Assembly: GCA_016190665.1 (NCBI GenBank)
Contig: JACPQD010000038.1
Span: 1-64,000 of the forward strand
DNA length: 64,000 nucleotides
From: Chloroflexota bacterium
Lineage (GTDB): Bacteria > Chloroflexota > Dehalococcoidia > JACPQD01
Reading direction: 5' to 3'
Shown here: positions 1 to 64,000 of the stretch, one piece after another
Numbering within the stretch: the first letter of the stretch is position 1
How the letters are laid out: every line of letters starts with the position of its first letter
Notes under the pieces: model-generated
Databases searched by the model: none
Told to the model about the DNA's origin: nothing
What the model saw: only the letters and a program-made list of their open reading frames with translations
Program-made: the position numbers and the translations under genes

Positions 1-121
1 CCTCGAGTTTGGACATTTGAGTATGTAGTCACTAACATATCTTGACAGACGTACCTGTTTGTGGTATCCTGGTGCTGGGGCAGGGACGAGCAAGTTGCCT
101 GCACCCAAGGAGGATGCCGCC

Positions 122-451
122 ATGGACAGAGATAATGTTGAGGCTTCGATCTTGCATGCTTTCGAAGTCGTCCTGGAAGCGCAACTGAAGGCGGTCAAAC
201 GCCTGCGGGCGGGGGCTGTGGAGGAGAAACCACCGCCTAAACGTATGTCGCAGATTGATTTAGTGTATGACGTACTCCAGAGAGCGGGCGCGTCGATGCA
301 TGTCTCCGAGATCATCGACCGGGTGGAGAAAACCCACGGAGTGCGGCTGGATCGCGAATCCATTGTTTCCTCGCTGGTGAAGAAGGTCCGCCGGGGCGAC
401 CGTTTCGTACGCGCCGACAGGAATGTCTTCGGGCTCAAAGGAGGGAAGTGA
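122..451 (+). CDS. Small HARE-HTH-like (winged helix) protein within IS-like element
   Basis: ATG at 122 preceded by aaggagg; C-terminal part IDLVYDVLQRAGASMHVSEIIDRVEKTHGVRLDRESIVSSLVKKVRRGDRFVRADRNVFGL resembles a HARE-HTH domain; stop overlaps the transposase start. Confidence 0.6.
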   Translation: MDRDNVEASILHAFEVVLEAQLKAVKRLRAGAVEEKPPPKRMSQIDLVYDVLQRAGASMHVSEIIDRVEKTHGVRLDRESIVSSLVKKVRRGDRFVRADRNVFGLKGGK

Positions 452-1827
452 TGAGGCTGGTGCGTGAGTTCCTCTCCCTCCTGGAGCAGGGTTGGAAACC
501 AGTGTTTGCCCAGCAGCGCAGCCTTGGCCGGGCTATCGAGCACGCCATGGTGCTGCCCTGTATCCTGGGCCGGCGCACCATCTCGCGTGAGGTCTGCGCG
601 CTGGGCCGCAGCAACCAGGACTGGAGCGCCGACTATAAGATGTTCTCGCGCAGCCGCTGGCAGGCCGATTTGCTTTTTGCCCCGGTGATCGACACTTATA
701 TCGTTCGCTACCCCGAAGGTCCGATTCCGGTGGCCTTCGATGATACCAAGCTGGCCAAGACCGGAAAGAAGATCGCTACCGCCTTCTGGCAACGCGACCC
801 TATGTCGCCGCCTTTTCATGTCAACTTCCTGCATGGCTTGCGTTTCATACAGGCGTCGCTGCTGTTTCCCCACCATCAGGAAGGAGACATATCGGCACGC
901 GGGTTTCCGGTGGTGTTTCAAGAGGCGCCGGCCATAAAGAAGCCGGGCAGGCGCGCCAGCGAAGAGGAACGTGCCGCCTACCGGCAGGCGCGCAAGCAGC
1001 ATAACCTGTCGACTCAGACGCTCGGTGCAATTCAACGCTTGCGCCACCAGCTGGACCAAAGAGGCGCTTGCGGACGCATTCTGTTGGCCACCTTGGACGG
1101 CAGTTTCTGTAACAAGACCATCTTCAAAGCCGCGTTGGACCGGGTGCATTTGCTGGCCCGTTGTCGTAAGGATGCCCGGCTCTGCTTTCCCGCCCCGGCC
1201 GGGTCTCGGCGCCGCTATGATGAGCAGCTCTTCACCCCCGAGGAGGTGCGTCAGCGGGAGGCTGTACCCTGGCAGGAGGCCTCCGTCTACTACGGCGGAC
1301 AACGGAGAACGCTCCGCTACAAGGAGGTCCAAGGTGTTTTGTGGAGACGTGGCGCCGGCGCCAGACCCCTGCGGCTCATCGTTATCGCTCCCATCCCTTA
1401 CAAGCTCTCCAGGCACGCGCGCACTTACTATCGCGACCCCGCTTACTTGTTGTCCACTGACCTGCATACTTCGTTACCCCAGCTGATCCAGGCTTATCTC
1501 GACCGGTGGCAGATCGAGGTCAATCATCGAGATGAGAAGGACCTCCTGGGCGTCGGCCAGGCCCAGGTGCGTTCCCCTCAATCGGTGCCACGCCATCCAG
1601 CCTTCGCGGTGGCTTGCTACAGTAACTTGCTGCTGGCTGCCCTGAAAGCCTTCGGTCCGGGGCGCACCAGCGACTATCTGAGCCTTCCCAAGTGGAGAAA
1701 GCATGCTAAGAGGCCCTCATTCCTCGATATCCTGACCCTCCTGAGAAAGGAGTGCAACGAAACGCCTGTTTGGCTGTTATCTAACGCAACTTTCGCACAA
1801 AATCTCGTTCGATACGCCAATACGTGA
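448..1827 (+). CDS. Transposase, DDE superfamily (IS701/IS4-like)
   Basis: 459 aa with transposase-like segments (PVAFDDTKLAKTGKKI, LLATLDGSFCNKTIF, YLDRWQIEVNHRDEKDLLGVGQAQVRSPQSV). Confidence 0.8.
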   Translation: MMRLVREFLSLLEQGWKPVFAQQRSLGRAIEHAMVLPCILGRRTISREVCALGRSNQDWSADYKMFSRSRWQADLLFAPVIDTYIVRYPEGPIPVAFDDTKLAKTGKKIATAFWQRDPMSPPFHVNFLHGLRFIQASLLFPHHQEGDISARGFPVVFQEAPAIKKPGRRASEEERAAYRQARKQHNLSTQTLGAIQRLRHQLDQRGACGRILLATLDGSFCNKTIFKAALDRVHLLARCRKDARLCFPAPAGSRRRYDEQLFTPEEVRQREAVPWQEASVYYGGQRRTLRYKEVQGVLWRRGAGARPLRLIVIAPIPYKLSRHARTYYRDPAYLLSTDLHTSLPQLIQAYLDRWQIEVNHRDEKDLLGVGQAQVRSPQSVPRHPAFAVACYSNLLLAALKAFGPGRTSDYLSLPKWRKHAKRPSFLDILTLLRKECNETPVWLLSNATFAQNLVRYANT

Positions 1828-2037
1828 TATGCTTTTGTCCAAAGTCCAGGGCGGGGCGGCAATGCCGCCCCGCCGTCGGCTCGTCAGGAGGTGAAGGGTC
1901 GGAGAGGGTTTCCACCCCTCCGGGGCTCAAACTCTCCCCTACGAATAGTCATAATTTTTGTGTATTTCGTGTATTTCGTGGTTAACCAACCCGTAAAGGT
2001 CTTGGCCAAACCCTGGATATGGAGTATAGTATAGGGC

Positions 2038-2805
2038 ATGTTCCTGGATGATATCGTCGCGGACCGGCGGCGGGAGGTGGCGACAGCCAGGGTCTCCCGA
2101 CCTCTTCGTGAGCTGGAGACCCTGGCCTTTCGCCAGGCCAAGCCGCTGGACTTCGCCGGGGCGCTGCAAGACAACGGCGTGCGCCTGATTGCTGAGGCCA
2201 AAAAGGCATCGCCATCGAAAGGGCTGCTGGTCCCGAACTTCGATCCGGTCGGCCTGGCCAGGGTCTATGCCGAGAACGGGGCAGCGGCCATCTCGGTCCT
2301 TACCGAAGAACGCTACTTTCAGGGCAGCCTGGGATATCTCTCAGCCATACGGCAGGCGGTGGCCTTGCCTTTGCTTCGCAAGGACTTCATCTTCGATCCG
2401 TACCAGGTCTGGGAGACGCGCGCCTGCGGCGCCGACGCCCTTCTCCTCATCGCTGCGATCCTCAATGACGAGAAACTGCGGGGACTCCTTGACCTGAGCC
2501 GCGACCTGGGCATGGAATGCCTGGTGGAGGTCCACGACGAGACCGAGCTGGAGAGAGCGTTGGGCCTTGGGGCGCAGGTTATCGGCATCAACAACCGCGA
2601 CCTGCGCACTTTCAAGGTCGATCTGGCTACCACCCACCGTCTCGCCTCCCGAATTCCGCCAGGGCGCGTCATCGTATCCGAGAGCGGCATTAAGTCACGT
2701 GAAGACATAGATTTGATGAGGGGCTGGGGGGTTCATGCGATACTGGTGGGCGAGGCGCTGGTGACGGCGCAGGATGTGGCTGCCAAGGTCAGGGAGCTGG
2801 CATGA
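2038..2805 (+). CDS. trpC: Indole-3-glycerol phosphate synthase
   Basis: LIAEAKKASPSKG, LLRKDFIFDPYQV, GINNRDLRTFKVD, VSESGI motifs. Confidence 0.95.
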   Translation: MFLDDIVADRRREVATARVSRPLRELETLAFRQAKPLDFAGALQDNGVRLIAEAKKASPSKGLLVPNFDPVGLARVYAENGAAAISVLTEERYFQGSLGYLSAIRQAVALPLLRKDFIFDPYQVWETRACGADALLLIAAILNDEKLRGLLDLSRDLGMECLVEVHDETELERALGLGAQVIGINNRDLRTFKVDLATTHRLASRIPPGRVIVSESGIKSREDIDLMRGWGVHAILVGEALVTAQDVAAKVRELA

Positions 2806-3512
2806 CCGTCGTCAAGATCTGCGGCATAAGGGAGCCGCTCCACGCCATCGAAGCGGCGGACGCCGGCGCTGACATGATTGGTATGGTTTTCGCCCCCAGC
2901 CCGCGTCAGGTTACCCTGGACAAGGCCCGAGAGATAGTGGCCATCCTGCGGAAGCGATACCCGGCGTCGCCTCGGGACCGTTTGCCTGTTGAGGTGGCGC
3001 AGACCTACAGTCCTCTGTCGAAGCTCCTGCTGGAGGTGAGGCCCACAGTAGTGGGCGTCTTCGTCAACGAGCCGGTCGATCAGATCAATAGGATAGCTGA
3101 CGATTGCCCCCTTGACGCCGTGCAGTTGAGCGGCGATGAGCAGTGGCAGAGCTGCGGCCAGATCACGAGGCCGGTCATCAAAGCGATCCACGTCGAAGCG
3201 GGCAATAGCCCGAGAGAAATACTCTCTCAAGTCAGACTCTTGCACGGCGTCGGCTGCTGCTGTCTGCTGGATACCAAGGTGGCGGGCGTCTACGGCGGCA
3301 CGGGCGAGACCTTCGGCTGGGGTCTGGCGCGCCACGTTTCGAAGCGCTCGTCTTTCATCCTGGCCGGCGGGCTGACGCCGGAGAATGTTGGCGAGGCGCT
3401 CAAGCTGGTGAAACCCTGGGGCGTGGACGTTTCCAGCGGCGTCGAGACCAACGGGGTGAAGGACATTTTCAAAATCCGTATGTTTATCGATGCCGTGAGG
3501 GGCGCGGGGTAG
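2802..3512 (+). CDS. trpF: Phosphoribosylanthranilate isomerase
   Basis: VKICGIREPLHAIEAADAGADMIGMVFAPSPRQV and LAGGLTPENV, DVSSGVE motifs; overlaps trpC by 4 nt. Confidence 0.95.
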   Translation: MTVVKICGIREPLHAIEAADAGADMIGMVFAPSPRQVTLDKAREIVAILRKRYPASPRDRLPVEVAQTYSPLSKLLLEVRPTVVGVFVNEPVDQINRIADDCPLDAVQLSGDEQWQSCGQITRPVIKAIHVEAGNSPREILSQVRLLHGVGCCCLLDTKVAGVYGGTGETFGWGLARHVSKRSSFILAGGLTPENVGEALKLVKPWGVDVSSGVETNGVKDIFKIRMFIDAVRGAG

Positions 3513-3710
3513 AGGAAGTTTCCCCACCTCCCCAACTTGACAAACATGGATGGACAGGATGAACAGGATTAGAGAAGGCTTCCCCCTCCCCAACGCAAGG
3601 AACCACGAAATACTCGAAATTCGGGATTCTGTTCGTGTGGTTCGTGTATTTGTGGTTAATGATACGGGTGGGGCGTAGACGCGGATGAACACGGAAAGAA
3701 AGGTTAGAAG

Positions 3711-4913
3711 ATGACGGTTGCTGTGGGCCTTCCCGACCGGGAAGGCCATTTCGGAGAGTTCGGCGGGCGCTTTGTCCCCGAGACTCTTATGCCGGCTATC
3801 CTGGAGCTGCAACAGGCTTACGAGGACGCCAGGAAAGATGAGGACTTCCAGAGCGAGCTGGGCGGATTACTTTGCAACTATGTTGGCCGCCCCACGCCTT
3901 TGTATTTCGCGGCCAAGCTGACAGAACATTGCAGTGGCGCAAAGATATACTTGAAACGAGAGGACCTGGCGCATACCGGCGCCCACAAGATCAATAACGC
4001 CCTGGGGCAGGGGCTTCTGGCGCACCGGATGGGCAAGAAACGTATTATCGCCGAGACGGGCGCCGGCCAGCATGGCGTGGCCACAGCCACGGTGTGCGCC
4101 ATGCTGGGTATAGAATGCATCGTCTATATGGGCGAGGAGGACGTGCGCCGTCAATCCCCCAACGTCTTCCGCATGAAGCTGCTGGGCACCGAGGTCCGCG
4201 TGGTGAAGAGCGGCAGCCGCACCCTCAAAGACGCCATCAACGAGGCCATGCGCGATTGGGTGACTAACGTCGCGACGACCTACTACCTCCTGGGAAGCGT
4301 CGTGGGGCCGCACCCCTACCCGATGATGGTGCGCGATTTTCAGTCGGTGATCGGGAAGGAAGTCCGCGAACAGATCGTGGATGCCGAAGGTCGGCTCCCG
4401 GACTGTGCGGTGGCTTGTGTGGGAGGCGGCAGCAATGCCCTGGGGCTCTTCCATCCCTTCGTGAACGACGCTCAGGTCAAGCTCATAGGGGTTGAGGCTG
4501 GAGGCTTGGGCTTAGCGTCGGGGAAGCACGCCGCTACCCTGGCCGCAGGCCGGGTCGGCGTGCTCCACGGCTCCAAGTCCTACCTGTTGCAGGACGAGGC
4601 GGGTCAGGTAATAGAGACCCACAGTATCTCCGCGGGTCTGGACTATCCCGGCGTTGGGCCGGAGCACAGCTTCTACAAGACGACTGGGCGCGCTGATTAT
4701 GTGGTGGCGACGGATGAACAGGCGCTCGAAGGCTTTCAGACGCTGTGCAAGACGGAGGGCATCATCCCGGCGCTGGAGTCGGCCCATGCGGTGTTCTACG
4801 CCGCACGGCTTGCCCCAACGTTGCCGAAGGACCAGATAATCGTGGTGAATCTCAGCGGGCGCGGGGATAAGGACCTGGATACAGTCGCCAGGGCGCTGGG
4901 AGTGACGCTGTAG
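3711..4913 (+). CDS. trpB: Tryptophan synthase beta subunit
   Basis: [58 protein letters not shown] motifs. Confidence 0.97.
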
Positions 4914-5215
4914 TGAAATGATGAGTGCGGAATGGCCAAGGCTGGAATGACCAATAACCAAGAAACAAGCTCCAAACAAATTCCAATAACCAAGGTACGG
5001 CTTCGGCAAATTCCAGGGGCAAGTACTCCGATTTGGCCCCCTGGTTGCTGACCTTGTCATTGTTTCTTGGTTATTGTTTGGTGATTGTATCTTGGTGTTT
5101 GTATCTTCGTTATTCGTTTCGCCTGTTTCGTGCCTAGAACCGTCCCGCCGGGTTGCCCGTTCCCCCAGGGTCATGTTAGAATTGTTGGCGCACTTTGCCC
5201 TGGCCCATTCATTGA

Positions 5216-5433
5216 CGTAGGGGCACGGTGCACCACAATACTGTCTTACTAAAGTCGAATCGCGCCCGACTGGATGTTTCCTCTCCCCTTCGCGGGAGAG
5301 GACTAAGGTGAGGGGGCTTTCCGGTTTCACCCTCACCCTACCCTCTCCCGTCGAGGGAGAGGAAAATAACGGGCGTCATGCACTTGACAGAAGAGTTTTA
5401 TCGGACAGTATTGCGGTGCACCATGCCCTTACG
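5216..5433. repeat. MITE-like / foldback element with 30-bp imperfect terminal inverted repeats
   Basis: 5216-5245 cgtaggggcacggtgcaccacaatactgtc versus reverse complement of 5404-5433 cgtaagggcatggtgcaccgcaatactgtc, 27/30 identical; internal ctctcccc...gggagagg hairpins. Confidence 0.7.
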
Positions 5434-5460
5434 GACAGGTCGGGAAAAGGAGAGTCATTC

Positions 5461-6618
5461 TTGGAATATTTCCTCAATGAACAGCAGAAGATGATCCAGC
5501 AACTGGCGCGCCGGATCGCTGAAGAGAAGATACGCCCCATTCGGGCAGCGCTGGATGAGAGAGAGGAGTTTCCCTGGTCGGTGATCAAGGAGTTGGCTGA
5601 AGCCGACCTCTTTCGCGTCTTCATCCCGGAGCAGTATGAAGGGTTAGGCGGCGGCTGCTTCGATTTGTGTCTGGCCATCGAGGAGCTGAGCCGGGCGTGC
5701 AGCGGCGTTGCCATCAGCTACGCGGCCACGGCCCTGGGCACGTACGCTATTCTCGCCTACGGGAATGACGAGCAAAAGCGGAAGTATCTGCCGCAGATCG
5801 CCGCCGGGGCCAGGCTGGCAGCCTTTGCGATCACCGAGTCCACGGCGGGCAGCGACGCAGCGGGCATCAGGACGACAGCCGTCAAGCAAGGCGATCATTA
5901 CGTCCTCAATGGCGCCAAGCAGTTCATCACCAGCGGCGGAGAGGCCGACATTTACACCGTCATCGCTCTCACGGATGCCAGCAAGGGAAGCCGCGGGGCG
6001 AGCGCCTTCGTCGTGGAGAAGGGGATGCCGGGTTTCACCTTCGGCAAGAAAGAGGCGAAGCTCGGCATTCGCGCCTCCGCCACGAGGGAGCTGGTCTTTC
6101 GGAACTGCGAGGTCCCGGCCAGCAACGTCCTGGGCCGGGAGGGCATGGGCTTCATCATCGTCATGAAGACAGTAGACTACTCGCGCCCCGGCGTCGGCGC
6201 ACAGGCGCTCGGTCTGGCGCAAGGCGCCCTCGAGGAGGCCGTCGCTTATGCGAGGCAGCGCGAGCAGTTCGGCCATCCCATCTCTTCCTTGCAAGCCATT
6301 CAACACATGCTCGCCAACATGGCCATTGAGATCGAGGCGGCTCGGGCCCTGATATACGCCACGGCCCGGACCATCGACAGCGGGGCGAAGAGCATCAGCG
6401 AGGAATCGGCCATGGCCAAGGTCTTCGCCTCGGATGTCGCCATGCGCGTCTGCACCGATGCCGTCCAGGTTCTGGGTGGCGTCGGGTACATGAAGGACTA
6501 CCCGGTGGAGAAGATGATGCGCGACGCCAAAATAACCCAGATCTACGAGGGCACCAACCAAGTGCTGCGCAACGTCGTCGCCCTCGAAGTCTTGAAGCGT
6601 AAGGGCATGAGACAGTGA
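5461..6618 (+). CDS. Acyl-CoA dehydrogenase
   Basis: Start TTG 5461 after aaaggagag; FAITESTAGSDAAGIRTTA, YARQREQFGHPISSLQAIQHMLANM, QVLGGVGYMKDYPVEKMMRDAKITQIYEGTNQVLRNV. The ORF-track start at 5308 runs into the MITE-like repeat. Confidence 0.93.
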   Translation: MEYFLNEQQKMIQQLARRIAEEKIRPIRAALDEREEFPWSVIKELAEADLFRVFIPEQYEGLGGGCFDLCLAIEELSRACSGVAISYAATALGTYAILAYGNDEQKRKYLPQIAAGARLAAFAITESTAGSDAAGIRTTAVKQGDHYVLNGAKQFITSGGEADIYTVIALTDASKGSRGASAFVVEKGMPGFTFGKKEAKLGIRASATRELVFRNCEVPASNVLGREGMGFIIVMKTVDYSRPGVGAQALGLAQGALEEAVAYARQREQFGHPISSLQAIQHMLANMAIEIEAARALIYATARTIDSGAKSISEESAMAKVFASDVAMRVCTDAVQVLGGVGYMKDYPVEKMMRDAKITQIYEGTNQVLRNVVALEVLKRKGMRQ

Positions 6619-7397
6619 ACATCGTCGTCTGCATCAAGCAGGTACCAGGCAGCGCCGAAGTCAAAATAGACCCGCAAACCAACACCCTCGCCCGCGCTGG
6701 CGTGAAAGGCATCATCAATCCCCTCGATGCCTACGCCCTGGAGGAGGGCGTCAGGCTCAGGGAACGGGCCGACGGCAAGGTGACCGTCATCAGCATGGGG
6801 CCGCCCCAGGCCGAGGAGGCCCTCCGCGAAGCTATCTCTCTTGGCGCCGACGAGGCGATACTGATCAGCGACCGCGCCTTCGCCGGCTCCGATACCTTGG
6901 CCACGGCGTACGCCCTGGCCAAGGCCGTGGAAAAGATTGGCGCCAGCGACGTAGTCATCTGCGGCCGGCAAACGCTCGACGGCGACACCGGGCAGGTGGG
7001 AGCGGAGATGTCGGAACGGCTGGGTGTTCCCTTCGTCGCCTACGTTTGCAAGATCGAGGAGGTCAGAGAGAAACGCCTTCTGCTGCGGAGGATGGTCGAG
7101 GATGGCCACGAGGTTGTGGAGATGCCGCTCCCCGGTGTCATCACCGTCGTCAAGGAAATCAATGTCCCTCGACTGCCATCCCTGCGTGGGATGATGAAAG
7201 CGAAATCAGCGCAGATCGTTGCCTGGACGGCCGACGACCTGGGCGTGGACACGACGAAGCTGGGACTCAGCGGTTCCCCGACGCGGGTGGTGAAGATCTT
7301 CTACCCGCAGAGAACGCGCCGCAGCCAGATGCTCCAGGGCAAGATCGAGGACCAGGTTGACGAACTCCTGGGGAAGCTCAGGAACGCGAGCGAGTAG
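6615..7397 (+). CDS. etfB: Electron transfer flavoprotein beta subunit
   Basis: MNIVVCIKQVPGSAEVKIDPQTNTLARAGVKGIINPLDAYALEEGVRL; CGRQTLDGDTGQVGAEMSERLG; overlaps the ACAD gene by 4 nt. Confidence 0.95.
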   Translation: MNIVVCIKQVPGSAEVKIDPQTNTLARAGVKGIINPLDAYALEEGVRLRERADGKVTVISMGPPQAEEALREAISLGADEAILISDRAFAGSDTLATAYALAKAVEKIGASDVVICGRQTLDGDTGQVGAEMSERLGVPFVAYVCKIEEVREKRLLLRRMVEDGHEVVEMPLPGVITVVKEINVPRLPSLRGMMKAKSAQIVAWTADDLGVDTTKLGLSGSPTRVVKIFYPQRTRRSQMLQGKIEDQVDELLGKLRNASE

Positions 7398-7421
7398 GGC
7401 ACGGTGCGCCGTGCCCCTACG
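7395..7421. repeat. Palindromic hairpin of the gtagggcacgg family between etfB and etfA
   Basis: gtagggcacggtgcgccgtgcccctac forms a near-perfect stem; arm shared with the 5216-5433 element ends. Confidence 0.65.
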
Positions 7422-7462
7422 TGTCACACTGGGATGAATACGGAACATCACTGAGGAAACGA

Positions 7463-8641
7463 GTGGGCATTAAGATAGACCTGGACAAGTGCATCGGCTG
7501 CGCCTCGTGCGTAGCCGTCTGCCCCTCTGGGGCGATGGAGATGGTTGAGGACAAAGCTCGGGTCAAGGACGCCTGCAACTTGTGCGGGGCGTGCCAGACT
7601 GAGTGTCCCTATGATGCCATATGCATCGAGGTTGACGAGAAGGCTGTCGCAGATGTGGATGCCTTTCGCGGCGTGTGGGTCTTCGCCGAGCAGCGCCGCG
7701 GCAGCGTGAAGGGCGTCGCCTACGAGCTTCTGACCGAGGGACGGCGCCTGGCGGACAAATTGGGCTCCGACCTCTCCGCCATCTATTTTGGCAGCTCCCG
7801 GGACGCCCCGCAGGAGTTGGCCGCCTACGCCGACCGGGTCTTCGTTGTTGACGGCTTCGATCCGGATGGCCAGGAAGACCTTTACACGGCAGAGCTGACG
7901 AGGCTGATTCGAGAGCGAAAGCCGGAGGTCCTGCTGGCGCCGGCCACGGCCTTGGGGCGCGCCTTCATACCGAGGGTCGCCGCTCTCCTGGAAACGGGCC
8001 TCACCGCCGACTGCACCGGCCTGGACATCGACGCGGAGAGGCGTTTGCTCTTGCAGACGCGACCCACCTTTGGCGGCAACCTCATGGCCACTATTGTTTG
8101 CGAAGCCCGGCGGCCTCAGATGTCCACGGTGCGCCCTCACGTCTTCAAGAAGGGCGCTCCCTCGGCTGAGCGAGGCGAGATAATCAAAGTTGACTTCGAT
8201 AGGAATGCTGTCACCTCCAGAACAAGGATGGTTGAGTTCGTGGAGAACCTGACGGAGAAGGTGAAGCTTGAGGACGCCGAGATCGTCGTCTCGGGCGGCC
8301 GCGGACTAGGCAAGGCGGAGAACTTTCAGCTCATCGAGGAGCTGGCGGAAGTCCTTGCGGCGGCGGTGGGCTCCTCGCGCCCGCCGGTGGATGAGGGCTG
8401 GATTCCCTACTCTCACCAGGTGGGGCAGACGGGCAAGACGGTCTGTCCGAAGCTGTACATCGCCTGCGGCATCTCCGGAGCCGTCCAACACCTGGCGGGC
8501 ATGCAGACCGCCGATGTCATTGTGGCCATCAACGAGGACCCCAACGCCCCAATTTTCGAGGTGGCGACTTACGGGATCGTCGGCGACCTCTTCAAGGTGG
8601 TCCCTCTGATGGTGGAGAAGATCAAGAGCAGCCGCGACTAG
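7463..8641 (+). CDS. etfA: Electron transfer flavoprotein alpha subunit with N-terminal 2[4Fe-4S] ferredoxin domain
   Basis: GTG 7463 after gaggaaa; [12 protein letters not shown] and [12 protein letters not shown] clusters followed by ETF-alpha with [20 protein letters not shown] and [16 protein letters not shown]. Confidence 0.93.
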
Positions 8642-8669
8642 GCTTGTTTTATGACCCGTTGGCGGTGGT

Positions 8670-8714
8670 GTCTGACGCGTCTGACACGTCGGACCTGTCT
8701 GACTGGTCTGACTG
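8670..8714. repeat. Five tandem imperfect 9-mers (GTCTGACNN)
   Basis: gtctgacgc gtctgacac gtcggacct gtctgactg gtctgactg read directly. Confidence 0.9.
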
Positions 8715-8749
8715 TTTTCGAGCGAGGAACTGGAGATTAGGAGAGCTAT

Positions 8750-10477
8750 ATGGCAGAAGAACGCGTCTTGAAGGTCCCTGACAAAGTAACCACCCTGGAG
8801 AAGGCCATCGCCGCCCATGTCAGACCGGGGATGACCATCCACATCGAGACAAGGGCGCGAGCGGCGAACCGCGCTCTGACGCGGGTCTTCTGGGGCTCCA
8901 GGCCGGATTTCACCCTTTGCATGATGCGCCTCGGCGCTGGCCACGGCGTGCCGCTGGTTTTTGGCGGGCTGGTCAAGAAGATCATAACTGGCGGCTATTC
9001 CGACCAGTACCCCACGCCCAAACCCATCAAGTTCATCCAGGAGGCCTACAAGAGCGGCATCCAGTTCGAGAACTGGTCGCTCAACGGTTTCATATCCCGA
9101 ATGAAGGCGGGCGCCCTGGGCACCGGCTTCGTCACCACCAAGTCGATTATCGGCAGCACCATGGAGCAAGAGAACGCCGACGTCTTCAAGGTAATCGATG
9201 ATCCCTTCGGCAGCGGCCGTAGGATCGGCCTGGTGAAGGCGCTGAATCCCGATGTTTCCTTCGTCCACGCCGACGCCGCTGACGCACAGGGCAACGCCAT
9301 CTTCCTCCCTCCCTGGGAGGAAGGCCTTTGGGGCGCCAAGGCCAGCAAGGGCGTCATCGTAACCGCGGAGAGACTCGTCTCTAAGGACTACATTCGGGAA
9401 CACTCGTACCTGGTCAAGCTGCCGAGCACCATGGTCAAAGCCGTGGTCCACGCGCCCTTCGGCTCCCACCCGGGGGTCTTCTCCAACTTGGGGATGTCGG
9501 ATTTCAATGGCTATGGGCTGGACCGCGAATTCCTGCTGGACTACCGGGCCGCCCTCGAGGGGGGCCACGACGCCTACCGGCAGTGGATCCAAGAGTGGAT
9601 TCTCGACGTGCGGGACCTCAATGAATACCTGGCCAGAATCGACGCGAGGTACGGCGCGTCACATGTAGACGGCTTGCGCGGGGCTTCCACAGAGGAAGAG
9701 GGCGAGGAAGGCGGCGCCAAGAGCGAGGGCCAGAAGCTGGCCGGGGGCTTCAACGCCACGGAGATGATGGTGGCCACCGCCGGGCGCGTAATGGCGCAGC
9801 GGGCAATGAAGTACGGCTACCAGCATATTCAGCCCGGCATCGGCACGGGCGCTCTGGCTGCTTTCCTGGCCTATCATCTCACCAACGAGGCCGGCCACAA
9901 TACCGAGCTAGTGGTGGGGACAGGCTTCTACGGTTTCGTCCCACGGCCGTCGAGACTCAGGTCCGAAGAGGACTGCAAGATGCTCACCGACACACTGGAG
10001 ATGTACAGTGTTTATGTCGGAGGCGAGACGGTGAAAGCTATCGTCGCCCTGGGCGCGGGACAGGTTGACAAACATGGCAACCTGAATTCCACGCGCACCA
10101 GGGATGGCCTCCTTCTGGCCGGCGTCGGCGGAAGCAACGACGCTGGCGCCGCCCAGGACGTAGTGGTGATCGCCCGGCAGTCCGCACGGCGCTTTGTAGA
10201 CCAGGTCGACTACATCACCGTGCCGGGTACGCGCGTAAGCACCCTCGTCTCCAACATGGGTGTATTCGAGAAAGACGCTGATGGGGAACTGGTGCTGACC
10301 GGGTACTTCGCCAAAGGCGACAGCGTTTCGGCGGAGGATTCCGTGCGTGAGGTCAAGCAGCAGTGCGGCTGGGACCTCAAGGTTGCCCCCGGGGTTCGTC
10401 CGGCTGATCTGCCCACCCAGCATGAGCTGGACATCATGCGTTATCTCGATCCTCGGGGAGATTTCCTCGGGCGATAG
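8750..10477 (+). CDS. Family I CoA-transferase (fused alpha/beta, glutaconate/3-oxoacid CoA-transferase-like)
   Basis: 575 aa with VRPGMTIHIE, SFVHADAADAQGNA and a second half resembling the CoA-transferase beta region (VVGTGFYGFVPRP, GAGQVDKHGNLNST). Confidence 0.8.
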   Translation: MAEERVLKVPDKVTTLEKAIAAHVRPGMTIHIETRARAANRALTRVFWGSRPDFTLCMMRLGAGHGVPLVFGGLVKKIITGGYSDQYPTPKPIKFIQEAYKSGIQFENWSLNGFISRMKAGALGTGFVTTKSIIGSTMEQENADVFKVIDDPFGSGRRIGLVKALNPDVSFVHADAADAQGNAIFLPPWEEGLWGAKASKGVIVTAERLVSKDYIREHSYLVKLPSTMVKAVVHAPFGSHPGVFSNLGMSDFNGYGLDREFLLDYRAALEGGHDAYRQWIQEWILDVRDLNEYLARIDARYGASHVDGLRGASTEEEGEEGGAKSEGQKLAGGFNATEMMVATAGRVMAQRAMKYGYQHIQPGIGTGALAAFLAYHLTNEAGHNTELVVGTGFYGFVPRPSRLRSEEDCKMLTDTLEMYSVYVGGETVKAIVALGAGQVDKHGNLNSTRTRDGLLLAGVGGSNDAGAAQDVVVIARQSARRFVDQVDYITVPGTRVSTLVSNMGVFEKDADGELVLTGYFAKGDSVSAEDSVREVKQQCGWDLKVAPGVRPADLPTQHELDIMRYLDPRGDFLGR

Positions 10478-10591
10478 CGCTCGAAACTCGGTTACCCCGC
10501 CGAATGTCGGCGGTTCGGCACCAGATTTCGCTATCCGTGCTATACTCTACCTTAGGCGGCGGACTGATCGAGGGTGAGTTGGAGGGTAGCG

Positions 10592-12895
10592 ATGAGTCTG
10601 AGATTCATATCTGGTTCTCTCAGCCGTCGCATCATCGCCAGCGTGGCGATCGGCCTCAGCCTGATACTGGTGCTCTTCGGCTTCGTGGCGCTCTGGAGGA
10701 TCAACGAGAGCACGGAAGGCGCCTACCGCGGGCGAGTCGCGCTCGCCCAGGCGCTGGTCAGCCGCCTGGATGACGTCCTCAGGTATTATCTGGCTACCCT
10801 CGAACGGGAAGCAGCCGATCTCGGTGGCAGTCCGCGGTATCCGCTGGCCGACCTCAGTCTGCGACTGGGCAGCTTTGCTACCGTCACCGCCACTGATGCT
10901 CAGGGCAACACGCTGTGGACTGATCCCCCGGCGCTACCGACGGAAAGCGAGGTTCGTCATCATTCCAGCGTCGGCCTTGTCCTCCTCACGGGACTGCCCC
11001 AGGTCGCCGAGTTCGTAGAACCGGGCGCGTCGGGTAAAGTCTACGCCTGTCTCGCCGCCCCCGTGCGTGACCGAAACGGACAGGTTACCGGAGCGTTGAT
11101 GGCACAGCTCGATCCCGGTCACCCCGCTCTGAATTTGCTGCCCTCCAGCACGATGGGCAGCGGTTTTGCGTCGCAACTGATTAACAGAGAGGGGCAACTT
11201 CTTGGAGGCAGCCAGGGGTCCAGAACAGTAATGGAGCACCCTGCGTTGCTGGCTGATCTCATATCAGCCGGGCAGGCAGGCTACCGCACCCACGAGCAAT
11301 CTTCATCCAGCGAGGATGGCGGCCATGTCGTGGCCTACGCGCCTTCGAGGCTGCTGCCGTCCTGGGGCATCACCGTCGAACAAAGCTCCGACACGTTGTT
11401 GGCCACGTCGCGCCACATACTCGAGCGCCAGATACTTTTCGGCATCGCCGCCATGCTTCTGGCGGTAGCCGTGACCTGGTTCGGGGTGAGGCGAGTGGTG
11501 CGGCCGCTGAAGCTCCTGACCTCCGTGGCCGAGAGGTTTGCCGTCGGCAACCTGGAAGAGCCCATCAACTTGAACAGAGACGACGAGATTGGCATCCTGG
11601 CCCGCGCCTTCGAATCAATGCGGGTTCGCCTGCGTGCTTCGTTGGCCGAAGTGGCGGAATGGAATCGACAGTTGGAACGGCGGGTAGCTGCTCGCACGCG
11701 GGAGCTCGAGCAGCGTAACCTCGAGTTGGCGCATCTTAACGCCATCGCCACAGCAGTCAGCGGATCACTCGATGTCAAGGACATGCTGGAGCGCACCATC
11801 GACCACCTGCTGCAAATGACGGGAGCGGAGGGCGGCTATCTCTGGATGATGCAAGGTGAAGAGGCTCCGCTGAAGCTCGTAGCCCAAAAAGGCTCGCCGG
11901 CAACTCAAGGCCGGGAGCACATGTGTCCCAAAGATTGCCTGTGTTTGCGCGCCCTCAGCTCAGATTCCATCGGAGCGTTGGATGCGGACAAAGAGGGTTT
12001 TCGGCGAGAGATCGAGTGTTTGGGGATCACTCCAGCCTCCATGCTGACTGTCCCGGTTCCCTCTGGCAAGGGCGTCCAAGCCGTGCTGCTCCTCGTCTCC
12101 TCTTCCCCCGGCCAAATTCGCCAAGTCAAGCTGTCGACGCTCACCGCCGTGGGCCGCCAGGTGGGTATCGCCCTGGACAATGCGCGTCTTTATGAAAGTC
12201 TCCGGGCGCGAGAACACGAACGGGCGGAGTTGCTCCAGCGGGTAATGGTTGCCCAGGAGGAGGAGCGACGACGCCTGGCGCAGGAGCTTCATGATGAGAC
12301 TAGCCAGGCGCTGGCCTCGCTCCAGCTCGGGCTTGAACGGCTGGCGACGGGTTCGGAAGGCCTCGACCAGGACAGAAGCCTGGCCATCGAGCTACAGGGA
12401 ATTGCGGCGCGAACTCTGGTCGACGTACATCGGCTCGCCGTGGAGTTGCGTCCCAGCGTGCTCGACGACGTCGGTCTCGTTCCGGCCATTGGGCGCTACC
12501 TCCAGGAATGCGGTCAGCGCGCCGGCCTGGCGGTGGACTTAGCGTCGGTCGGCGTCGATCACTTTCCACGGATCCCCGCTGTTGAGACGGCCATTTACCG
12601 GATCGTCCAGGAGGCTCTCACCAATGTCATCCAGCATGCCCAGGCCAAGCGCGTGAGCGTGTTGCTCGAGCGACGCGGAGAGAAGCTGATAGTGGTTATC
12701 GAAGATGATGGACGCGGCTTCACCCTCGAAGAGAAGCGCGCGGAGCCTCTGGAGGCGCGCCTTGGGCTGGCTGGAATGGAGGAGCGAGCCTCTCTCATTG
12801 GCGCAACGCTCACCATTGAGACAGCGCCCGGAGCCGGGACCACGGTCTTCCTGGAGATACCAATCGATCAGAGTGGCGCCAGGGAGGGGACCTGA
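10592..12895 (+). CDS. Sensor histidine kinase (HAMP, GAF, HisKA_3, HATPase_c)
   Basis: TM segment + HAMP-like RPLKLLTSVAERFAVGNLEEPI, GAF-like region, EEERRRLAQELHDETSQALASL H-box, ATPase DDGRGFTLEE, GLAGMEERASLIGATL. Confidence 0.9.
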   Translation: MSLRFISGSLSRRIIASVAIGLSLILVLFGFVALWRINESTEGAYRGRVALAQALVSRLDDVLRYYLATLEREAADLGGSPRYPLADLSLRLGSFATVTATDAQGNTLWTDPPALPTESEVRHHSSVGLVLLTGLPQVAEFVEPGASGKVYACLAAPVRDRNGQVTGALMAQLDPGHPALNLLPSSTMGSGFASQLINREGQLLGGSQGSRTVMEHPALLADLISAGQAGYRTHEQSSSSEDGGHVVAYAPSRLLPSWGITVEQSSDTLLATSRHILERQILFGIAAMLLAVAVTWFGVRRVVRPLKLLTSVAERFAVGNLEEPINLNRDDEIGILARAFESMRVRLRASLAEVAEWNRQLERRVAARTRELEQRNLELAHLNAIATAVSGSLDVKDMLERTIDHLLQMTGAEGGYLWMMQGEEAPLKLVAQKGSPATQGREHMCPKDCLCLRALSSDSIGALDADKEGFRREIECLGITPASMLTVPVPSGKGVQAVLLLVSSSPGQIRQVKLSTLTAVGRQVGIALDNARLYESLRAREHERAELLQRVMVAQEEERRRLAQELHDETSQALASLQLGLERLATGSEGLDQDRSLAIELQGIAARTLVDVHRLAVELRPSVLDDVGLVPAIGRYLQECGQRAGLAVDLASVGVDHFPRIPAVETAIYRIVQEALTNVIQHAQAKRVSVLLERRGEKLIVVIEDDGRGFTLEEKRAEPLEARLGLAGMEERASLIGATLTIETAPGAGTTVFLEIPIDQSGAREGT

Positions 12896-13554
12896 TGGCT
12901 AAGCTGCGTGTTGTACTGGCCGACGACCATGGCGTGCTCCGCGCCGGGCTGAAGGCGCTCCTGGCCGAGCAGCCGGACCTTGAAGTTGTGGGCGAAGCCG
13001 AAACAGCGGATGCGGCGGTGCAACTGGTCAAGGACTTGAAACCTGACTTGGCCGTCGTAGATATCCGCATGCCAGGGGACGGAGTAAAAGCTACGCGCCG
13101 CATAAAACAGGAGTGGCCGAAAGTCGAGGTCCTGATCCTTAGCCAGTATGACGATCCGGCCTACTTGCGCCAGGCGCTGGCTGCCGGCGCTTCTGGCTAT
13201 GCCCTGAAGCGCGCCTCCGGTCAGGAATTGGTCGCGGCGATTCGCGCCGTTGCCGGCGGAGAAGTGTACCTTCACCCGGCGATGACGCGGGTGCTTGTGG
13301 AGGATTCCTTGGGACCACGCCAGCCGGATACGTTCACGCTGTCGCACCCCCTCAGCGAGCGGGAGGCCCAGGTGCTGCGCCTGGTTGCCCTGGGTTACAC
13401 GACTCAGCAAATTGCAGAGCAGCTATTCCTCAGCGTCCGCACGGTTGAGACCTACAAAGTCCGCACCATGGAGAAGCTTGGCCTCAGCGGGCGGGCCGCC
13501 CTGGTCCGATACGCCCTGGAACACGGGCTACTTGAAGCCGAGTCTGACCCCTAG
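12895..13554 (+). CDS. NarL/FixJ-family response regulator (REC + LuxR HTH)
   Basis: VVLADDHGVLRAGLKALL, VVDIRMPG, LSEREAQVLRLVALGYTTQQIAEQLFLSVRTVETYKVRTMEKLG. Confidence 0.95.
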   Translation: MAKLRVVLADDHGVLRAGLKALLAEQPDLEVVGEAETADAAVQLVKDLKPDLAVVDIRMPGDGVKATRRIKQEWPKVEVLILSQYDDPAYLRQALAAGASGYALKRASGQELVAAIRAVAGGEVYLHPAMTRVLVEDSLGPRQPDTFTLSHPLSEREAQVLRLVALGYTTQQIAEQLFLSVRTVETYKVRTMEKLGLSGRAALVRYALEHGLLEAESDP

Positions 13555-13693
13555 CCACGGCGCTGCATTTTTCCCGCAGCCCCGCTGCCCCAGGTCCGCA
13601 CTTTTTCCACGACTTTCGGCCCGAATCATTGCAGGCTTTTTCGCTCGCCCCAAACTCTGCGATGATGGATAATCAAGAGAGGAGGACGGGCCG

Positions 13694-14035
13694 ATGAATG
13701 ACGATGCAGACATCTTCGTGATCGCCGGGATCATTTCCCTCGCTTTTGCCCTCGCAGTCGTGGCCCTTCTGGGCTTCACCAACGTGTGGATAGCTGGCAT
13801 CACTCTCCTGGGGCTGCCCGCAGTAACGTTAGTCCTCACTGTGGCGATAGGAAAGGCGATAATCGGACGGCGCGCTGCTGTTATGGAGGCGAAAAAGAAG
13901 AGACTCACAGAGAGGGCAGAGCTGCCGGCAAGGAGTTTCGCGCGGGCTTGGCTTGCCAAGGGCAGGGTCGTTAGGATGGAGCCGGGCGAAGGCCTTTTGT
14001 ACGGGCCATCTGGCCTGCGACAGGAGCCAACTTAG
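13694..14035 (+). CDS. Small membrane protein, hypothetical
   Basis: Two hydrophobic segments (IFVIAGIISLAFALAVVALLGF; IWAGITLLGLPAVTLVLTVAIG-like); gaggagg RBS upstream. Confidence 0.55.
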   Translation: MNDDADIFVIAGIISLAFALAVVALLGFTNVWIAGITLLGLPAVTLVLTVAIGKAIIGRRAAVMEAKKKRLTERAELPARSFARAWLAKGRVVRMEPGEGLLYGPSGLRQEPT

Positions 14036-14065
14036 GCGCGCCTGCTGAGGCTAAAAGGAATAGAG

Positions 14066-14108
14066 ACTCACTCCGTAGGCACTAAGCAAGACGGGGTGAG
14101 TTTTCTTT
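14066..14108 (+). terminator. Rho-independent terminator candidate
   Basis: Stem actcactccg (14066-14075)/cggggtgagt (14092-14101) followed by ttttcttt. Confidence 0.65.
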
Positions 14109-14394
14109 ATCTTGCGTCCCCATGCCACCCCCTTTATTTCTCCTAGCAGCCAACCTTCACGCCATGCCCGTCCCTATCCATGAGTGAATGATACCGCGAG
14201 CGGCCATCGCCGACAAGAGCGCTCACATTCTTCCCCTTGTAGAGGAAAGGCGAGCGACGCGCTTGACATTAGCCTTCGTTCGCCATACCATAACCCAATA
14301 CACTGCTTGCTACCAAACATTGCCGGCAAGAGGCCCGCTCCAGTCACGGGCTGGGATAGGGACCAGCCAACACTACCACGCAGAGGAGGCGCGG

Positions 14395-15522
14395 ATGGAC
14401 TTCGGTTTGAGTGAGGAACAAGAGATGTTGAAAACCATGGCCCGGGACTTCCTCGAGAAGGAGTGTCCCAAGGCGGTGGTCCGGGAGATGGTCGACAATG
14501 AGAAGGGCTATCCTCCTCAGCTCTGGCGCCAGATGGCGGAGCTCGGCTGGATGGGCCTGATTGTTCCCGAAAAGCACGGAGGCAGCGGCGGCAGCTTCCT
14601 GGATCTCGCTGTGCTTCTGGAGGAAATGGGCCGTGCCCTACTTCCCGGCCCCTTCTTCTCCACGGTGGTCCTGGGGGCGCTTCCCCTCATGCTGGCCGGA
14701 ACAGAGGCGCAAAAGAATGAACTGCTGCCCAGGATTGCCAGCGGCGAGATCATCCTTACCCTGGCCCTGACCGAGCCTGGCGGCCAGTACGACGCCTCGG
14801 GAATCGAGGCAAGCGCTGCGCACGACGGGGCGGATTACGTGGTCGCTGGCACCAAACTCTTCGTTCCTAACGCCCATGTGGCTGATTATCTGATCTGCGC
14901 GGTCCGCACGGCCCGGGGCGGCTCCCCGGAGGAAGGCATCACCCTCCTGCTCGTGGAGGGCAAGGCGGCGTCCTGTACCGTGCTCAAGACCATCGACGGC
15001 AGCAAGCTCTGCGAGGTGCTCCTGGAAAAAGTGCGCGTCCCTGCCGCCAACCTGATCGGCGAAGAAGGGAAGGGCTGGCCGCTGATCGAGGCGATACTGC
15101 AGCGGGCCGCGGTCGCCCAGTGCTCCGAGATGGTGGGAGGCGCGCAGCAAGTGCTGGACATGACCGTGGCCTATGCTAAGGACCGGCAGCAGTTTGGACG
15201 GCCCATAGGCAGCTTCCAGGCGGTCCAGCACCATTGCGCTAATATGCTCATGGACGTCGACGGCTCGCGCTTCATAACCTATCAGGCGGCATGGATGATC
15301 AGCGAGGGGATCCCCTGCGCCAGGGAGGCGGCGATAGCCAAGGCCTGGGTCAGCGAGGCCTACCGCCGCGTCACTGCCCTGGGACACCAGATTCATGGCG
15401 GGATCGGTTTCTGCCTCGACCATGACATGCCCCTCTACTACAAACGCGCCAAGGCGTTGGAGTCCACCTTCGGCGATGCCGACTTCCATCGAGAAACGGT
15501 AGCGCGCGAGATCGGAATGTAG
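14395..15522 (+). CDS. Acyl-CoA dehydrogenase
   Basis: MDFGLSEEQEMLKTMARDFLEKE..., ALTEPGGQYD, YAKDRQQFGRPIGSFQAVQHHCANMLMD, QIHGGIGF; ATG 14395 after gaggaggcg. Confidence 0.9.
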   Translation: MDFGLSEEQEMLKTMARDFLEKECPKAVVREMVDNEKGYPPQLWRQMAELGWMGLIVPEKHGGSGGSFLDLAVLLEEMGRALLPGPFFSTVVLGALPLMLAGTEAQKNELLPRIASGEIILTLALTEPGGQYDASGIEASAAHDGADYVVAGTKLFVPNAHVADYLICAVRTARGGSPEEGITLLLVEGKAASCTVLKTIDGSKLCEVLLEKVRVPAANLIGEEGKGWPLIEAILQRAAVAQCSEMVGGAQQVLDMTVAYAKDRQQFGRPIGSFQAVQHHCANMLMDVDGSRFITYQAAWMISEGIPCAREAAIAKAWVSEAYRRVTALGHQIHGGIGFCLDHDMPLYYKRAKALESTFGDADFHRETVAREIGM

Positions 15523-15659
15523 ATGAAATGATGAATGATGAATTGGGAGCGGATGGGCAGGCGCCGCGGCGGAGCGGGGTATTCCCGTGTCCACCCGGTC
15601 CACTTTGTCCACCGTCCATCGGCGGGCTGAAAGCTGAGTGCTCAGTGTAGGAGCGTGAG

Positions 15660-16832
15660 ATGGATTTCAGATTCACTGAGGAGCAAGAGCGATTCCGGGA
15701 AGAGGTACGCGACTTCCTTGAGGAAGAGTTGCGCAAAGGCTCCTTTCAACCGCGAGAAGATGCCTGGACGGGCGCCTTCTCCCTGGAGTTCTCCCGCAAA
15801 ATAGCAGAGAAGGGCTGGATCGGCCTGACATGGCCCAAGGAGTACGGCGGCCAAGGCCGGACCTATCTCGACCGTCTGGTCTTCATGGAGGAAGTGCTCA
15901 AATACGGGGCGCCCCTGGCGGCCCACTGGATGGCGGAGCGCCAAATGGGGCCGTCCATCATCAACTACGGCACCGAAGAGCAGAAGAAGTACTTCCTCCC
16001 GCGCATCATTCGGGCAGAGGTCACCTTCTGCGCCGGCATGAGCGAACCCGGTGCCGGCTCCGATCTCGCCTCGTTGCAGACCAGGGCTGTGGAGGATGAC
16101 AACGGCTTCGTGATCAACGGGCAAAAGGTCTGGACCAGTCGCGCACACCTTTCTCATTATATCTACCTCGTAGCTCGAACTGACCCGAACGTGCCCAAGC
16201 ACAAGGGCATCAGCGAATTCATTGTGGACCTGAAGCTTCCCGGCATCACCATCAACCCGCTGACGGATATGAGCGGCGGCCAGCATTTCAACGAGGTCTT
16301 CTTCGATAACGTCCGCATACCGAAGACGGCCCTGATCGGAGTGAGGAACCGCGGATGGTACCAGATCGCCGCCCAGTTGGACTACGAGCGGAGCGGGTTG
16401 GAGCGGATCATGAGCAACTACCCGCTTTTGTCGGCGGTCACAGCCTATGCGAAGGAGACCAGGAAGAACGGCAAGCCCCTCTCCGAGGACCCCCTGGTGC
16501 GGGAGAAGCTGGCCAAGCTCACCGTCGAATTCGAAGTGGGACGCTTGCTCATCTACCGCGTGGCCTGGATGCTCACGCAAGGCAAGTTGCCCAACTACCA
16601 GACGGCCCTGGCCAAGACCTATGGGAGCGAATTCGAACAGCGCCTGGCCAACTGCGCCCTGGACATCTTCGGCCTACGCGGTCAACTGCTGGCCGGCTCA
16701 AAGTGGGCGCTCTACGGTGGCCGGCCGCCCCGGAACTATCTCTTCTCGAGGGGTTACACCATCCAGGGGGGCACCTCAGAGATACTGAGGAACGTGATCG
16801 CGATCAGGGGGTTGGGGCTGCCGACGGGGTAG
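15660..16832 (+). CDS. Acyl-CoA dehydrogenase
   Basis: MDFRFTEEQERFREEVRDFLEEELRKG, GMSEPGAGSDLASLQTRAV, INGQKVWTSRAH, GGTSEILRNVIAIRGLGLPTG. Confidence 0.92.
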   Translation: MDFRFTEEQERFREEVRDFLEEELRKGSFQPREDAWTGAFSLEFSRKIAEKGWIGLTWPKEYGGQGRTYLDRLVFMEEVLKYGAPLAAHWMAERQMGPSIINYGTEEQKKYFLPRIIRAEVTFCAGMSEPGAGSDLASLQTRAVEDDNGFVINGQKVWTSRAHLSHYIYLVARTDPNVPKHKGISEFIVDLKLPGITINPLTDMSGGQHFNEVFFDNVRIPKTALIGVRNRGWYQIAAQLDYERSGLERIMSNYPLLSAVTAYAKETRKNGKPLSEDPLVREKLAKLTVEFEVGRLLIYRVAWMLTQGKLPNYQTALAKTYGSEFEQRLANCALDIFGLRGQLLAGSKWALYGGRPPRNYLFSRGYTIQGGTSEILRNVIAIRGLGLPTG

Positions 16833-16898
16833 GTCCCGGCGCTGACGCCGCCAATCAGTTACCCTTCCTCCCTGCCCTGCAGCGAAAGGACAACCTCG

Positions 16899-18632
16899 AT
16901 GCTGACGCGTATGCGCGTGAGACGATTCAAGAAGCTGAGAGATGTGGATATCGAGCTGGGCAAGTCGGTCGTTCTCATCGGGCCAAACAACTCGGGAAAG
17001 ACGGCCGCTCTGCAGGCGCTCGCTCTCTGGGACATCGGTTTGAAGCGGTGGAACGAAAGACGCGGCGGAAAGACGTCACCGGAGAAGCGCCCTGGCGTTA
17101 CCATAAACCGAAAGGACCTTATTTCGATCCCTGTTCCCAACTCGAACCTCCTGTGGAGCGAATTGCATGTGCGCGACATCTTTCGAGCCGATCATCACAA
17201 ACCGCACACTCAGAACGTCCGTATCGACATTGTCGTCGATGGGCTGACGGAGGGGAAAACCTGGTCTTGCGGCCTCGAGTTTGACTTCGCTAATGAGGAA
17301 TCATTCTACTGCCGTCCGTTGCGTTTGAGCGAGGGCCTTCAACCAGAGAGACAGCCCATCCCTACCGAGGCCTCGACTATTCGAGTCGCCTATCTTCCAC
17401 CCATGTCCGGCCTGGCCGCAGAAGAGCCGAAGTGGGAGCCGGGGCGAATCAATGTCCTTTTGGGGGAAGGACAAACGGCTCAAGTGCTGCGCAATCTGTG
17501 TTATCAAATTCACGAGAATCCTCGTGCCACTTCCGACTGGAAAGAGTTAACCGGCCATCTTGAGGACCTCTTCGGGCTAACACTGGACGCGCCACAGTAC
17601 ATACAGGAACGTGGCGAGATTACAATGACATACAAGGAAGAGGGAGGCACCCGGCTGGACATTTCTTCTTCCGGACGCGGTTTTCAACAGACTCTGCTGT
17701 TGCTGGCTCACCTCTATGCTAACCCACGGACGGTCTTGCTCCTGGATGAACCAGATGCCCATCTCGAAGTCCTTCGCCAACGGCAGATTTATCAATTGCT
17801 GACGCGGGTGGCTGATAAACAAGGCTCCCAGCTCATCGCTGCCAGCCATTCCGAGGTCGTGCTCAACGAAGCCGCTGATCGTGATGTGGTCATAGCTTTC
17901 ATCGGTAAGCCCCATCGCATTGACGACCGCGGAAGCCAGGTGTTGAAGGCGCTCAGAGAGATCGGGTTCGAGCAATACGCCATGGCGGAGCAGACCGGCT
18001 GGGTACTGTATCTGGAAGGCTCAACCGATCTTACTGTCCTGAAGGCATTCGCGGATACTCTGGGCCATCCCGCCGCCAGACTTCTGGACCTGCCGTTTGT
18101 CTACTATGTTGGTAATCAACCCCCCCGCGTGCGAGAACACTTCTGGGGCTTGCGGGAGGCAAAGAAGGACCTGGTAGGGATCGCTCTGTTTGATCGCCTT
18201 GATCGAGCATTGCCCGATGACCTGGGTGCGGAGGGATATCAGTGGAAGCGCCGGGAGATTGAGAACTACTTGTGCATGGAAGAGGTCTTGCTGGCGTATG
18301 CGCGTCACGAACAGCCGAACGATCTTTTCGGATCAGCAGAGGCCAATCGCCGCCAGGATGTCATGCAAAGAGCGATCGCCCAGATCTCAAACGCGCTGAA
18401 GACCCTGGGCAAACCTGACCCCTGGTCGCCTGATATCAAGGCAACCGATGACTTCCTGGACCCTCTTTGCGAACTCTACTTCAAGGAACTGGGGTTGCCC
18501 AACCTGTTGTGTAAGAGTGATTACCACGTGCTTGCTCGCCTGGTGCCAAAAGACAGGATTGACCCCGAAGTGGCCGACAGGCTGGATGACATAGTTCGGG
18601 TCGCCACCCAAGCGCGGCCAAGGCAGGATTGA
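16899..18632 (+). CDS. AAA ATPase with C-terminal TOPRIM-like domain (OLD-family-like)
   Basis: Walker A VLIGPNNSGKTAAL, LLLLDEPDAHLE, ASHSEVVLNEA, then LYLEGSTDLTVLKAF and GIALFDRLDR consistent with TOPRIM motifs. Confidence 0.78.
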   Translation: MLTRMRVRRFKKLRDVDIELGKSVVLIGPNNSGKTAALQALALWDIGLKRWNERRGGKTSPEKRPGVTINRKDLISIPVPNSNLLWSELHVRDIFRADHHKPHTQNVRIDIVVDGLTEGKTWSCGLEFDFANEESFYCRPLRLSEGLQPERQPIPTEASTIRVAYLPPMSGLAAEEPKWEPGRINVLLGEGQTAQVLRNLCYQIHENPRATSDWKELTGHLEDLFGLTLDAPQYIQERGEITMTYKEEGGTRLDISSSGRGFQQTLLLLAHLYANPRTVLLLDEPDAHLEVLRQRQIYQLLTRVADKQGSQLIAASHSEVVLNEAADRDVVIAFIGKPHRIDDRGSQVLKALREIGFEQYAMAEQTGWVLYLEGSTDLTVLKAFADTLGHPAARLLDLPFVYYVGNQPPRVREHFWGLREAKKDLVGIALFDRLDRALPDDLGAEGYQWKRREIENYLCMEEVLLAYARHEQPNDLFGSAEANRRQDVMQRAIAQISNALKTLGKPDPWSPDIKATDDFLDPLCELYFKELGLPNLLCKSDYHVLARLVPKDRIDPEVADRLDDIVRVATQARPRQD

Positions 18633-18638
18633 CCTTCC

Positions 18639-18683
18639 GGGATTCTCAGTAACGGCATCGCGATTCGAGGGCTAGGTTTGCCA
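18639..18683 (+). pseudogene. 3' remnant of an acyl-CoA dehydrogenase gene
   Basis: Reads G-I-L-S-N-G-I-A-I-R-G-L-G-L-P versus E-I-L-R-N-V-I-A-I-R-G-L-G-L-P at 16779-16823 (12/15 residues). Confidence 0.6.
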
Positions 18684-18853
18684 GAGCGTAGCCTCACGAT
18701 AGACGCACGTAGGGGCGGACGTCTCTGTCCGCCCTCCGGGGGCTGCGTGGCCCCCTCTGTCCGCGAGGGAGTCGCCCCGGCGAGCCGCTCGATCTTGGCC
18801 TGGGAAGGACTGGCGGAAAGTTGCCAGTAACCTATGGCTAGGAGTACTTCCCC

Positions 18854-20473
18854 CTACCCGGCTTCTTGCCCGTCCAGCTGTTCGCCCAAGAGCTCGCCGT
18901 CGACAGAGGGTTCTTCGCCACGCTCATCGATGTCAAAGTGTCGCTCAAAGAACTCTCGTTGCACGCGCTCAAGGAGCGGGTGAGCGGAGGCAAGGCCAGC
19001 TTGTCTGGAGTACCTGGTGAGGAAGTCGTGGAAGTCTTCCGCATGGCCTTTCGACTCCCTTTCGCGTTTCCTGTCGTTGAGCAATTGGCTCATGGGCACC
19101 GTACTGTTCCAAGAGGACAGGACTTCGAGTTCGGCGATACCCATCAAGTGGTAGTCTTCGAACGAGGCCAAGCCTCGATCTTCGAACGCCTTGTGGGCCA
19201 GGTCTCGGTAATGCGATTCGAAAAAGAGCGAATCGCACATGACAATCACGGCCTGGGTGCTCTTGATTTTCGTGGCATCAATGCCCATCCTGCCCTCGAC
19301 GAAATCGCGAATCTTCTCAGGGTACTTCGCTACAGTCTCGGCGAATATGCGCTCCGTGTCTTTGGCTAGATCCTCTCGGGCCGCGGAGACCCGGCTATCC
19401 ATCCGCAATCTGGAACTCCTGCATTCGAAGAGGATCGCTGTCTCGCCATCCAGCACAATCCAGTCGGGCCCTCGCCGCTCCGATTTTCCGTAGCGTGGCT
19501 CCGGTATCACGCTATCGGGGCCAAAGGTCCATTTGAGCAGACGACCGACGTAATGCTCGAACAGCCTGCCAAAGTAGTCAAGGAAAGCGTTGCCCTGGGC
19601 GCTCCGAAACAGGTCCATCAGGTCGAAGTACAGACCCTCTGAGATACGATAGGCCAGCAGCCTGGGGACGGGCACGATAAGTTCGTGGTTCACCGCGATC
19701 AGTGGGCGTTTGTTCAACACGTTAAACTCAGTCTTGATGTAGAGGGGATCTGTAACGCGAAACTCCGCAGAAAGCTGCCGAAACTGTTCGTACGTGGCGG
19801 ACGCTCTCGACAGGAATTTGTCACAGTCTTCCTGGCTCACCGCGTCCGCAAGCTTACCCGTAGCAGCGAAGTATCGCGTTAGCGACGTATGGTGCAACGC
19901 ACCCGCGAAATAGCCGAAGCCGATTACCATGAACTTCTCAAGTCCGATGCCAGTTGCGTCAAGCCATTCAGCTTCAAGGTCAAAGGGTCGGCCTGAGACC
20001 TCCCGGTTGCCATCAATCAGTAACAGCTTGGTTCTTGGGATCATCGAGCTCAGACGCTCTTGCCAGACGAATTGCTCCCAGGAGACGCGCACCATGGTGC
20101 TGCGAGGGTCCGCTTTTGGCCCCCTTGGGTTCACCGATGCATCGCGCAAATTCGCGTGCATGAAAGCTAGACCGCGCAAGTCGTCCAGGGTTGCGGTTTC
20201 CTGGCGCATGTCTGACGACCGAAGGATAGATGTCTTGGCGAGAAAACTCAGGGTCCAAGGAGCCAGGTACACCTTGCATCCAGGCAGTACTCCGTAACGG
20301 CGACTCGGAGGAACGTTGATGAGCGTCTCCGATAGGGGCCGCCCATCAAGCCGGTTGGCAACGACGTTGCACATTTTCAGGAAATCGCGAACCCGAAAGC
20401 GGTTGATTCTAGTGAGTAGATCACTGTACGACGTTGGGGGTCCTAGCGGGATTTGATTGACCACAAACTCCAT
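18854..20473 (-). CDS. Hypothetical protein with PD-(D/E)xK nuclease-like motif
   Basis: LFEHYVGRLLKWTF...GPDWIVLDGETAILFECRSSRL resembles an E/PD/ExR nuclease core; start MEFVVNQIPLG at 20473 with aggggtgag upstream (alternative ATG 20503). Confidence 0.6.
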   Translation of the reverse strand: MEFVVNQIPLGPPTSYSDLLTRINRFRVRDFLKMCNVVANRLDGRPLSETLINVPPSRRYGVLPGCKVYLAPWTLSFLAKTSILRSSDMRQETATLDDLRGLAFMHANLRDASVNPRGPKADPRSTMVRVSWEQFVWQERLSSMIPRTKLLLIDGNREVSGRPFDLEAEWLDATGIGLEKFMVIGFGYFAGALHHTSLTRYFAATGKLADAVSQEDCDKFLSRASATYEQFRQLSAEFRVTDPLYIKTEFNVLNKRPLIAVNHELIVPVPRLLAYRISEGLYFDLMDLFRSAQGNAFLDYFGRLFEHYVGRLLKWTFGPDSVIPEPRYGKSERRGPDWIVLDGETAILFECRSSRLRMDSRVSAAREDLAKDTERIFAETVAKYPEKIRDFVEGRMGIDATKIKSTQAVIVMCDSLFFESHYRDLAHKAFEDRGLASFEDYHLMGIAELEVLSSWNSTVPMSQLLNDRKRERESKGHAEDFHDFLTRYSRQAGLASAHPLLERVQREFFERHFDIDERGEEPSVDGELLGEQLDGQEAG

Positions 20474-20682
20474 CGGTTGCTCACCCCTATTCAACGGCTG
20501 CAAGTCGGCGTCACCAGCGGTATTGCTAGATTACCCCACGTGAAGAGGGGGGGAAGATCTACGCTCCGAATTCGCTGTCCCACTGGCCGGGCGCCGCACA
20601 AACGCGAGCTACACCCAGACCTGCAGATGTGCGGGGAAGCCGCTGCCCAGATGCCCGCGCAGCCAGACGAATTCTGGGCTAG

Positions 20683-21417
20683 TCAACGGGAAAGGCGCTG
20701 GTTGATGAAAGCAACGGTGTTCTCGTACTTCTCTCTCACGCCTCGGTGCAGCTGGTCCAACGATCCGAAAGTCTTCTTGAAGGGATAGTAGAAGGTATCC
20801 AAGTTGATTGGCGCCGAAACGGGGAAGTTCTTTCGGTGCGTTTCAACCCAGTCGACCACGTATGAGGTTTCCGTCCCGCCGCGCTTCACCGGAACCTCCC
20901 AGGGAATAACCGCCTCGTTGCCTCTGCCAGATAGTATGGGTATGGCCAGAGCGCGGTTGGCGACAGCTTTGTCGACTCTAATTCCGAGCCACTGAGACGC
21001 TTCGCCCAGCCGATAGGCGCTCAAAAGTGCCGGACCAGCGAACAGATTGCGACCAAGATCAAACTTGAATTGGCCGTGTGCAATTCCACCCCGGAGCGGC
21101 ACGCAATAGCTCAAGGCTTTGGAGAAGAGTTCTGTGACCAGGAGAATCATGGCATAAGTATCAGGTGGGTCGTCAGCAACACTGAACACGATGATCGTAT
21201 CAGAAAACATATAGGAACGCACTCTGTCGCGGATAATCTCGCCACCCTCAGTCAGCATGATCTGCAGACTAAGCCGTTCCTCCTTGGCATCGCATAGCTT
21301 GGAAAGAAGTTCCCATGCGATGTCCGGGTCGCGGGCAGTCAGCTCGCTCATTCCCAACATGTCGAGGTGCGCTACATATCGCAACGAATGCTGACTGAGT
21401 GCGCCCCAGCGCTGCAT
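20683..21417 (-). CDS. Class III nucleotide cyclase-like protein (Pycsar-cyclase-like candidate)
   Basis: Likely start ATG at 21417 (cgggagtcatcaATG); LRYVAHLDMLGMSEL, YMFSDTIIVFS, VPLRGGIAHGQF, FAGPALLSAYRLGEASQWLGIRV match the two-metal Asp and downstream pattern of class III cyclases. The longer ORF-track start (22011) overlaps the divergent methylase and is rejected. Confidence 0.6.
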   Translation of the reverse strand: MQRWGALSQHSLRYVAHLDMLGMSELTARDPDIAWELLSKLCDAKEERLSLQIMLTEGGEIIRDRVRSYMFSDTIIVFSVADDPPDTYAMILLVTELFSKALSYCVPLRGGIAHGQFKFDLGRNLFAGPALLSAYRLGEASQWLGIRVDKAVANRALAIPILSGRGNEAVIPWEVPVKRGGTETSYVVDWVETHRKNFPVSAPINLDTFYYPFKKTFGSLDQLHRGVREKYENTVAFINQRLSR

Positions 21418-21537
21418 TGATGACTCCCGTTCGTCTTCATCAAGCTTGACAAGAACACGAAGACAGTCTATAACAAAGCGGATGTTATGCGCAAGACGAC
21501 GACCTTTGGTCCGCGCTGTGTCTAGGAGGATCCCGCT

Positions 21538-23631
21538 ATGCCCGAACCAGTCCGCTGGGGACCAGATAACCCGCACCCGCTCTCCAGGATGAAGACGGAG
21601 CTTATCTGGGAGGGCAAGTACGACGAGTACGGCAACCGCCGCCCGATAAGGCTGCCCGCTTCGCCACTGCCCCTCCAGCGCATCGAGACCATCGACGAGC
21701 CCCACGACCGCGAGAAGGCCCGCCAGCTTGACATGTTCGACGAGGCGGCCTTCGCCCGGAAGGCCCACCAAGACGACTTCCGCAACGTGCTCATCTGGGG
21801 CGACAACAAGCTGGCCATGGCCTCTCTCCTGGAGCAGTTCCGCGGCAAGATCGACCTCATTTACATCGACCCGCCCTTCGACGTGGGCGCCGACTTCACC
21901 ATGCAGGTGCAGGTGGGCGATGAAGCGGAGGCCCTCCAAAAGGAACAGTCCGTTCTTGAAGCAGTGGCTTATAGGGACACCTGGGGCAAGGGGACGGACT
22001 CCTACCTGCACATGATGTACGAGCGTCTCACCCTGATGCGGGATTTATCGAGTGATGAGGCAAGTATCTACGTGCACTGCGACTACCGCGTTAACTCCCA
22101 CCTCCGTTTGATCCTTGATGACATTCTCTCTCCGTTGAACATCAGAAACGAAATAATCTGGCGCAGAGCGAACGCTCACAACGATCCCGGCCGCTGTGGA
22201 ATCATAACTGACACGATTCTTTACTACTCGCGCGGCATAAAGCCGGTCTGGAATGATCAATTCACACCGTATTCTGACGAGTACGTCGCATCGCACTGGG
22301 CGAAGGCCGATGAAGAGGGAGGGAGATTTCGCCTAATACCGCTAGACGCCCCAAGGCATGGCAGCGGCGGCAGCTTGCTTTACGAGTGGAAAGGCAAGTG
22401 GCCGGCACCTTCCCGTACGTGGGCGTATGTCCGCGAGAAGATGGAACAGTTTGACAGAGAAGGCAGAATTGTTTACACAAAGAACGGAACCCCTTGCCTG
22501 AAAAGGTACATGGACGAGTCGCCTGGCTTGCCGCTACAGAACTTATGGGAGGATATCCCGCCCGTCAACCCTATGGCGCTCGAGCGGCTTGGTTACGATA
22601 CGCAGAAGCCGGAAGCACTCCTACAGCGAATCATCAAAGCTTCCTCAAACGAAGGCGATCTGGTCGCCGACTTCTTCTGCGGCTCAGGCACGACGCTGGC
22701 CGTGGCCGAGAAGCTGGGGCGCCGCTGCATAGGCGTGGACCTGGGCCGCTATGCCATTCACACCACGCGGAAGCGCCTTATCCAGGTGCAGCGGGAGCTG
22801 CATGGGGCGGGCAAGCCCTATCGCTCCTTCGACGTGTATAACCTCGGCCGCTACGAGCGCCAGTGGTGGCAGTTGGAGCGGCTGAAGGGGGCCAACACGG
22901 AGCATCGCGCCATCGTCCTGCAGTTCTATAAGGCGGCGCCGCTGAAGGGCGCGCCCCATCCCCTCCTCCACGGCACAAGGCAAGGCGCCTACGTGCACGT
23001 GGACGAAATCGATGGCATCTTCACCTTCGCGGAGCTTCTGCCCGTGGCGCAGGCCGCCCAGGCGGCGGGCGCCCGCGAGCTGCACTGCCTGGCCTGGGAG
23101 TTCGAGATGGAGTTGGCCCTGAAGAAACAGGCCGTGGAGGCGGAGACCGGCCTGACCATCCGCCTCAAATACATCCCGCGCGAGATCATGGAGCCCAGCC
23201 GCAGCGAATGCCAGTTCTTCGAGGCCGGGCACCTGGAAGTCAAGCCCATCGTCAACGGCAGGAAGGTGGACGTGCAACTGGTGCGCTTCACCCCCGCCCT
23301 GGCCGAGGCGCCGGAGGCGGAACTGGCCGCGCTACGGGAGCGCGCCGTCAGGTCCCCCTTCGATTTCATCGATTTCTGGGCGGTGGACTTTACCTGGAGC
23401 GAGGGCAAGCCCTTCGAGCACCACTGGCAGGACTTCCGCACGCGGAAGGACCGTTCGCTGAAGACCAGGACCGATATCGGCTGGGAGTACCCCACTTCTC
23501 CCCCCGTGGGCCCGCTGCAGTCTCCCCCCGTGGACGGGGGGACTAAGGGGGGACAAAGGCATCGTATCTGCGTGAAGGTGATCGACGTCTTCGGCGTGGA
23601 CACCACTACCGCCATTGAGGTGGAGGTGTAG
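21538..23631 (+). CDS. Type III restriction-modification DNA methyltransferase (Mod)
   Basis: IDLIYIDPPFDVGADF (motif IV), VADFFCGSGTTLAVAEKLGRRCIGVDL (motif I), beta-class order; aggagg RBS. Confidence 0.92.
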   Translation: MPEPVRWGPDNPHPLSRMKTELIWEGKYDEYGNRRPIRLPASPLPLQRIETIDEPHDREKARQLDMFDEAAFARKAHQDDFRNVLIWGDNKLAMASLLEQFRGKIDLIYIDPPFDVGADFTMQVQVGDEAEALQKEQSVLEAVAYRDTWGKGTDSYLHMMYERLTLMRDLSSDEASIYVHCDYRVNSHLRLILDDILSPLNIRNEIIWRRANAHNDPGRCGIITDTILYYSRGIKPVWNDQFTPYSDEYVASHWAKADEEGGRFRLIPLDAPRHGSGGSLLYEWKGKWPAPSRTWAYVREKMEQFDREGRIVYTKNGTPCLKRYMDESPGLPLQNLWEDIPPVNPMALERLGYDTQKPEALLQRIIKASSNEGDLVADFFCGSGTTLAVAEKLGRRCIGVDLGRYAIHTTRKRLIQVQRELHGAGKPYRSFDVYNLGRYERQWWQLERLKGANTEHRAIVLQFYKAAPLKGAPHPLLHGTRQGAYVHVDEIDGIFTFAELLPVAQAAQAAGARELHCLAWEFEMELALKKQAVEAETGLTIRLKYIPREIMEPSRSECQFFEAGHLEVKPIVNGRKVDVQLVRFTPALAEAPEAELAALRERAVRSPFDFIDFWAVDFTWSEGKPFEHHWQDFRTRKDRSLKTRTDIGWEYPTSPPVGPLQSPPVDGGTKGGQRHRICVKVIDVFGVDTTTAIEVEV

Positions 23632-23633
23632 CC

Positions 23634-26600
23634 GTGCCCTTCGAGGTCACCGAGAGCAACGCGGCCGCCCTGGAGCCCCTCTTCAAGCCCTGGGAGGAGC
23701 CCGTCCAGCATCGCCTGCCCAATCCCGAGCACGGCGGGCCGGCCGTTGTCGCCCCCGGCCGCCGGCCCAGCAAGTGCCTGCTGGTACGCGCCATCCGGGC
23801 CGAGGTGGACGGCTGGCGGCGGGGCCTCTACGCCGGCGTCAGCGATACGTCCCGCGATCTCCTGAACTTCTGGTTCAATACCGAGCACCAGGTTGAAGAC
23901 GACGACGGCAACAGCGTCCCCTTCCGCTACCACTGGGCGCAGCGCGAGGCCATCGAGACGATCATCTACCTTTACGAAATGCGGGGTATCCGCAGCGTGG
24001 CGGCGCTGCTCACGGAGCTCGGCGGCGACTCCCTCGCCGACCTGGCCTTGGGCATACATCCGGATGAAGACCGCTGGCCCAAGGACTGCTGCAAGATCGC
24101 TACCGGCGGGGGCAAGACCAAGGTTATGAGCCTGGCCATAGTGTGGAGCTACTTCCACCAGGCCTACGAGCCAGGCTCCAGCCTGGCGCAGCATTTCGTG
24201 ATCATCGCCCCGAACCTGACCGTGTACGAGCGACTGAAGGACGATTTCGAAAACTGCGTTATCTTCCACAAGGACCCGCTGCTGCCAGAGGACTGGAAAT
24301 CCGACTTCCGGATGCAGGTCGTGTTGCAGGACGAGCCGGGCGGGGCGGCTACGACCGGGGCGATTTACCTGACCAACATTCACCGCCTCTACGAGAAGCG
24401 CGAGAATGGCGAGGAGAGCGGTCCTGGCTCTCTTTTCGGCCCGGCGGTCAAGCGAGCGCAGGCCTTGGACACGGGCGCGGCGTTGCGGGAGCGGATCGCC
24501 TGCCATCCCAGCCTCATGGTCCTCAACGACGAAGCGCACCACCTCCACGACCCCGACCTCGCCTGGAACCGCGCCATCGATACCCTGCACAGCCAGTGCG
24601 TGAGCAAGGGCAACAGCGGCATCTGCCTGCAACTGGACTTCACGGCCACGCCGAAGCACAATGATGGGACGTTCTTCCATCACGTCGTCTGCGACTTCCC
24701 GCTGGGCGAGGCTGTAGACGCAGGCATCGTGAAGGTGCCCGTGCTGGGCGAGTCCGATGAGCTGGTGCCCCACGGCGACGCGCGGACGCCCGCCCACGAG
24801 CGCTACTCCATGCATCTCCAGCTCGGCTACCAGCGCTACGCGAAGACCTATGAGGAGTTGAGCCGCGTCCGCAAGCCCATCCTCTTCGTCATGACCGAGG
24901 ACTCCGACGCGGCGAACAAGGTCGCCGGTTACCTGGACAGCGACCAGTTCCCCTTACTCAAGGACAGGGTGCTGAACATTCACACCCGGCTCAAGGGGCG
25001 CGTCAAGACCTATACGCGCGGCGGCCGCGAGGTCAAGGAGTTCGTGGAGAACGAGACGGCGATGAAGCCCGACGACCTCCGCGCCCTGCGCGAGATGTCT
25101 CGCGAACTGGACCGGAAGGACAGCAAGTTTCGCTGCGTGGTCTCGGTGATGATGCTGCGCGAGGGCTGGGACGTGCGCAACGTTACCACAGTCGTTCCCT
25201 TGCGCCCCTATTCCGCGAAGTCCGGCATCCTGCCCGAACAGACGCTCGGCCGCGGCCTGAGGCGCATGGACCCTGGGGGGAACACGCCGGAGCTGGTTAC
25301 TGTGGTGGATCACCCCGCGTTCCGCAAGCTGTATGAGGACGAGCTGGCCCAGGAGGGCCTCGACATCCCTGTGCTGCCCATCCGCGAAGCCTTGAAGCAG
25401 AGCGTCACAATCTTTGTGGACCACCAGCACAAGCCAGTGCCAGGGCTGGAGGTGGAGATTCCCCTGATCTCGGATGCTGTGCAGACGGCGTCTGAGTTCT
25501 CGGGCCTGAGCAGCGATGAGGTCAGGAGATACTTCCAGGCTCGCTTTCACCCGCTGCCGATCGGCAAGAAGAAGGAAGGCCCCATCGAATACAAGGAAAG
25601 GCATCTGTTCACCGACGAGGTCGTCTCTCGCATGCAGTTGGACGCCGGGCTGCTGAGCAACGCCTGGTCAGCCCCGGGATATTTCGCCCAGATGCTGGGC
25701 CGCGCCTGCCGCCTGAGCAATCCGCATCAGATCCTCACGCCCCTGATAGAGGAGTTCCTGTCCAAGTCCCTCTTTGAGCGGGAAGTCGATCTCTTCGCAG
25801 GTGAGGTTGACCACCGCATGCGCGATGTTGACGTTGTCGAGCATGTCCGCGCCACGTTTACGCCCCTCATCCTCGCCAGAACGGTCAGACGGGAAGAGCG
25901 CAAGCGCATCAGCCAGGGGCAGCCGCTGTCCAAGTGGAAGCCCTATCAGGCCTCCAGCACGGAGCGCCGCCCCGCCGTGCCCGGCCAGCGCACCATGTTC
26001 AACCTTGTGCCTTGCGACAACGAGTTCGAGCAACAGTTCGCTGATTTCTGCGACATGGCTTCCGATGTGGCGGCTTTCGCTAAGAACGCCGGACCGCAGA
26101 AGCTGATGATCGACTACCTCCGCCCCGACGGGCAGCGCGGGCTATACGTGCCGGACTTCCTGGTGCGCTGCGCCGACGGTGGCTACTTCGTCGCGGAGCT
26201 GAAGGGGAGAGCGGATAACCTCGTTCCTGTGAAAGCGCGCACCGCCGTTGAATGGTGCAAGGCGGCATCGGTGGGCAAGCCGCAGTACAAATACCTCTAC
26301 GTGCCCTATCACCTTTTCCAACAGGGCGGGGCGGCGACAGTGGAAGAGCTGCATCGCGCTTGCGCGCCGCATCTCAATGCTTTGCTCGAAGAGGCGAAGA
26401 CGGGCCAGCAACAGCTTCCCCTGTTCGAGGCCACGGTCCAGAAGGAGGCTGCCGACCTATTCAGTCGGCTCCTGGACAAGGCGGGCGTGGGCGCCCTTCC
26501 GGCGCCTCTGGAGGCGTCAATGCGCCAGGCCGTCACCGTCCTGGACTACGCGGTGCGCTCCAAAATGGCGGACTTCGCCCATGCCTTCCAGCCGCTTCTG

Positions 26601-27047
26601 CAACCCCTTGACGAGTACGCACTGCGCATCCTGGATGCCAGGCTCCGGCCGCTCATACCCTCCGAGGCCCGCGCCCGTGATGACTATTTCAATCCTTACC
26701 TGGGAAATTTGGCACCTCGTGACAGAGGTCTACTGGAAAGGAACCAGCGCTACCTGAGGGACAACCTCGTTTTCGGCCGTCCGATCCAGAGGCTGGGCAC
26801 GCTGGTCTTCTGCCTGGGCTACGCAGCTCACGGCGCTGCGAAGGCTGCGGCGGTGTGGGTTGGTGTGGCGCAGGCCTTTTCGGGGAAAGACATGGGGGAC
26901 CTGTATGAGGAGCTAGAATCGGTCAACCGGTTCCGCAACACCCGTGTGGCGCACGTGGAAGAAAAGCTCGAGAACGCCGACGAGGCCTGGGAAGCCATGA
27001 CCGCCTGGCTACGCTGCCTGGGTAGGATGGCCGGTGTTGCAGCCTAG
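23634..27047 (+). CDS. Type III restriction enzyme (Res) helicase-nuclease with C-terminal HEPN-like extension
   Basis: Walker A ATGGGKTKV, VLNDEAHHLHDPD, PEQTLGRGLRRMDP, VPDFLVRCADGGYFVAELKG; C-terminus VNRFRNTRVAHVE. Confidence 0.9.
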   Translation: MPFEVTESNAAALEPLFKPWEEPVQHRLPNPEHGGPAVVAPGRRPSKCLLVRAIRAEVDGWRRGLYAGVSDTSRDLLNFWFNTEHQVEDDDGNSVPFRYHWAQREAIETIIYLYEMRGIRSVAALLTELGGDSLADLALGIHPDEDRWPKDCCKIATGGGKTKVMSLAIVWSYFHQAYEPGSSLAQHFVIIAPNLTVYERLKDDFENCVIFHKDPLLPEDWKSDFRMQVVLQDEPGGAATTGAIYLTNIHRLYEKRENGEESGPGSLFGPAVKRAQALDTGAALRERIACHPSLMVLNDEAHHLHDPDLAWNRAIDTLHSQCVSKGNSGICLQLDFTATPKHNDGTFFHHVVCDFPLGEAVDAGIVKVPVLGESDELVPHGDARTPAHERYSMHLQLGYQRYAKTYEELSRVRKPILFVMTEDSDAANKVAGYLDSDQFPLLKDRVLNIHTRLKGRVKTYTRGGREVKEFVENETAMKPDDLRALREMSRELDRKDSKFRCVVSVMMLREGWDVRNVTTVVPLRPYSAKSGILPEQTLGRGLRRMDPGGNTPELVTVVDHPAFRKLYEDELAQEGLDIPVLPIREALKQSVTIFVDHQHKPVPGLEVEIPLISDAVQTASEFSGLSSDEVRRYFQARFHPLPIGKKKEGPIEYKERHLFTDEVVSRMQLDAGLLSNAWSAPGYFAQMLGRACRLSNPHQILTPLIEEFLSKSLFEREVDLFAGEVDHRMRDVDVVEHVRATFTPLILARTVRREERKRISQGQPLSKWKPYQASSTERRPAVPGQRTMFNLVPCDNEFEQQFADFCDMASDVAAFAKNAGPQKLMIDYLRPDGQRGLYVPDFLVRCADGGYFVAELKGRADNLVPVKARTAVEWCKAASVGKPQYKYLYVPYHLFQQGGAATVEELHRACAPHLNALLEEAKTGQQQLPLFEATVQKEAADLFSRLLDKAGVGALPAPLEASMRQAVTVLDYAVRSKMADFAHAFQPLLQPLDEYALRILDARLRPLIPSEARARDDYFNPYLGNLAPRDRGLLERNQRYLRDNLVFGRPIQRLGTLVFCLGYAAHGAAKAAAVWVGVAQAFSGKDMGDLYEELESVNRFRNTRVAHVEEKLENADEAWEAMTAWLRCLGRMAGVAA

Positions 27048-27143
27048 GCCCACTCAACGCGTCCGTGGCTCGGGCAGACAGAGAACGTCCGCCCCTACGC
27101 AGTTTCCAGGCGTCCCCCCCCCAACCACGTCGACATTCCGAGC

Positions 27144-28109
27144 TTACCTTCCCCTCAACTTCGGGTCCCAGATGTCTCGCAGGGCATCGCCGAAGAGGTT
27201 GAAGCCGAACACGGTGACGGTTATGGCCAGGCCGGGAAAGATAGCCATCCAGGCTGCCTGCTCCGTGTACTGGCTGGCGGCTCCGGTCAGCATGTTCCCC
27301 CACGAGGGTTCGGGAGGCGGCACGCCCAGCCCCAGGAAGCTCAGCGAGGCCTCCACCAGGATAGCTACACCCAGGTCAATGGTGATTATGACCAGCCACG
27401 GGGCCATGCAGTTGGGCATCATATGTCTGAAGGCAATACGCCAGTCGCTGCAGCCTATGGCCCTGGCCGCGTCTACGTACTGCGTCTCCTTGACCGAAAG
27501 ACCCTGGGAGCGAATGGTCCGTGCGGCCCGGGGAACGAAGGGTATGGCCACCGCGATGACGGTATTGTTCAGAGAAGGACCGAGAGCAGCTACCATAGCC
27601 AGGGCCAAAGCCAGCATGGGAAAAGCCAGCATGACGTCCATGATGCGCATGATGAGGTTGTCCAGGGCCCCGCCCTTGTAGGCGGCGAGAAGCCCCAGAA
27701 TCCCCCCCGAACTGGCGCCTACAATCGAGGCAAGAAAAGCCACGTAGAGAGAAACCCGCGCCCCCATGATGATCCGGCTTAACTGGTCGCGGCCCATATT
27801 GTCGGTGCCTAGCAGAAAGGTTGAATTGGGGGGCTCCAGGGTGTGTTCCACACGAAGCTCGTAGGGGTCGTGGGGGATGATGAAGTTAGCCGAGACTGCT
27901 ACTACCAACGCAGCCACGACAATTGTCAGTCCGACAAAGCCCAGCGGTTTGGTCCTTATGAACCTCCTCACACGGGCCAGGGTCCTCGGCCTTTTCCTTT
28001 CCCACTCTACTGCCGGGACAAGCTCAACTCGTTCCATCACCTTCCAAGCCCTCCTCCAAAAGTCCGGGCATCGTACTGCGACGTCATGCGTACCTGATTC
28101 GAGGATCAA
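27144..28109 (-). CDS. ABC transporter permease (DppC/OppC-like)
   Basis: FLLGTDNMGRDQLSRIIMGARVSLYV, EASLSFLGLGVPPPEPSWGNML, FNLFGDALRDIWDPKLRGR. Confidence 0.92.
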   Translation of the reverse strand: MILESGTHDVAVRCPDFWRRAWKVMERVELVPAVEWERKRPRTLARVRRFIRTKPLGFVGLTIVVAALVVAVSANFIIPHDPYELRVEHTLEPPNSTFLLGTDNMGRDQLSRIIMGARVSLYVAFLASIVGASSGGILGLLAAYKGGALDNLIMRIMDVMLAFPMLALALAMVAALGPSLNNTVIAVAIPFVPRAARTIRSQGLSVKETQYVDAARAIGCSDWRIAFRHMMPNCMAPWLVIITIDLGVAILVEASLSFLGLGVPPPEPSWGNMLTGAASQYTEQAAWMAIFPGLAITVTVFGFNLFGDALRDIWDPKLRGR

Positions 28110-29040
28110 GCCAGGCGTAAAGCATGTCTGTCAACAAGTTTACTACGGCAACCAAGAGGGCGATTACCACAATAATGACCTGAACTACCGGTATATCCCG
28201 GTGATAGATGGCATCAACCAGGAATCTTCCCATCCCGGGCAGGGTGAAAACGGTCTCGATGACGATCAGAGCCCCAAAGAGGTAGGAAAACTCCATAGCG
28301 ATGATGGTAATGACGGGCAACATCGCATTCTTCAGGGTGTGCCTTATCAGGACCGTTTTCTCCGCCAGACCCTTCGCCCAGGCGGTCCTGATGTAGTCCT
28401 CTCGCATGACTTCCAGCACGCAGGAGCGCGTCATGCGCGCCGAGATCGCCGCATGACGGACCCCAAGCACTAGCGCTGGCCAGATGAGAATCTGCAGATT
28501 CTTTCCCGGATCTTCGAAAAGATTGACATACCCCAGAGGGGGGAGCCACTGAAAAAGGCGGACCAGGAAGAGGATCAAGAGAATCGCCACCCAGAAGCCG
28601 GGCATAGCCTGCCCCGCATAGGCGAAAATCCGGACGACATAGTCTGGCGCGGCATCCTGCCGGATGGCGGAGATAACCCCCACGGGTATAGCGAAGCTCG
28701 TCGAAATGAGAGTACCCAGCACTACCAGCTCAAAGCTCAAAGGGATCCTCATGGCCAGTTCATGGATTATGGGCTCGCCGCTCCACAAAGACTTGCCGAG
28801 GTCAAACCGGACCATGCCCCACAACCAGCTAAGGTATTGCTCATAGATGGGACGGTCGAGACCAAGCTGCTCACGAAGCCTGGCCAGGGCTTCGGGAGTT
28901 ACCGCACCTTCGCCGCCCGCACCGAGGATGACTAGCGCCACATCGCCGGGCAGTACCTGCATAATACCAAAAATCAGCGTCGCCGCCCCGAACACGACCG
29001 GGATAAACAGGAGAAGGCGCCTTAAACAATACTTGAGCAT
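28084..29040 (-). CDS. ABC transporter permease (DppB/OppB-like)
   Basis: MLKYCLRRLLLFIPVVFGAATLIFGIMQVLPGD, ARMTRSCVLEVMREDYIRTAWAKGL, VETVFTLPGMGRFLVDAIYHRDIPVVQ. Confidence 0.92.
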   Translation of the reverse strand: MLKYCLRRLLLFIPVVFGAATLIFGIMQVLPGDVALVILGAGGEGAVTPEALARLREQLGLDRPIYEQYLSWLWGMVRFDLGKSLWSGEPIIHELAMRIPLSFELVVLGTLISTSFAIPVGVISAIRQDAAPDYVVRIFAYAGQAMPGFWVAILLILFLVRLFQWLPPLGYVNLFEDPGKNLQILIWPALVLGVRHAAISARMTRSCVLEVMREDYIRTAWAKGLAEKTVLIRHTLKNAMLPVITIIAMEFSYLFGALIVIETVFTLPGMGRFLVDAIYHRDIPVVQVIIVVIALLVAVVNLLTDMLYAWLDPRIRYA

Positions 29041-29227
29041 TTCAGATTACCCCCTCGCCCTGAGTCGACCTTCTAGAAGCCCGGACGAAAAGTCCAAATT
29101 CGTGGGATTCCGCACCAAAATCACGCTCGAAATCTGGCACCGACGGCCCTTTTCCAGGGTTTTCGGCCAGACCTCCAGTGGCCTCTGCGTCATCAACACG
29201 CAAACGCAATCGCAGATGGGCCGTTTT

Positions 29228-30166
29228 CTACATACCGAACTCGGCAGCGACAAGGTCCCTCAACGCCTGCACCTGATCCGGGCCCTGCGCCTGGTTCGGC
29301 ACGCACGGCCTGTCAAGTCGCTCGAACTTCACTTCTCCCATCTTGTTGTAGGGAAGAAGGTCTATCTCCACGGGCCCCAGTTCCGACCTCACAAACCTGG
29401 CTGTGGCGCCGATATCCTCGACGGAATCGTTGAAACCAGGAATCAGAGGCACCCGGATTCTCATCGCTTTAAGTCGAGCGACCTTCTTCGCGTTCTCCAG
29501 AATAAGCGCGTTCGACCTTCCGGTCGCCTCACGGTGTTTGGCCGCGACAAGATGTTTGATGTCGAAAAGTACGAGGTCGACATAACTCAGGATCTTTTCG
29601 AGGGTGGCCCAGCGCACGCATCCACAGGTGTCCAGGGCGGTGTGCAGCCCCTGCCGCTTGGCTTCCCTCAAAAGGGCGTAGCAGAACTTTGGCTGAGCAG
29701 TGGGTTCTCCCCCCGATAGCGTCATGCCGCCGCCCGAGTTCTCATAGAACTTCCTGTCCTTCATAACCTCGTGCATAATCTCGGCGACACTGAGATACTT
29801 CCCTACAAGCCGCCTCGCTTCATTCGGGCAAACCTTCACACACTGGCCGCACCCGTCGCAGATGCTCCTATCGATTTGGGAGCTGCGTTCGTTCAGGGTC
29901 GCCGCTCCCGTTGGACAGACGGCCACGCACCGACCGCACAGCGTGCACTTGCTCCTATCCAGGAAGACTACGGCCGTCAGTGTCTGCGATTCGGGGTTCT
30001 GACACCAGAAGCACCGAAGCGGACAAGACTTCAAGAAGACCGTCGTCCTGATTCCGGGTCCATCATGAATAGAATACCTTTGAATATTGAAAATCCACCC
30101 ACGTTCCTTCAAGCCAGGATGGCTCTCCAGCGCATCCTGGCTGGACATATCGACAGGCATGATCAC
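29228..30166 (-). CDS. Glycyl radical enzyme activating enzyme (radical SAM)
   Basis: GWIFNIQRYSIHDGPGIRTTVFLKSCPLRCFWCQNPE, two ferredoxin-type Cys clusters, GGGMTLSGGEPTAQP. Confidence 0.92.
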   Translation of the reverse strand: MIMPVDMSSQDALESHPGLKERGWIFNIQRYSIHDGPGIRTTVFLKSCPLRCFWCQNPESQTLTAVVFLDRSKCTLCGRCVAVCPTGAATLNERSSQIDRSICDGCGQCVKVCPNEARRLVGKYLSVAEIMHEVMKDRKFYENSGGGMTLSGGEPTAQPKFCYALLREAKRQGLHTALDTCGCVRWATLEKILSYVDLVLFDIKHLVAAKHREATGRSNALILENAKKVARLKAMRIRVPLIPGFNDSVEDIGATARFVRSELGPVEIDLLPYNKMGEVKFERLDRPCVPNQAQGPDQVQALRDLVAAEFGM

Positions 30167-32565
30167 AACTCCGCATATTCCGTGCGCTGGATGATCTCGT
30201 CCTGGACGCTTCGGCTTAGCTCGGTGAAGAGGGCGCTATATCCCGCCACCCTCACAATCAGGTCTCGATGCAGCTCCGGGCGGACCTGAGCATCCAAAAG
30301 CGTCTTCTTGTCCACTACGTTGAACTGAATGTGCTTGCCACCATACTCAAAGTAGGTCTTAATGAGCGCGTACAGTTTCTTCAGGTCGTCTACCGTCGCC
30401 AGCGCCGACGGATGGAACTTCATATTCAGCAGCGTACCCAGAAGCGGAAGCTGGTCTATCTTGCCCGCTGAATTGAGCACCGCTGTCGGCCCGGTCACAT
30501 CGCTCCCCTGGCAGGGCGATACCGCGCCATCCGCCAACGAGATCCCGGCAAGGCGCCCGCTAGGCAGCGCCCCAACTCTCTTGCCAAAGGGACCGTGAGA
30601 TGATATGGAGTAGGGCATGGGCTTGTGCTTGGCGCCGTAGGGGCCCTCTATCTGCGACACCATCTCCTGCCACCACTGATAGAAGTCTGCCGCCACCGTG
30701 TCAACGTAGTCGTCGTCGTTGCCGTATTTTGGCACAGCCAAAAGCAAGCGCCGCGCGTCTTCGTGCCCCTTGAAGTTGGCCGCTAGGGCGTCCAGCAGCT
30801 GCTCCTTGCCTATCGAGCCGTCTTCAAAGACACACTTCTTGATCGCTGCCAGGGAATCGATGGCGTCTATTATGCCAACAGGCGTTTGGGCGGGAAAGGT
30901 CCATCGCGGACCATCCGTCAGCACGCTCTTGCCGCGCTTGATGCAGTCGTCAACCAGGCAGGAGGAGAGGATGGTTGGGGCCGTGGCCTCACGCGCAAGA
31001 CGTTGGAGGTTCCGGATTGTCGCCGCCTCCTCTGATGCGCGCTTGACCTGCTTCTTGAAAGCATCCAGGAATTCGTCAAAGGACTTGAAATCCTCGAACT
31101 TCCCCGTAGCCAGGCCGACCTTCCTGCCCGTTCTCGGGTCCACTCCATCACACATAGCAAGCTCGAGGCATTTCGGCAGGTTCATGAAAGCCACGTCAGG
31201 GGGCCCGCCCTGGGTTGGCGGCAGGTGCTGGACGCATCCGGCGACGCAATAGTCTCGCGCTATCTCCGGAGGTAGACCTAATTGGGTCAGGTAGGCGATG
31301 GACGGCCCATCGTTGAACAAGGCGGGAAAACCCGTCCCCGTCCGGGCGAGTTCCAACCCCTTAACGATGAAATCCAGGGGAGTCTTCCCGCTGCATCTGA
31401 TGGTGAGAGTCGGATGAAGGCTTCGCGTGGTGAAGGCAGCTTCCAGAAACAAGTAGGAAAGCTCGTTAGTGGCATCTCTCCCGTCCGGCGTCTCACCACC
31501 CAACGTCACATTATGAAACTGAGCATCTCCGGAAACCACCTCCATAGTGATGCCCGAGCGGAAACGGCGGAAGAGGCTCATCTTGACCCGCATACACTCC
31601 AATATCTCGATAGCCTCTTCTCGGGTCATCTCCCCCTTATCGATGTCCTGCCTGTAGTAGGGATAGAGGTATTGGTCGGCCCTGCCCGGACTGATTTGTG
31701 AGCCGGTTTCCAGGAACATAAGGACGTGGACGAAACACAGGGTCTGGACTGCCTCATAGAAGGTGCGCGCCGGATTCTCGGGAACCCAGTCGCAGACCTC
31801 GGCCAGCTTCAAAAGCTCTGCCTTTCCACGTCCCTCCGCCTTCGCCGCCAGCTCCCTGGACAGAGCGGCGTGTCTCTTCCCGTATTCGATCCCGGCCTGG
31901 AGGACGATTCTCATGGCCTTCAGGAGGTTCACCTTGCCCAGCGATTCGTCGTCCGTTGGGACAGTGAGTTGCAGCTCTCGCTCCACCTCGGCCAGCACGC
32001 CGCGCAGCCCGAGCTTGATTGCCTTCTCGTAGTTGACCGAGAGATACCCGATATCGGCCTCCACTCTGATCCGATAGAATAACCAGGCGCCCTCTTCGCC
32101 GATCTCCTTCAACCGGGGCAGTTCCGCATCGTCAAAGAGCGACAGGAAGTGGCTCTTGACTGACCTGTCCCTCCAGTACTGGCAGATCTCGCGGAATTCC
32201 TGCCTGTCCTCCTCGGCGACAACAGGCGCAAGCTTGCCGTTATCGATCTCCTCCAGCATCCACTCGGAATCGTATTCCGGGTAGAACTCTGGCGCCATGG
32301 GTTTGGACGCAAAAGCGCCCGCCAGGAGGTCCCCCTCCATCAAATAGAGAGGCATCCCCTTGACGATCTTCGCGAAAGCCAGCGCCCTTCTGATAGCCAG
32401 CGGTTGCCGCTCAGTCTCCTTATACGACTCGGTGAGTAGCCTTCCCCGGTGCAGCGAAAGCCGCGCCTCGCGGCGCCTCTCCAGCATTGCCTGCCACAAC
32501 CCCTGGCCTCTAGTTGGGCCAATATGCTGAGGAACACTCGAAGCCTCGGTCCGAGTAATAGTCAT
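30163..32565 (-). CDS. Glycyl radical enzyme (PFL-like), copy 1
   Basis: YCVAGCVQHLPPTQ thiyl-Cys region and C-terminal VRVAGYSALF glycyl radical motif; overlaps the activase gene by 4 nt. Confidence 0.92.
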   Translation of the reverse strand: MTITRTEASSVPQHIGPTRGQGLWQAMLERRREARLSLHRGRLLTESYKETERQPLAIRRALAFAKIVKGMPLYLMEGDLLAGAFASKPMAPEFYPEYDSEWMLEEIDNGKLAPVVAEEDRQEFREICQYWRDRSVKSHFLSLFDDAELPRLKEIGEEGAWLFYRIRVEADIGYLSVNYEKAIKLGLRGVLAEVERELQLTVPTDDESLGKVNLLKAMRIVLQAGIEYGKRHAALSRELAAKAEGRGKAELLKLAEVCDWVPENPARTFYEAVQTLCFVHVLMFLETGSQISPGRADQYLYPYYRQDIDKGEMTREEAIEILECMRVKMSLFRRFRSGITMEVVSGDAQFHNVTLGGETPDGRDATNELSYLFLEAAFTTRSLHPTLTIRCSGKTPLDFIVKGLELARTGTGFPALFNDGPSIAYLTQLGLPPEIARDYCVAGCVQHLPPTQGGPPDVAFMNLPKCLELAMCDGVDPRTGRKVGLATGKFEDFKSFDEFLDAFKKQVKRASEEAATIRNLQRLAREATAPTILSSCLVDDCIKRGKSVLTDGPRWTFPAQTPVGIIDAIDSLAAIKKCVFEDGSIGKEQLLDALAANFKGHEDARRLLLAVPKYGNDDDYVDTVAADFYQWWQEMVSQIEGPYGAKHKPMPYSISSHGPFGKRVGALPSGRLAGISLADGAVSPCQGSDVTGPTAVLNSAGKIDQLPLLGTLLNMKFHPSALATVDDLKKLYALIKTYFEYGGKHIQFNVVDKKTLLDAQVRPELHRDLIVRVAGYSALFTELSRSVQDEIIQRTEYAEL

Positions 32566-32644
32566 GCGATCCTCCTCTCACGCTGAGCGCCCGCTCATCA
32601 CAACAGGATGCTTCGAAGCGGCCGCTCAGATCTCGGAGCCCAGA

Positions 32645-32830
32645 TCAGTTCGCGAGCCACTGGGCGAATTCCTCGCGCACCCTGTCATGAGGAATGCCTT
32701 TACCCTCGTCCAGTTCCCTAACGCCTCTGCGCACGGCGGCCACAAAGTTGATCCGCTCTTGGATATCCTCCCACGTTGCATCCTCCGGGAGGCCCTAGAT
32801 AGTCTTAATAGCGATTTCCTTGGTTTTCAT
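32645..32830 (-). pseudogene. Antitoxin-like small protein gene interrupted by in-frame TAG
   Basis: Minus-strand translation MKTKEIAIKTI*GLPEDATWEDIQERINFVAAVRRGVRELDEGKGIPHDRVREEFAQWLAN*, TAG at 32795-32797. Confidence 0.65.
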
Positions 32831-32834
32831 GCCT

Positions 32835-33857
32835 TTAGATCACCCTCACCGTCTGAACTCGACTCGTGCCGAAGGTTGTCATGCATGTAATGTGGTAGGG
32901 CTGTGGCGCACCCGCCACCACGATGACAATGTCCCCGGCGCACCGCGCCGGATAGGCAACCCCATCCTTCGTCCACATCCTCCCTGCCCACTCTTGCGGA
33001 AACTGCGATAAGGGCACCCCCGAGTTCTCGAAAAGAAAGGCCTTCACGTCGCTCTTGGAGTAGCCCTGGGATTTCAACAAAGCCGCATGACCGGCGGTGA
33101 CCACGACGGTCGGCTGGCCTCCACCCAGCTTCATGTCGTTGCTGGAAAGCTGGGAGAGCACGTCAGCGATGATCATCAAGATATCCCGGGCACTGTGAGT
33201 GAGGCTACTGTTCACGTTAGTGGTGCCGGCGGCGCTGACCACGGTTACCGCGCTCTCCTCGCGTTCCAGACCCCTCTCCACGTGGAGAGGTTCCCAGACG
33301 CTGCCCTCCTCGTCCTCTCCAAAACAAAGAGTGTATTTGCCCGGTTGACCATGAACCGCTTTGTCCACGTCCCCCGGCGTCGCGCCCCCCACGTTGAGGA
33401 GCAGGAGCCTTATAGCCCGGCCGATGGTGGCGTTGGCCCTCCACCCGGGGCCCAGGCAACCGGCTCCACAGTTGATGCCCAGCTTCTGACGGATTGGGCC
33501 GTTGATAATAATTGCCGGCGTGACGGGGTTGGTTGTGGCCTGGATGCCGTTCAAGTTGAACTCCGGCGCGCACATCGCCTCCAGTGCGGCGATGATGACA
33601 GGCATATAGGCCGGAAGACACCCCGCCATGACCGCGTTTATGGCGATCTTCTCCACCGTCGCCCTTCCCAACCGAGGAGGGATTCGGACGATCTCCTCTC
33701 GCGGATCCCTGCCTGTCGCCTGGACCATAGCCGCGACCCTCGCCTCTGTAGGCGGGATTATGGGAAAACCGTCGGTCCAGCCTTTGTTCAGCGCATACTC
33801 GTATATGGCCTCGATGGAATCAGGGACATCGACCCTCCCCGACGATAGCTTGACCAT
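32835..33857 (-). CDS. WTDG(L/F)P(V/I)xPPT-family protein (UGSC-associated type), copy 1
   Basis: NKGWTDGFPIIPPTEARVAAM, AINAVMAGCLPAYMPVIIAALEAM, INGPIRQKLGINCGAGCLGPGWRANATIGRA; homologous to 51878-52942 and the C-terminal part of 54765-56426. Confidence 0.7.
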   Translation of the reverse strand: MVKLSSGRVDVPDSIEAIYEYALNKGWTDGFPIIPPTEARVAAMVQATGRDPREEIVRIPPRLGRATVEKIAINAVMAGCLPAYMPVIIAALEAMCAPEFNLNGIQATTNPVTPAIIINGPIRQKLGINCGAGCLGPGWRANATIGRAIRLLLLNVGGATPGDVDKAVHGQPGKYTLCFGEDEEGSVWEPLHVERGLEREESAVTVVSAAGTTNVNSSLTHSARDILMIIADVLSQLSSNDMKLGGGQPTVVVTAGHAALLKSQGYSKSDVKAFLFENSGVPLSQFPQEWAGRMWTKDGVAYPARCAGDIVIVVAGAPQPYHITCMTTFGTSRVQTVRVI

Positions 33858-33970
33858 TTCAGCTATAAATAACCTCTCGCTCCTGGTTCTCCCGCCGACT
33901 TCAGGACCTGGCTGCTGACACAGGGCCGGTGGGCATCAATCGACGTGAAGCGCCACCCCACTGCGCCAGA

Positions 33971-35740
33971 TTAGAACGGAGGCAGCTTTGGGTCAAGCCA
34001 GGTGTTCTCGTGACGACCCACTGCTGAAAAGCGGCTGTTGTTGGTCCACGGGGTATAGCCCTTCACTTTCTTCCATACGCCCACGGTGCGGTTCTTCCAC
34101 CCCAAGACTGGGTAGGGGACCGTCTCGTGAAGTATGAGCTGCATCTTACGCACAATCTCCTTGCGCGTGGCGGAATCAATGGTGGCCGACTGTTCAACAA
34201 ACAGCTTGTCGAATTCAGCACTGTAGTATTTCCCGAAGTTCTTCCCAGCATCCTTCACAAAAGCCATCGAGAAGACCAGATCGGGGTCGTCAGCATCCAT
34301 GCCGTTGGCGCTGCTCATCACCTGGAATGCCTGCTTTGTCAAATGGTCGAAATAGGCGGCAGTTTCGATAGGCTTGATGTTGGTCCTCAGTCCTATCTTC
34401 TCGAGCTGCGCCTTCATCCAGACGGCGATATTCACGTACTCCGTTTGCGTTCTGGTCTCCAGCTCGAAATCGAAGCCGTTGGGGTAGCCCGCCTCAGCCA
34501 GAAGTCTCTTTGCCTGCTCTCTCTCGGCGTCCTTAGCCGGTCCCGTGCGAGCGTAGCCTGGCTGCTTGAGCAACTCCTCTTCGGCAATGGCCCATAGCCC
34601 CCCCGGCGCCATATAACCGCCAATCCCATAGAACCCCGGGCTGATTACGCGGACGAATTCCCAGCGGTCCAGAGCCAGGTTCAGCGCCCGCCGGACGCGG
34701 ACATCGCTGAAGGGGGGTTTGTTCTGGACTATGAACGGATTCGAGGTGCTGAGCAGGCCGGGCAGCCTATAAGCATTGACCACGTCCTTCATCGTCTGTT
34801 CTATTGTATCGATGGCAGGGGGTTCATGGTCCTGGTTATCCGTCAGGACCCTGCCTGTTCTAAAGGCGGCAAGCCGTGAAGAAGGATCGACGATAATGTA
34901 TGCGATCCTCCCGTCCATGTAGGGCAGCCCCTTCTTGAAGTAGTCGGCGTTTTTCACAAGTTCAAGGCTTACCCCACTGGCAAAGTTCTTGAGCTTCCAG
35001 GGCCCCGTACCCAGGATGTCGAACTTCATGTCCGGTCGCTTTTCGAGAATATGCCTGGGCAGAATAGAGTTGACGGCAAGAGTCATTACTACCGGGAAGG
35101 ACGCCGTAGCACGGCTCATGCGTACCTTCACGGTGTAGCGATCCACCGCTTCCACGCTCTCCATAGGCTCGAACATACCCCGGGCAAAGATGTATATGCC
35201 CTTGGGCGGGTCCTTTTCTCTCATCAAACTGTACTTCACATCCTCCGCCGTAAAGGGAGTGCCATCATGCCACTTAACGCCTTCTTCCAGATAGAAAGTG
35301 TAGGTACGGCCATCCTGGCTTACCTCCCACCCCCTGGCGAGGTCGGGGATCATCCTCTTATGATCGACATGGTCCCACGTAAGCAAAGTATTGTAGGAGG
35401 AGCTGACTGTGGACATGATGCTCATTGCTTGCCCTTGATGGACGTCGAAAGTGGGAGGGTTGTCCCGCATGGCGACAGTTAGAATTCCGCCGTATATGGG
35501 GGTTCCGCCGAAGATCTGAGGGTCTGCCCCGGGCGGCAGTGTCGGCGCCGCCTTAACCGGGGTCGCGGCGGGCCTTGCAGTGGCCGCTGGAACCGCCGCA
35601 GCGGGCTTTGCCGTGGCCGCCGCATCGCCGGGCGCGGTCGCCGACGGGGAAGCCGGCCTCTGGGCCGCAGGGGCACAGCTCAGCAGCAGGCCGAGTACAA
35701 CGACCAACGCGACTAAAGTCCGCGCATTTCGCCTGACCAT
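33971..35740 (-). CDS. ABC transporter substrate-binding lipoprotein (SBP_bac_5, peptide-type)
   Basis: Lipobox VLGLLLSCAP, Ala/Pro-rich linker, YTFYLEEGVKWHDGTPFTAEDVKYSLMR. Confidence 0.92.
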   Translation of the reverse strand: MVRRNARTLVALVVVLGLLLSCAPAAQRPASPSATAPGDAAATAKPAAAVPAATARPAATPVKAAPTLPPGADPQIFGGTPIYGGILTVAMRDNPPTFDVHQGQAMSIMSTVSSSYNTLLTWDHVDHKRMIPDLARGWEVSQDGRTYTFYLEEGVKWHDGTPFTAEDVKYSLMREKDPPKGIYIFARGMFEPMESVEAVDRYTVKVRMSRATASFPVVMTLAVNSILPRHILEKRPDMKFDILGTGPWKLKNFASGVSLELVKNADYFKKGLPYMDGRIAYIIVDPSSRLAAFRTGRVLTDNQDHEPPAIDTIEQTMKDVVNAYRLPGLLSTSNPFIVQNKPPFSDVRVRRALNLALDRWEFVRVISPGFYGIGGYMAPGGLWAIAEEELLKQPGYARTGPAKDAEREQAKRLLAEAGYPNGFDFELETRTQTEYVNIAVWMKAQLEKIGLRTNIKPIETAAYFDHLTKQAFQVMSSANGMDADDPDLVFSMAFVKDAGKNFGKYYSAEFDKLFVEQSATIDSATRKEIVRKMQLILHETVPYPVLGWKNRTVGVWKKVKGYTPWTNNSRFSAVGRHENTWLDPKLPPF

Positions 35741-35909
35741 TGATTGCCCCCTTCATCTTTCTCCGCGGGCAGCCGTAGCACATGCCCCACAAAACCAGGA
35801 GGTTTGCCAAGGCGAGCCCAGTGACCCTGATCACACCTTATCTCAGCGCCGTCCCTTTTCGCCTCCAGGAAAGATCCACATCTTGACGGCTTTTCCGTAC
35901 GGCCAGCCA

Positions 35910-37691
35910 CTATTTCGGCGGCAGGTTCGGGTCGAGCCACGTGTACTCGTGCCGCCCCACAGCGCCCAGGCGCGCGTTATTGGTCCATGGAGCGTAGTTC
36001 TTCACTTTCTTCCATACGCCGAGTGTGCGGTTCTTCCATCCGAGGACGGGGTAAGGGACCTCTTTGTGAAGCAGCAACTGCATCTGGCGCACGATCTCCT
36101 TGCGCTTGGCGGCATCGAGAGAAGTTGACTGCTGGTCAAACATCTTGTCGAATTCAGCGCTGTAGAACTTCCCGTAGTTCTTGCCAGAGTCCTTCAAGAA
36201 GGTCATGCCGAAGATGATGTCGGGATCGTCCGCATCCAGGCCGTTAGCGCTGGACATAATCTGGAAGCTGGACTTCGTCAGATGGTCATAGTAGGCGGCG
36301 CTCTCGACAGGCTTGATGGAGGCTCTCATCCCGACCTTCTCAAACTGGTCCTTCATCCAGACAGCCACGTTCGTGTACTCTTGCGCCGTCCTGGTCTCCA
36401 GTTCAAAATCGAGGCCGTTGGGAAATCCCGCCTCGGCCAGCACCTTCTTCGCTTGCGCCCTCTCGGCATCCTTGGCCGGCCCCGTCTTGGCATAGCCGAT
36501 CTGCTTGCCCAGTTCCTCATCAGAGAGAGCCCAAGGGCCTCCTGGCGGCATAAATCCGCCGACCCCGAAGAAGCCAGGGTTGATGACCTTAACGAACTCG
36601 TATTTGTCCAGGGCCAGGGTCACTGCCTGCCGCACGCGCACATCGTTGAAGGGCGGCTTGTTCTGAACAATGAAGGGGTTCTGGGTAGTGGTCACGCCGG
36701 GAACTCTCCAGGCTCTGACTGTGTCCTTCATCGTTGCCTCTATGGTGTCAATGGCCGGAGGCTCATGATCGCCCGCGTCCATATGGACCCGGCCGGTTCT
36801 GAAAGCCGAGAGCCGGGTTGTCGGGTCCTGAATGATGTAAGCGATCCTGCCATCCATATAGGGCAGGCCCTTCTTGAAGTAGTCCGGGTTCTTCACGAAC
36901 TCCATAGCTACGCCGCTATCGAATCTCTTGAGCTTCCACGGGCCCGTCCCCACGACGTCAAGCTTCATATCCCTCTGCTTTTCGAGGATGTGCTTGGGCA
37001 GAATGGAGCTGTTGACCGTGGTCAAGATCGTCGGAAAGGATGCCTTCGGGCGATTCATCTTCACCTTTACGGTATTCTTGTCCACCGCTTCCACGGTTTC
37101 CATGGCGTCGAAATAGGCGCGGGCGAAGATGTAGACGCCCTGGGGAGGGTTCTTCTCCCGCATGAGGCTGTACCTCACATCTTCGGCCGAGAATGGGGCG
37201 CCATCGTGCCACTTAACGTTCTCCTCCAGATAGAAGGTGTAAGTGAGCCCATCCGCGCTCACTTCCCACTTCTTGGCCAGGTCGCCGACCAGCTTGTTGT
37301 GGTCGATGTAGTCCCAGCCCAGCATCTGATTATAGGACCCGCTTGGCGTAGACATAACGCTCGCCGTCGCCACCGTATGCACGTCGAAAGTGACCGGGTT
37401 GTCCCGCACGGTAACGGTGAGGATGCCTCCGTAGACTGGCGTTCCCCCGTATATCTCAGGGTCAGCCCCCGGCGGCAATACCGGTCTTGCCGCAACTGTG
37501 GGCGCCGGTTTTGGGGTGGCCGCCGGAGCCGCCGCAGCGGGCTTCGCCGTGGGCGCCGCCGCAACGGTAGAAGTCGGCGCAGCCTTCGGCGCTGCCTTCG
37601 GCGCCGGGGCGGCTGCGGGAGCGCAACTCAGCAGTAACATGCTGGCGACAACGCCCAACCCGATGAGAACCTGCAAATGTCGACTGACCAT
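35910..37691 (-). CDS. ABC transporter substrate-binding lipoprotein (SBP_bac_5)
   Basis: Start MVSRHLQVLIGLGVVASMLLLSCAP; YTFYLEENVKWHDGAPFSAEDVRYSLMREKNPP. Confidence 0.92.
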   Translation of the reverse strand: MVSRHLQVLIGLGVVASMLLLSCAPAAAPAPKAAPKAAPTSTVAAAPTAKPAAAAPAATPKPAPTVAARPVLPPGADPEIYGGTPVYGGILTVTVRDNPVTFDVHTVATASVMSTPSGSYNQMLGWDYIDHNKLVGDLAKKWEVSADGLTYTFYLEENVKWHDGAPFSAEDVRYSLMREKNPPQGVYIFARAYFDAMETVEAVDKNTVKVKMNRPKASFPTILTTVNSSILPKHILEKQRDMKLDVVGTGPWKLKRFDSGVAMEFVKNPDYFKKGLPYMDGRIAYIIQDPTTRLSAFRTGRVHMDAGDHEPPAIDTIEATMKDTVRAWRVPGVTTTQNPFIVQNKPPFNDVRVRQAVTLALDKYEFVKVINPGFFGVGGFMPPGGPWALSDEELGKQIGYAKTGPAKDAERAQAKKVLAEAGFPNGLDFELETRTAQEYTNVAVWMKDQFEKVGMRASIKPVESAAYYDHLTKSSFQIMSSANGLDADDPDIIFGMTFLKDSGKNYGKFYSAEFDKMFDQQSTSLDAAKRKEIVRQMQLLLHKEVPYPVLGWKNRTLGVWKKVKNYAPWTNNARLGAVGRHEYTWLDPNLPPK

Positions 37692-37963
37692 ATGTTTGCC
37701 TCCTTGTCTCACTCGCCCGCCAGGTGTTGCTTGACGCTGACAGACCGAACGACTCCCACCAGGACTTGGCTCACTTGACCTGAACGCGTCACGCAATCCT
37801 TCTCCTTACCAACACCCCCTGCTCTCGGTCTTGCACATCGCCATCTATTCCGGTCGATACAGTATCTCCCTCCGAACAACGATTTGCCTGACGCAATTCA
37901 GATTAGTCCATCGCCGCTCCGTTGTCAATTTGGCTCGCCTCAGTAGGGCCTGCGCATCCCCAC

Positions 37964-38977
37964 TCACCTATTGATCTTGACGACTTTGCCGCTGCGGCTC
38001 GACTCCAGGATAGCATCAAGGACCCGGACCATCTCCAGCCCATCTTGCCCTGAGGCGTTGGGATCTCCGTTCTCCAGGACACACTTGTTGAAGGCCTCTA
38101 TCAGGTACATATAGGTGCCCGACATCGGGTGAGGATCGTTATAGACGGTTCTGGTCGTCCACGTATCCGAATCGACCAGAAGCTCGCCCTGGAGGGGCAT
38201 CCCGACCGTCTGCACTCCAGTGATGCGGGCGTCCGTTCCATATACCACCAAGTGGTTGTAGGCCCTGGGCACCTTAAGGCCGGAGATGGACATCCCATGC
38301 ACCCCATTGGCGAATTCCAGGGTGATGATGGCCATTTCGTCCATCTTCTTAGCAGCCAGGTCCTCGTCGGTAAAAGCCCGCACCTCAGTGATCTCGCTTC
38401 CCAGGATGAAGCGCAGGAGGTCAATGGGGTGCAGGCCGGTGCCAGTCAGCGCCCCGGCGCCAACCATCTCGGGCACAGAGCGCCAGTTAGTGTGGCCGGA
38501 GGCCATCCGTCCATGCGAGTACTGGGCGGTGACCAGGGTGATCTGGCCAATCTTCCCGGCCTCAATGAGCCGCCGCGCCTCGACATGGGCGGGGTGATGC
38601 CGGTTCTGGAAGTTTATGCCGAGCTTCACAGCTTCTTTCGCGCAAACTTCTATCATGCGTTCGGAGTCGGCGACGGTGAGGGCCATGGGCTTCTCGCACA
38701 GAACGTGCTTTCCCGCCCGGGCGGCCTGGATGGTGTGCTCCGCGTGCAAGTTGTTCGGCGTCGAGATGTATATGACATCCAGCTCAGGGTCTTTGAGCAT
38801 CTCCTCATAGGAGTCAAAGGCCTTCTTCGCCTTGAACTCAGCAGCGAAGGCCTTGGCCCGATCCATGCTGCGGCTGCACACGGAGACGAACTCCGTGTTT
38901 GAAGCCCTGTTGATCGCTGGCGCCACGGAGCGGCGCGAGTGGTTCCCGATGCCGTAGATGCCCCAACCTATGCTCAT
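37964..38977 (-). CDS. Gfo/Idh/MocA family oxidoreductase
   Basis: WGIYGIGNHSRRSVAPAINRA, VIYISTPNNLHAEHTIQAARAGKHVLCEKPMALTV. Confidence 0.92.
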   Translation of the reverse strand: MSIGWGIYGIGNHSRRSVAPAINRASNTEFVSVCSRSMDRAKAFAAEFKAKKAFDSYEEMLKDPELDVIYISTPNNLHAEHTIQAARAGKHVLCEKPMALTVADSERMIEVCAKEAVKLGINFQNRHHPAHVEARRLIEAGKIGQITLVTAQYSHGRMASGHTNWRSVPEMVGAGALTGTGLHPIDLLRFILGSEITEVRAFTDEDLAAKKMDEMAIITLEFANGVHGMSISGLKVPRAYNHLVVYGTDARITGVQTVGMPLQGELLVDSDTWTTRTVYNDPHPMSGTYMYLIEAFNKCVLENGDPNASGQDGLEMVRVLDAILESSRSGKVVKINR

Positions 38978-38993
38978 TGCCTGTCCTTTCCTC

Positions 38994-40223
38994 CTACCGC
39001 CTCTTCATATAATCTCTTCTTCTGCCTGTGGTCTTGTCGAGAGGATGAATATTCTTGAGCAACCTCTCATCGAAGGGATAAGTGCTATAGATCTCCGGGT
39101 CCCCCTCGGTAACTATGACGTTGTTCTCCAGCCTGATCCCGCCGATGCCGGGGATTCCGGCGTAGGGCTCTATGCTGAAGATCATCCCCGGCTTCAAGTC
39201 AACAGTAGCGTCTTTGGTATAGCCGGACAGCCAGGGCTCTTCCCAGGGATTCGTCCCGGCGCCGTGCCCTCCCGATAGGCCGCCCGAGTGCGGATTCTGT
39301 ATCTCTTTCCACATATCATAATTTGTGTTGCCCGGCCGGGCCTTGCCGCAGGCATTAAACAGGGCGTCGTAGTCCTCCTGGTGAAGCTCGATCTGTTCTT
39401 TGGTCGGCATGATATCCCCGCAGACCCAGGTGCGGGTAAAGTCGCCCCAATAGCCGTTAAAACACCCGCCGATGTCGATGATAACGAGGTCCCCTTCGCG
39501 GATGATGCGGTCGGAGGTGAAGCGGCGATAGGGAGCGGTGTAAGGGCCGGAGCAGACGATATTCGCGCATTGGGTCCATTCGCTTCCCAGGGCGGTAAAG
39601 GTCTGCCAGGCCAGCGCCAGTATCTCACACTCCCGGATTCCCGGCTTAAGGGCTTTGATGGCGGTGTCCATGCCCGCCTCGGTAATCATGCAAGCGGCCC
39701 GCTGGCATTCCAGCTCATCGGCCGTCTTGATAATCTTGGCTTCTATCAGAATCTTGTAGCCGTTGACGAAACGCGACTTGGGGAAAGCCTCGCGGAGGGC
39801 ATCCTCCATTTCCAGTGTCCACAGGTCAACGCCGATACTCTTCCCGTCAAGACTGCCAAGGCGGGACTTCACCTGCTCGGCGAAGGTCAGCATGCCCCCC
39901 TTCGTGCGCGTGTTGGCGCGAGGCAGGATGTCATCCTTGCGCATCCAGGGCATCCTCGCCTGGGCATGAGCCTGATCAAGGGTGAATAGCAGGGGGTCGC
40001 CTCCCTTGGGAAGGACGGCTGTGCCGATGCCAGTGATGTAGACGGGGCCTATGTGGCACCTGAAACCGGTGAGGTATCTCACGTCTTCGTGTCTGAACAC
40101 GAACAGCACATCAGCCTCTGACTTGGCAAGAACGTCTTTGGCCTTTTGAAGTCGTTCTCGGCGCATCCGGTCGAAGTCGATCCTCTCCTCCCAGTCTACC
40201 CCCATGAACCCGAATTCTGGCAT
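38994..40223 (-). CDS. M24 family metallopeptidase (Xaa-Pro aminopeptidase/creatinase-like)
   Basis: RRERLQKAKDVLAKSEADVLFVFRHEDVRYLTGF; IREGDLVIIDIGGCFNGYWGDFTRTWVCG; LKPGMIFSIEPYAGIPGIGGIRLENNVIVTE. Confidence 0.88.
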   Translation of the reverse strand: MPEFGFMGVDWEERIDFDRMRRERLQKAKDVLAKSEADVLFVFRHEDVRYLTGFRCHIGPVYITGIGTAVLPKGGDPLLFTLDQAHAQARMPWMRKDDILPRANTRTKGGMLTFAEQVKSRLGSLDGKSIGVDLWTLEMEDALREAFPKSRFVNGYKILIEAKIIKTADELECQRAACMITEAGMDTAIKALKPGIRECEILALAWQTFTALGSEWTQCANIVCSGPYTAPYRRFTSDRIIREGDLVIIDIGGCFNGYWGDFTRTWVCGDIMPTKEQIELHQEDYDALFNACGKARPGNTNYDMWKEIQNPHSGGLSGGHGAGTNPWEEPWLSGYTKDATVDLKPGMIFSIEPYAGIPGIGGIRLENNVIVTEGDPEIYSTYPFDERLLKNIHPLDKTTGRRRDYMKRR

Positions 40224-40290
40224 CCTATCCTCCTTCTTGGTTTTCTGCGGTTTCCCGGTCTCCTTCGCGGCGATCCATTGCGCTACTAAT

Positions 40291-41061
40291 TTAGATGCCC
40301 AGGTTCTCTCCCACAATGATGATATTGGTCCGATTCAAATACTCGGGAGGATAAGGGCGCCCTCCTCTCTTGGTCAAGTCCCGCTGCGGGTGCTTTCCTG
40401 ATTCGATAATGATGGTGTAGCAGCAGCCTCTCCCTATGCTGGTGCAATCGTTACACGTTCCCGATCTAACGCAGGGGGTTTCCAGATAATACTCTGGAGC
40501 AGCTCGGTGCTTCAACACGTCCCATTCGTGACATATGGGCACCACCACCTCATGGATGCGTCTAAGCGCCTCATCAAGGTCAGCCACGATCTTGTTGACC
40601 CCGGACACGATGATGACCTTCTTGGGGCCAAAGATGAGCGCCGCCACGCGGCTGCCGGTCCCGTCGGTACAGACCACCTTCCCGTCCAGCGTAATGGCAT
40701 TGGCCCCCGACAGGAAGACATCTACCAGCATAGCCTGCCGCTTCAGCTCGTAGCCCTCTTCGCCGTGCACTCGAATGTAGCCATACTCATCCTTTTCAAA
40801 GGGATCGACTATCCGGTGGTCGCCCGATCGCCTGAGAGCTGGCATAACGCCGATTTGATCGAGCGTGACCGAGCCGCCCCTGCCTACGGAAGCCCCCGGA
40901 GGGATAAGCTCCAGGACCTTTTCCAGGGCTGTCTGCCGGTCGGGAACGTACACTGCGTTCAGCCGCTTTCGCCGGAAACCGGCGACGGCCAGCTCCCCTC
41001 GGCGGCGGTTGAAAGCCTCAAGCTCATCATTGATGTCACTATCATTTACCACCTGGACCAT
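40291..41061 (-). CDS. LUD-domain protein with C-terminal Cys motif, copy 1
   Basis: LNAVYVPDRQTALEKVLELIPPGASVGRGGSVTLDQIG, DVFLSGANAITLDGKVVCTDGTGSRVAALIFGPKKVIIVSGVNKI, CVRSGTCNDCTSIGRGCC. Confidence 0.8.
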   Translation of the reverse strand: MVQVVNDSDINDELEAFNRRRGELAVAGFRRKRLNAVYVPDRQTALEKVLELIPPGASVGRGGSVTLDQIGVMPALRRSGDHRIVDPFEKDEYGYIRVHGEEGYELKRQAMLVDVFLSGANAITLDGKVVCTDGTGSRVAALIFGPKKVIIVSGVNKIVADLDEALRRIHEVVVPICHEWDVLKHRAAPEYYLETPCVRSGTCNDCTSIGRGCCYTIIIESGKHPQRDLTKRGGRPYPPEYLNRTNIIIVGENLGI

Positions 41062-41086
41062 TTCTTCCTCCTCTAGAGACCGGCGA

Positions 41087-41878
41087 TCAGATCCCGAGTT
41101 CCTCGCCGACAATGATAATGTTGGTGCGAGCCAGGTATTCAGAAGGGTAGGGCTTCCCACCACGCTTGGCCACATCCCGCTCCGGGTGTTTAGCCGACTC
41201 TATGATGATCGTGTAGCAGCATCCCCTCCCTATGCTGGTACAATCGTTACACTGGCCCGATTTCACGCAGGGCGTCTCCAGATAGTACTCGGGGGCCGCG
41301 TGGTGCTTGAGCACATCCCAGCGATGACAAAGTGGAACCACCACCTCATGTATCCGCCTCAAGGCCTCCTCAAGGTTGGCCACGATCTTGTTGACTCCGG
41401 CCACGATGATGACCTTCTTCGGGCCGAAGATGAGCGCCGCCACCCGGTTGCCGGTGCCGTCAGTACACACCACCTTCCCGTCCAGCGTGATGGCGTTGGC
41501 TCCCGACAGGAAGACATCCGCCAGCAGCGCCCGTCTTCTCATATCCATATCTTCTTCTTCTCCGCTGGCAACGGGCAGGCCCCTGTCGTCTTTGGCCGAA
41601 GGGTCGAGGATCTCGTGCTGCCCGGATTGCCTCAGCACGGGCATGATGCCTATCTGCTCAAGAGTCACGGAACTGCCCCTGCCTATTGAAGCTCCTGGCG
41701 GGATCAGCTCCAGTGCCTTTGCCAGAGCTGCCTTTCGGTCCGGGACGTAGAAAGCGTTGAGCCGCTTTCGGAGGAATCCCGCGACCGCCCTTTCACATCT
41801 GTCCCGATAGAAGGCCTCCATTTCCTGCTGGGTGTTGGCATCGTCTACTACTTGAACCACAGTTGCTCTCCTTTTCAA
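41087..41878 (-). CDS. LUD-domain protein with C-terminal Cys motif, copy 2
   Basis: Same architecture as copy 1; CVKSGQCNDCTSIGRGCC. Confidence 0.8.
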   Translation of the reverse strand: MKRRATVVQVVDDANTQQEMEAFYRDRCERAVAGFLRKRLNAFYVPDRKAALAKALELIPPGASIGRGSSVTLEQIGIMPVLRQSGQHEILDPSAKDDRGLPVASGEEEDMDMRRRALLADVFLSGANAITLDGKVVCTDGTGNRVAALIFGPKKVIIVAGVNKIVANLEEALRRIHEVVVPLCHRWDVLKHHAAPEYYLETPCVKSGQCNDCTSIGRGCCYTIIIESAKHPERDVAKRGGKPYPSEYLARTNIIIVGEELGI

Positions 41879-41911
41879 CCGTTCGAAAGATCAAGATCGG
41901 GCGCCTCAAGA

Positions 41912-43648
41912 CTAGCGCGGCGGGAGGTTGGGATCGAGCCAGGTGTACTCATGACGCGTAGTCGAAGACAGGCGATCGCTGGTCCACGGTACGAATCCTT
42001 TCACTTTCTTCCAGACGCCTACGGTGCGGTTCCTCCACCCCAAGACAGGGAAAGGAACGGTCTCATGAAGTAGGAGCTGGATCTTGTTCACCATCTCTTT
42101 GCGTTTCGCCGGATCGACGGTGACACTCTGCTCGGCAACCATCTTCTCAAAGTCAGCGTTGTAGTACTTACCCCAGTTCTTTCCACCCTCTTTGCCGTAG
42201 GCTTCAGCGAAGATCAGGTCGGGATCGTCAACCGTGTAGCCATAACCGCTGGACATAATCTGGAAATTCTGGGTGCGCAAGTTCTCGAAGTAGGTTGCAA
42301 CCTCGAGAATCTTCATGTTGGACCGCAGGCCGATCTTTTCAAGCTGCGCCTTGAGCCATATGCCCTCACATATATACTCCTCAGCATTCCTGGCCTGCAT
42401 CTCAAACTCAAAGCCGTTAGGATAGCCTGCCTCAGCCAGGAGCTTCTTAGCTCTCTCCCTCTCGGCCTCCTTGGTCGGTCCTGGCTTAGCGTAGCCGATC
42501 TGCTTGAATACCTCTTCGTCGGGAAGATTCCACAGGCCCCCAGGAACCATGTGCCCGCCTGATGAGTACATGCCCGGCTCGCACATGCGAGGGAATTCCC
42601 AGCGGTCCAGGGCTAGACTCACTGCCTGCCGGATGCGGACATCGTTGAAGGGGGGCCTGTTCTGGACGATGAAGGGATTCCGGCTATTCATCACGCCAGG
42701 GATCCTGTAGGCTATGACATTCTCCTTCATGGTCTGCTCTATCGTATCTATGGTCGGCGGCTCGTGGTCCCTGATGTCCGTCAGGACCCTGCCTACCCTG
42801 AAGGCGGCCAGCCTCGTATTCCTATCCGGGATGAGGTACTGAAGGAATTTGTCCATATAGGGGAGACCCTTCTTGAAGTAGGCCGGGTTCTTGTCAAGCT
42901 CGACGCCCACCCCGCGCGTGTACCTCTTGAGCGTCCACGGCCCCGTGCCCACAGCCTCCCGCTTCATATCCACCGTCTTTTCAAGGATGTGCTTGGGCAT
43001 GATGGAATTCACGGCGAGGGTCATCATCATCAGGAAGGATGGGTACGGGCGGCTCATATGGACCTTCACCGTGTTGGGGTTCACCACTTCCACACTTTTC
43101 ATAGGCTCATACTGGCTCTTGCTAACGCTGTATACTTCCTTGGGCGGATCCTTCTGTCTCATGAGGCTATACTTTACGTCCTCCGCCGAGAAGGGCCTGC
43201 CATCATGCCACTTGACCCCTTCCTCCAGATAGAAGGTGAAGGTTAGCCCATCGGCGCTCACCTCCCATTTCTTGGCCAGGTCGCCAATCATCTTATTATG
43301 GTCGATGTGTTCCCAGGTGAGCAGGGAATTGTAGACGGGACTGCCGATGGTCAGCAAGGTGGAGAAGGTCGCCTCTTGATGCAAGTCGAAGGTTGGGGGA
43401 TCATCCCGGATAGACATAAAGAAGGTCCCCCCGGACACTGGCTTCTCACCAACTCCCGGCACTGCCAGCGCGCCGGGCTTCGGCGTGGCCGCTGGAGCGG
43501 CTGTTGCCGCTGGTTTCGGCGCCACAACTGGCGCCGTTGCCGCTGGTGGAGCCTTCTTTTGCTCCCCGCTGGGCCCCGGAGCGCAACTCAGCAGTAAGCC
43601 CAGTACGATGACCAGGGCGACTAAGGGCTGCAGATTCCGGACAGACAT
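41912..43648 (-). CDS. ABC transporter substrate-binding lipoprotein (SBP_bac_5)
   Basis: Start MSVRNLQPLVALVIVLGLLLSCAPG; FTFYLEEGVKWHDGRPFSAEDVKYSLMRQKDPP. Confidence 0.92.
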   Translation of the reverse strand: MSVRNLQPLVALVIVLGLLLSCAPGPSGEQKKAPPAATAPVVAPKPAATAAPAATPKPGALAVPGVGEKPVSGGTFFMSIRDDPPTFDLHQEATFSTLLTIGSPVYNSLLTWEHIDHNKMIGDLAKKWEVSADGLTFTFYLEEGVKWHDGRPFSAEDVKYSLMRQKDPPKEVYSVSKSQYEPMKSVEVVNPNTVKVHMSRPYPSFLMMMTLAVNSIMPKHILEKTVDMKREAVGTGPWTLKRYTRGVGVELDKNPAYFKKGLPYMDKFLQYLIPDRNTRLAAFRVGRVLTDIRDHEPPTIDTIEQTMKENVIAYRIPGVMNSRNPFIVQNRPPFNDVRIRQAVSLALDRWEFPRMCEPGMYSSGGHMVPGGLWNLPDEEVFKQIGYAKPGPTKEAERERAKKLLAEAGYPNGFEFEMQARNAEEYICEGIWLKAQLEKIGLRSNMKILEVATYFENLRTQNFQIMSSGYGYTVDDPDLIFAEAYGKEGGKNWGKYYNADFEKMVAEQSVTVDPAKRKEMVNKIQLLLHETVPFPVLGWRNRTVGVWKKVKGFVPWTSDRLSSTTRHEYTWLDPNLPPR

Positions 43649-44017
43649 TTGCTTCCTCCTTCTCGTGAACCGTAGCGTTGCCTCTCCCAAAGCCGTTCGC
43701 CGCAATGCGGGCATGGTGCGATTCGCCGTGCGGTAAATCGCCCAAACGATGCTGTCGGGACCGAGCACAAACGGGGTCCTCTTCTCCCGACGTTCTGGTC
43801 GCGCGCACGCCAGTCGAGACATGAATTTCGACCGCCGTTGCTCCGCGACTAAAGTACCTTACGAATGAAATTGCACGCAAAGTACCATGAACCTGATATC
43901 TCCCCCTTTGGGAAGGGGGATTAAGGGGGATTTGTCACTTCGCAACCAGCGTGCTTTATGAAATCCCTCTCAATCTCCCTTTGCGCAAGGGAGAGGTTTG
44001 GTTTCGGTTTTGCCGAG

Positions 44018-44104
44018 TTAGGAAGGAGGCAGCTTCGGGTCCAGCTAGGTATATTCGTGCCTGTGGGCCGAAGAGTATCTTTCTTGAGTCCAGGGTGTAT
44101 AGCC
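44018..44104 (-). pseudogene. C-terminal remnant of an SBP_bac_5 gene
   Basis: Minus strand reads GYTPWTQERYSSAHRHEYT*LDPKLPPS*, matching SBP tails such as GYVPWTSDGRVSSSYRHEYTWLDPNLPPK, with W to TAG at 44045-44047. Confidence 0.75.
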
Positions 44105-44116
44105 GAGCGTTTCGCG

Positions 44117-44878
44117 CTAAATGCCGAGGCTCTCGCCCACAATAATGATGTTGACCCTGGCCCAGAACTCGGGCGGGTAAGGCTTGTCCTTTCTCTTAGC
44201 AATGTCTCGCACCGTGGACTGGGCCGCCTCGATGATGATGGTGTAGCAGCATCCTCTCCCGACACTGGTGCAATCGTTACACGTACCTGCCTTCACACAA
44301 GGCGTTTCCAGCAGCAACTCTCCAGCATTGTGCTTCATGACGTCCCAACGATGACAGAGGGGCACCACCACCTCATGGATGCGCCTGAGAGCTTCGTCCA
44401 GGTTAGCGACGATCTTGTTCACTCCAGCGACGATGATGATCTTATCCGGGCCGAAGATGAGCGCTGCCACCCGGTTGCCGATCCCATCGGTGCAAACGAC
44501 CTTTCCATCCAGCGTGATCGCGTTGGCCCCCGACAGGAACACATCCGCCAGCATGGCCTTCTTCATGATCTTGAGGCTCTCAGCCGAGGACGCTGCCAGG
44601 TAGTCGCCCTTATCATCCCTGGCTGCGGGGTCAAAGATCTCGTGGTCCCCGGACTGTCTGAGCGCAGGAAGGATGCCTATCTCTTTCAAGGTCACGGAGC
44701 TCCCCTTGCCCACTGAGGCGCCTGGCGGGATGAGCTCTAGAACCTTTGCCAGCGCTGCCTTACGGTCCGGCACGTATACGGCGTTCAGACGCTTTCGGCG
44801 GAAGCCGGCAACGGCCCTCTCGGCCCTGTCCCGATAAAACTCTTCGAATTCCTCGCGGGTGTTGCTATCGTCTACCAT
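44117..44878 (-). CDS. LUD-domain protein with C-terminal Cys motif, copy 3
   Basis: LNAVYVPDRKAALAKVLELIPPGASVGKGSSVTLKEIGILPALRQSG; CVKAGTCNDCTSVGRGCC. Confidence 0.8.
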   Translation of the reverse strand: MVDDSNTREEFEEFYRDRAERAVAGFRRKRLNAVYVPDRKAALAKVLELIPPGASVGKGSSVTLKEIGILPALRQSGDHEIFDPAARDDKGDYLAASSAESLKIMKKAMLADVFLSGANAITLDGKVVCTDGIGNRVAALIFGPDKIIIVAGVNKIVANLDEALRRIHEVVVPLCHRWDVMKHNAGELLLETPCVKAGTCNDCTSVGRGCCYTIIIEAAQSTVRDIAKRKDKPYPPEFWARVNIIIVGESLGI

Positions 44879-44972
44879 TGAACGGAATCAACCCTCCTTA
44901 GTACCCTACGAATGAAATTGCGCGCAAGATGTGCATGATTTTAGATCTTTGATTCTAGATTTTGGATTTCGG

Positions 44973-45007
44973 CAATCAGCAATCAGCAATCAACAATCAG
45001 CAATCAG
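44973..45007. repeat. Five tandem 7-mers caatcag/caatcaa
   Basis: caatcag caatcag caatcaa caatcag caatcag read directly. Confidence 0.9.
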
Positions 45008-45067
45008 TTTTCAGCGGGCTGATAGCTGATGGCTGAAAGCCAACCGCTCGCTGGCATTTGGTTTCGG

Positions 45068-45259
45068 CTACTATGAAAATGATTCCCAACGCCCCGACGA
45101 CGGCGGCAGGGGACAAGCCCGCTGCCCTACGGCATTTTCATGCTCGGTGGCGCCGGGCCAACGGCATGGGGAACTACTATGAAAATGATTGGCAACGCCC
45201 CACGATGGCGGCAGGGGACAAGCCCGCTGCCCTACGGCGTTTTCATGCGCCGTGGCGCC
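45068..45259. repeat. Direct duplication of ~87-bp unit with inverted ends
   Basis: 45068-45154 and 45174-45259 are near-identical (ctactatgaaaatgatt..aacgcccc..gcaggggacaagcccgctgccctacggc[a/g]ttttcatgc..gtggcgcc); atgaaaatg / cattttcat inverted arms. Confidence 0.85.
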
Positions 45260-45327
45260 CCAAAGGGGCATGTGGAGCTTCGCTGAGTTAGGATGTGTCC
45301 GGAATTCGCGCCCGGGGTTGCCAGGCG

Positions 45328-47736
45328 CTACAATTGTTCGTACTCGGTCCGTTGAATGATCTCGTCCTGCACGCTTCGCTGCAGATCGGTGAACAATGCG
45401 CTGTAGCCCGCTACCCGGACCATAAGGTCTCTGTGCAACTCCGGGTGAACCTGCGCGTCCAAAAGGGTCTTCTTGTCGACAACGTTGAACTGGATGTGCT
45501 TGCCTCCGTAGTCGAAGTAGGTCTTGATGAGGGCGCACAGTTTCCTCAGGTCGTCTGTAGTCGCCAGCGCTGACGGATGGAACTTCATGTTCAGCAGCGT
45601 GCCGAGGAGAGGGAACTGGTTTATCTTGCCCGCCGAATTGAGCACCGCCGTCGGCCCGACCACGTCGCTGCCCTGACATGGCGACACCGAGCCGTCTGCC
45701 AGGGCTACCCCGGCAAGACGCCCGCTGGGTAGCGCCCCTACCTTCTTGCCCGCGGGACCGTGAGAAGAGATGGAGTAGGGCATCGGCCGGTGCTTTGCCC
45801 CATAAGGGCCGTCTATCCGGGACAACATGCCTTGCCACCACTGGTACAAGTCTGCCGCCACGGTGTCGACGTAGTCCTCATCGTTGCCGTACTTCGGCAC
45901 GCTCAGGAGCAAGCGTCGGACGCCTTCGCAGCCTTTGAAATCTGCCGCCAGGGCGGAGAGAAGCTCCTCTTTGCCCACAGAACCGTCTTCGAAGACACAC
46001 CTCTTTATCGCTGCCAGGGAGTCGGCAGCATCGATGATGCCGACCGGCGTTTGCGCCGGGAACGTCCATCTCGGACCGTCGGCCAGCACGCTCTTGCCCC
46101 GCTTGATACAATCGTCGACCAGGCACGATGACAGGATGGTCGGAGTCATGGCCACGCGGACCAATCTCTCCAGAATGCGGATCCTGCCGCTCTCCTCAGA
46201 GAAATGCTGGACCTGCTTGTGGTAAGCCTCCAGGAACTCATCAAAGGTATGGAAGTCCTCGAACTTTCCAGTGGCGGGACCGAGCTGCTTGCCCGTTCCA
46301 GGGTCGACGCCGTCGTGCATCGCCAGCTCGAGGCATTTGGGCATGTTCATGAAAATGACATGAGGGGGCCCCGATTGCGTTGGAGGGAGATGCTGGACAC
46401 ACCCACCGACACAATAGTCGTGGGCTATCTCGGGAGGAACGCCGATCTTCTCCATATAGGCGATGGACGGCCCATCGTTGAAGAAGGCAGGAAAACCTAT
46501 CCCCATACGTACCAGTTCCAAGCCCTTCAGGATGAAATCCTCAGGGCTCTTTCCGGTCCACCGGATGCTCAGGGTCGGGTGAGGAGTTCGCGTCCGCGAG
46601 GCGGCCTCGAGGAAGAGGTAGGAAAGCTCATTGGTCGCATCCTTCCCGTCAGCGGTCTCACCGCTTATGGTCACGTTGTGGAACTGAGCATCGCCCGATC
46701 CCTGCTCCTGTGAAGGGCTGCTTCGGAAGAAGCGGAACCGCTGGTTGCTCAGCTTTACTCGCATGCACTCCAGAACCTCGATGGCCTCCTCGCGAGTGAT
46801 CTCGCCCCTCTCGATGTCCCGCTTGTAGTACGGGTAGAGGTATTGGTCAGCCCTTCCCGGGCTCATTTGAGCCGTGGTTTCCAGAGACATAAGCACATGA
46901 ACGAAGCAAAGGGTCTGCACCGCCTCATGGAAGGTGCGCGCCGGATTTCCCGGAACCCAGTCGCAGATTTCCGCCAGCCTCAGGAGTTCCTCCTTCCGCT
47001 GGCCATCGGCCCGCTCCGCTAATTGTCTTGCCAGGACAGCGCATCGCTTCCCGTAGTCGATGGCCGCCTCAAGGACGATCTTCATGCCCTTGAGCATGTT
47101 GGCCTTGGCGAAGGATTCGTCGTCGACCGGCGATGTGGCCTGCAACTCGCGCTCCACTTCGGCAATCACGCCGCGCAGTCCAAGCTTGATAGCTTTCTCA
47201 TAGTTCACTGAGAAGTAGCCGATATCGCTTTCAATCCTGAGAGCGTAGTAGACCCAGGAACCGATCTCGGTAGTCTCTATCAGCCTTTGCTTCTCCGATT
47301 CGTCGAAATGGCTGAAATAGCTGCTCTTGACGCACTTATCTTTCCAGTAGTCGCATATTCTCCAGAGTTCGTCCATGTCCTCCTGGGCAACGACGCCGGT
47401 AAGCATACCATTGTTGAACGCTTCCGACACCCACGTTACATCGTATTCGGGGAACTGTTCCGGAGACATGGGTTTGGCGGCAAAGGCGCCAGCGAGAAGG
47501 TCTTCGTCCATCAAGTATAGAGGTATCCCTCGAACAACCCTGGCAAAGGCCTTTGCCCTCCTGATCACCATCGGCTGCCCCTCGGTCTCCTTGTAGGACT
47601 CAGTGAGCAGCCTCGCCCTATGCAGCGACAATCGGGCAACGCGGCGTTGTTCGACCATTGTCCGCCACAGCCTTTGTCCCCTCGTCAAGCCAGAACGCTG
47701 GACGCCGCTTGAAACCTCTTCCCTGGTGATTGTCAT
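45328..47736 (-). CDS. Glycyl radical enzyme (PFL-like), copy 2
   Basis: Start MTITREEVSSGVQRSG at 47736; YCVGGCVQHLPPTQ and VRVAGYSALF; closely related to copy 1. Confidence 0.92.
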   Translation of the reverse strand: MTITREEVSSGVQRSGLTRGQRLWRTMVEQRRVARLSLHRARLLTESYKETEGQPMVIRRAKAFARVVRGIPLYLMDEDLLAGAFAAKPMSPEQFPEYDVTWVSEAFNNGMLTGVVAQEDMDELWRICDYWKDKCVKSSYFSHFDESEKQRLIETTEIGSWVYYALRIESDIGYFSVNYEKAIKLGLRGVIAEVERELQATSPVDDESFAKANMLKGMKIVLEAAIDYGKRCAVLARQLAERADGQRKEELLRLAEICDWVPGNPARTFHEAVQTLCFVHVLMSLETTAQMSPGRADQYLYPYYKRDIERGEITREEAIEVLECMRVKLSNQRFRFFRSSPSQEQGSGDAQFHNVTISGETADGKDATNELSYLFLEAASRTRTPHPTLSIRWTGKSPEDFILKGLELVRMGIGFPAFFNDGPSIAYMEKIGVPPEIAHDYCVGGCVQHLPPTQSGPPHVIFMNMPKCLELAMHDGVDPGTGKQLGPATGKFEDFHTFDEFLEAYHKQVQHFSEESGRIRILERLVRVAMTPTILSSCLVDDCIKRGKSVLADGPRWTFPAQTPVGIIDAADSLAAIKRCVFEDGSVGKEELLSALAADFKGCEGVRRLLLSVPKYGNDEDYVDTVAADLYQWWQGMLSRIDGPYGAKHRPMPYSISSHGPAGKKVGALPSGRLAGVALADGSVSPCQGSDVVGPTAVLNSAGKINQFPLLGTLLNMKFHPSALATTDDLRKLCALIKTYFDYGGKHIQFNVVDKKTLLDAQVHPELHRDLMVRVAGYSALFTDLQRSVQDEIIQRTEYEQL

Positions 47737-47946
47737 CTCTACCTCCTCTTCTGCGGTAAGCTCGGCGCGTGGCTCAGACAGACAGCCCCGCCGCAATCGA
47801 GTCCAGAGGCCCACGGGGGTCCGCCGGGCGGGTCTGTTCCCCCCTGGCCTGCGCCCGAGGACGGGGCTGCAAATCTATTCTGAACCAGCCATTACTTCAA
47901 AAAGGTCTCGCTTTGCTTCCTCCTGAGACTTGTTTCTGATTCCCCG

Positions 47947-49683
47947 CTACTTCGGCGGCAGGTTGGGGTCGAGCCAGGTGTACTCGTGCTTCGTGTTCGA
48001 AGACAGCCGCTCGCTGGTCCACGGAACAAACCCCTTCACCTTCTTCCAGACGCCTACGGTGCGGTTCCTCCAACCTAGAACGGGAAAGGGAACTGTGTCG
48101 TGGAGCATAAGCTGGATCTTGTTCACTATCTCTTTCCGTTTCCCTGGATCGACCGTAACGCTCTGCTCCGCCACCAGCTTCTCAAAGTCGGCATTGTAAT
48201 ACTTACCCCAATTCTTTCCTCCCTCTTTCGAGTAGGCTTCGCTGAAAATCAAATCGGGGTCGTCCACGGTATAGCCATACCCGCTAGACATGATCTGAAA
48301 ATTCTGCGTCCGGAGATTCTCAAAATAGGTGGCAACTTCGAGGGTCTTGATGTTAGACCTCAGTCCGATCTTCTCAAGCTGCGCCTTGAGCCACGTACCC
48401 TCGCAGATATACTCTTGAGCGTTTCTCGCCTGTAACTCGAACTCGAAGCCGTTGGGATACCCTGCCTCGGCCAGGAGTTTCTTAGCCTTCTCCCTCTCTG
48501 CTTCTTTGGCCGGCCCCGGCTTGGCATAGCCCGGCTGAGCAAATACCTGCTCGTCAGGAAGGTTCCACAGTCCGCCAGGCACCATGTACCCACCTGGCGT
48601 CCACATGCCGGGTTCGCACAGGCGAGGGAACTCCCAGCGGTCCAGGGCCAGGCTCACCGCCTGCCGGACGCGGACATCGCTGAAGGGGGGCTTGTTTTGG
48701 ACGACAAAGGGATTCCTGCTGGCCATCATGCCAGGAAGCCGGTAAGTGTTGGTCGTTTCCTTCATCGTCTGCTCTATGGTATCTATGGTAGGCGGCTCGT
48801 GGTCCCGGAGGTCCGTCAGCACCCTGCCTACTCTGAAGGCGGCCAGCCTGGTACCCCAGTCGGGGATAATGTACTGGAGGAACTTGTCCATATAGGGCAG
48901 CCCCTTCTTGAAGTAGCTCGGGTTCTTCTCAAGCTCAATGCCTACTCCACGCGTGTACTTCGTCAGCTTCCACGGCCCCGTGCCGACGACCTCCCGCTTC
49001 ATATCCAGTTGCTTGTCCAGGATATGCTTGGGCATGATGGAATTCACGGCGAGAGTCATCATCAGCAAGAAGGATGGGTAGGGGCGGCTCATTATTACCT
49101 TGACCGTGGTAGGGTTCACCACTTCAACGCTTTTCACTGGATCGTACTGCGATTTGCTCACGCTGTACACGCCCTTGGGCGGGTCCTTCTGCCTCATGAG
49201 GCTAGACTTTACGTCCTCGGCCGAGAAGGGAGCGCCATCGTGCCACTTGACCCCTTCCTCCAGATAGAAGGTGAAGGTGAGTCCGTCCGCGCTGATCTCC
49301 CACTTCTTCGCCAGGTCACCGACCATCTTGTTATGGTCACTGTAGTCCCACCCGAGTAGCGTATTGTAGGTCGGGCTCGAGATAGTCAACAGAGTGGAGA
49401 ATGTGGCTTCCTGGTGGGCGTCGAAGGTCGGCGGATCGTCCCGGATGGATATGACAAAGTTCCCCCCGGACACTGGCTTCTCGCCTGCTCCCGGCACTGC
49501 TAGTGCGCCGGGTCTTGCCGTGGCCGCTGGAGCGGCCGTTGCCGCCGGCTTTGGCGCCGCACCTGGCGCCGTAGCCGCTGGCGGAGCCTTCTTTTGCTCG
49601 GCGCCCGGCCCGGGGGCGCAACTCAGCACTAAGCCCAGGACGATGACCAAGGCGACTAGGGGCTGCAGATTCCGGACAGACAT
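47947..49683 (-). CDS. ABC transporter substrate-binding lipoprotein (SBP_bac_5)
   Basis: MSVRNLQPLVALVIVLGLVLSCAPG; FTFYLEEGVKWHDGAPFSAEDVKSSLMR. Confidence 0.92.
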   Translation of the reverse strand: MSVRNLQPLVALVIVLGLVLSCAPGPGAEQKKAPPAATAPGAAPKPAATAAPAATARPGALAVPGAGEKPVSGGNFVISIRDDPPTFDAHQEATFSTLLTISSPTYNTLLGWDYSDHNKMVGDLAKKWEISADGLTFTFYLEEGVKWHDGAPFSAEDVKSSLMRQKDPPKGVYSVSKSQYDPVKSVEVVNPTTVKVIMSRPYPSFLLMMTLAVNSIMPKHILDKQLDMKREVVGTGPWKLTKYTRGVGIELEKNPSYFKKGLPYMDKFLQYIIPDWGTRLAAFRVGRVLTDLRDHEPPTIDTIEQTMKETTNTYRLPGMMASRNPFVVQNKPPFSDVRVRQAVSLALDRWEFPRLCEPGMWTPGGYMVPGGLWNLPDEQVFAQPGYAKPGPAKEAEREKAKKLLAEAGYPNGFEFELQARNAQEYICEGTWLKAQLEKIGLRSNIKTLEVATYFENLRTQNFQIMSSGYGYTVDDPDLIFSEAYSKEGGKNWGKYYNADFEKLVAEQSVTVDPGKRKEIVNKIQLMLHDTVPFPVLGWRNRTVGVWKKVKGFVPWTSERLSSNTKHEYTWLDPNLPPK

Positions 49684-49734
49684 TTTCCCCCTCCTCTTGG
49701 ACCCTGTCAGGGGACGCCTACCAGTCCTACCCCG

Positions 49735-51462
49735 TTATTTCGGTGGCAGGTTGGGATCAAGCCACGTGTACTCGTGGCGGTAGCTTGAGGACACGCGGCC
49801 ATCGCTGGTCCAGGGAACGTACCCCTTCACCTTTTTCCAAACGCCTACCGTGCGGTTCCTCCACCCCAGGACGGGGAAGGGAACCGTCTCGTGGAGAAGA
49901 AGTTGTATCTTGTTCACGATATCCTTGCGCTTGGCCGGGTCGACCATGACACTCTGCTCCGCGAGCATCTTCTCGAAGTCAGCGTTGTAGTATTTGCCCC
50001 AGTTCTTTCCGCCTTCCTTCCCGTAAGCCTCGCCAAACATCAAATCAGGGTCGTCGACGGTATAGCCGTAGCCGCTGGCCATGATTTGAAAATTCTGCGT
50101 GCGCAAATTCTCGAAGTAGGTAGCCGTTTCGACGTGCTTAATGGTAGATTTGAGGCCGATCTTTTCAAGTTGTGCCTTCATCCAAACGGCTTGACACGTA
50201 TACTCCTCGAGATTTCTAGCCTGAATTTCGAAATCAAACCCGTTGGGGTGGCCAGCCTCGGCCAGGAGTTTCTTGGCCTTCTCCCTCTCGGCATCCTTGG
50301 CCGGTCCCGGTTTGGCATAGCCCGGCTGGGCAAATACCTGCTCGTCCGGAAGGTTCCACAGCCCCCCGGGAACCATATACCCCCCTGGCTCGTACATGCC
50401 TGGCTGGCAAAGACGAGGGTATTCCCAGCGGTCAAAGGCAAGGCTGACCGCCTGTCGAACACGGACATCATCGAAAGGAGGCCGGATCTGGACAATGAAG
50501 GGATTCCTGCTAGTTAATACTCCCGGAATCCGGTAAGCTATGGCGTTCTCCTTCATGGTCTGCTCTATGGTATCGATGGTGGGAGGCTCATGGTCCTTAA
50601 CGTCCGTCATGACCCTGCCGGTTCTGAAGGCGGCAAGCCTTGTTGAGATGTCGGGGATAATATACTGGACAAATTTGTCCATGTAAGGGAGGCCCTTCTT
50701 GAAGTACGCGGGACTCTTTTCAAGCTCGATGCCTACCCCGCGAGTGTACTTCTTGAGCTTCCATGGTCCCGTGCCGACGACCTCCCGCTTCATGTCCCCT
50801 ACCTTTTCAAGGACATGTTTAGGCATGACGGAGTTAACGGTGAGGGTCATCATCAGCAAGAAAGAGGCGTAGGGGCGGCTCATTGTCACCTTGACCGCAT
50901 AAGGGTTCACCACTTCCACGCTCTTCATTGGCTCGTAAAGGGACTTGCTGACGCTATACACGCCCTTGGGTGGGTCCTTCTGTCTCATGAGGCTGTATTT
51001 GACATCCTCAGCCGTGAAGGGGGCGCCATCATGCCATTTGACCCCTTCCTCAAGAGTGAAGGTGTAGGTGAGACCATCACTGCTCATCTCCCACTTTTTG
51101 GCTAAGTCACCGACCATCTTATTGTGATCGACGTAGTCCCACGTGAGGAGCGAGTTGTAGGAGGGGCTCCCGATGGTCGAAAGCGTGGCGAAGGTTGCCT
51201 CCTGGTGCAAGTCGAAACTCGGCGGGTCATCCCGGGAAGATATGACAAAGGTTCCTCCGTACACCGGCTTCTCGCCGATTCCCGGCACGGCCGGAGCGGC
51301 TGCAGTCCCGGGTTTCGGTGTAGCCGCTGGGGCCGGTTTGGGCGCGACGGGCGCCGCGGTGGCCGCTGGCTTAGGTGGAGCCGCCCCTGGGCCACAGCTT
51401 AGCGCGAGCAACCCCGATATTACGATCAGTCCGATCCAAACCTGCAAGTTTCGCCTGGCCAT
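49735..51462 (-). CDS. ABC transporter substrate-binding lipoprotein (SBP_bac_5)
   Basis: MARRNLQVWIGLIVISGLLALSCGPG; YTFTLEEGVKWHDGAPFTAEDVKYSLMR. Confidence 0.92.
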   Translation of the reverse strand: MARRNLQVWIGLIVISGLLALSCGPGAAPPKPAATAAPVAPKPAPAATPKPGTAAAPAVPGIGEKPVYGGTFVISSRDDPPSFDLHQEATFATLSTIGSPSYNSLLTWDYVDHNKMVGDLAKKWEMSSDGLTYTFTLEEGVKWHDGAPFTAEDVKYSLMRQKDPPKGVYSVSKSLYEPMKSVEVVNPYAVKVTMSRPYASFLLMMTLTVNSVMPKHVLEKVGDMKREVVGTGPWKLKKYTRGVGIELEKSPAYFKKGLPYMDKFVQYIIPDISTRLAAFRTGRVMTDVKDHEPPTIDTIEQTMKENAIAYRIPGVLTSRNPFIVQIRPPFDDVRVRQAVSLAFDRWEYPRLCQPGMYEPGGYMVPGGLWNLPDEQVFAQPGYAKPGPAKDAEREKAKKLLAEAGHPNGFDFEIQARNLEEYTCQAVWMKAQLEKIGLKSTIKHVETATYFENLRTQNFQIMASGYGYTVDDPDLMFGEAYGKEGGKNWGKYYNADFEKMLAEQSVMVDPAKRKDIVNKIQLLLHETVPFPVLGWRNRTVGVWKKVKGYVPWTSDGRVSSSYRHEYTWLDPNLPPK

Positions 51463-51877
51463 TTGTGCCTCCTCTGGGCCTTAGAAAATAAAGCGTGCTG
51501 CTTGTCCGGTGACCTCACAAAAAGCACAAGCCGACCCGCTGATCCCACAGGCAGGTCGGCTGAGTTCTTACCATCATCGCTTGCGCCTCACAACGATAGT
51601 TCTGGCAACGTGCGCTACAACTCTTCGACTAAACCATGAACCTTCTAGACTTCAGGCCAGTTGGCCAAATAAAAGAAGCCCTCACAAGACAAATGACCGT
51701 GGTGAGTCTGAGTATATCATCAGCTTCAGAGCGTGTCAATAGTTCATGCTCGTCCGTTCATTCGTTGCCAGGCACACTACTATTGACGCGCCTGGCCTTC
51801 TCTGTTACACTGACGCGCAGCGAGTCAGGCCGGCAGCGGGTGAGCTGACATCCGGCGCCGACAAGAAGGAGCGGATA

Positions 51878-52942
51878 GTGGCTCGAGAAGCCTTCGAGGA
51901 GGCCAAGTTTCACTTCGAGAGTGACTGCGAGGCTATCAACAACCTCTTCTTTGAACGTGGCTGGACCGACGGCCTCCCTGTCATACCGCCAACCGAGGAA
52001 GCAGTGGGGGCGATGCTGAGCGGCGCGGGCCGTGATCGATCGGAAATACTCGGGAAGATTCCTCCCAACTGGGCATACGCTACCGTCGAGAAGGTGGCGG
52101 TGAACGCGGTGATGGCGGGGTGTCTACCCGGATACCTGCCGGTCGTCATCGCTGCGGTCGAGGCCATGGTAGAAGAACCCTTTAATCTCCACGGCATGCA
52201 GGCCACCACCCACGGCTGTGCTCCTCTAGTCATCGTCAACGGACCGATACGCAAGGAGTTGAACATCAACTGCCGCTACAATTGTTTCGGTCCGGGTTGG
52301 CGGGCCAACGCCACCATTGGGCGGGCGCTGCGTCTAATACTGACGAACGTGGGTGGGGGGATTCCCGGCATCACGGATCGCTCCACTACGGGAATGCCCA
52401 GCAAGTACACGTACTGCATCGGCGAGAATGAAGAAGAGAGCCCTTGGGAACCGTTACATGTCGAAAAGGGCTACCGCAAGGAGGAAAATGTCGTCACCGT
52501 CGCTCCGGGCGACGGCCCCCACGACATCCTCGACCGGAGCAGCACAACGGCCATCGGTGTGCTCACCACCATCGCCCACGCCATGGGCGCCCTGGGATCG
52601 GGCAACACCCTCATCTTTGCTGAGAACATATTGGCTTTGGGGCCGGAACACGCCGAGACGGTGGCACGCGAGGGCTACACAAAGGGAATGGTACGACAGT
52701 TCGCCTTCGAGAACGCCGGCCTGCCTCTGAGCTGGTATGGACCGGAAGTAGGACCTTGGCGAAAACGGCAATTAGCCCAGCATGGCATACACGTTGACGG
52801 TGAGGATCGAGTGCCGATCGTCGAAAAGCTGGAAGACATCACCATTGTCGTCACTGGCGGCGCCGGGAAGCATTCAGCTTACATCGGCGGTTTGGCGGCA
52901 ATGCACCCTGTCACCAAGCCGATACATGTACCCAAAAGATAG
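51878..52942 (+). CDS. WTDG(L/F)P(V/I)xPPT-family protein (UGSC-associated type), copy 2
   Basis: GTG 51878 preceded by aaggagcgg; FFERGWTDGLPVIPPTEEAV, VMAGCLPGYLPVVIAAVEAM, FGPGWRANATIGRA. Confidence 0.7.
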   Translation: MAREAFEEAKFHFESDCEAINNLFFERGWTDGLPVIPPTEEAVGAMLSGAGRDRSEILGKIPPNWAYATVEKVAVNAVMAGCLPGYLPVVIAAVEAMVEEPFNLHGMQATTHGCAPLVIVNGPIRKELNINCRYNCFGPGWRANATIGRALRLILTNVGGGIPGITDRSTTGMPSKYTYCIGENEEESPWEPLHVEKGYRKEENVVTVAPGDGPHDILDRSSTTAIGVLTTIAHAMGALGSGNTLIFAENILALGPEHAETVAREGYTKGMVRQFAFENAGLPLSWYGPEVGPWRKRQLAQHGIHVDGEDRVPIVEKLEDITIVVTGGAGKHSAYIGGLAAMHPVTKPIHVPKR

Positions 52943-52963
52943 GGCTGGAGGGGAGCTAAAACA

Positions 52964-54718
52964 ATGCAAAGAGAGACGATCATATCATGTAACCACGCCG
53001 TCGCTATCCCCACTCGAGGGGCCCAGCCTGCGAGAGGCGCTCGCAGGCGACACAGGAGTAGAAGATTGACTGGCTTAGTCCTCCTAGCGCTGCTGCTATT
53101 CTCGGCGTGTGCCCCCGCTGGGGCACCGACTTCGGCCCCCAAGTTGCCCCGGGAGGGTGCTGCCGCACCGGCGGTTCCCTCTGGCGCCCTCTCTCCACCG
53201 GCACTCCTCTCGCCTGCCGCCTCCGCAGCGGCCGTGACTCCGAAAACCGGTGGCACCCTTAACCTGAGGTATCAGACACCGGTCCATCTCGACCCCCACC
53301 GGTCAGGAGCCATGAGCTACAGCCTGGTCAGCTATGGCATTACCTACCAGAGCCTCCTTCGGCTTTCTGATGAGAAGGACTATGGCAAACTTGAGGTCAA
53401 GCCCTACTTGGCCGAGTCATGGAGTCACCCGGACTCAACCACCTACGTGTTTAGCATTCGCAAGGGCGTGAAATGGCAGAACGTTCCTCCCGTCAGCGGC
53501 CGGGAATTCACCGCTGACGACGTCGTCTACAGCATGAAGCGGCTTACACAACCTGACCCCAGGTTTGTCATGGGGGGCATGTTGGACGAATTGTCGGCAG
53601 TGGACGTGGTTGACAAGTACACGGTAAGAATGACCACCAAGTACGCCTCCTTTCCTTTCCTGCATAAGTTGGGACTGGCGGATGGCAGCGTCATGGTTCC
53701 TCGGGAGTTGGACGACGCAGCTATTGCTAGAACCGCTATAGGCACAGGGCCGCACTTGTTGGAAAGATGGGATCGAGACGTGCTCACCAAGTTCAAGAAG
53801 AATCCCAACTACTGGGAAAACGGCAAACCTTATCTCGATATGGTCAACGTCCACCATATCATGGATGAGGGTTCCATTCTGGCGGCCGCGAGAGTAGGGC
53901 GCCTGGACATCGTCGACTTGAGCATTAGGCAAGTGGAGCCAATACGGAAGACGAACCCAGAGTTAAGGATCGAAAGATACCCGGGCAATACTCAGACCGG
54001 CATCGGCTTGCAGTCGGAGCGGAAACCCTTCAGCGATAAGCGCATGCGACAGGCGGTGAGGTACGGTCTGGACATGCAGGCCTTCATTGATATCCTGGTT
54101 GAGGGCCAGGGCAAGCCAAACCCAGCTCTATGGTGGTGGATGGATCATGCCCTTCCTCAGGAGGAAATCCCAAAACGCGACGTGTCCAAGGCTAGACAAC
54201 TGGTCAAGGACGCCGGGTATCCTAACGGCGTCAAAGTGGCGGGGATTGGCTCCGCGGTGCGGGACAAGGGTGAGATTGCCATCCTTGAGATAATGAAGGA
54301 CCAGTTGAGAGAAGTTGGAATACAGGTCGACATACAGCCGGAGGAAGAGGCAAAGCTACGGGTACGGCGAAACGAGCAGCACGACTTCGACATCTATTCC
54401 TTTTGGTCTCCGGCATTTGAGATACCAGAGAGATTTCACAAGTCTTTCATTTACGGGTCTTCAGTAATGAACTATATCCGCTACAAGAATACCGAGGTGG
54501 ACGCCCTCATTCAGCAGGCCGAGAGGGCGCAAAATGCCGAAGAGCGAGGGAAGGCGCTCATCGCTTATCAAAGAAAGGTGCTGGAGGAAGTTCCCTACGT
54601 CTGGCTCTTTACGCCATATTCCTATACCGCCCAGCAACCCTACGTGAAGGGCTTTCGGAATAGCGTCATGCGGTTTGGTAGATGGCAAACGATAGCCGAT
54701 TTCTGGCTGGAACGGTAG
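52964..54718 (+). CDS. ABC transporter substrate-binding lipoprotein (SBP_bac_5), divergent
   Basis: LLALLLFSACAPAG lipobox; YVFSIRKGVKWQNVPPVSGREFTADDVVYSMKRLTQPDPRF. Confidence 0.9.
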   Translation: MQRETIISCNHAVAIPTRGAQPARGARRRHRSRRLTGLVLLALLLFSACAPAGAPTSAPKLPREGAAAPAVPSGALSPPALLSPAASAAAVTPKTGGTLNLRYQTPVHLDPHRSGAMSYSLVSYGITYQSLLRLSDEKDYGKLEVKPYLAESWSHPDSTTYVFSIRKGVKWQNVPPVSGREFTADDVVYSMKRLTQPDPRFVMGGMLDELSAVDVVDKYTVRMTTKYASFPFLHKLGLADGSVMVPRELDDAAIARTAIGTGPHLLERWDRDVLTKFKKNPNYWENGKPYLDMVNVHHIMDEGSILAAARVGRLDIVDLSIRQVEPIRKTNPELRIERYPGNTQTGIGLQSERKPFSDKRMRQAVRYGLDMQAFIDILVEGQGKPNPALWWWMDHALPQEEIPKRDVSKARQLVKDAGYPNGVKVAGIGSAVRDKGEIAILEIMKDQLREVGIQVDIQPEEEAKLRVRRNEQHDFDIYSFWSPAFEIPERFHKSFIYGSSVMNYIRYKNTEVDALIQQAERAQNAEERGKALIAYQRKVLEEVPYVWLFTPYSYTAQQPYVKGFRNSVMRFGRWQTIADFWLER

Positions 54719-54764
54719 GCATAGGCGCCGAGAGCGTTAGCGCCCTTGCTGGAGGACGATATCT

Positions 54765-56426
54765 GTGAGCGAAGCAACTTGCAAAGTCGTATGGCCCCTG
54801 GGAGAGACGCATTTTGAGTCTGCTACAGTGAGCCCTCCTGTTACGGACCTGAATGGGAAAACGGTCTGCGAGGTGTGGGATGAGCAGTTCAGGGGCGACG
54901 AAGTATTCGCCGTCATTCGGGAGAAAATACAGGACCAGTATCATGGCGTAAGATTCGTGGGCCACGAGGCGTTCGGCAATACTCATGGCCCCGACGAAAA
55001 AGAAGTGCTGGCGGCCCTCCCCGACCTGCTGCGCAAGTGCGGTTGTGATGTTGTCATCTCAGCGACCGGCGCTTGAGGGCTATGCACACCCGCGGTGGTG
55101 CGGGCAAGCATGTTGGCTGAGAAGCTCGGCATTCGGAGCGTATCCGTCGTCACGAGAGGCTTCGAACATCTGGCCGTACGGACGGCGGAGATTCTGGGGG
55201 TGCGTAACCCGGCTCTTGCCACATATCCCGGCGTTATCATGACCGATAGCGAGGAAGCGCTGCGCCGAAAAGTTGAAGGAACGGTCTTTCCCCAGATTCT
55301 GGAAGGGCTATCGATCCCTCTTCAAACTGTCCAAAAGGCTGCCGGGCCCGGGGCCGCGGACATTGTTTTCGAAGGAACCTTTGATGAAGTCCAGGAGTTC
55401 TTCACTAAGAACCTCTGGACTGATGGGTTACCTGTCGTGCCCCCCACCATCCAGAGGGTGGAGAGATTCCTGAGACATACCGATCGGCTGCCGGATGAGG
55501 TGATCGGCATTCTGGGGCCCGAAAATCGGGCAGCCACCATCTGGAATGTCGCAGTCAACGGCGTAATGGCCGGCTGTCGGCCCGAGTACATGCCGCTACT
55601 GATAGCAGTGGTAGAGGCTATCGCGGACCCCGAGTACTGCATCCATGAGGCAGGGGGAACGCCTGGAGCGGAGCCAATCATTGTCTTGAACGGTCCAATA
55701 ATTAAGGAGCTGGATTTCAACTGTGGCGCCGGAGTAATGCGGGTGGGAAGACAGGCGAACACCAGCGTCGGGCGCTTCCTGAGGCTGTACATGAGAAACG
55801 TGCCCGGGCTGCGCATCGCTCCCGGCATCCTGGATAAGGCGAGCATCGGCTACACCTTTAATGTCGTTCTGGCGGAGAACGAAGATGCCCTGGAGGAGTT
55901 GCAATGGGAGCCCTACAGCGTGAGCCGCGGCTTTCAAAGCGGAGAGAACGTGGTCACTGTGGAGAGCATAAGGACCATTACTGGGCCGATCTACTGCGCT
56001 GGAAGCAAGGCTGTGGACTGCGCTGAGGCAATTGGCGACATTATGGGGCCTACGGCTGCTTTCTGGACGTATGTGGGACTGAGATTCCGCAACTCTCATC
56101 CTGTTTTGGTGATAAGCCCCAGCATCGCCAAGGTGCTGGCAGGCGACGGCTGGACGAAGCGGCACCTGCAGGATTACCTGTATGAGAACTGTCAGACAAC
56201 TGCCAGAGAGGTAAACAAATGGCTATGGAGGGCCGGACATACGGATTCCAGCCTGTCCAAACTGTTGGGGGAGGACCCGGCCGGGGAAGATGCTGACCGA
56301 ATCATCCCCACGTTTTATAGAGCCGACCAGATTGGCATCGTGGTATCCGGCGACCCGCATCGAAATCAGGCACGCGCGTACATACCGTGCCACACGCCTC
56401 CGGTCAGCAAGAGGATTGCACGCTGA
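54765..56426 (+). CDS. Candidate selenoprotein: UGSC-like (UGLC) domain fused to WTDG(L/F)P(V/I)xPPT-family domain; in-frame UGA (Sec104) at 55074-55076
   Basis: ORFs 54765-55076 and 55095-56426 share one frame with no intervening change; readthrough gives ...CDVVISATGA-U-GLCTPAVVRASMLAEKLGIRSVSVVTRGF...; GTG start with ggagga RBS; a bSECIS-like hairpin follows the UGA. Confidence 0.75.
55083..55110 (+). promoter_or_regulatory. Bacterial SECIS-like hairpin downstream of UGA
   Basis: Stem CCCGC (55089-55093)/GCGGG (55100-55104), 6-nt loop GGUGGU starting with GG, internal loop ACA/CAA, lower stem UGC (55083-55085)/GCA (55108-55110); the loop begins 18 nt after the UGA. Confidence 0.65.
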
Positions 56427-56451
56427 GGCTGAGCTGACTTGGATATGCGCG

Positions 56452-56814
56452 TCACTTGGCAAGCCACGTGTCCTGATACTTTTGAAAGCTAAGGTTGCCC
56501 ACCAGATCGCCTCGATTCCTGACCTCCGGCCACATACCGAGTGTGTCTTTTCTCCAATGCACAACGGGGCGAGCTGCTACTTCTATCATCCTGAGATCAA
56601 GCTCCCGCACAACCCTCTTGCGTTCCTCCGCATCGATGGTGCGTGATTGCTTATCAAATAGTTCCCAAATCTTCAGATCGTCCGACCGCTGCCAATTCTG
56701 TCCCCAGTCATCTCCAAGCGGTTTCGCCCAGTATCGAGCAACGTTTTCCGGATCCGCTATCGCCAGAGACCTCGTGATGGCATGCAGGTTGTAGTTACCC
56801 TCCCTGACATCCAT
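56452..56814 (-). pseudogene. C-terminal fragment of SBP_bac_5 gene
   Basis: WGQNWQRSDDLKIWELFDKQSRTIDAEERKRVVRELDLRMIEVAARPVVHWRKDTLGMWPEVRNRGDLVGNLSFQKYQDTWLAK aligns with the C-terminus of 58027-59748; the N-terminal ~450 aa are missing. Confidence 0.8.
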
Positions 56815-56845
56815 GATTTGGACAATGGGAGAGAGAACCGGTATT

Positions 56846-57301
56846 TCAGCCGCCTCGTCCTGGCAGGCTCACTGTCGCAGAACCTGGCGCCACCTTTTCC
56901 CCTCGCTGGTTTTCCACCCAGATCTCGCAATCAGCGAGATTATCGCCATCGCGGACGTATTTCTTCACAACCTTGCCTTTACACGTGAGCGTGTCCCCGG
57001 GAAATCCCATGATTCTCACGCTGAACGCCAGCTTCTTGAGCCTGCCACCAACCCCGATCCAGTCCGTCAGCATTCGGGCGCACAACGCACCATAAAAAGG
57101 GCCCTGAATATTCGCATCTTCGTACCCTTGTTCCTTCGCAAATAGCCGGTCAAGGTGGACCAAGTAGAAGCTATAGTAACCCGCCGCGTATTTGAGCATA
57201 TCGATGAACTCGATTCTGTTTACCTCAGACGGTATCTCAGTGCCCTCAGAAACATCCTCAAAAGTCAGTCCCGATCCTTGCACTGTCTCTTTCCTTTCCA
57301 A
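56846..57301 (-). CDS. MaoC-like hot-dog dehydratase (C-terminal-half type)
   Basis: YAAGYYSFYLVHLDRLFAKEQGYEDANIQGPFYGALCARMLTDWIG; paired with 57310-57798. Confidence 0.7.
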   Translation of the reverse strand: MERKETVQGSGLTFEDVSEGTEIPSEVNRIEFIDMLKYAAGYYSFYLVHLDRLFAKEQGYEDANIQGPFYGALCARMLTDWIGVGGRLKKLAFSVRIMGFPGDTLTCKGKVVKKYVRDGDNLADCEIWVENQRGEKVAPGSATVSLPGRGG

Positions 57302-57309
57302 TCTATTTG

Positions 57310-57798
57310 CTATTTGAAGAACATTACCGTCTCTCTGTTAATGCCCAAGAGCCTTCCAGTCTGATTAGTATACTTGTACTCGCAGACAACGAAGATTATC
57401 TTCCCCATTTTCTGGCTGTCGCGCTCGAAGACGCTTACAACAGTGCGTCGACGATCGATGACGTCCCCAAGGCGCACGGGCTCAAAGAACTCATACTCAT
57501 TGCCCGCTCGCGCAAGGCGAAGACCCGGGATAGTTATCCTGGCTTTTTCTCGCCCATCCGGCCCAGCATCATAGAAGATGTTGTTGCATACGTCAAAAAC
57601 GAAAGTAGGGGGCGCTATGATTCCACCACAGCCGCTCGCTTCTGCATACTGTTCATCAAAATACAGGGGGTTGAGATCGTGAATTCCGGCAGCGTATCTT
57701 CTGATTGCGGTCGTGTCAACGACCTCCTTGCCGGGGAAGTCTACGGTCTGACCGAGCATCGCCACAATAGCTGGCGTTATCAGCGTATCACCAGACAT
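57310..57798 (-). CDS. FAS1-like/MaoC-like dehydratase (N-terminal-half type)
   Basis: IRRYAAGIHDLNPLYFDEQYAEASGCGGIIAPPTFVFDV; VVSVFERDSQKMGKIIFVVCEYKYTNQTGRLLGINRETVMFF. Confidence 0.78.
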   Translation of the reverse strand: MSGDTLITPAIVAMLGQTVDFPGKEVVDTTAIRRYAAGIHDLNPLYFDEQYAEASGCGGIIAPPTFVFDVCNNIFYDAGPDGREKARITIPGLRLARAGNEYEFFEPVRLGDVIDRRRTVVSVFERDSQKMGKIIFVVCEYKYTNQTGRLLGINRETVMFFK

Positions 57799-58026
57799 GC
57801 GTTTTGCCTCCAGCCGGTCTTCTTAGAGCTTCCTGAGGGATGACAAGAGCGTTTCCGCGCACTTCTCCGACTGCGCGTAATGAACAAAGGCCGAGCCCCC
57901 AGGCCGAGAATTAGGTTCACTTTCCAGGCGCCAGACCCGTCGGCGTCCGGCGTCGGTGTACAGCGGAGATGAGGCCGTGTCAAGAGATCGAATCGAATCG
58001 ACTAGTGCCCGTCCCTCACCTCAGTG

Positions 58027-59748
58027 CTACTTAGCCAGCCAGATATCCTGATACTTCTGGAAGCTGAACATGCCGATCAGCTTGCCGCGGTTTTTCACCT
58101 CCGGCCACATGCCGAGGAGATCGTCCCTCCAGAAAATCACCGGTTGGGCTGCCGCTTCGATCAGCCTGAGATCGAGCTCGCGAACTACTTTCATTCGCTC
58201 TGCGGGATCGAGGGTGCGCGATTGCTTTTCGAAGAGGTCCCAGATCTTAGGGTCGCTGTACCGCTGCCAGTTCATACCCCACGCGTCGCCCACCGGGGCG
58301 GCCCACCAGCGGGCCTCGTTCTGGGGATCGGGGTAGGCAAAACCGGCGTTCGTAGGATGCAGACTGAAGGCGCCCTGGTTCAGCAGGGCAGTCCGCACCG
58401 CCATCTCTTTCACGTCCAGCTCAACCTTGATGCCAATCTTTGACATCTGATCAGCAACGTACACAGCCTGCTCTTCAAAGCGCTTCTGCGCCACGACCAG
58501 CGCCTTTGCGGTGAAGCCGTTGGGGAAGCCCGCCTCGGCCAGCAATCTCCTGGCCTCGGCGATATCAGCATCCTTGGGCTGACGCCAGCCAGGCATCTTC
58601 AGAAGCTCTTCTTTGGGAACACCCCACGTACCTGGCACGAAGCTGCCCAACTCTCCATAGCCCCCTCCGAGAACGTCGATAGCGATTTGCCGGTCCATGG
58701 CGAGGTGCACTGCCTTCCGTACTCGGGCGTCGGTCCATGGCGCCTGCTGGGTGTTAAGGGTTAAGCCCGCACGAGTGTTGGACGGGTAGGGCGTTACAAT
58801 AGCCTCAGGCATGGTCTTCTTGATGATTTCGGCGTCAGCCGGAGTCAGCGCTGATTCCCCAGGTCCGGTTAACTTGACCCGCCCGGTGCGGAACGCAGCA
58901 AGCCGGGTTGCAGCGTCCCTGATAATGTAGAAAGTAGTGCCATCCACGTAGGGACGACCTGGCACGAAATAACCGGGGTTCTTGACATACTCCAGAGAGG
59001 TGCCCGATGTGTACGACTTAAACTTGTAAGGGCCGGTGCCCATAACATCGTTCTTCATGTGGCCCTTCTTTTCGACAAAGGCCCTGGAGTAGACAACCAT
59101 CCAACCGGAAGAAATCGCACTTAGAAAGGAGCTGGAAGGGTACTTCAGGACGAACTTCACGGTTTCTTTGTCAGGGGACTCTACCCTGTCGACGGCCGCT
59201 ATATCTGAGCGACGCTGGGAAATGACACCTCTGGGCGGATTAATCTGTCGCTCGAAACTGTACCGGACGTCCTCCGCCGTGAACGCGGTGCCATCATGAA
59301 ACTTGACGTTCCCGTACAGGTGGAAGGTATGGATCAGCCCATCCTGGCTTACTTCCCAACTCTTGGCTAAGTCGCCGATGACCTGCTCCGGGCTGTTGGG
59401 GTCAAACTGGGTGACGTTGCTATAGGCTAGCTGGACAGCCTGCTCCACCCTTTGCGACGATTCCTGATGCATATCGAAGCTGAGTGGGTCTCCCACGGTA
59501 GAGATGGTAAGAATGCCCCCATACCTGGGCCCCGACTCTGTCGAGGCGGGCTTGGAACTTGGCGTGGAAGCCACCGGCTTGGCTCCGGGCGAAGCGGCTG
59601 GTTTGCTGGCAGCCGTCGGCGCCTTGGCATCCGGTGGGACCCCAGGCTTCGATGTCGCGGTTGGCGCCACCGTGGGGGCGCAACTCACTACGACCAATCC
59701 GAGGATGGTAAGGCAACAAACCGTGGCGAAAGATCTCCTTGCCAACAT
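58027..59748 (-). CDS. ABC transporter substrate-binding lipoprotein (SBP_bac_5)
   Basis: Start MLARRSFATVCCLTILGLVVVSCAP at 59748; HTFHLYGNVKFHDGTAFTAEDVRYSFERQINPPRGVIS. Confidence 0.92.
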   Translation of the reverse strand: MLARRSFATVCCLTILGLVVVSCAPTVAPTATSKPGVPPDAKAPTAASKPAASPGAKPVASTPSSKPASTESGPRYGGILTISTVGDPLSFDMHQESSQRVEQAVQLAYSNVTQFDPNSPEQVIGDLAKSWEVSQDGLIHTFHLYGNVKFHDGTAFTAEDVRYSFERQINPPRGVISQRRSDIAAVDRVESPDKETVKFVLKYPSSSFLSAISSGWMVVYSRAFVEKKGHMKNDVMGTGPYKFKSYTSGTSLEYVKNPGYFVPGRPYVDGTTFYIIRDAATRLAAFRTGRVKLTGPGESALTPADAEIIKKTMPEAIVTPYPSNTRAGLTLNTQQAPWTDARVRKAVHLAMDRQIAIDVLGGGYGELGSFVPGTWGVPKEELLKMPGWRQPKDADIAEARRLLAEAGFPNGFTAKALVVAQKRFEEQAVYVADQMSKIGIKVELDVKEMAVRTALLNQGAFSLHPTNAGFAYPDPQNEARWWAAPVGDAWGMNWQRYSDPKIWDLFEKQSRTLDPAERMKVVRELDLRLIEAAAQPVIFWRDDLLGMWPEVKNRGKLIGMFSFQKYQDIWLAK

Positions 59749-59784
59749 CGTATCCCTCCTTTTTCGTTCATCTCCTGGCACAGA

Positions 59785-61155
59785 TCAACTGAGGAGCCGT
59801 ATCATCTCGGCTACGTCATCGACCTCCTCCAGGTGATTCACCATATCGATAACCTTCGATATGTCCCCTCCCGGGAAGCTCCGGTGCGCGTGGGCGGCGC
59901 AGTCGCGGAACTTGCTCTCCAACGACTCCCTGGTCATGGGCTTCCTGGTGTGCCCGTAGGGGTATTCGGTATAGCTGGAATACACACCCGTCTTGGTACG
60001 GATCTCCATCCTCGCGGGCGGCACCTCCTTGGGCCGGTAGTATGAGGCATCCAGCTTCGGGAATACCTTGCGCGCCAGGGCGAGCACCGCCGGGTCCTCG
60101 ATCGCGGACTCGGTGAAGTCATCCAGAGTGACCGCGCCCCTGATGAGAGCAACGGCCACGCAGTAGGGTATGCTGAACTGGGCGTTGGTGATGGTCCTGG
60201 GGTTCTGTTTCTCCTCGACGGGGTGAAACTCCATGTGAGGCTCCTGGTCGACGTAACCGACTACTTCCTCGATGTCCTCTGGCCTTATCTTGTGCTCCCG
60301 AGAGAGGGACAGGGCCAGGTCGACAAAGGTGTGATTGAAACGGCAGCATGGGTATGGCTTAAAGCCGACGTTGACTACCTCGAACCGCTTGCCCAGGTCA
60401 TCCCTCAATGGCGTCGGGTCGTACTTTCCCCCATGATAGACGTTGAACAGTCCCATCTGGCCTTCCATGCAGTTGGGGGAGCCGGTAATGCCTCTCTGGG
60501 CCGCCAGGGCGGAGAACACCCCTGACCGCGCAGCACATCCCACATCGAGGTTCTTGGTCATGACTCCGTCCCTGAGGCCCAGCAAGGTGCCGGCCGCCTG
60601 GCCGAAGGCTATCCCCAGGGCGCTGACAGTCTGCTCCTCCGTAAGGCCAAAGATTCGGGCTGAGGCCAAAGCGGCTCCCAAATTGCCGTAGACGGGTGCG
60701 CTCACAAACCCCGGCCATCGGCCGTCGCGTCGGGACAGCGCCATGCGGCAGATCATGTCGACGGCCACAGCGACAGAGGTGATGAATTCCTTGCCGCTGA
60801 CAGCGCCCTTGCGTTCGGCGGCCGCGAAGGCGCCAGAGACGACCGTGCAGCCGGAGTGTATCGTGGCGGTATCGTGAGTATCGTCGTAGTCAGCGCTGCG
60901 GGCCATGAAGCCGTTCACCAGCGCTGCATGGGGGGAAGGAGCTCTGATGCCGTAAGCGATGATGGAGCTCTCCGGCTTTCCTCCCAGCTCCTGGACAAGC
61001 CCGGCCAGGCCCTCGGCGCCTTCGGCAGCACTGCCAGCGAGGGTGGTGCCCAGAATGTCCAGTATAACCCTCTTGGTCGCCTCAATGGCAACTTGAGGCA
61101 GCTCCTCGTACGTCAGTCTCGTGGCCAGTTGGGCGAACCCCACGGCTGCATCCAT
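59785..61155 (-). CDS. MmgE/PrpD family protein
   Basis: Start MDAAVGFAQLATRLTYEELPQVAIEATKRVILDILGTTLAGS; SADYDDTHDTATIHSGCTVVSGAFAAAER; VGFKPYPCCRFNHTFVDLAL. Confidence 0.9.
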   Translation of the reverse strand: MDAAVGFAQLATRLTYEELPQVAIEATKRVILDILGTTLAGSAAEGAEGLAGLVQELGGKPESSIIAYGIRAPSPHAALVNGFMARSADYDDTHDTATIHSGCTVVSGAFAAAERKGAVSGKEFITSVAVAVDMICRMALSRRDGRWPGFVSAPVYGNLGAALASARIFGLTEEQTVSALGIAFGQAAGTLLGLRDGVMTKNLDVGCAARSGVFSALAAQRGITGSPNCMEGQMGLFNVYHGGKYDPTPLRDDLGKRFEVVNVGFKPYPCCRFNHTFVDLALSLSREHKIRPEDIEEVVGYVDQEPHMEFHPVEEKQNPRTITNAQFSIPYCVAVALIRGAVTLDDFTESAIEDPAVLALARKVFPKLDASYYRPKEVPPARMEIRTKTGVYSSYTEYPYGHTRKPMTRESLESKFRDCAAHAHRSFPGGDISKVIDMVNHLEEVDDVAEMIRLLS

Positions 61156-61415
61156 GAACTTCTCCTCCTTCGATCTCGAGATACGCGACGACTGTTGATG
61201 GATAGGCGCAATGGGCTCGAGATTCCTCAGGTCGCCTATCCCCACAAGTTGCATCAGCGAAATACCAGAATATCACCCGATGACAGCCTGTCGCAAGCCG
61301 GGCAATTGCGGATAGGTGGCGACAACGGCGATGCGGACTCCGAAGAAACGCACCACATCTAATGGCTCCAACGCAGACAAGCTCCCGACATACATCTCCT
61401 CCCCGTCTGGCGGGC

Positions 61416-62747
61416 CTAAGTGCCTCTAGCCACCTCCAGCGCTACCTCCCTGATCTCTTCGTCGGAGAGCAATCTCTTCCTCAAGTCTATTTCTGACTTT
61501 ATCTTGGCAACGACTCTCGGGATCAGGTCACGCTCTATCTGGACACCCGACGCCTTGAGCCTCTCGCTCACCACCAGATTTCCACTATCCCTGCCAACAT
61601 ACTCAACCTTCTTTCCGCCGAAGACCTCGGCAACAACAGGGGCATGTACTAGCGGGTCCACTGCCATCTCCACCAGATTCCCGTCGCCAGCCCACGAGAA
61701 ACTGTAGTCGCCCGTCACTGGCTTGCACCAGGCCACGCCGAAGCGAGTAAAGTCACGTACCAACCGCGCTATTCGGACCATCCTGTCCAAGCGTACCCCG
61801 GTCTTAACGCCATAAAGGATCTCCAGAGCCGCCACCACCTCCGCCAGGTCAGCCTGCATTGTGGAGGGTCCTAATCCATCAACCGAGGCCTCAACGATAT
61901 CGGCCCCTGCCTGCACGGCCGCTAGCGAACTGGCGACCGCAAGACCAAAGGGGTTGTGCGCGTGGATGACGATCTTGCAGGCGGGCGAAGTTGCCCTTTT
62001 TACCTGCGAGACTACGTACCTCCAAGCCTCAGGCCCCATCCCTCCCGAACCATCGAAGATAGCAATATAGTCCGCTCCAGCTTGCGAGACCGCCCGACAG
62101 TACTTTTCGAGATACTCAGGCGAAGCATAGGAAAGCATATTCACGTTGGGACGGCTCTTGAGGCCCTTCTCTTTGGCGTAGTGCACCAGTTCACATACGT
62201 GCTCGATCTGGTCGTCGACGCTCCTCTGCAAGAACCCCTCTCGCCAGCTCCCTCCCTTCCAGGCGGCCCTGCGGGCGCCTTCCAAGTAGAAGGCCGTGAT
62301 CTCATTAAGGGCCGGGTTTTGGATATCCATGAGGTCAAGTCCGGAGTCTGCAAAGCGTTCCACATCTGCTTTCTCCGAGCCTCCTCCGACACCTAGTTCC
62401 GCTCGCACCCCAGCCTGCCGCAGGTCTTTGATGAAAGCTTCGATATCCGGGTGCCACGTCATGGCGAGTTCCATCTGGGTTATCCCAGCATCTTCCAGCT
62501 CGACAGCCACACGTACCTTTTCCGCCCGCGTCATACCCGGTCCATGAGCGTGATTGATTGTCCGCAGCGTTATGTCTCGAATGACGACACTAGGTGGAAA
62601 CCGGAACGGAGCTAGCGCCTCGGCGTCGCGATTGTAGTGACTTACGGACCACTTTCTGGCCATGTAGGAACCCTCTTGCCTGTGCTTGGCCAGTTCTCCC
62701 CGGATCCAACGGACGTCCTCGTCACTCAGATAGTAGATTCCAGCCAC
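61416..62747 (-). CDS. HMGL-like (pyruvate carboxyltransferase superfamily) aldolase/lyase
   Basis: VVIRDITLRTINHAHGPGMTRAEKVRVAVELEDAGITQMELA; IVIHAHNPFGLAVASSLAAVQAGADIVEASVDGLG; GTG start 62747 with gggagg. Confidence 0.82.
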   Translation of the reverse strand: MAGIYYLSDEDVRWIRGELAKHRQEGSYMARKWSVSHYNRDAEALAPFRFPPSVVIRDITLRTINHAHGPGMTRAEKVRVAVELEDAGITQMELAMTWHPDIEAFIKDLRQAGVRAELGVGGGSEKADVERFADSGLDLMDIQNPALNEITAFYLEGARRAAWKGGSWREGFLQRSVDDQIEHVCELVHYAKEKGLKSRPNVNMLSYASPEYLEKYCRAVSQAGADYIAIFDGSGGMGPEAWRYVVSQVKRATSPACKIVIHAHNPFGLAVASSLAAVQAGADIVEASVDGLGPSTMQADLAEVVAALEILYGVKTGVRLDRMVRIARLVRDFTRFGVAWCKPVTGDYSFSWAGDGNLVEMAVDPLVHAPVVAEVFGGKKVEYVGRDSGNLVVSERLKASGVQIERDLIPRVVAKIKSEIDLRKRLLSDEEIREVALEVARGT

Positions 62748-62871
62748 GATTCTTTTCCTCCCGCGTTGAAAATACAACCGATGATTCGAGTTACAATACC
62801 GGGCTCCGCCGCGCGCCCCGTTTCCGTGAAGGAGAAGGCACATGTTCTCTCAGCCGAACTGGCCATGGCGA

Positions 62872-63747
62872 TTACACGGTCTTAAGGCGAGGATCAAGAA
62901 AGTCTCGCAAGGCATCTCCAAAGAGATTGAACCCAAGCGCTGTTGAAGTGATGGCCATGCCAGGCGCTACGACCATCCAGGGAGCCTGCTCGGCATAGTC
63001 TCGGGAAGCCCCCGTCAGCATGTTGCCCCAAGAAGGCTCGGGCGGGGGAACGCCCAAGCCCAGGAAGCTCATGGATGCTTCCAGCAAAATGGCTTGTCCC
63101 AGATTCGCCGTGGCGATAATGATGAGCGGGGCAAGAATGTTGGGGAAGATGTGTCTTGCGAGAACGCGCGCTGGAGAGGCGCCGATGCTGCGCGCACTCT
63201 CGATATATTGGAAACCCTTGGTCTCAATTGTACTCGCACGCACCACCCTGGCTATCCGGGGCGTGAATACCACCGAGATGGCGATGATTACGTTAAGGAC
63301 GCTGGTGCCCAAGGTAGCTACCAGGGCAAGGGCAAGGATTAGGCCCGGGAAGGCCATGATGGTATCGATACATCGCTGGAGGAATAGGTCAAGCCTACCC
63401 ATGAAGTAACCTGACAGCAGGCCAATCACCGACCCACCCGCCACGCTCACCGCCAGGGCAGCCAGGGAGACGCCCAGGGAAACCCGCGCACCGAAAATAA
63501 TGCGGCTCAGCACGTCTCGGCCGAACTCGTCTGTGCCCAAGAGATGGGGCCAGCCCGGGGCGAGAAAGACCCGGTCACTCTCGACCATCGTGGGGCTGAA
63601 GGGAGCAACGAGAGGGGCAGAAAGACCGGCGACAGCGACAAGTATCAGCACCAGGAGGCCGATAGCTCCGAGGAACTTGAGCCTGACAAACATGACAACT
63701 GGCTTCACTGGCACGCCTGCTAGATCCTGGTGCTGGATACTAAGCAT
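62872..63747 (-). CDS. ABC transporter permease (DppC/OppC-like)
   Basis: HLLGTDEFGRDVLSRIIFGARVSLGVSLAAL, EASMSFLGLGVPPPEPSWGNMLTGA, GFNLFGDALRDFLDPRLK. Confidence 0.92.
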   Translation of the reverse strand: MLSIQHQDLAGVPVKPVVMFVRLKFLGAIGLLVLILVAVAGLSAPLVAPFSPTMVESDRVFLAPGWPHLLGTDEFGRDVLSRIIFGARVSLGVSLAALAVSVAGGSVIGLLSGYFMGRLDLFLQRCIDTIMAFPGLILALALVATLGTSVLNVIIAISVVFTPRIARVVRASTIETKGFQYIESARSIGASPARVLARHIFPNILAPLIIIATANLGQAILLEASMSFLGLGVPPPEPSWGNMLTGASRDYAEQAPWMVVAPGMAITSTALGFNLFGDALRDFLDPRLKTV

Positions 63748-63853
63748 TACACCTCTCGGGTTGACTCGGGGGATGGATTTGCCAGCCTTGCCGCGGGTAC
63801 CCAGCGGAAATCGAAGGGCCGTCGTCTGAGCCTGGATTGCCCGTCAGCTCGTC

Positions 63854-64000
63854 TCAATACTGAACCCTGGGATCGAGCCAAGCGTACAGGAGGTCAACCG
63901 CCAAATTGGTAAGGGAGAAAACAACCGCAATCAGGAGTATCACCGTCTGAACGGTAGGATAGTCCCTGCGGAAGATGGCCATAACAAGGTACTGCCCCAA
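63854..64000 (-). CDS. ABC transporter permease (DppB/OppB-like), C-terminal part, truncated by window edge
   Basis: Minus-strand translation ...WGQYLVMAIFRRDYPTVQTVILLIAVVFSLTNLAVDLLYAWLDPRVQY*, matching the DppB tail (compare 28084-29040). Confidence 0.85.
   Translation of the reverse strand: MGQYLVMAIFRRDYPTVQTVILLIAVVFSLTNLAVDLLYAWLDPRVQY

Follow-up and report, generated by a model that had tools for sequence, protein, structure and literature searches.

Class III adenylyl and guanylyl cyclase domains, such as those of CyaC, Rv1900c, Ma1120, and the Rv1625c-type Cya, share a common fold and two metal-binding aspartates. In Pycsar, a stand-alone cyclase of this class (PycC) is found with an effector (PycTM or PycTIR), and the cyclase-effector pairing is conserved. 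NucC is a CBASS effector activated by a cyclic oligonucleotide and also serves type III CRISPR systems. A further antiphage family, GapS1 (GAPS1), is attributed to Mahata et al. 2024 in PMC12774648. Here, we describe a locus in a 64,000-nucleotide stretch of contig JACPQD010000038.1 from a Chloroflexota bacterium (the window), where a gene for a stand-alone class III cyclase-fold protein lies beside another defense-island gene, an arrangement that resembles Pycsar and that a preliminary description had proposed as a new Pycsar-like module.

The locus and its island neighbors

The two open reading frames singled out by the preliminary description are present on the reverse strand, namely, a cyclase-fold gene (P0001; positions 20683 to 21417) encoding 244 residues and a GapS1-like gene (P0002; 18854 to 20473) encoding 539 residues. 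The cyclase gene starts at the ATG at 21417, preceded by a GGGAG motif at about 21424 to 21428, in agreement with the starts of its relatives; a 442-residue reading from an upstream GTG was rejected, the extension being antisense to the type III Mod gene. The GapS1-like gene most likely starts at the ATG at 20473, with a AGGGGTGAG motif ahead of it at about 20480 to 20489, and the alternative TTG start, which would give 549 residues, is less likely. Between the cyclase stop codon and this ATG lie 209 nt (20474 to 20682, reverse strand) in which no promoter-like site was found. As previously noted, the island also contains an OLD/AriA-like AAA ATPase gene (AAA_21; 16899 to 18632), in opposite orientation on the forward strand, and a type III restriction-modification (R-M) system. 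The latter comprises the methyltransferase gene mod (21538 to 23631, forward strand; PADLOC MTase_III, E = 1.6e-289), divergent from the cyclase gene, and the restriction subunit gene res (23634 to 27047, forward strand; ResIII, E = 3e-16). We consider it probable that the cyclase-fold and GapS1-like genes are two separately inherited cargo genes that sit side by side in a defense island with the OLD-like ATPase and the type III R-M system. Counting against separate cargo, they share a strand and are 209 nt apart, so that co-transcription is possible.

Fold and active site of the cyclase-like protein

When the AlphaFold model of the 244-residue protein (pLDDT 83.9, pTM 0.85) was compared with PDB structures, the best 50 matches were all class III adenylyl/guanylyl cyclases (top E = 1.4e-6). 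A nine-member family profile searched against the PDB matched adenylate cyclases only, weakly (best E = 0.0037), and a viral structure library searched with the model gave only remote cyclase-like matches. The cyclase motifs noticed earlier (HLDMLGM, FSDTI, RGGIAHG, and GPALLSAYRLGE) were all found, and the metal-binding aspartates D19 and D73 align in register with those of solved adenylate cyclases; the RxGI..G and G.A..A motifs of class III domains likewise align with the family. Across 43 loci, D19 is kept in 41/41 and D73 in 39/41 of the members with letters at these positions, while R109 is invariant (43/43). Given the structure matches, the profile alignment, and the conservation of D19, D73, and R109, a predicted class III nucleotide-cyclase fold with a metal site is well supported, in line with what the preliminary description had anticipated.

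The family nonetheless differs from described class III cyclases, with which it shares only about 11 to 19% identity: the window protein has no sensor or transmembrane (TM) domain and no Pfam cyclase match, and the Asn/Arg catalytic pair is mostly lost. The transition-state Asn position is occupied by L132 in the window protein and holds Asn in 4/42 members; the transition-state Arg position, filled by R136 in the window protein, is not conserved, being Arg in 6/42 members. The canonical class III Asn/Arg pair was thus not found, and ordinary cyclase chemistry by this family is not assured from its sequences. These replacements, together with a base-specifying position that varies across the family, would suit a degenerate, non-catalytic nucleotide binder acting as a sensor, sponge, or decoy that makes no cyclic nucleotide. 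We regard such a role as quite unlikely, however, since the metal aspartates and the invariant arginine persist even where members have diverged strongly, pointing to selection on metal-dependent chemistry. As separate cargo, the 244-residue protein would instead be a metal-dependent nucleotidyl cyclase or transferase that stands alone and belongs to an unnamed family. Its D19/D73 site probably accepts a nucleoside triphosphate within a head-to-tail dimer, and the protein would then, upon some trigger, make a nucleotide product that serves as an alarm or regulator.

A true Pycsar, in which a diverged PycC would work with a new effector, could likewise account for the stand-alone class III fold, and the aromatic Y69 found at the base-recognition position of the window protein is loosely like the bulky residues of PycC (PMC11224242). 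However, an aromatic residue is not conserved at this position in the family. In addition, PADLOC gave no PycC match, returning no family at E ≤ 1 for P0001 and none at E ≤ 0.001 for six relatives, and solved PycC chains were not recovered by the family profile search. No TM, TIR, or cyclic nucleotide-binding effector was found nearby, and none of these domains was detected in the adjacent P0002. A true Pycsar is therefore highly improbable.

The GapS1-like neighbor

The neighbor had been described as an effector of an unrecognized type with a PD-(D/E)xK-like core. The core is indeed present, with GPDWIV at residue 336 and FECRSS at residue 350 (numbering of the 540-residue P0002), but the protein is not of an unrecognized type. 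It matches the GapS1 model NF047931 of NCBIfam with E = 5.4e-18 and 65.1 bits over 308 profile positions; this score falls below the curated cut-off of 320 bits and indicates a distant relative, not a called member. Pfam gave nothing for this protein, and apart from GapS1 only sub-threshold, chance-level matches were obtained. Although the PD-(D/E)xK-like core appears common to GapS1 and the window protein, the latter is longer, and in an alignment of eight GapS1-like proteins it keeps the D and E of the core but carries Arg at the position of the catalytic Lys; its ECR stands against ECK or EVK in all the others. By profile and alignment, it is a distant, diverged member of the GapS1 family. 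Consequently, no new effector type is needed at this locus, and the GapS1-like protein would most likely act as a lone nuclease-type antiphage protein. Relatives matching the GapS1 model occur in cyanobacteria, Pseudomonas, Sphingobium, Streptomyces, and others, without an adjacent cyclase. Another GapS1-like gene, with no cyclase near it, lies on a different contig of the same genome (L047:5042-6703, G000:C99) and shows about 28 to 29% identity across the matched region.

Co-occurrence of the two genes

The surroundings of other members of both families were searched within flanks of up to about 8 kb, which fell below 1 kb where some contigs ended. The GapS1 profile found no match around the 42 other cyclase-family loci (0/42), and the cyclase profile found none around 10 other GapS1-like loci (0/10). 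The four genomes with the closest cyclase relatives yielded no GapS1-like gene, which is weak evidence because these genomes are metagenome assembled. Among the plasmid records listed, 37 hold a GapS1-like gene and 53 a cyclase-like gene, with no accession in common. A conserved cyclase-GapS1 pair is not supported by these comparisons, unlike the conserved pairing of Pycsar. Since the two genes adjoin in no other genome examined, they are better read as two separate defense-island genes than as a two-part alarm system, and there is no evidence that a cyclase product controls the GapS1-like protein. The close cyclase clade of the window is sampled by the five loci found, so a clade-specific GapS1 pairing could be missed, and a functional pair may exist in the window lineage. 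The preliminary description had held that its proposal would fall if the two genes did not occur together elsewhere or if the neighbor belonged to a known family, and both were found to be the case in this sample. What stands of it is the cyclase fold, the metal ligands, and the nuclease-like core; the paired new module, with a partner now placed in a known family, no conserved pairing in the sample, and none of Pycsar's testable features, is not supported.

Distribution and neighborhoods of the cyclase-like family

No convincing model was found in Pfam, NCBIfam, or PADLOC for the 244-residue protein or the relatives tested. The sole family match was phrog_23933, whose function is not known (E = 9e-5 for P0001 and down to 3.5e-39 for wider members), and these profile matches place phrog_23933 and the cyclase-fold family in one superfamily, although nearly all the members recovered in this analysis are chromosomal or plasmid-borne. 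Scanning of a genome collection yielded four relatives with 42 to 59% identity in Betaproteobacteria, Deltaproteobacteria, and Verrucomicrobia, and a fifth close-clade member (L037/L041) came from class-level searches. Plasmid searches revealed a large and far more divergent superfamily with the motifs FLDILGF/W, SD, RGGI, and GPA..AY.LE, while scans of viral contigs gave no usable family locus. Judged from these sequences, the family is divergent, unnamed, and carried on plasmids and in defense islands. Two weak matches were discarded, one having no recognizable cyclase-like ORF (L002) and the other being an ordinary cyclase-TPR protein (L077).

The same-strand genes adjoining the family are varied and often defense-related, which supports separate cargo: various other members lie beside TrlF, Dsr1, AbiEii, HsdS, Mrr, PDC-S11, PDC-S57, or NucC-like genes, and most of the rest stand alone. 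One subgroup neighbors TrlF (L035, L059, and L081), and an HsdS gene, read from the sequence, adjoins the cyclase at L059. Dsr1 is found at L024, AbiEii at L086, and a DUF6615 gene at L023. Such varied neighbors are, as far as sequence can tell, the signature of mobile defense-island cargo.

At five loci, however, a same-strand nuclease-fold gene of a different family each time lies directly downstream of the cyclase, within about 210 nt, and its presence at four loci besides the window counts against separate cargo. The downstream gene is GapS1-like in the window, DUF6602/NucC-like at L009:5696-7322 (the closest cyclase relative, 59% identity), T5orf172/PDC-S57 at L041, where it overlaps the cyclase gene, PDC-S11 at L042, and Mrr at L058. 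This run could point to a two-gene signaling module analogous to Pycsar or CBASS: phage infection would switch on the cyclase, and its nucleotide product would activate the GapS1-like nuclease, with relatives freely exchanging the nuclease partner (NucC-like, Mrr, PDC-S11, GIY-YIG, or GapS1-like). The DUF6602 protein at L009 is related to NucC (PDB E = 0.0005), but NucC is of another family than the window's neighbor, and the L009 protein has Ser at the position of the NucC catalytic Glu (VSVK versus LEVK), while ECK is replaced by ECR in the window protein. Furthermore, a downstream nuclease-fold gene is lacking at most of the 43 cyclase loci, and the cyclase frequently stands by itself (L010, L011, and most plasmids). 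Three or more of the partner types correspond to PADLOC single-gene candidates (PDC-S11, PDC-S57, and PDC-S02), and five is a raw count of loci. We thus consider the two-gene module unlikely. A broader version, in which an unnamed cyclase-like family with an altered active site emits a nucleotide signal that activates interchangeable downstream nuclease-fold effectors (GapS1-like, NucC-like, Mrr, PDC-S11, or GIY-YIG) as a modular alarm distinct from Pycsar and CBASS, seems unlikely. The downstream nuclease-fold genes could reflect a swap-in effector theme or ordinary defense-island crowding, and they are one lead.

With the two window genes read as separate cargo, the remaining interest is the unnamed cyclase-like family itself. 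Its invariant metal ligands, its lack of a curated model, and its home on plasmids and in defense islands make it a reasonable candidate for a nucleotide-signaling component of bacterial immunity, and the 244-residue protein, being small and apparently soluble, should suit assay.

Several members showed individual features. The TrlF family is an AAA-like ATPase, and one of its three cyclase loci lies within a type I R-M cluster with 4-nt overlaps. On a Spirosoma plasmid (L034:4158-5969), the cyclase-like domain is part of a 603-residue ORF, the remainder of which matched no known family or second domain. The relative at L012:7941-8411 meets a stop codon soon past its RIGVAHGRF region, owing to a sequencing error or a pseudogene. 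In Methylobacter (L022:7496-8771), the gene for a 136-residue protein, which may carry a membrane segment at its N terminus, stops about 64 nt short of the cyclase-like gene.
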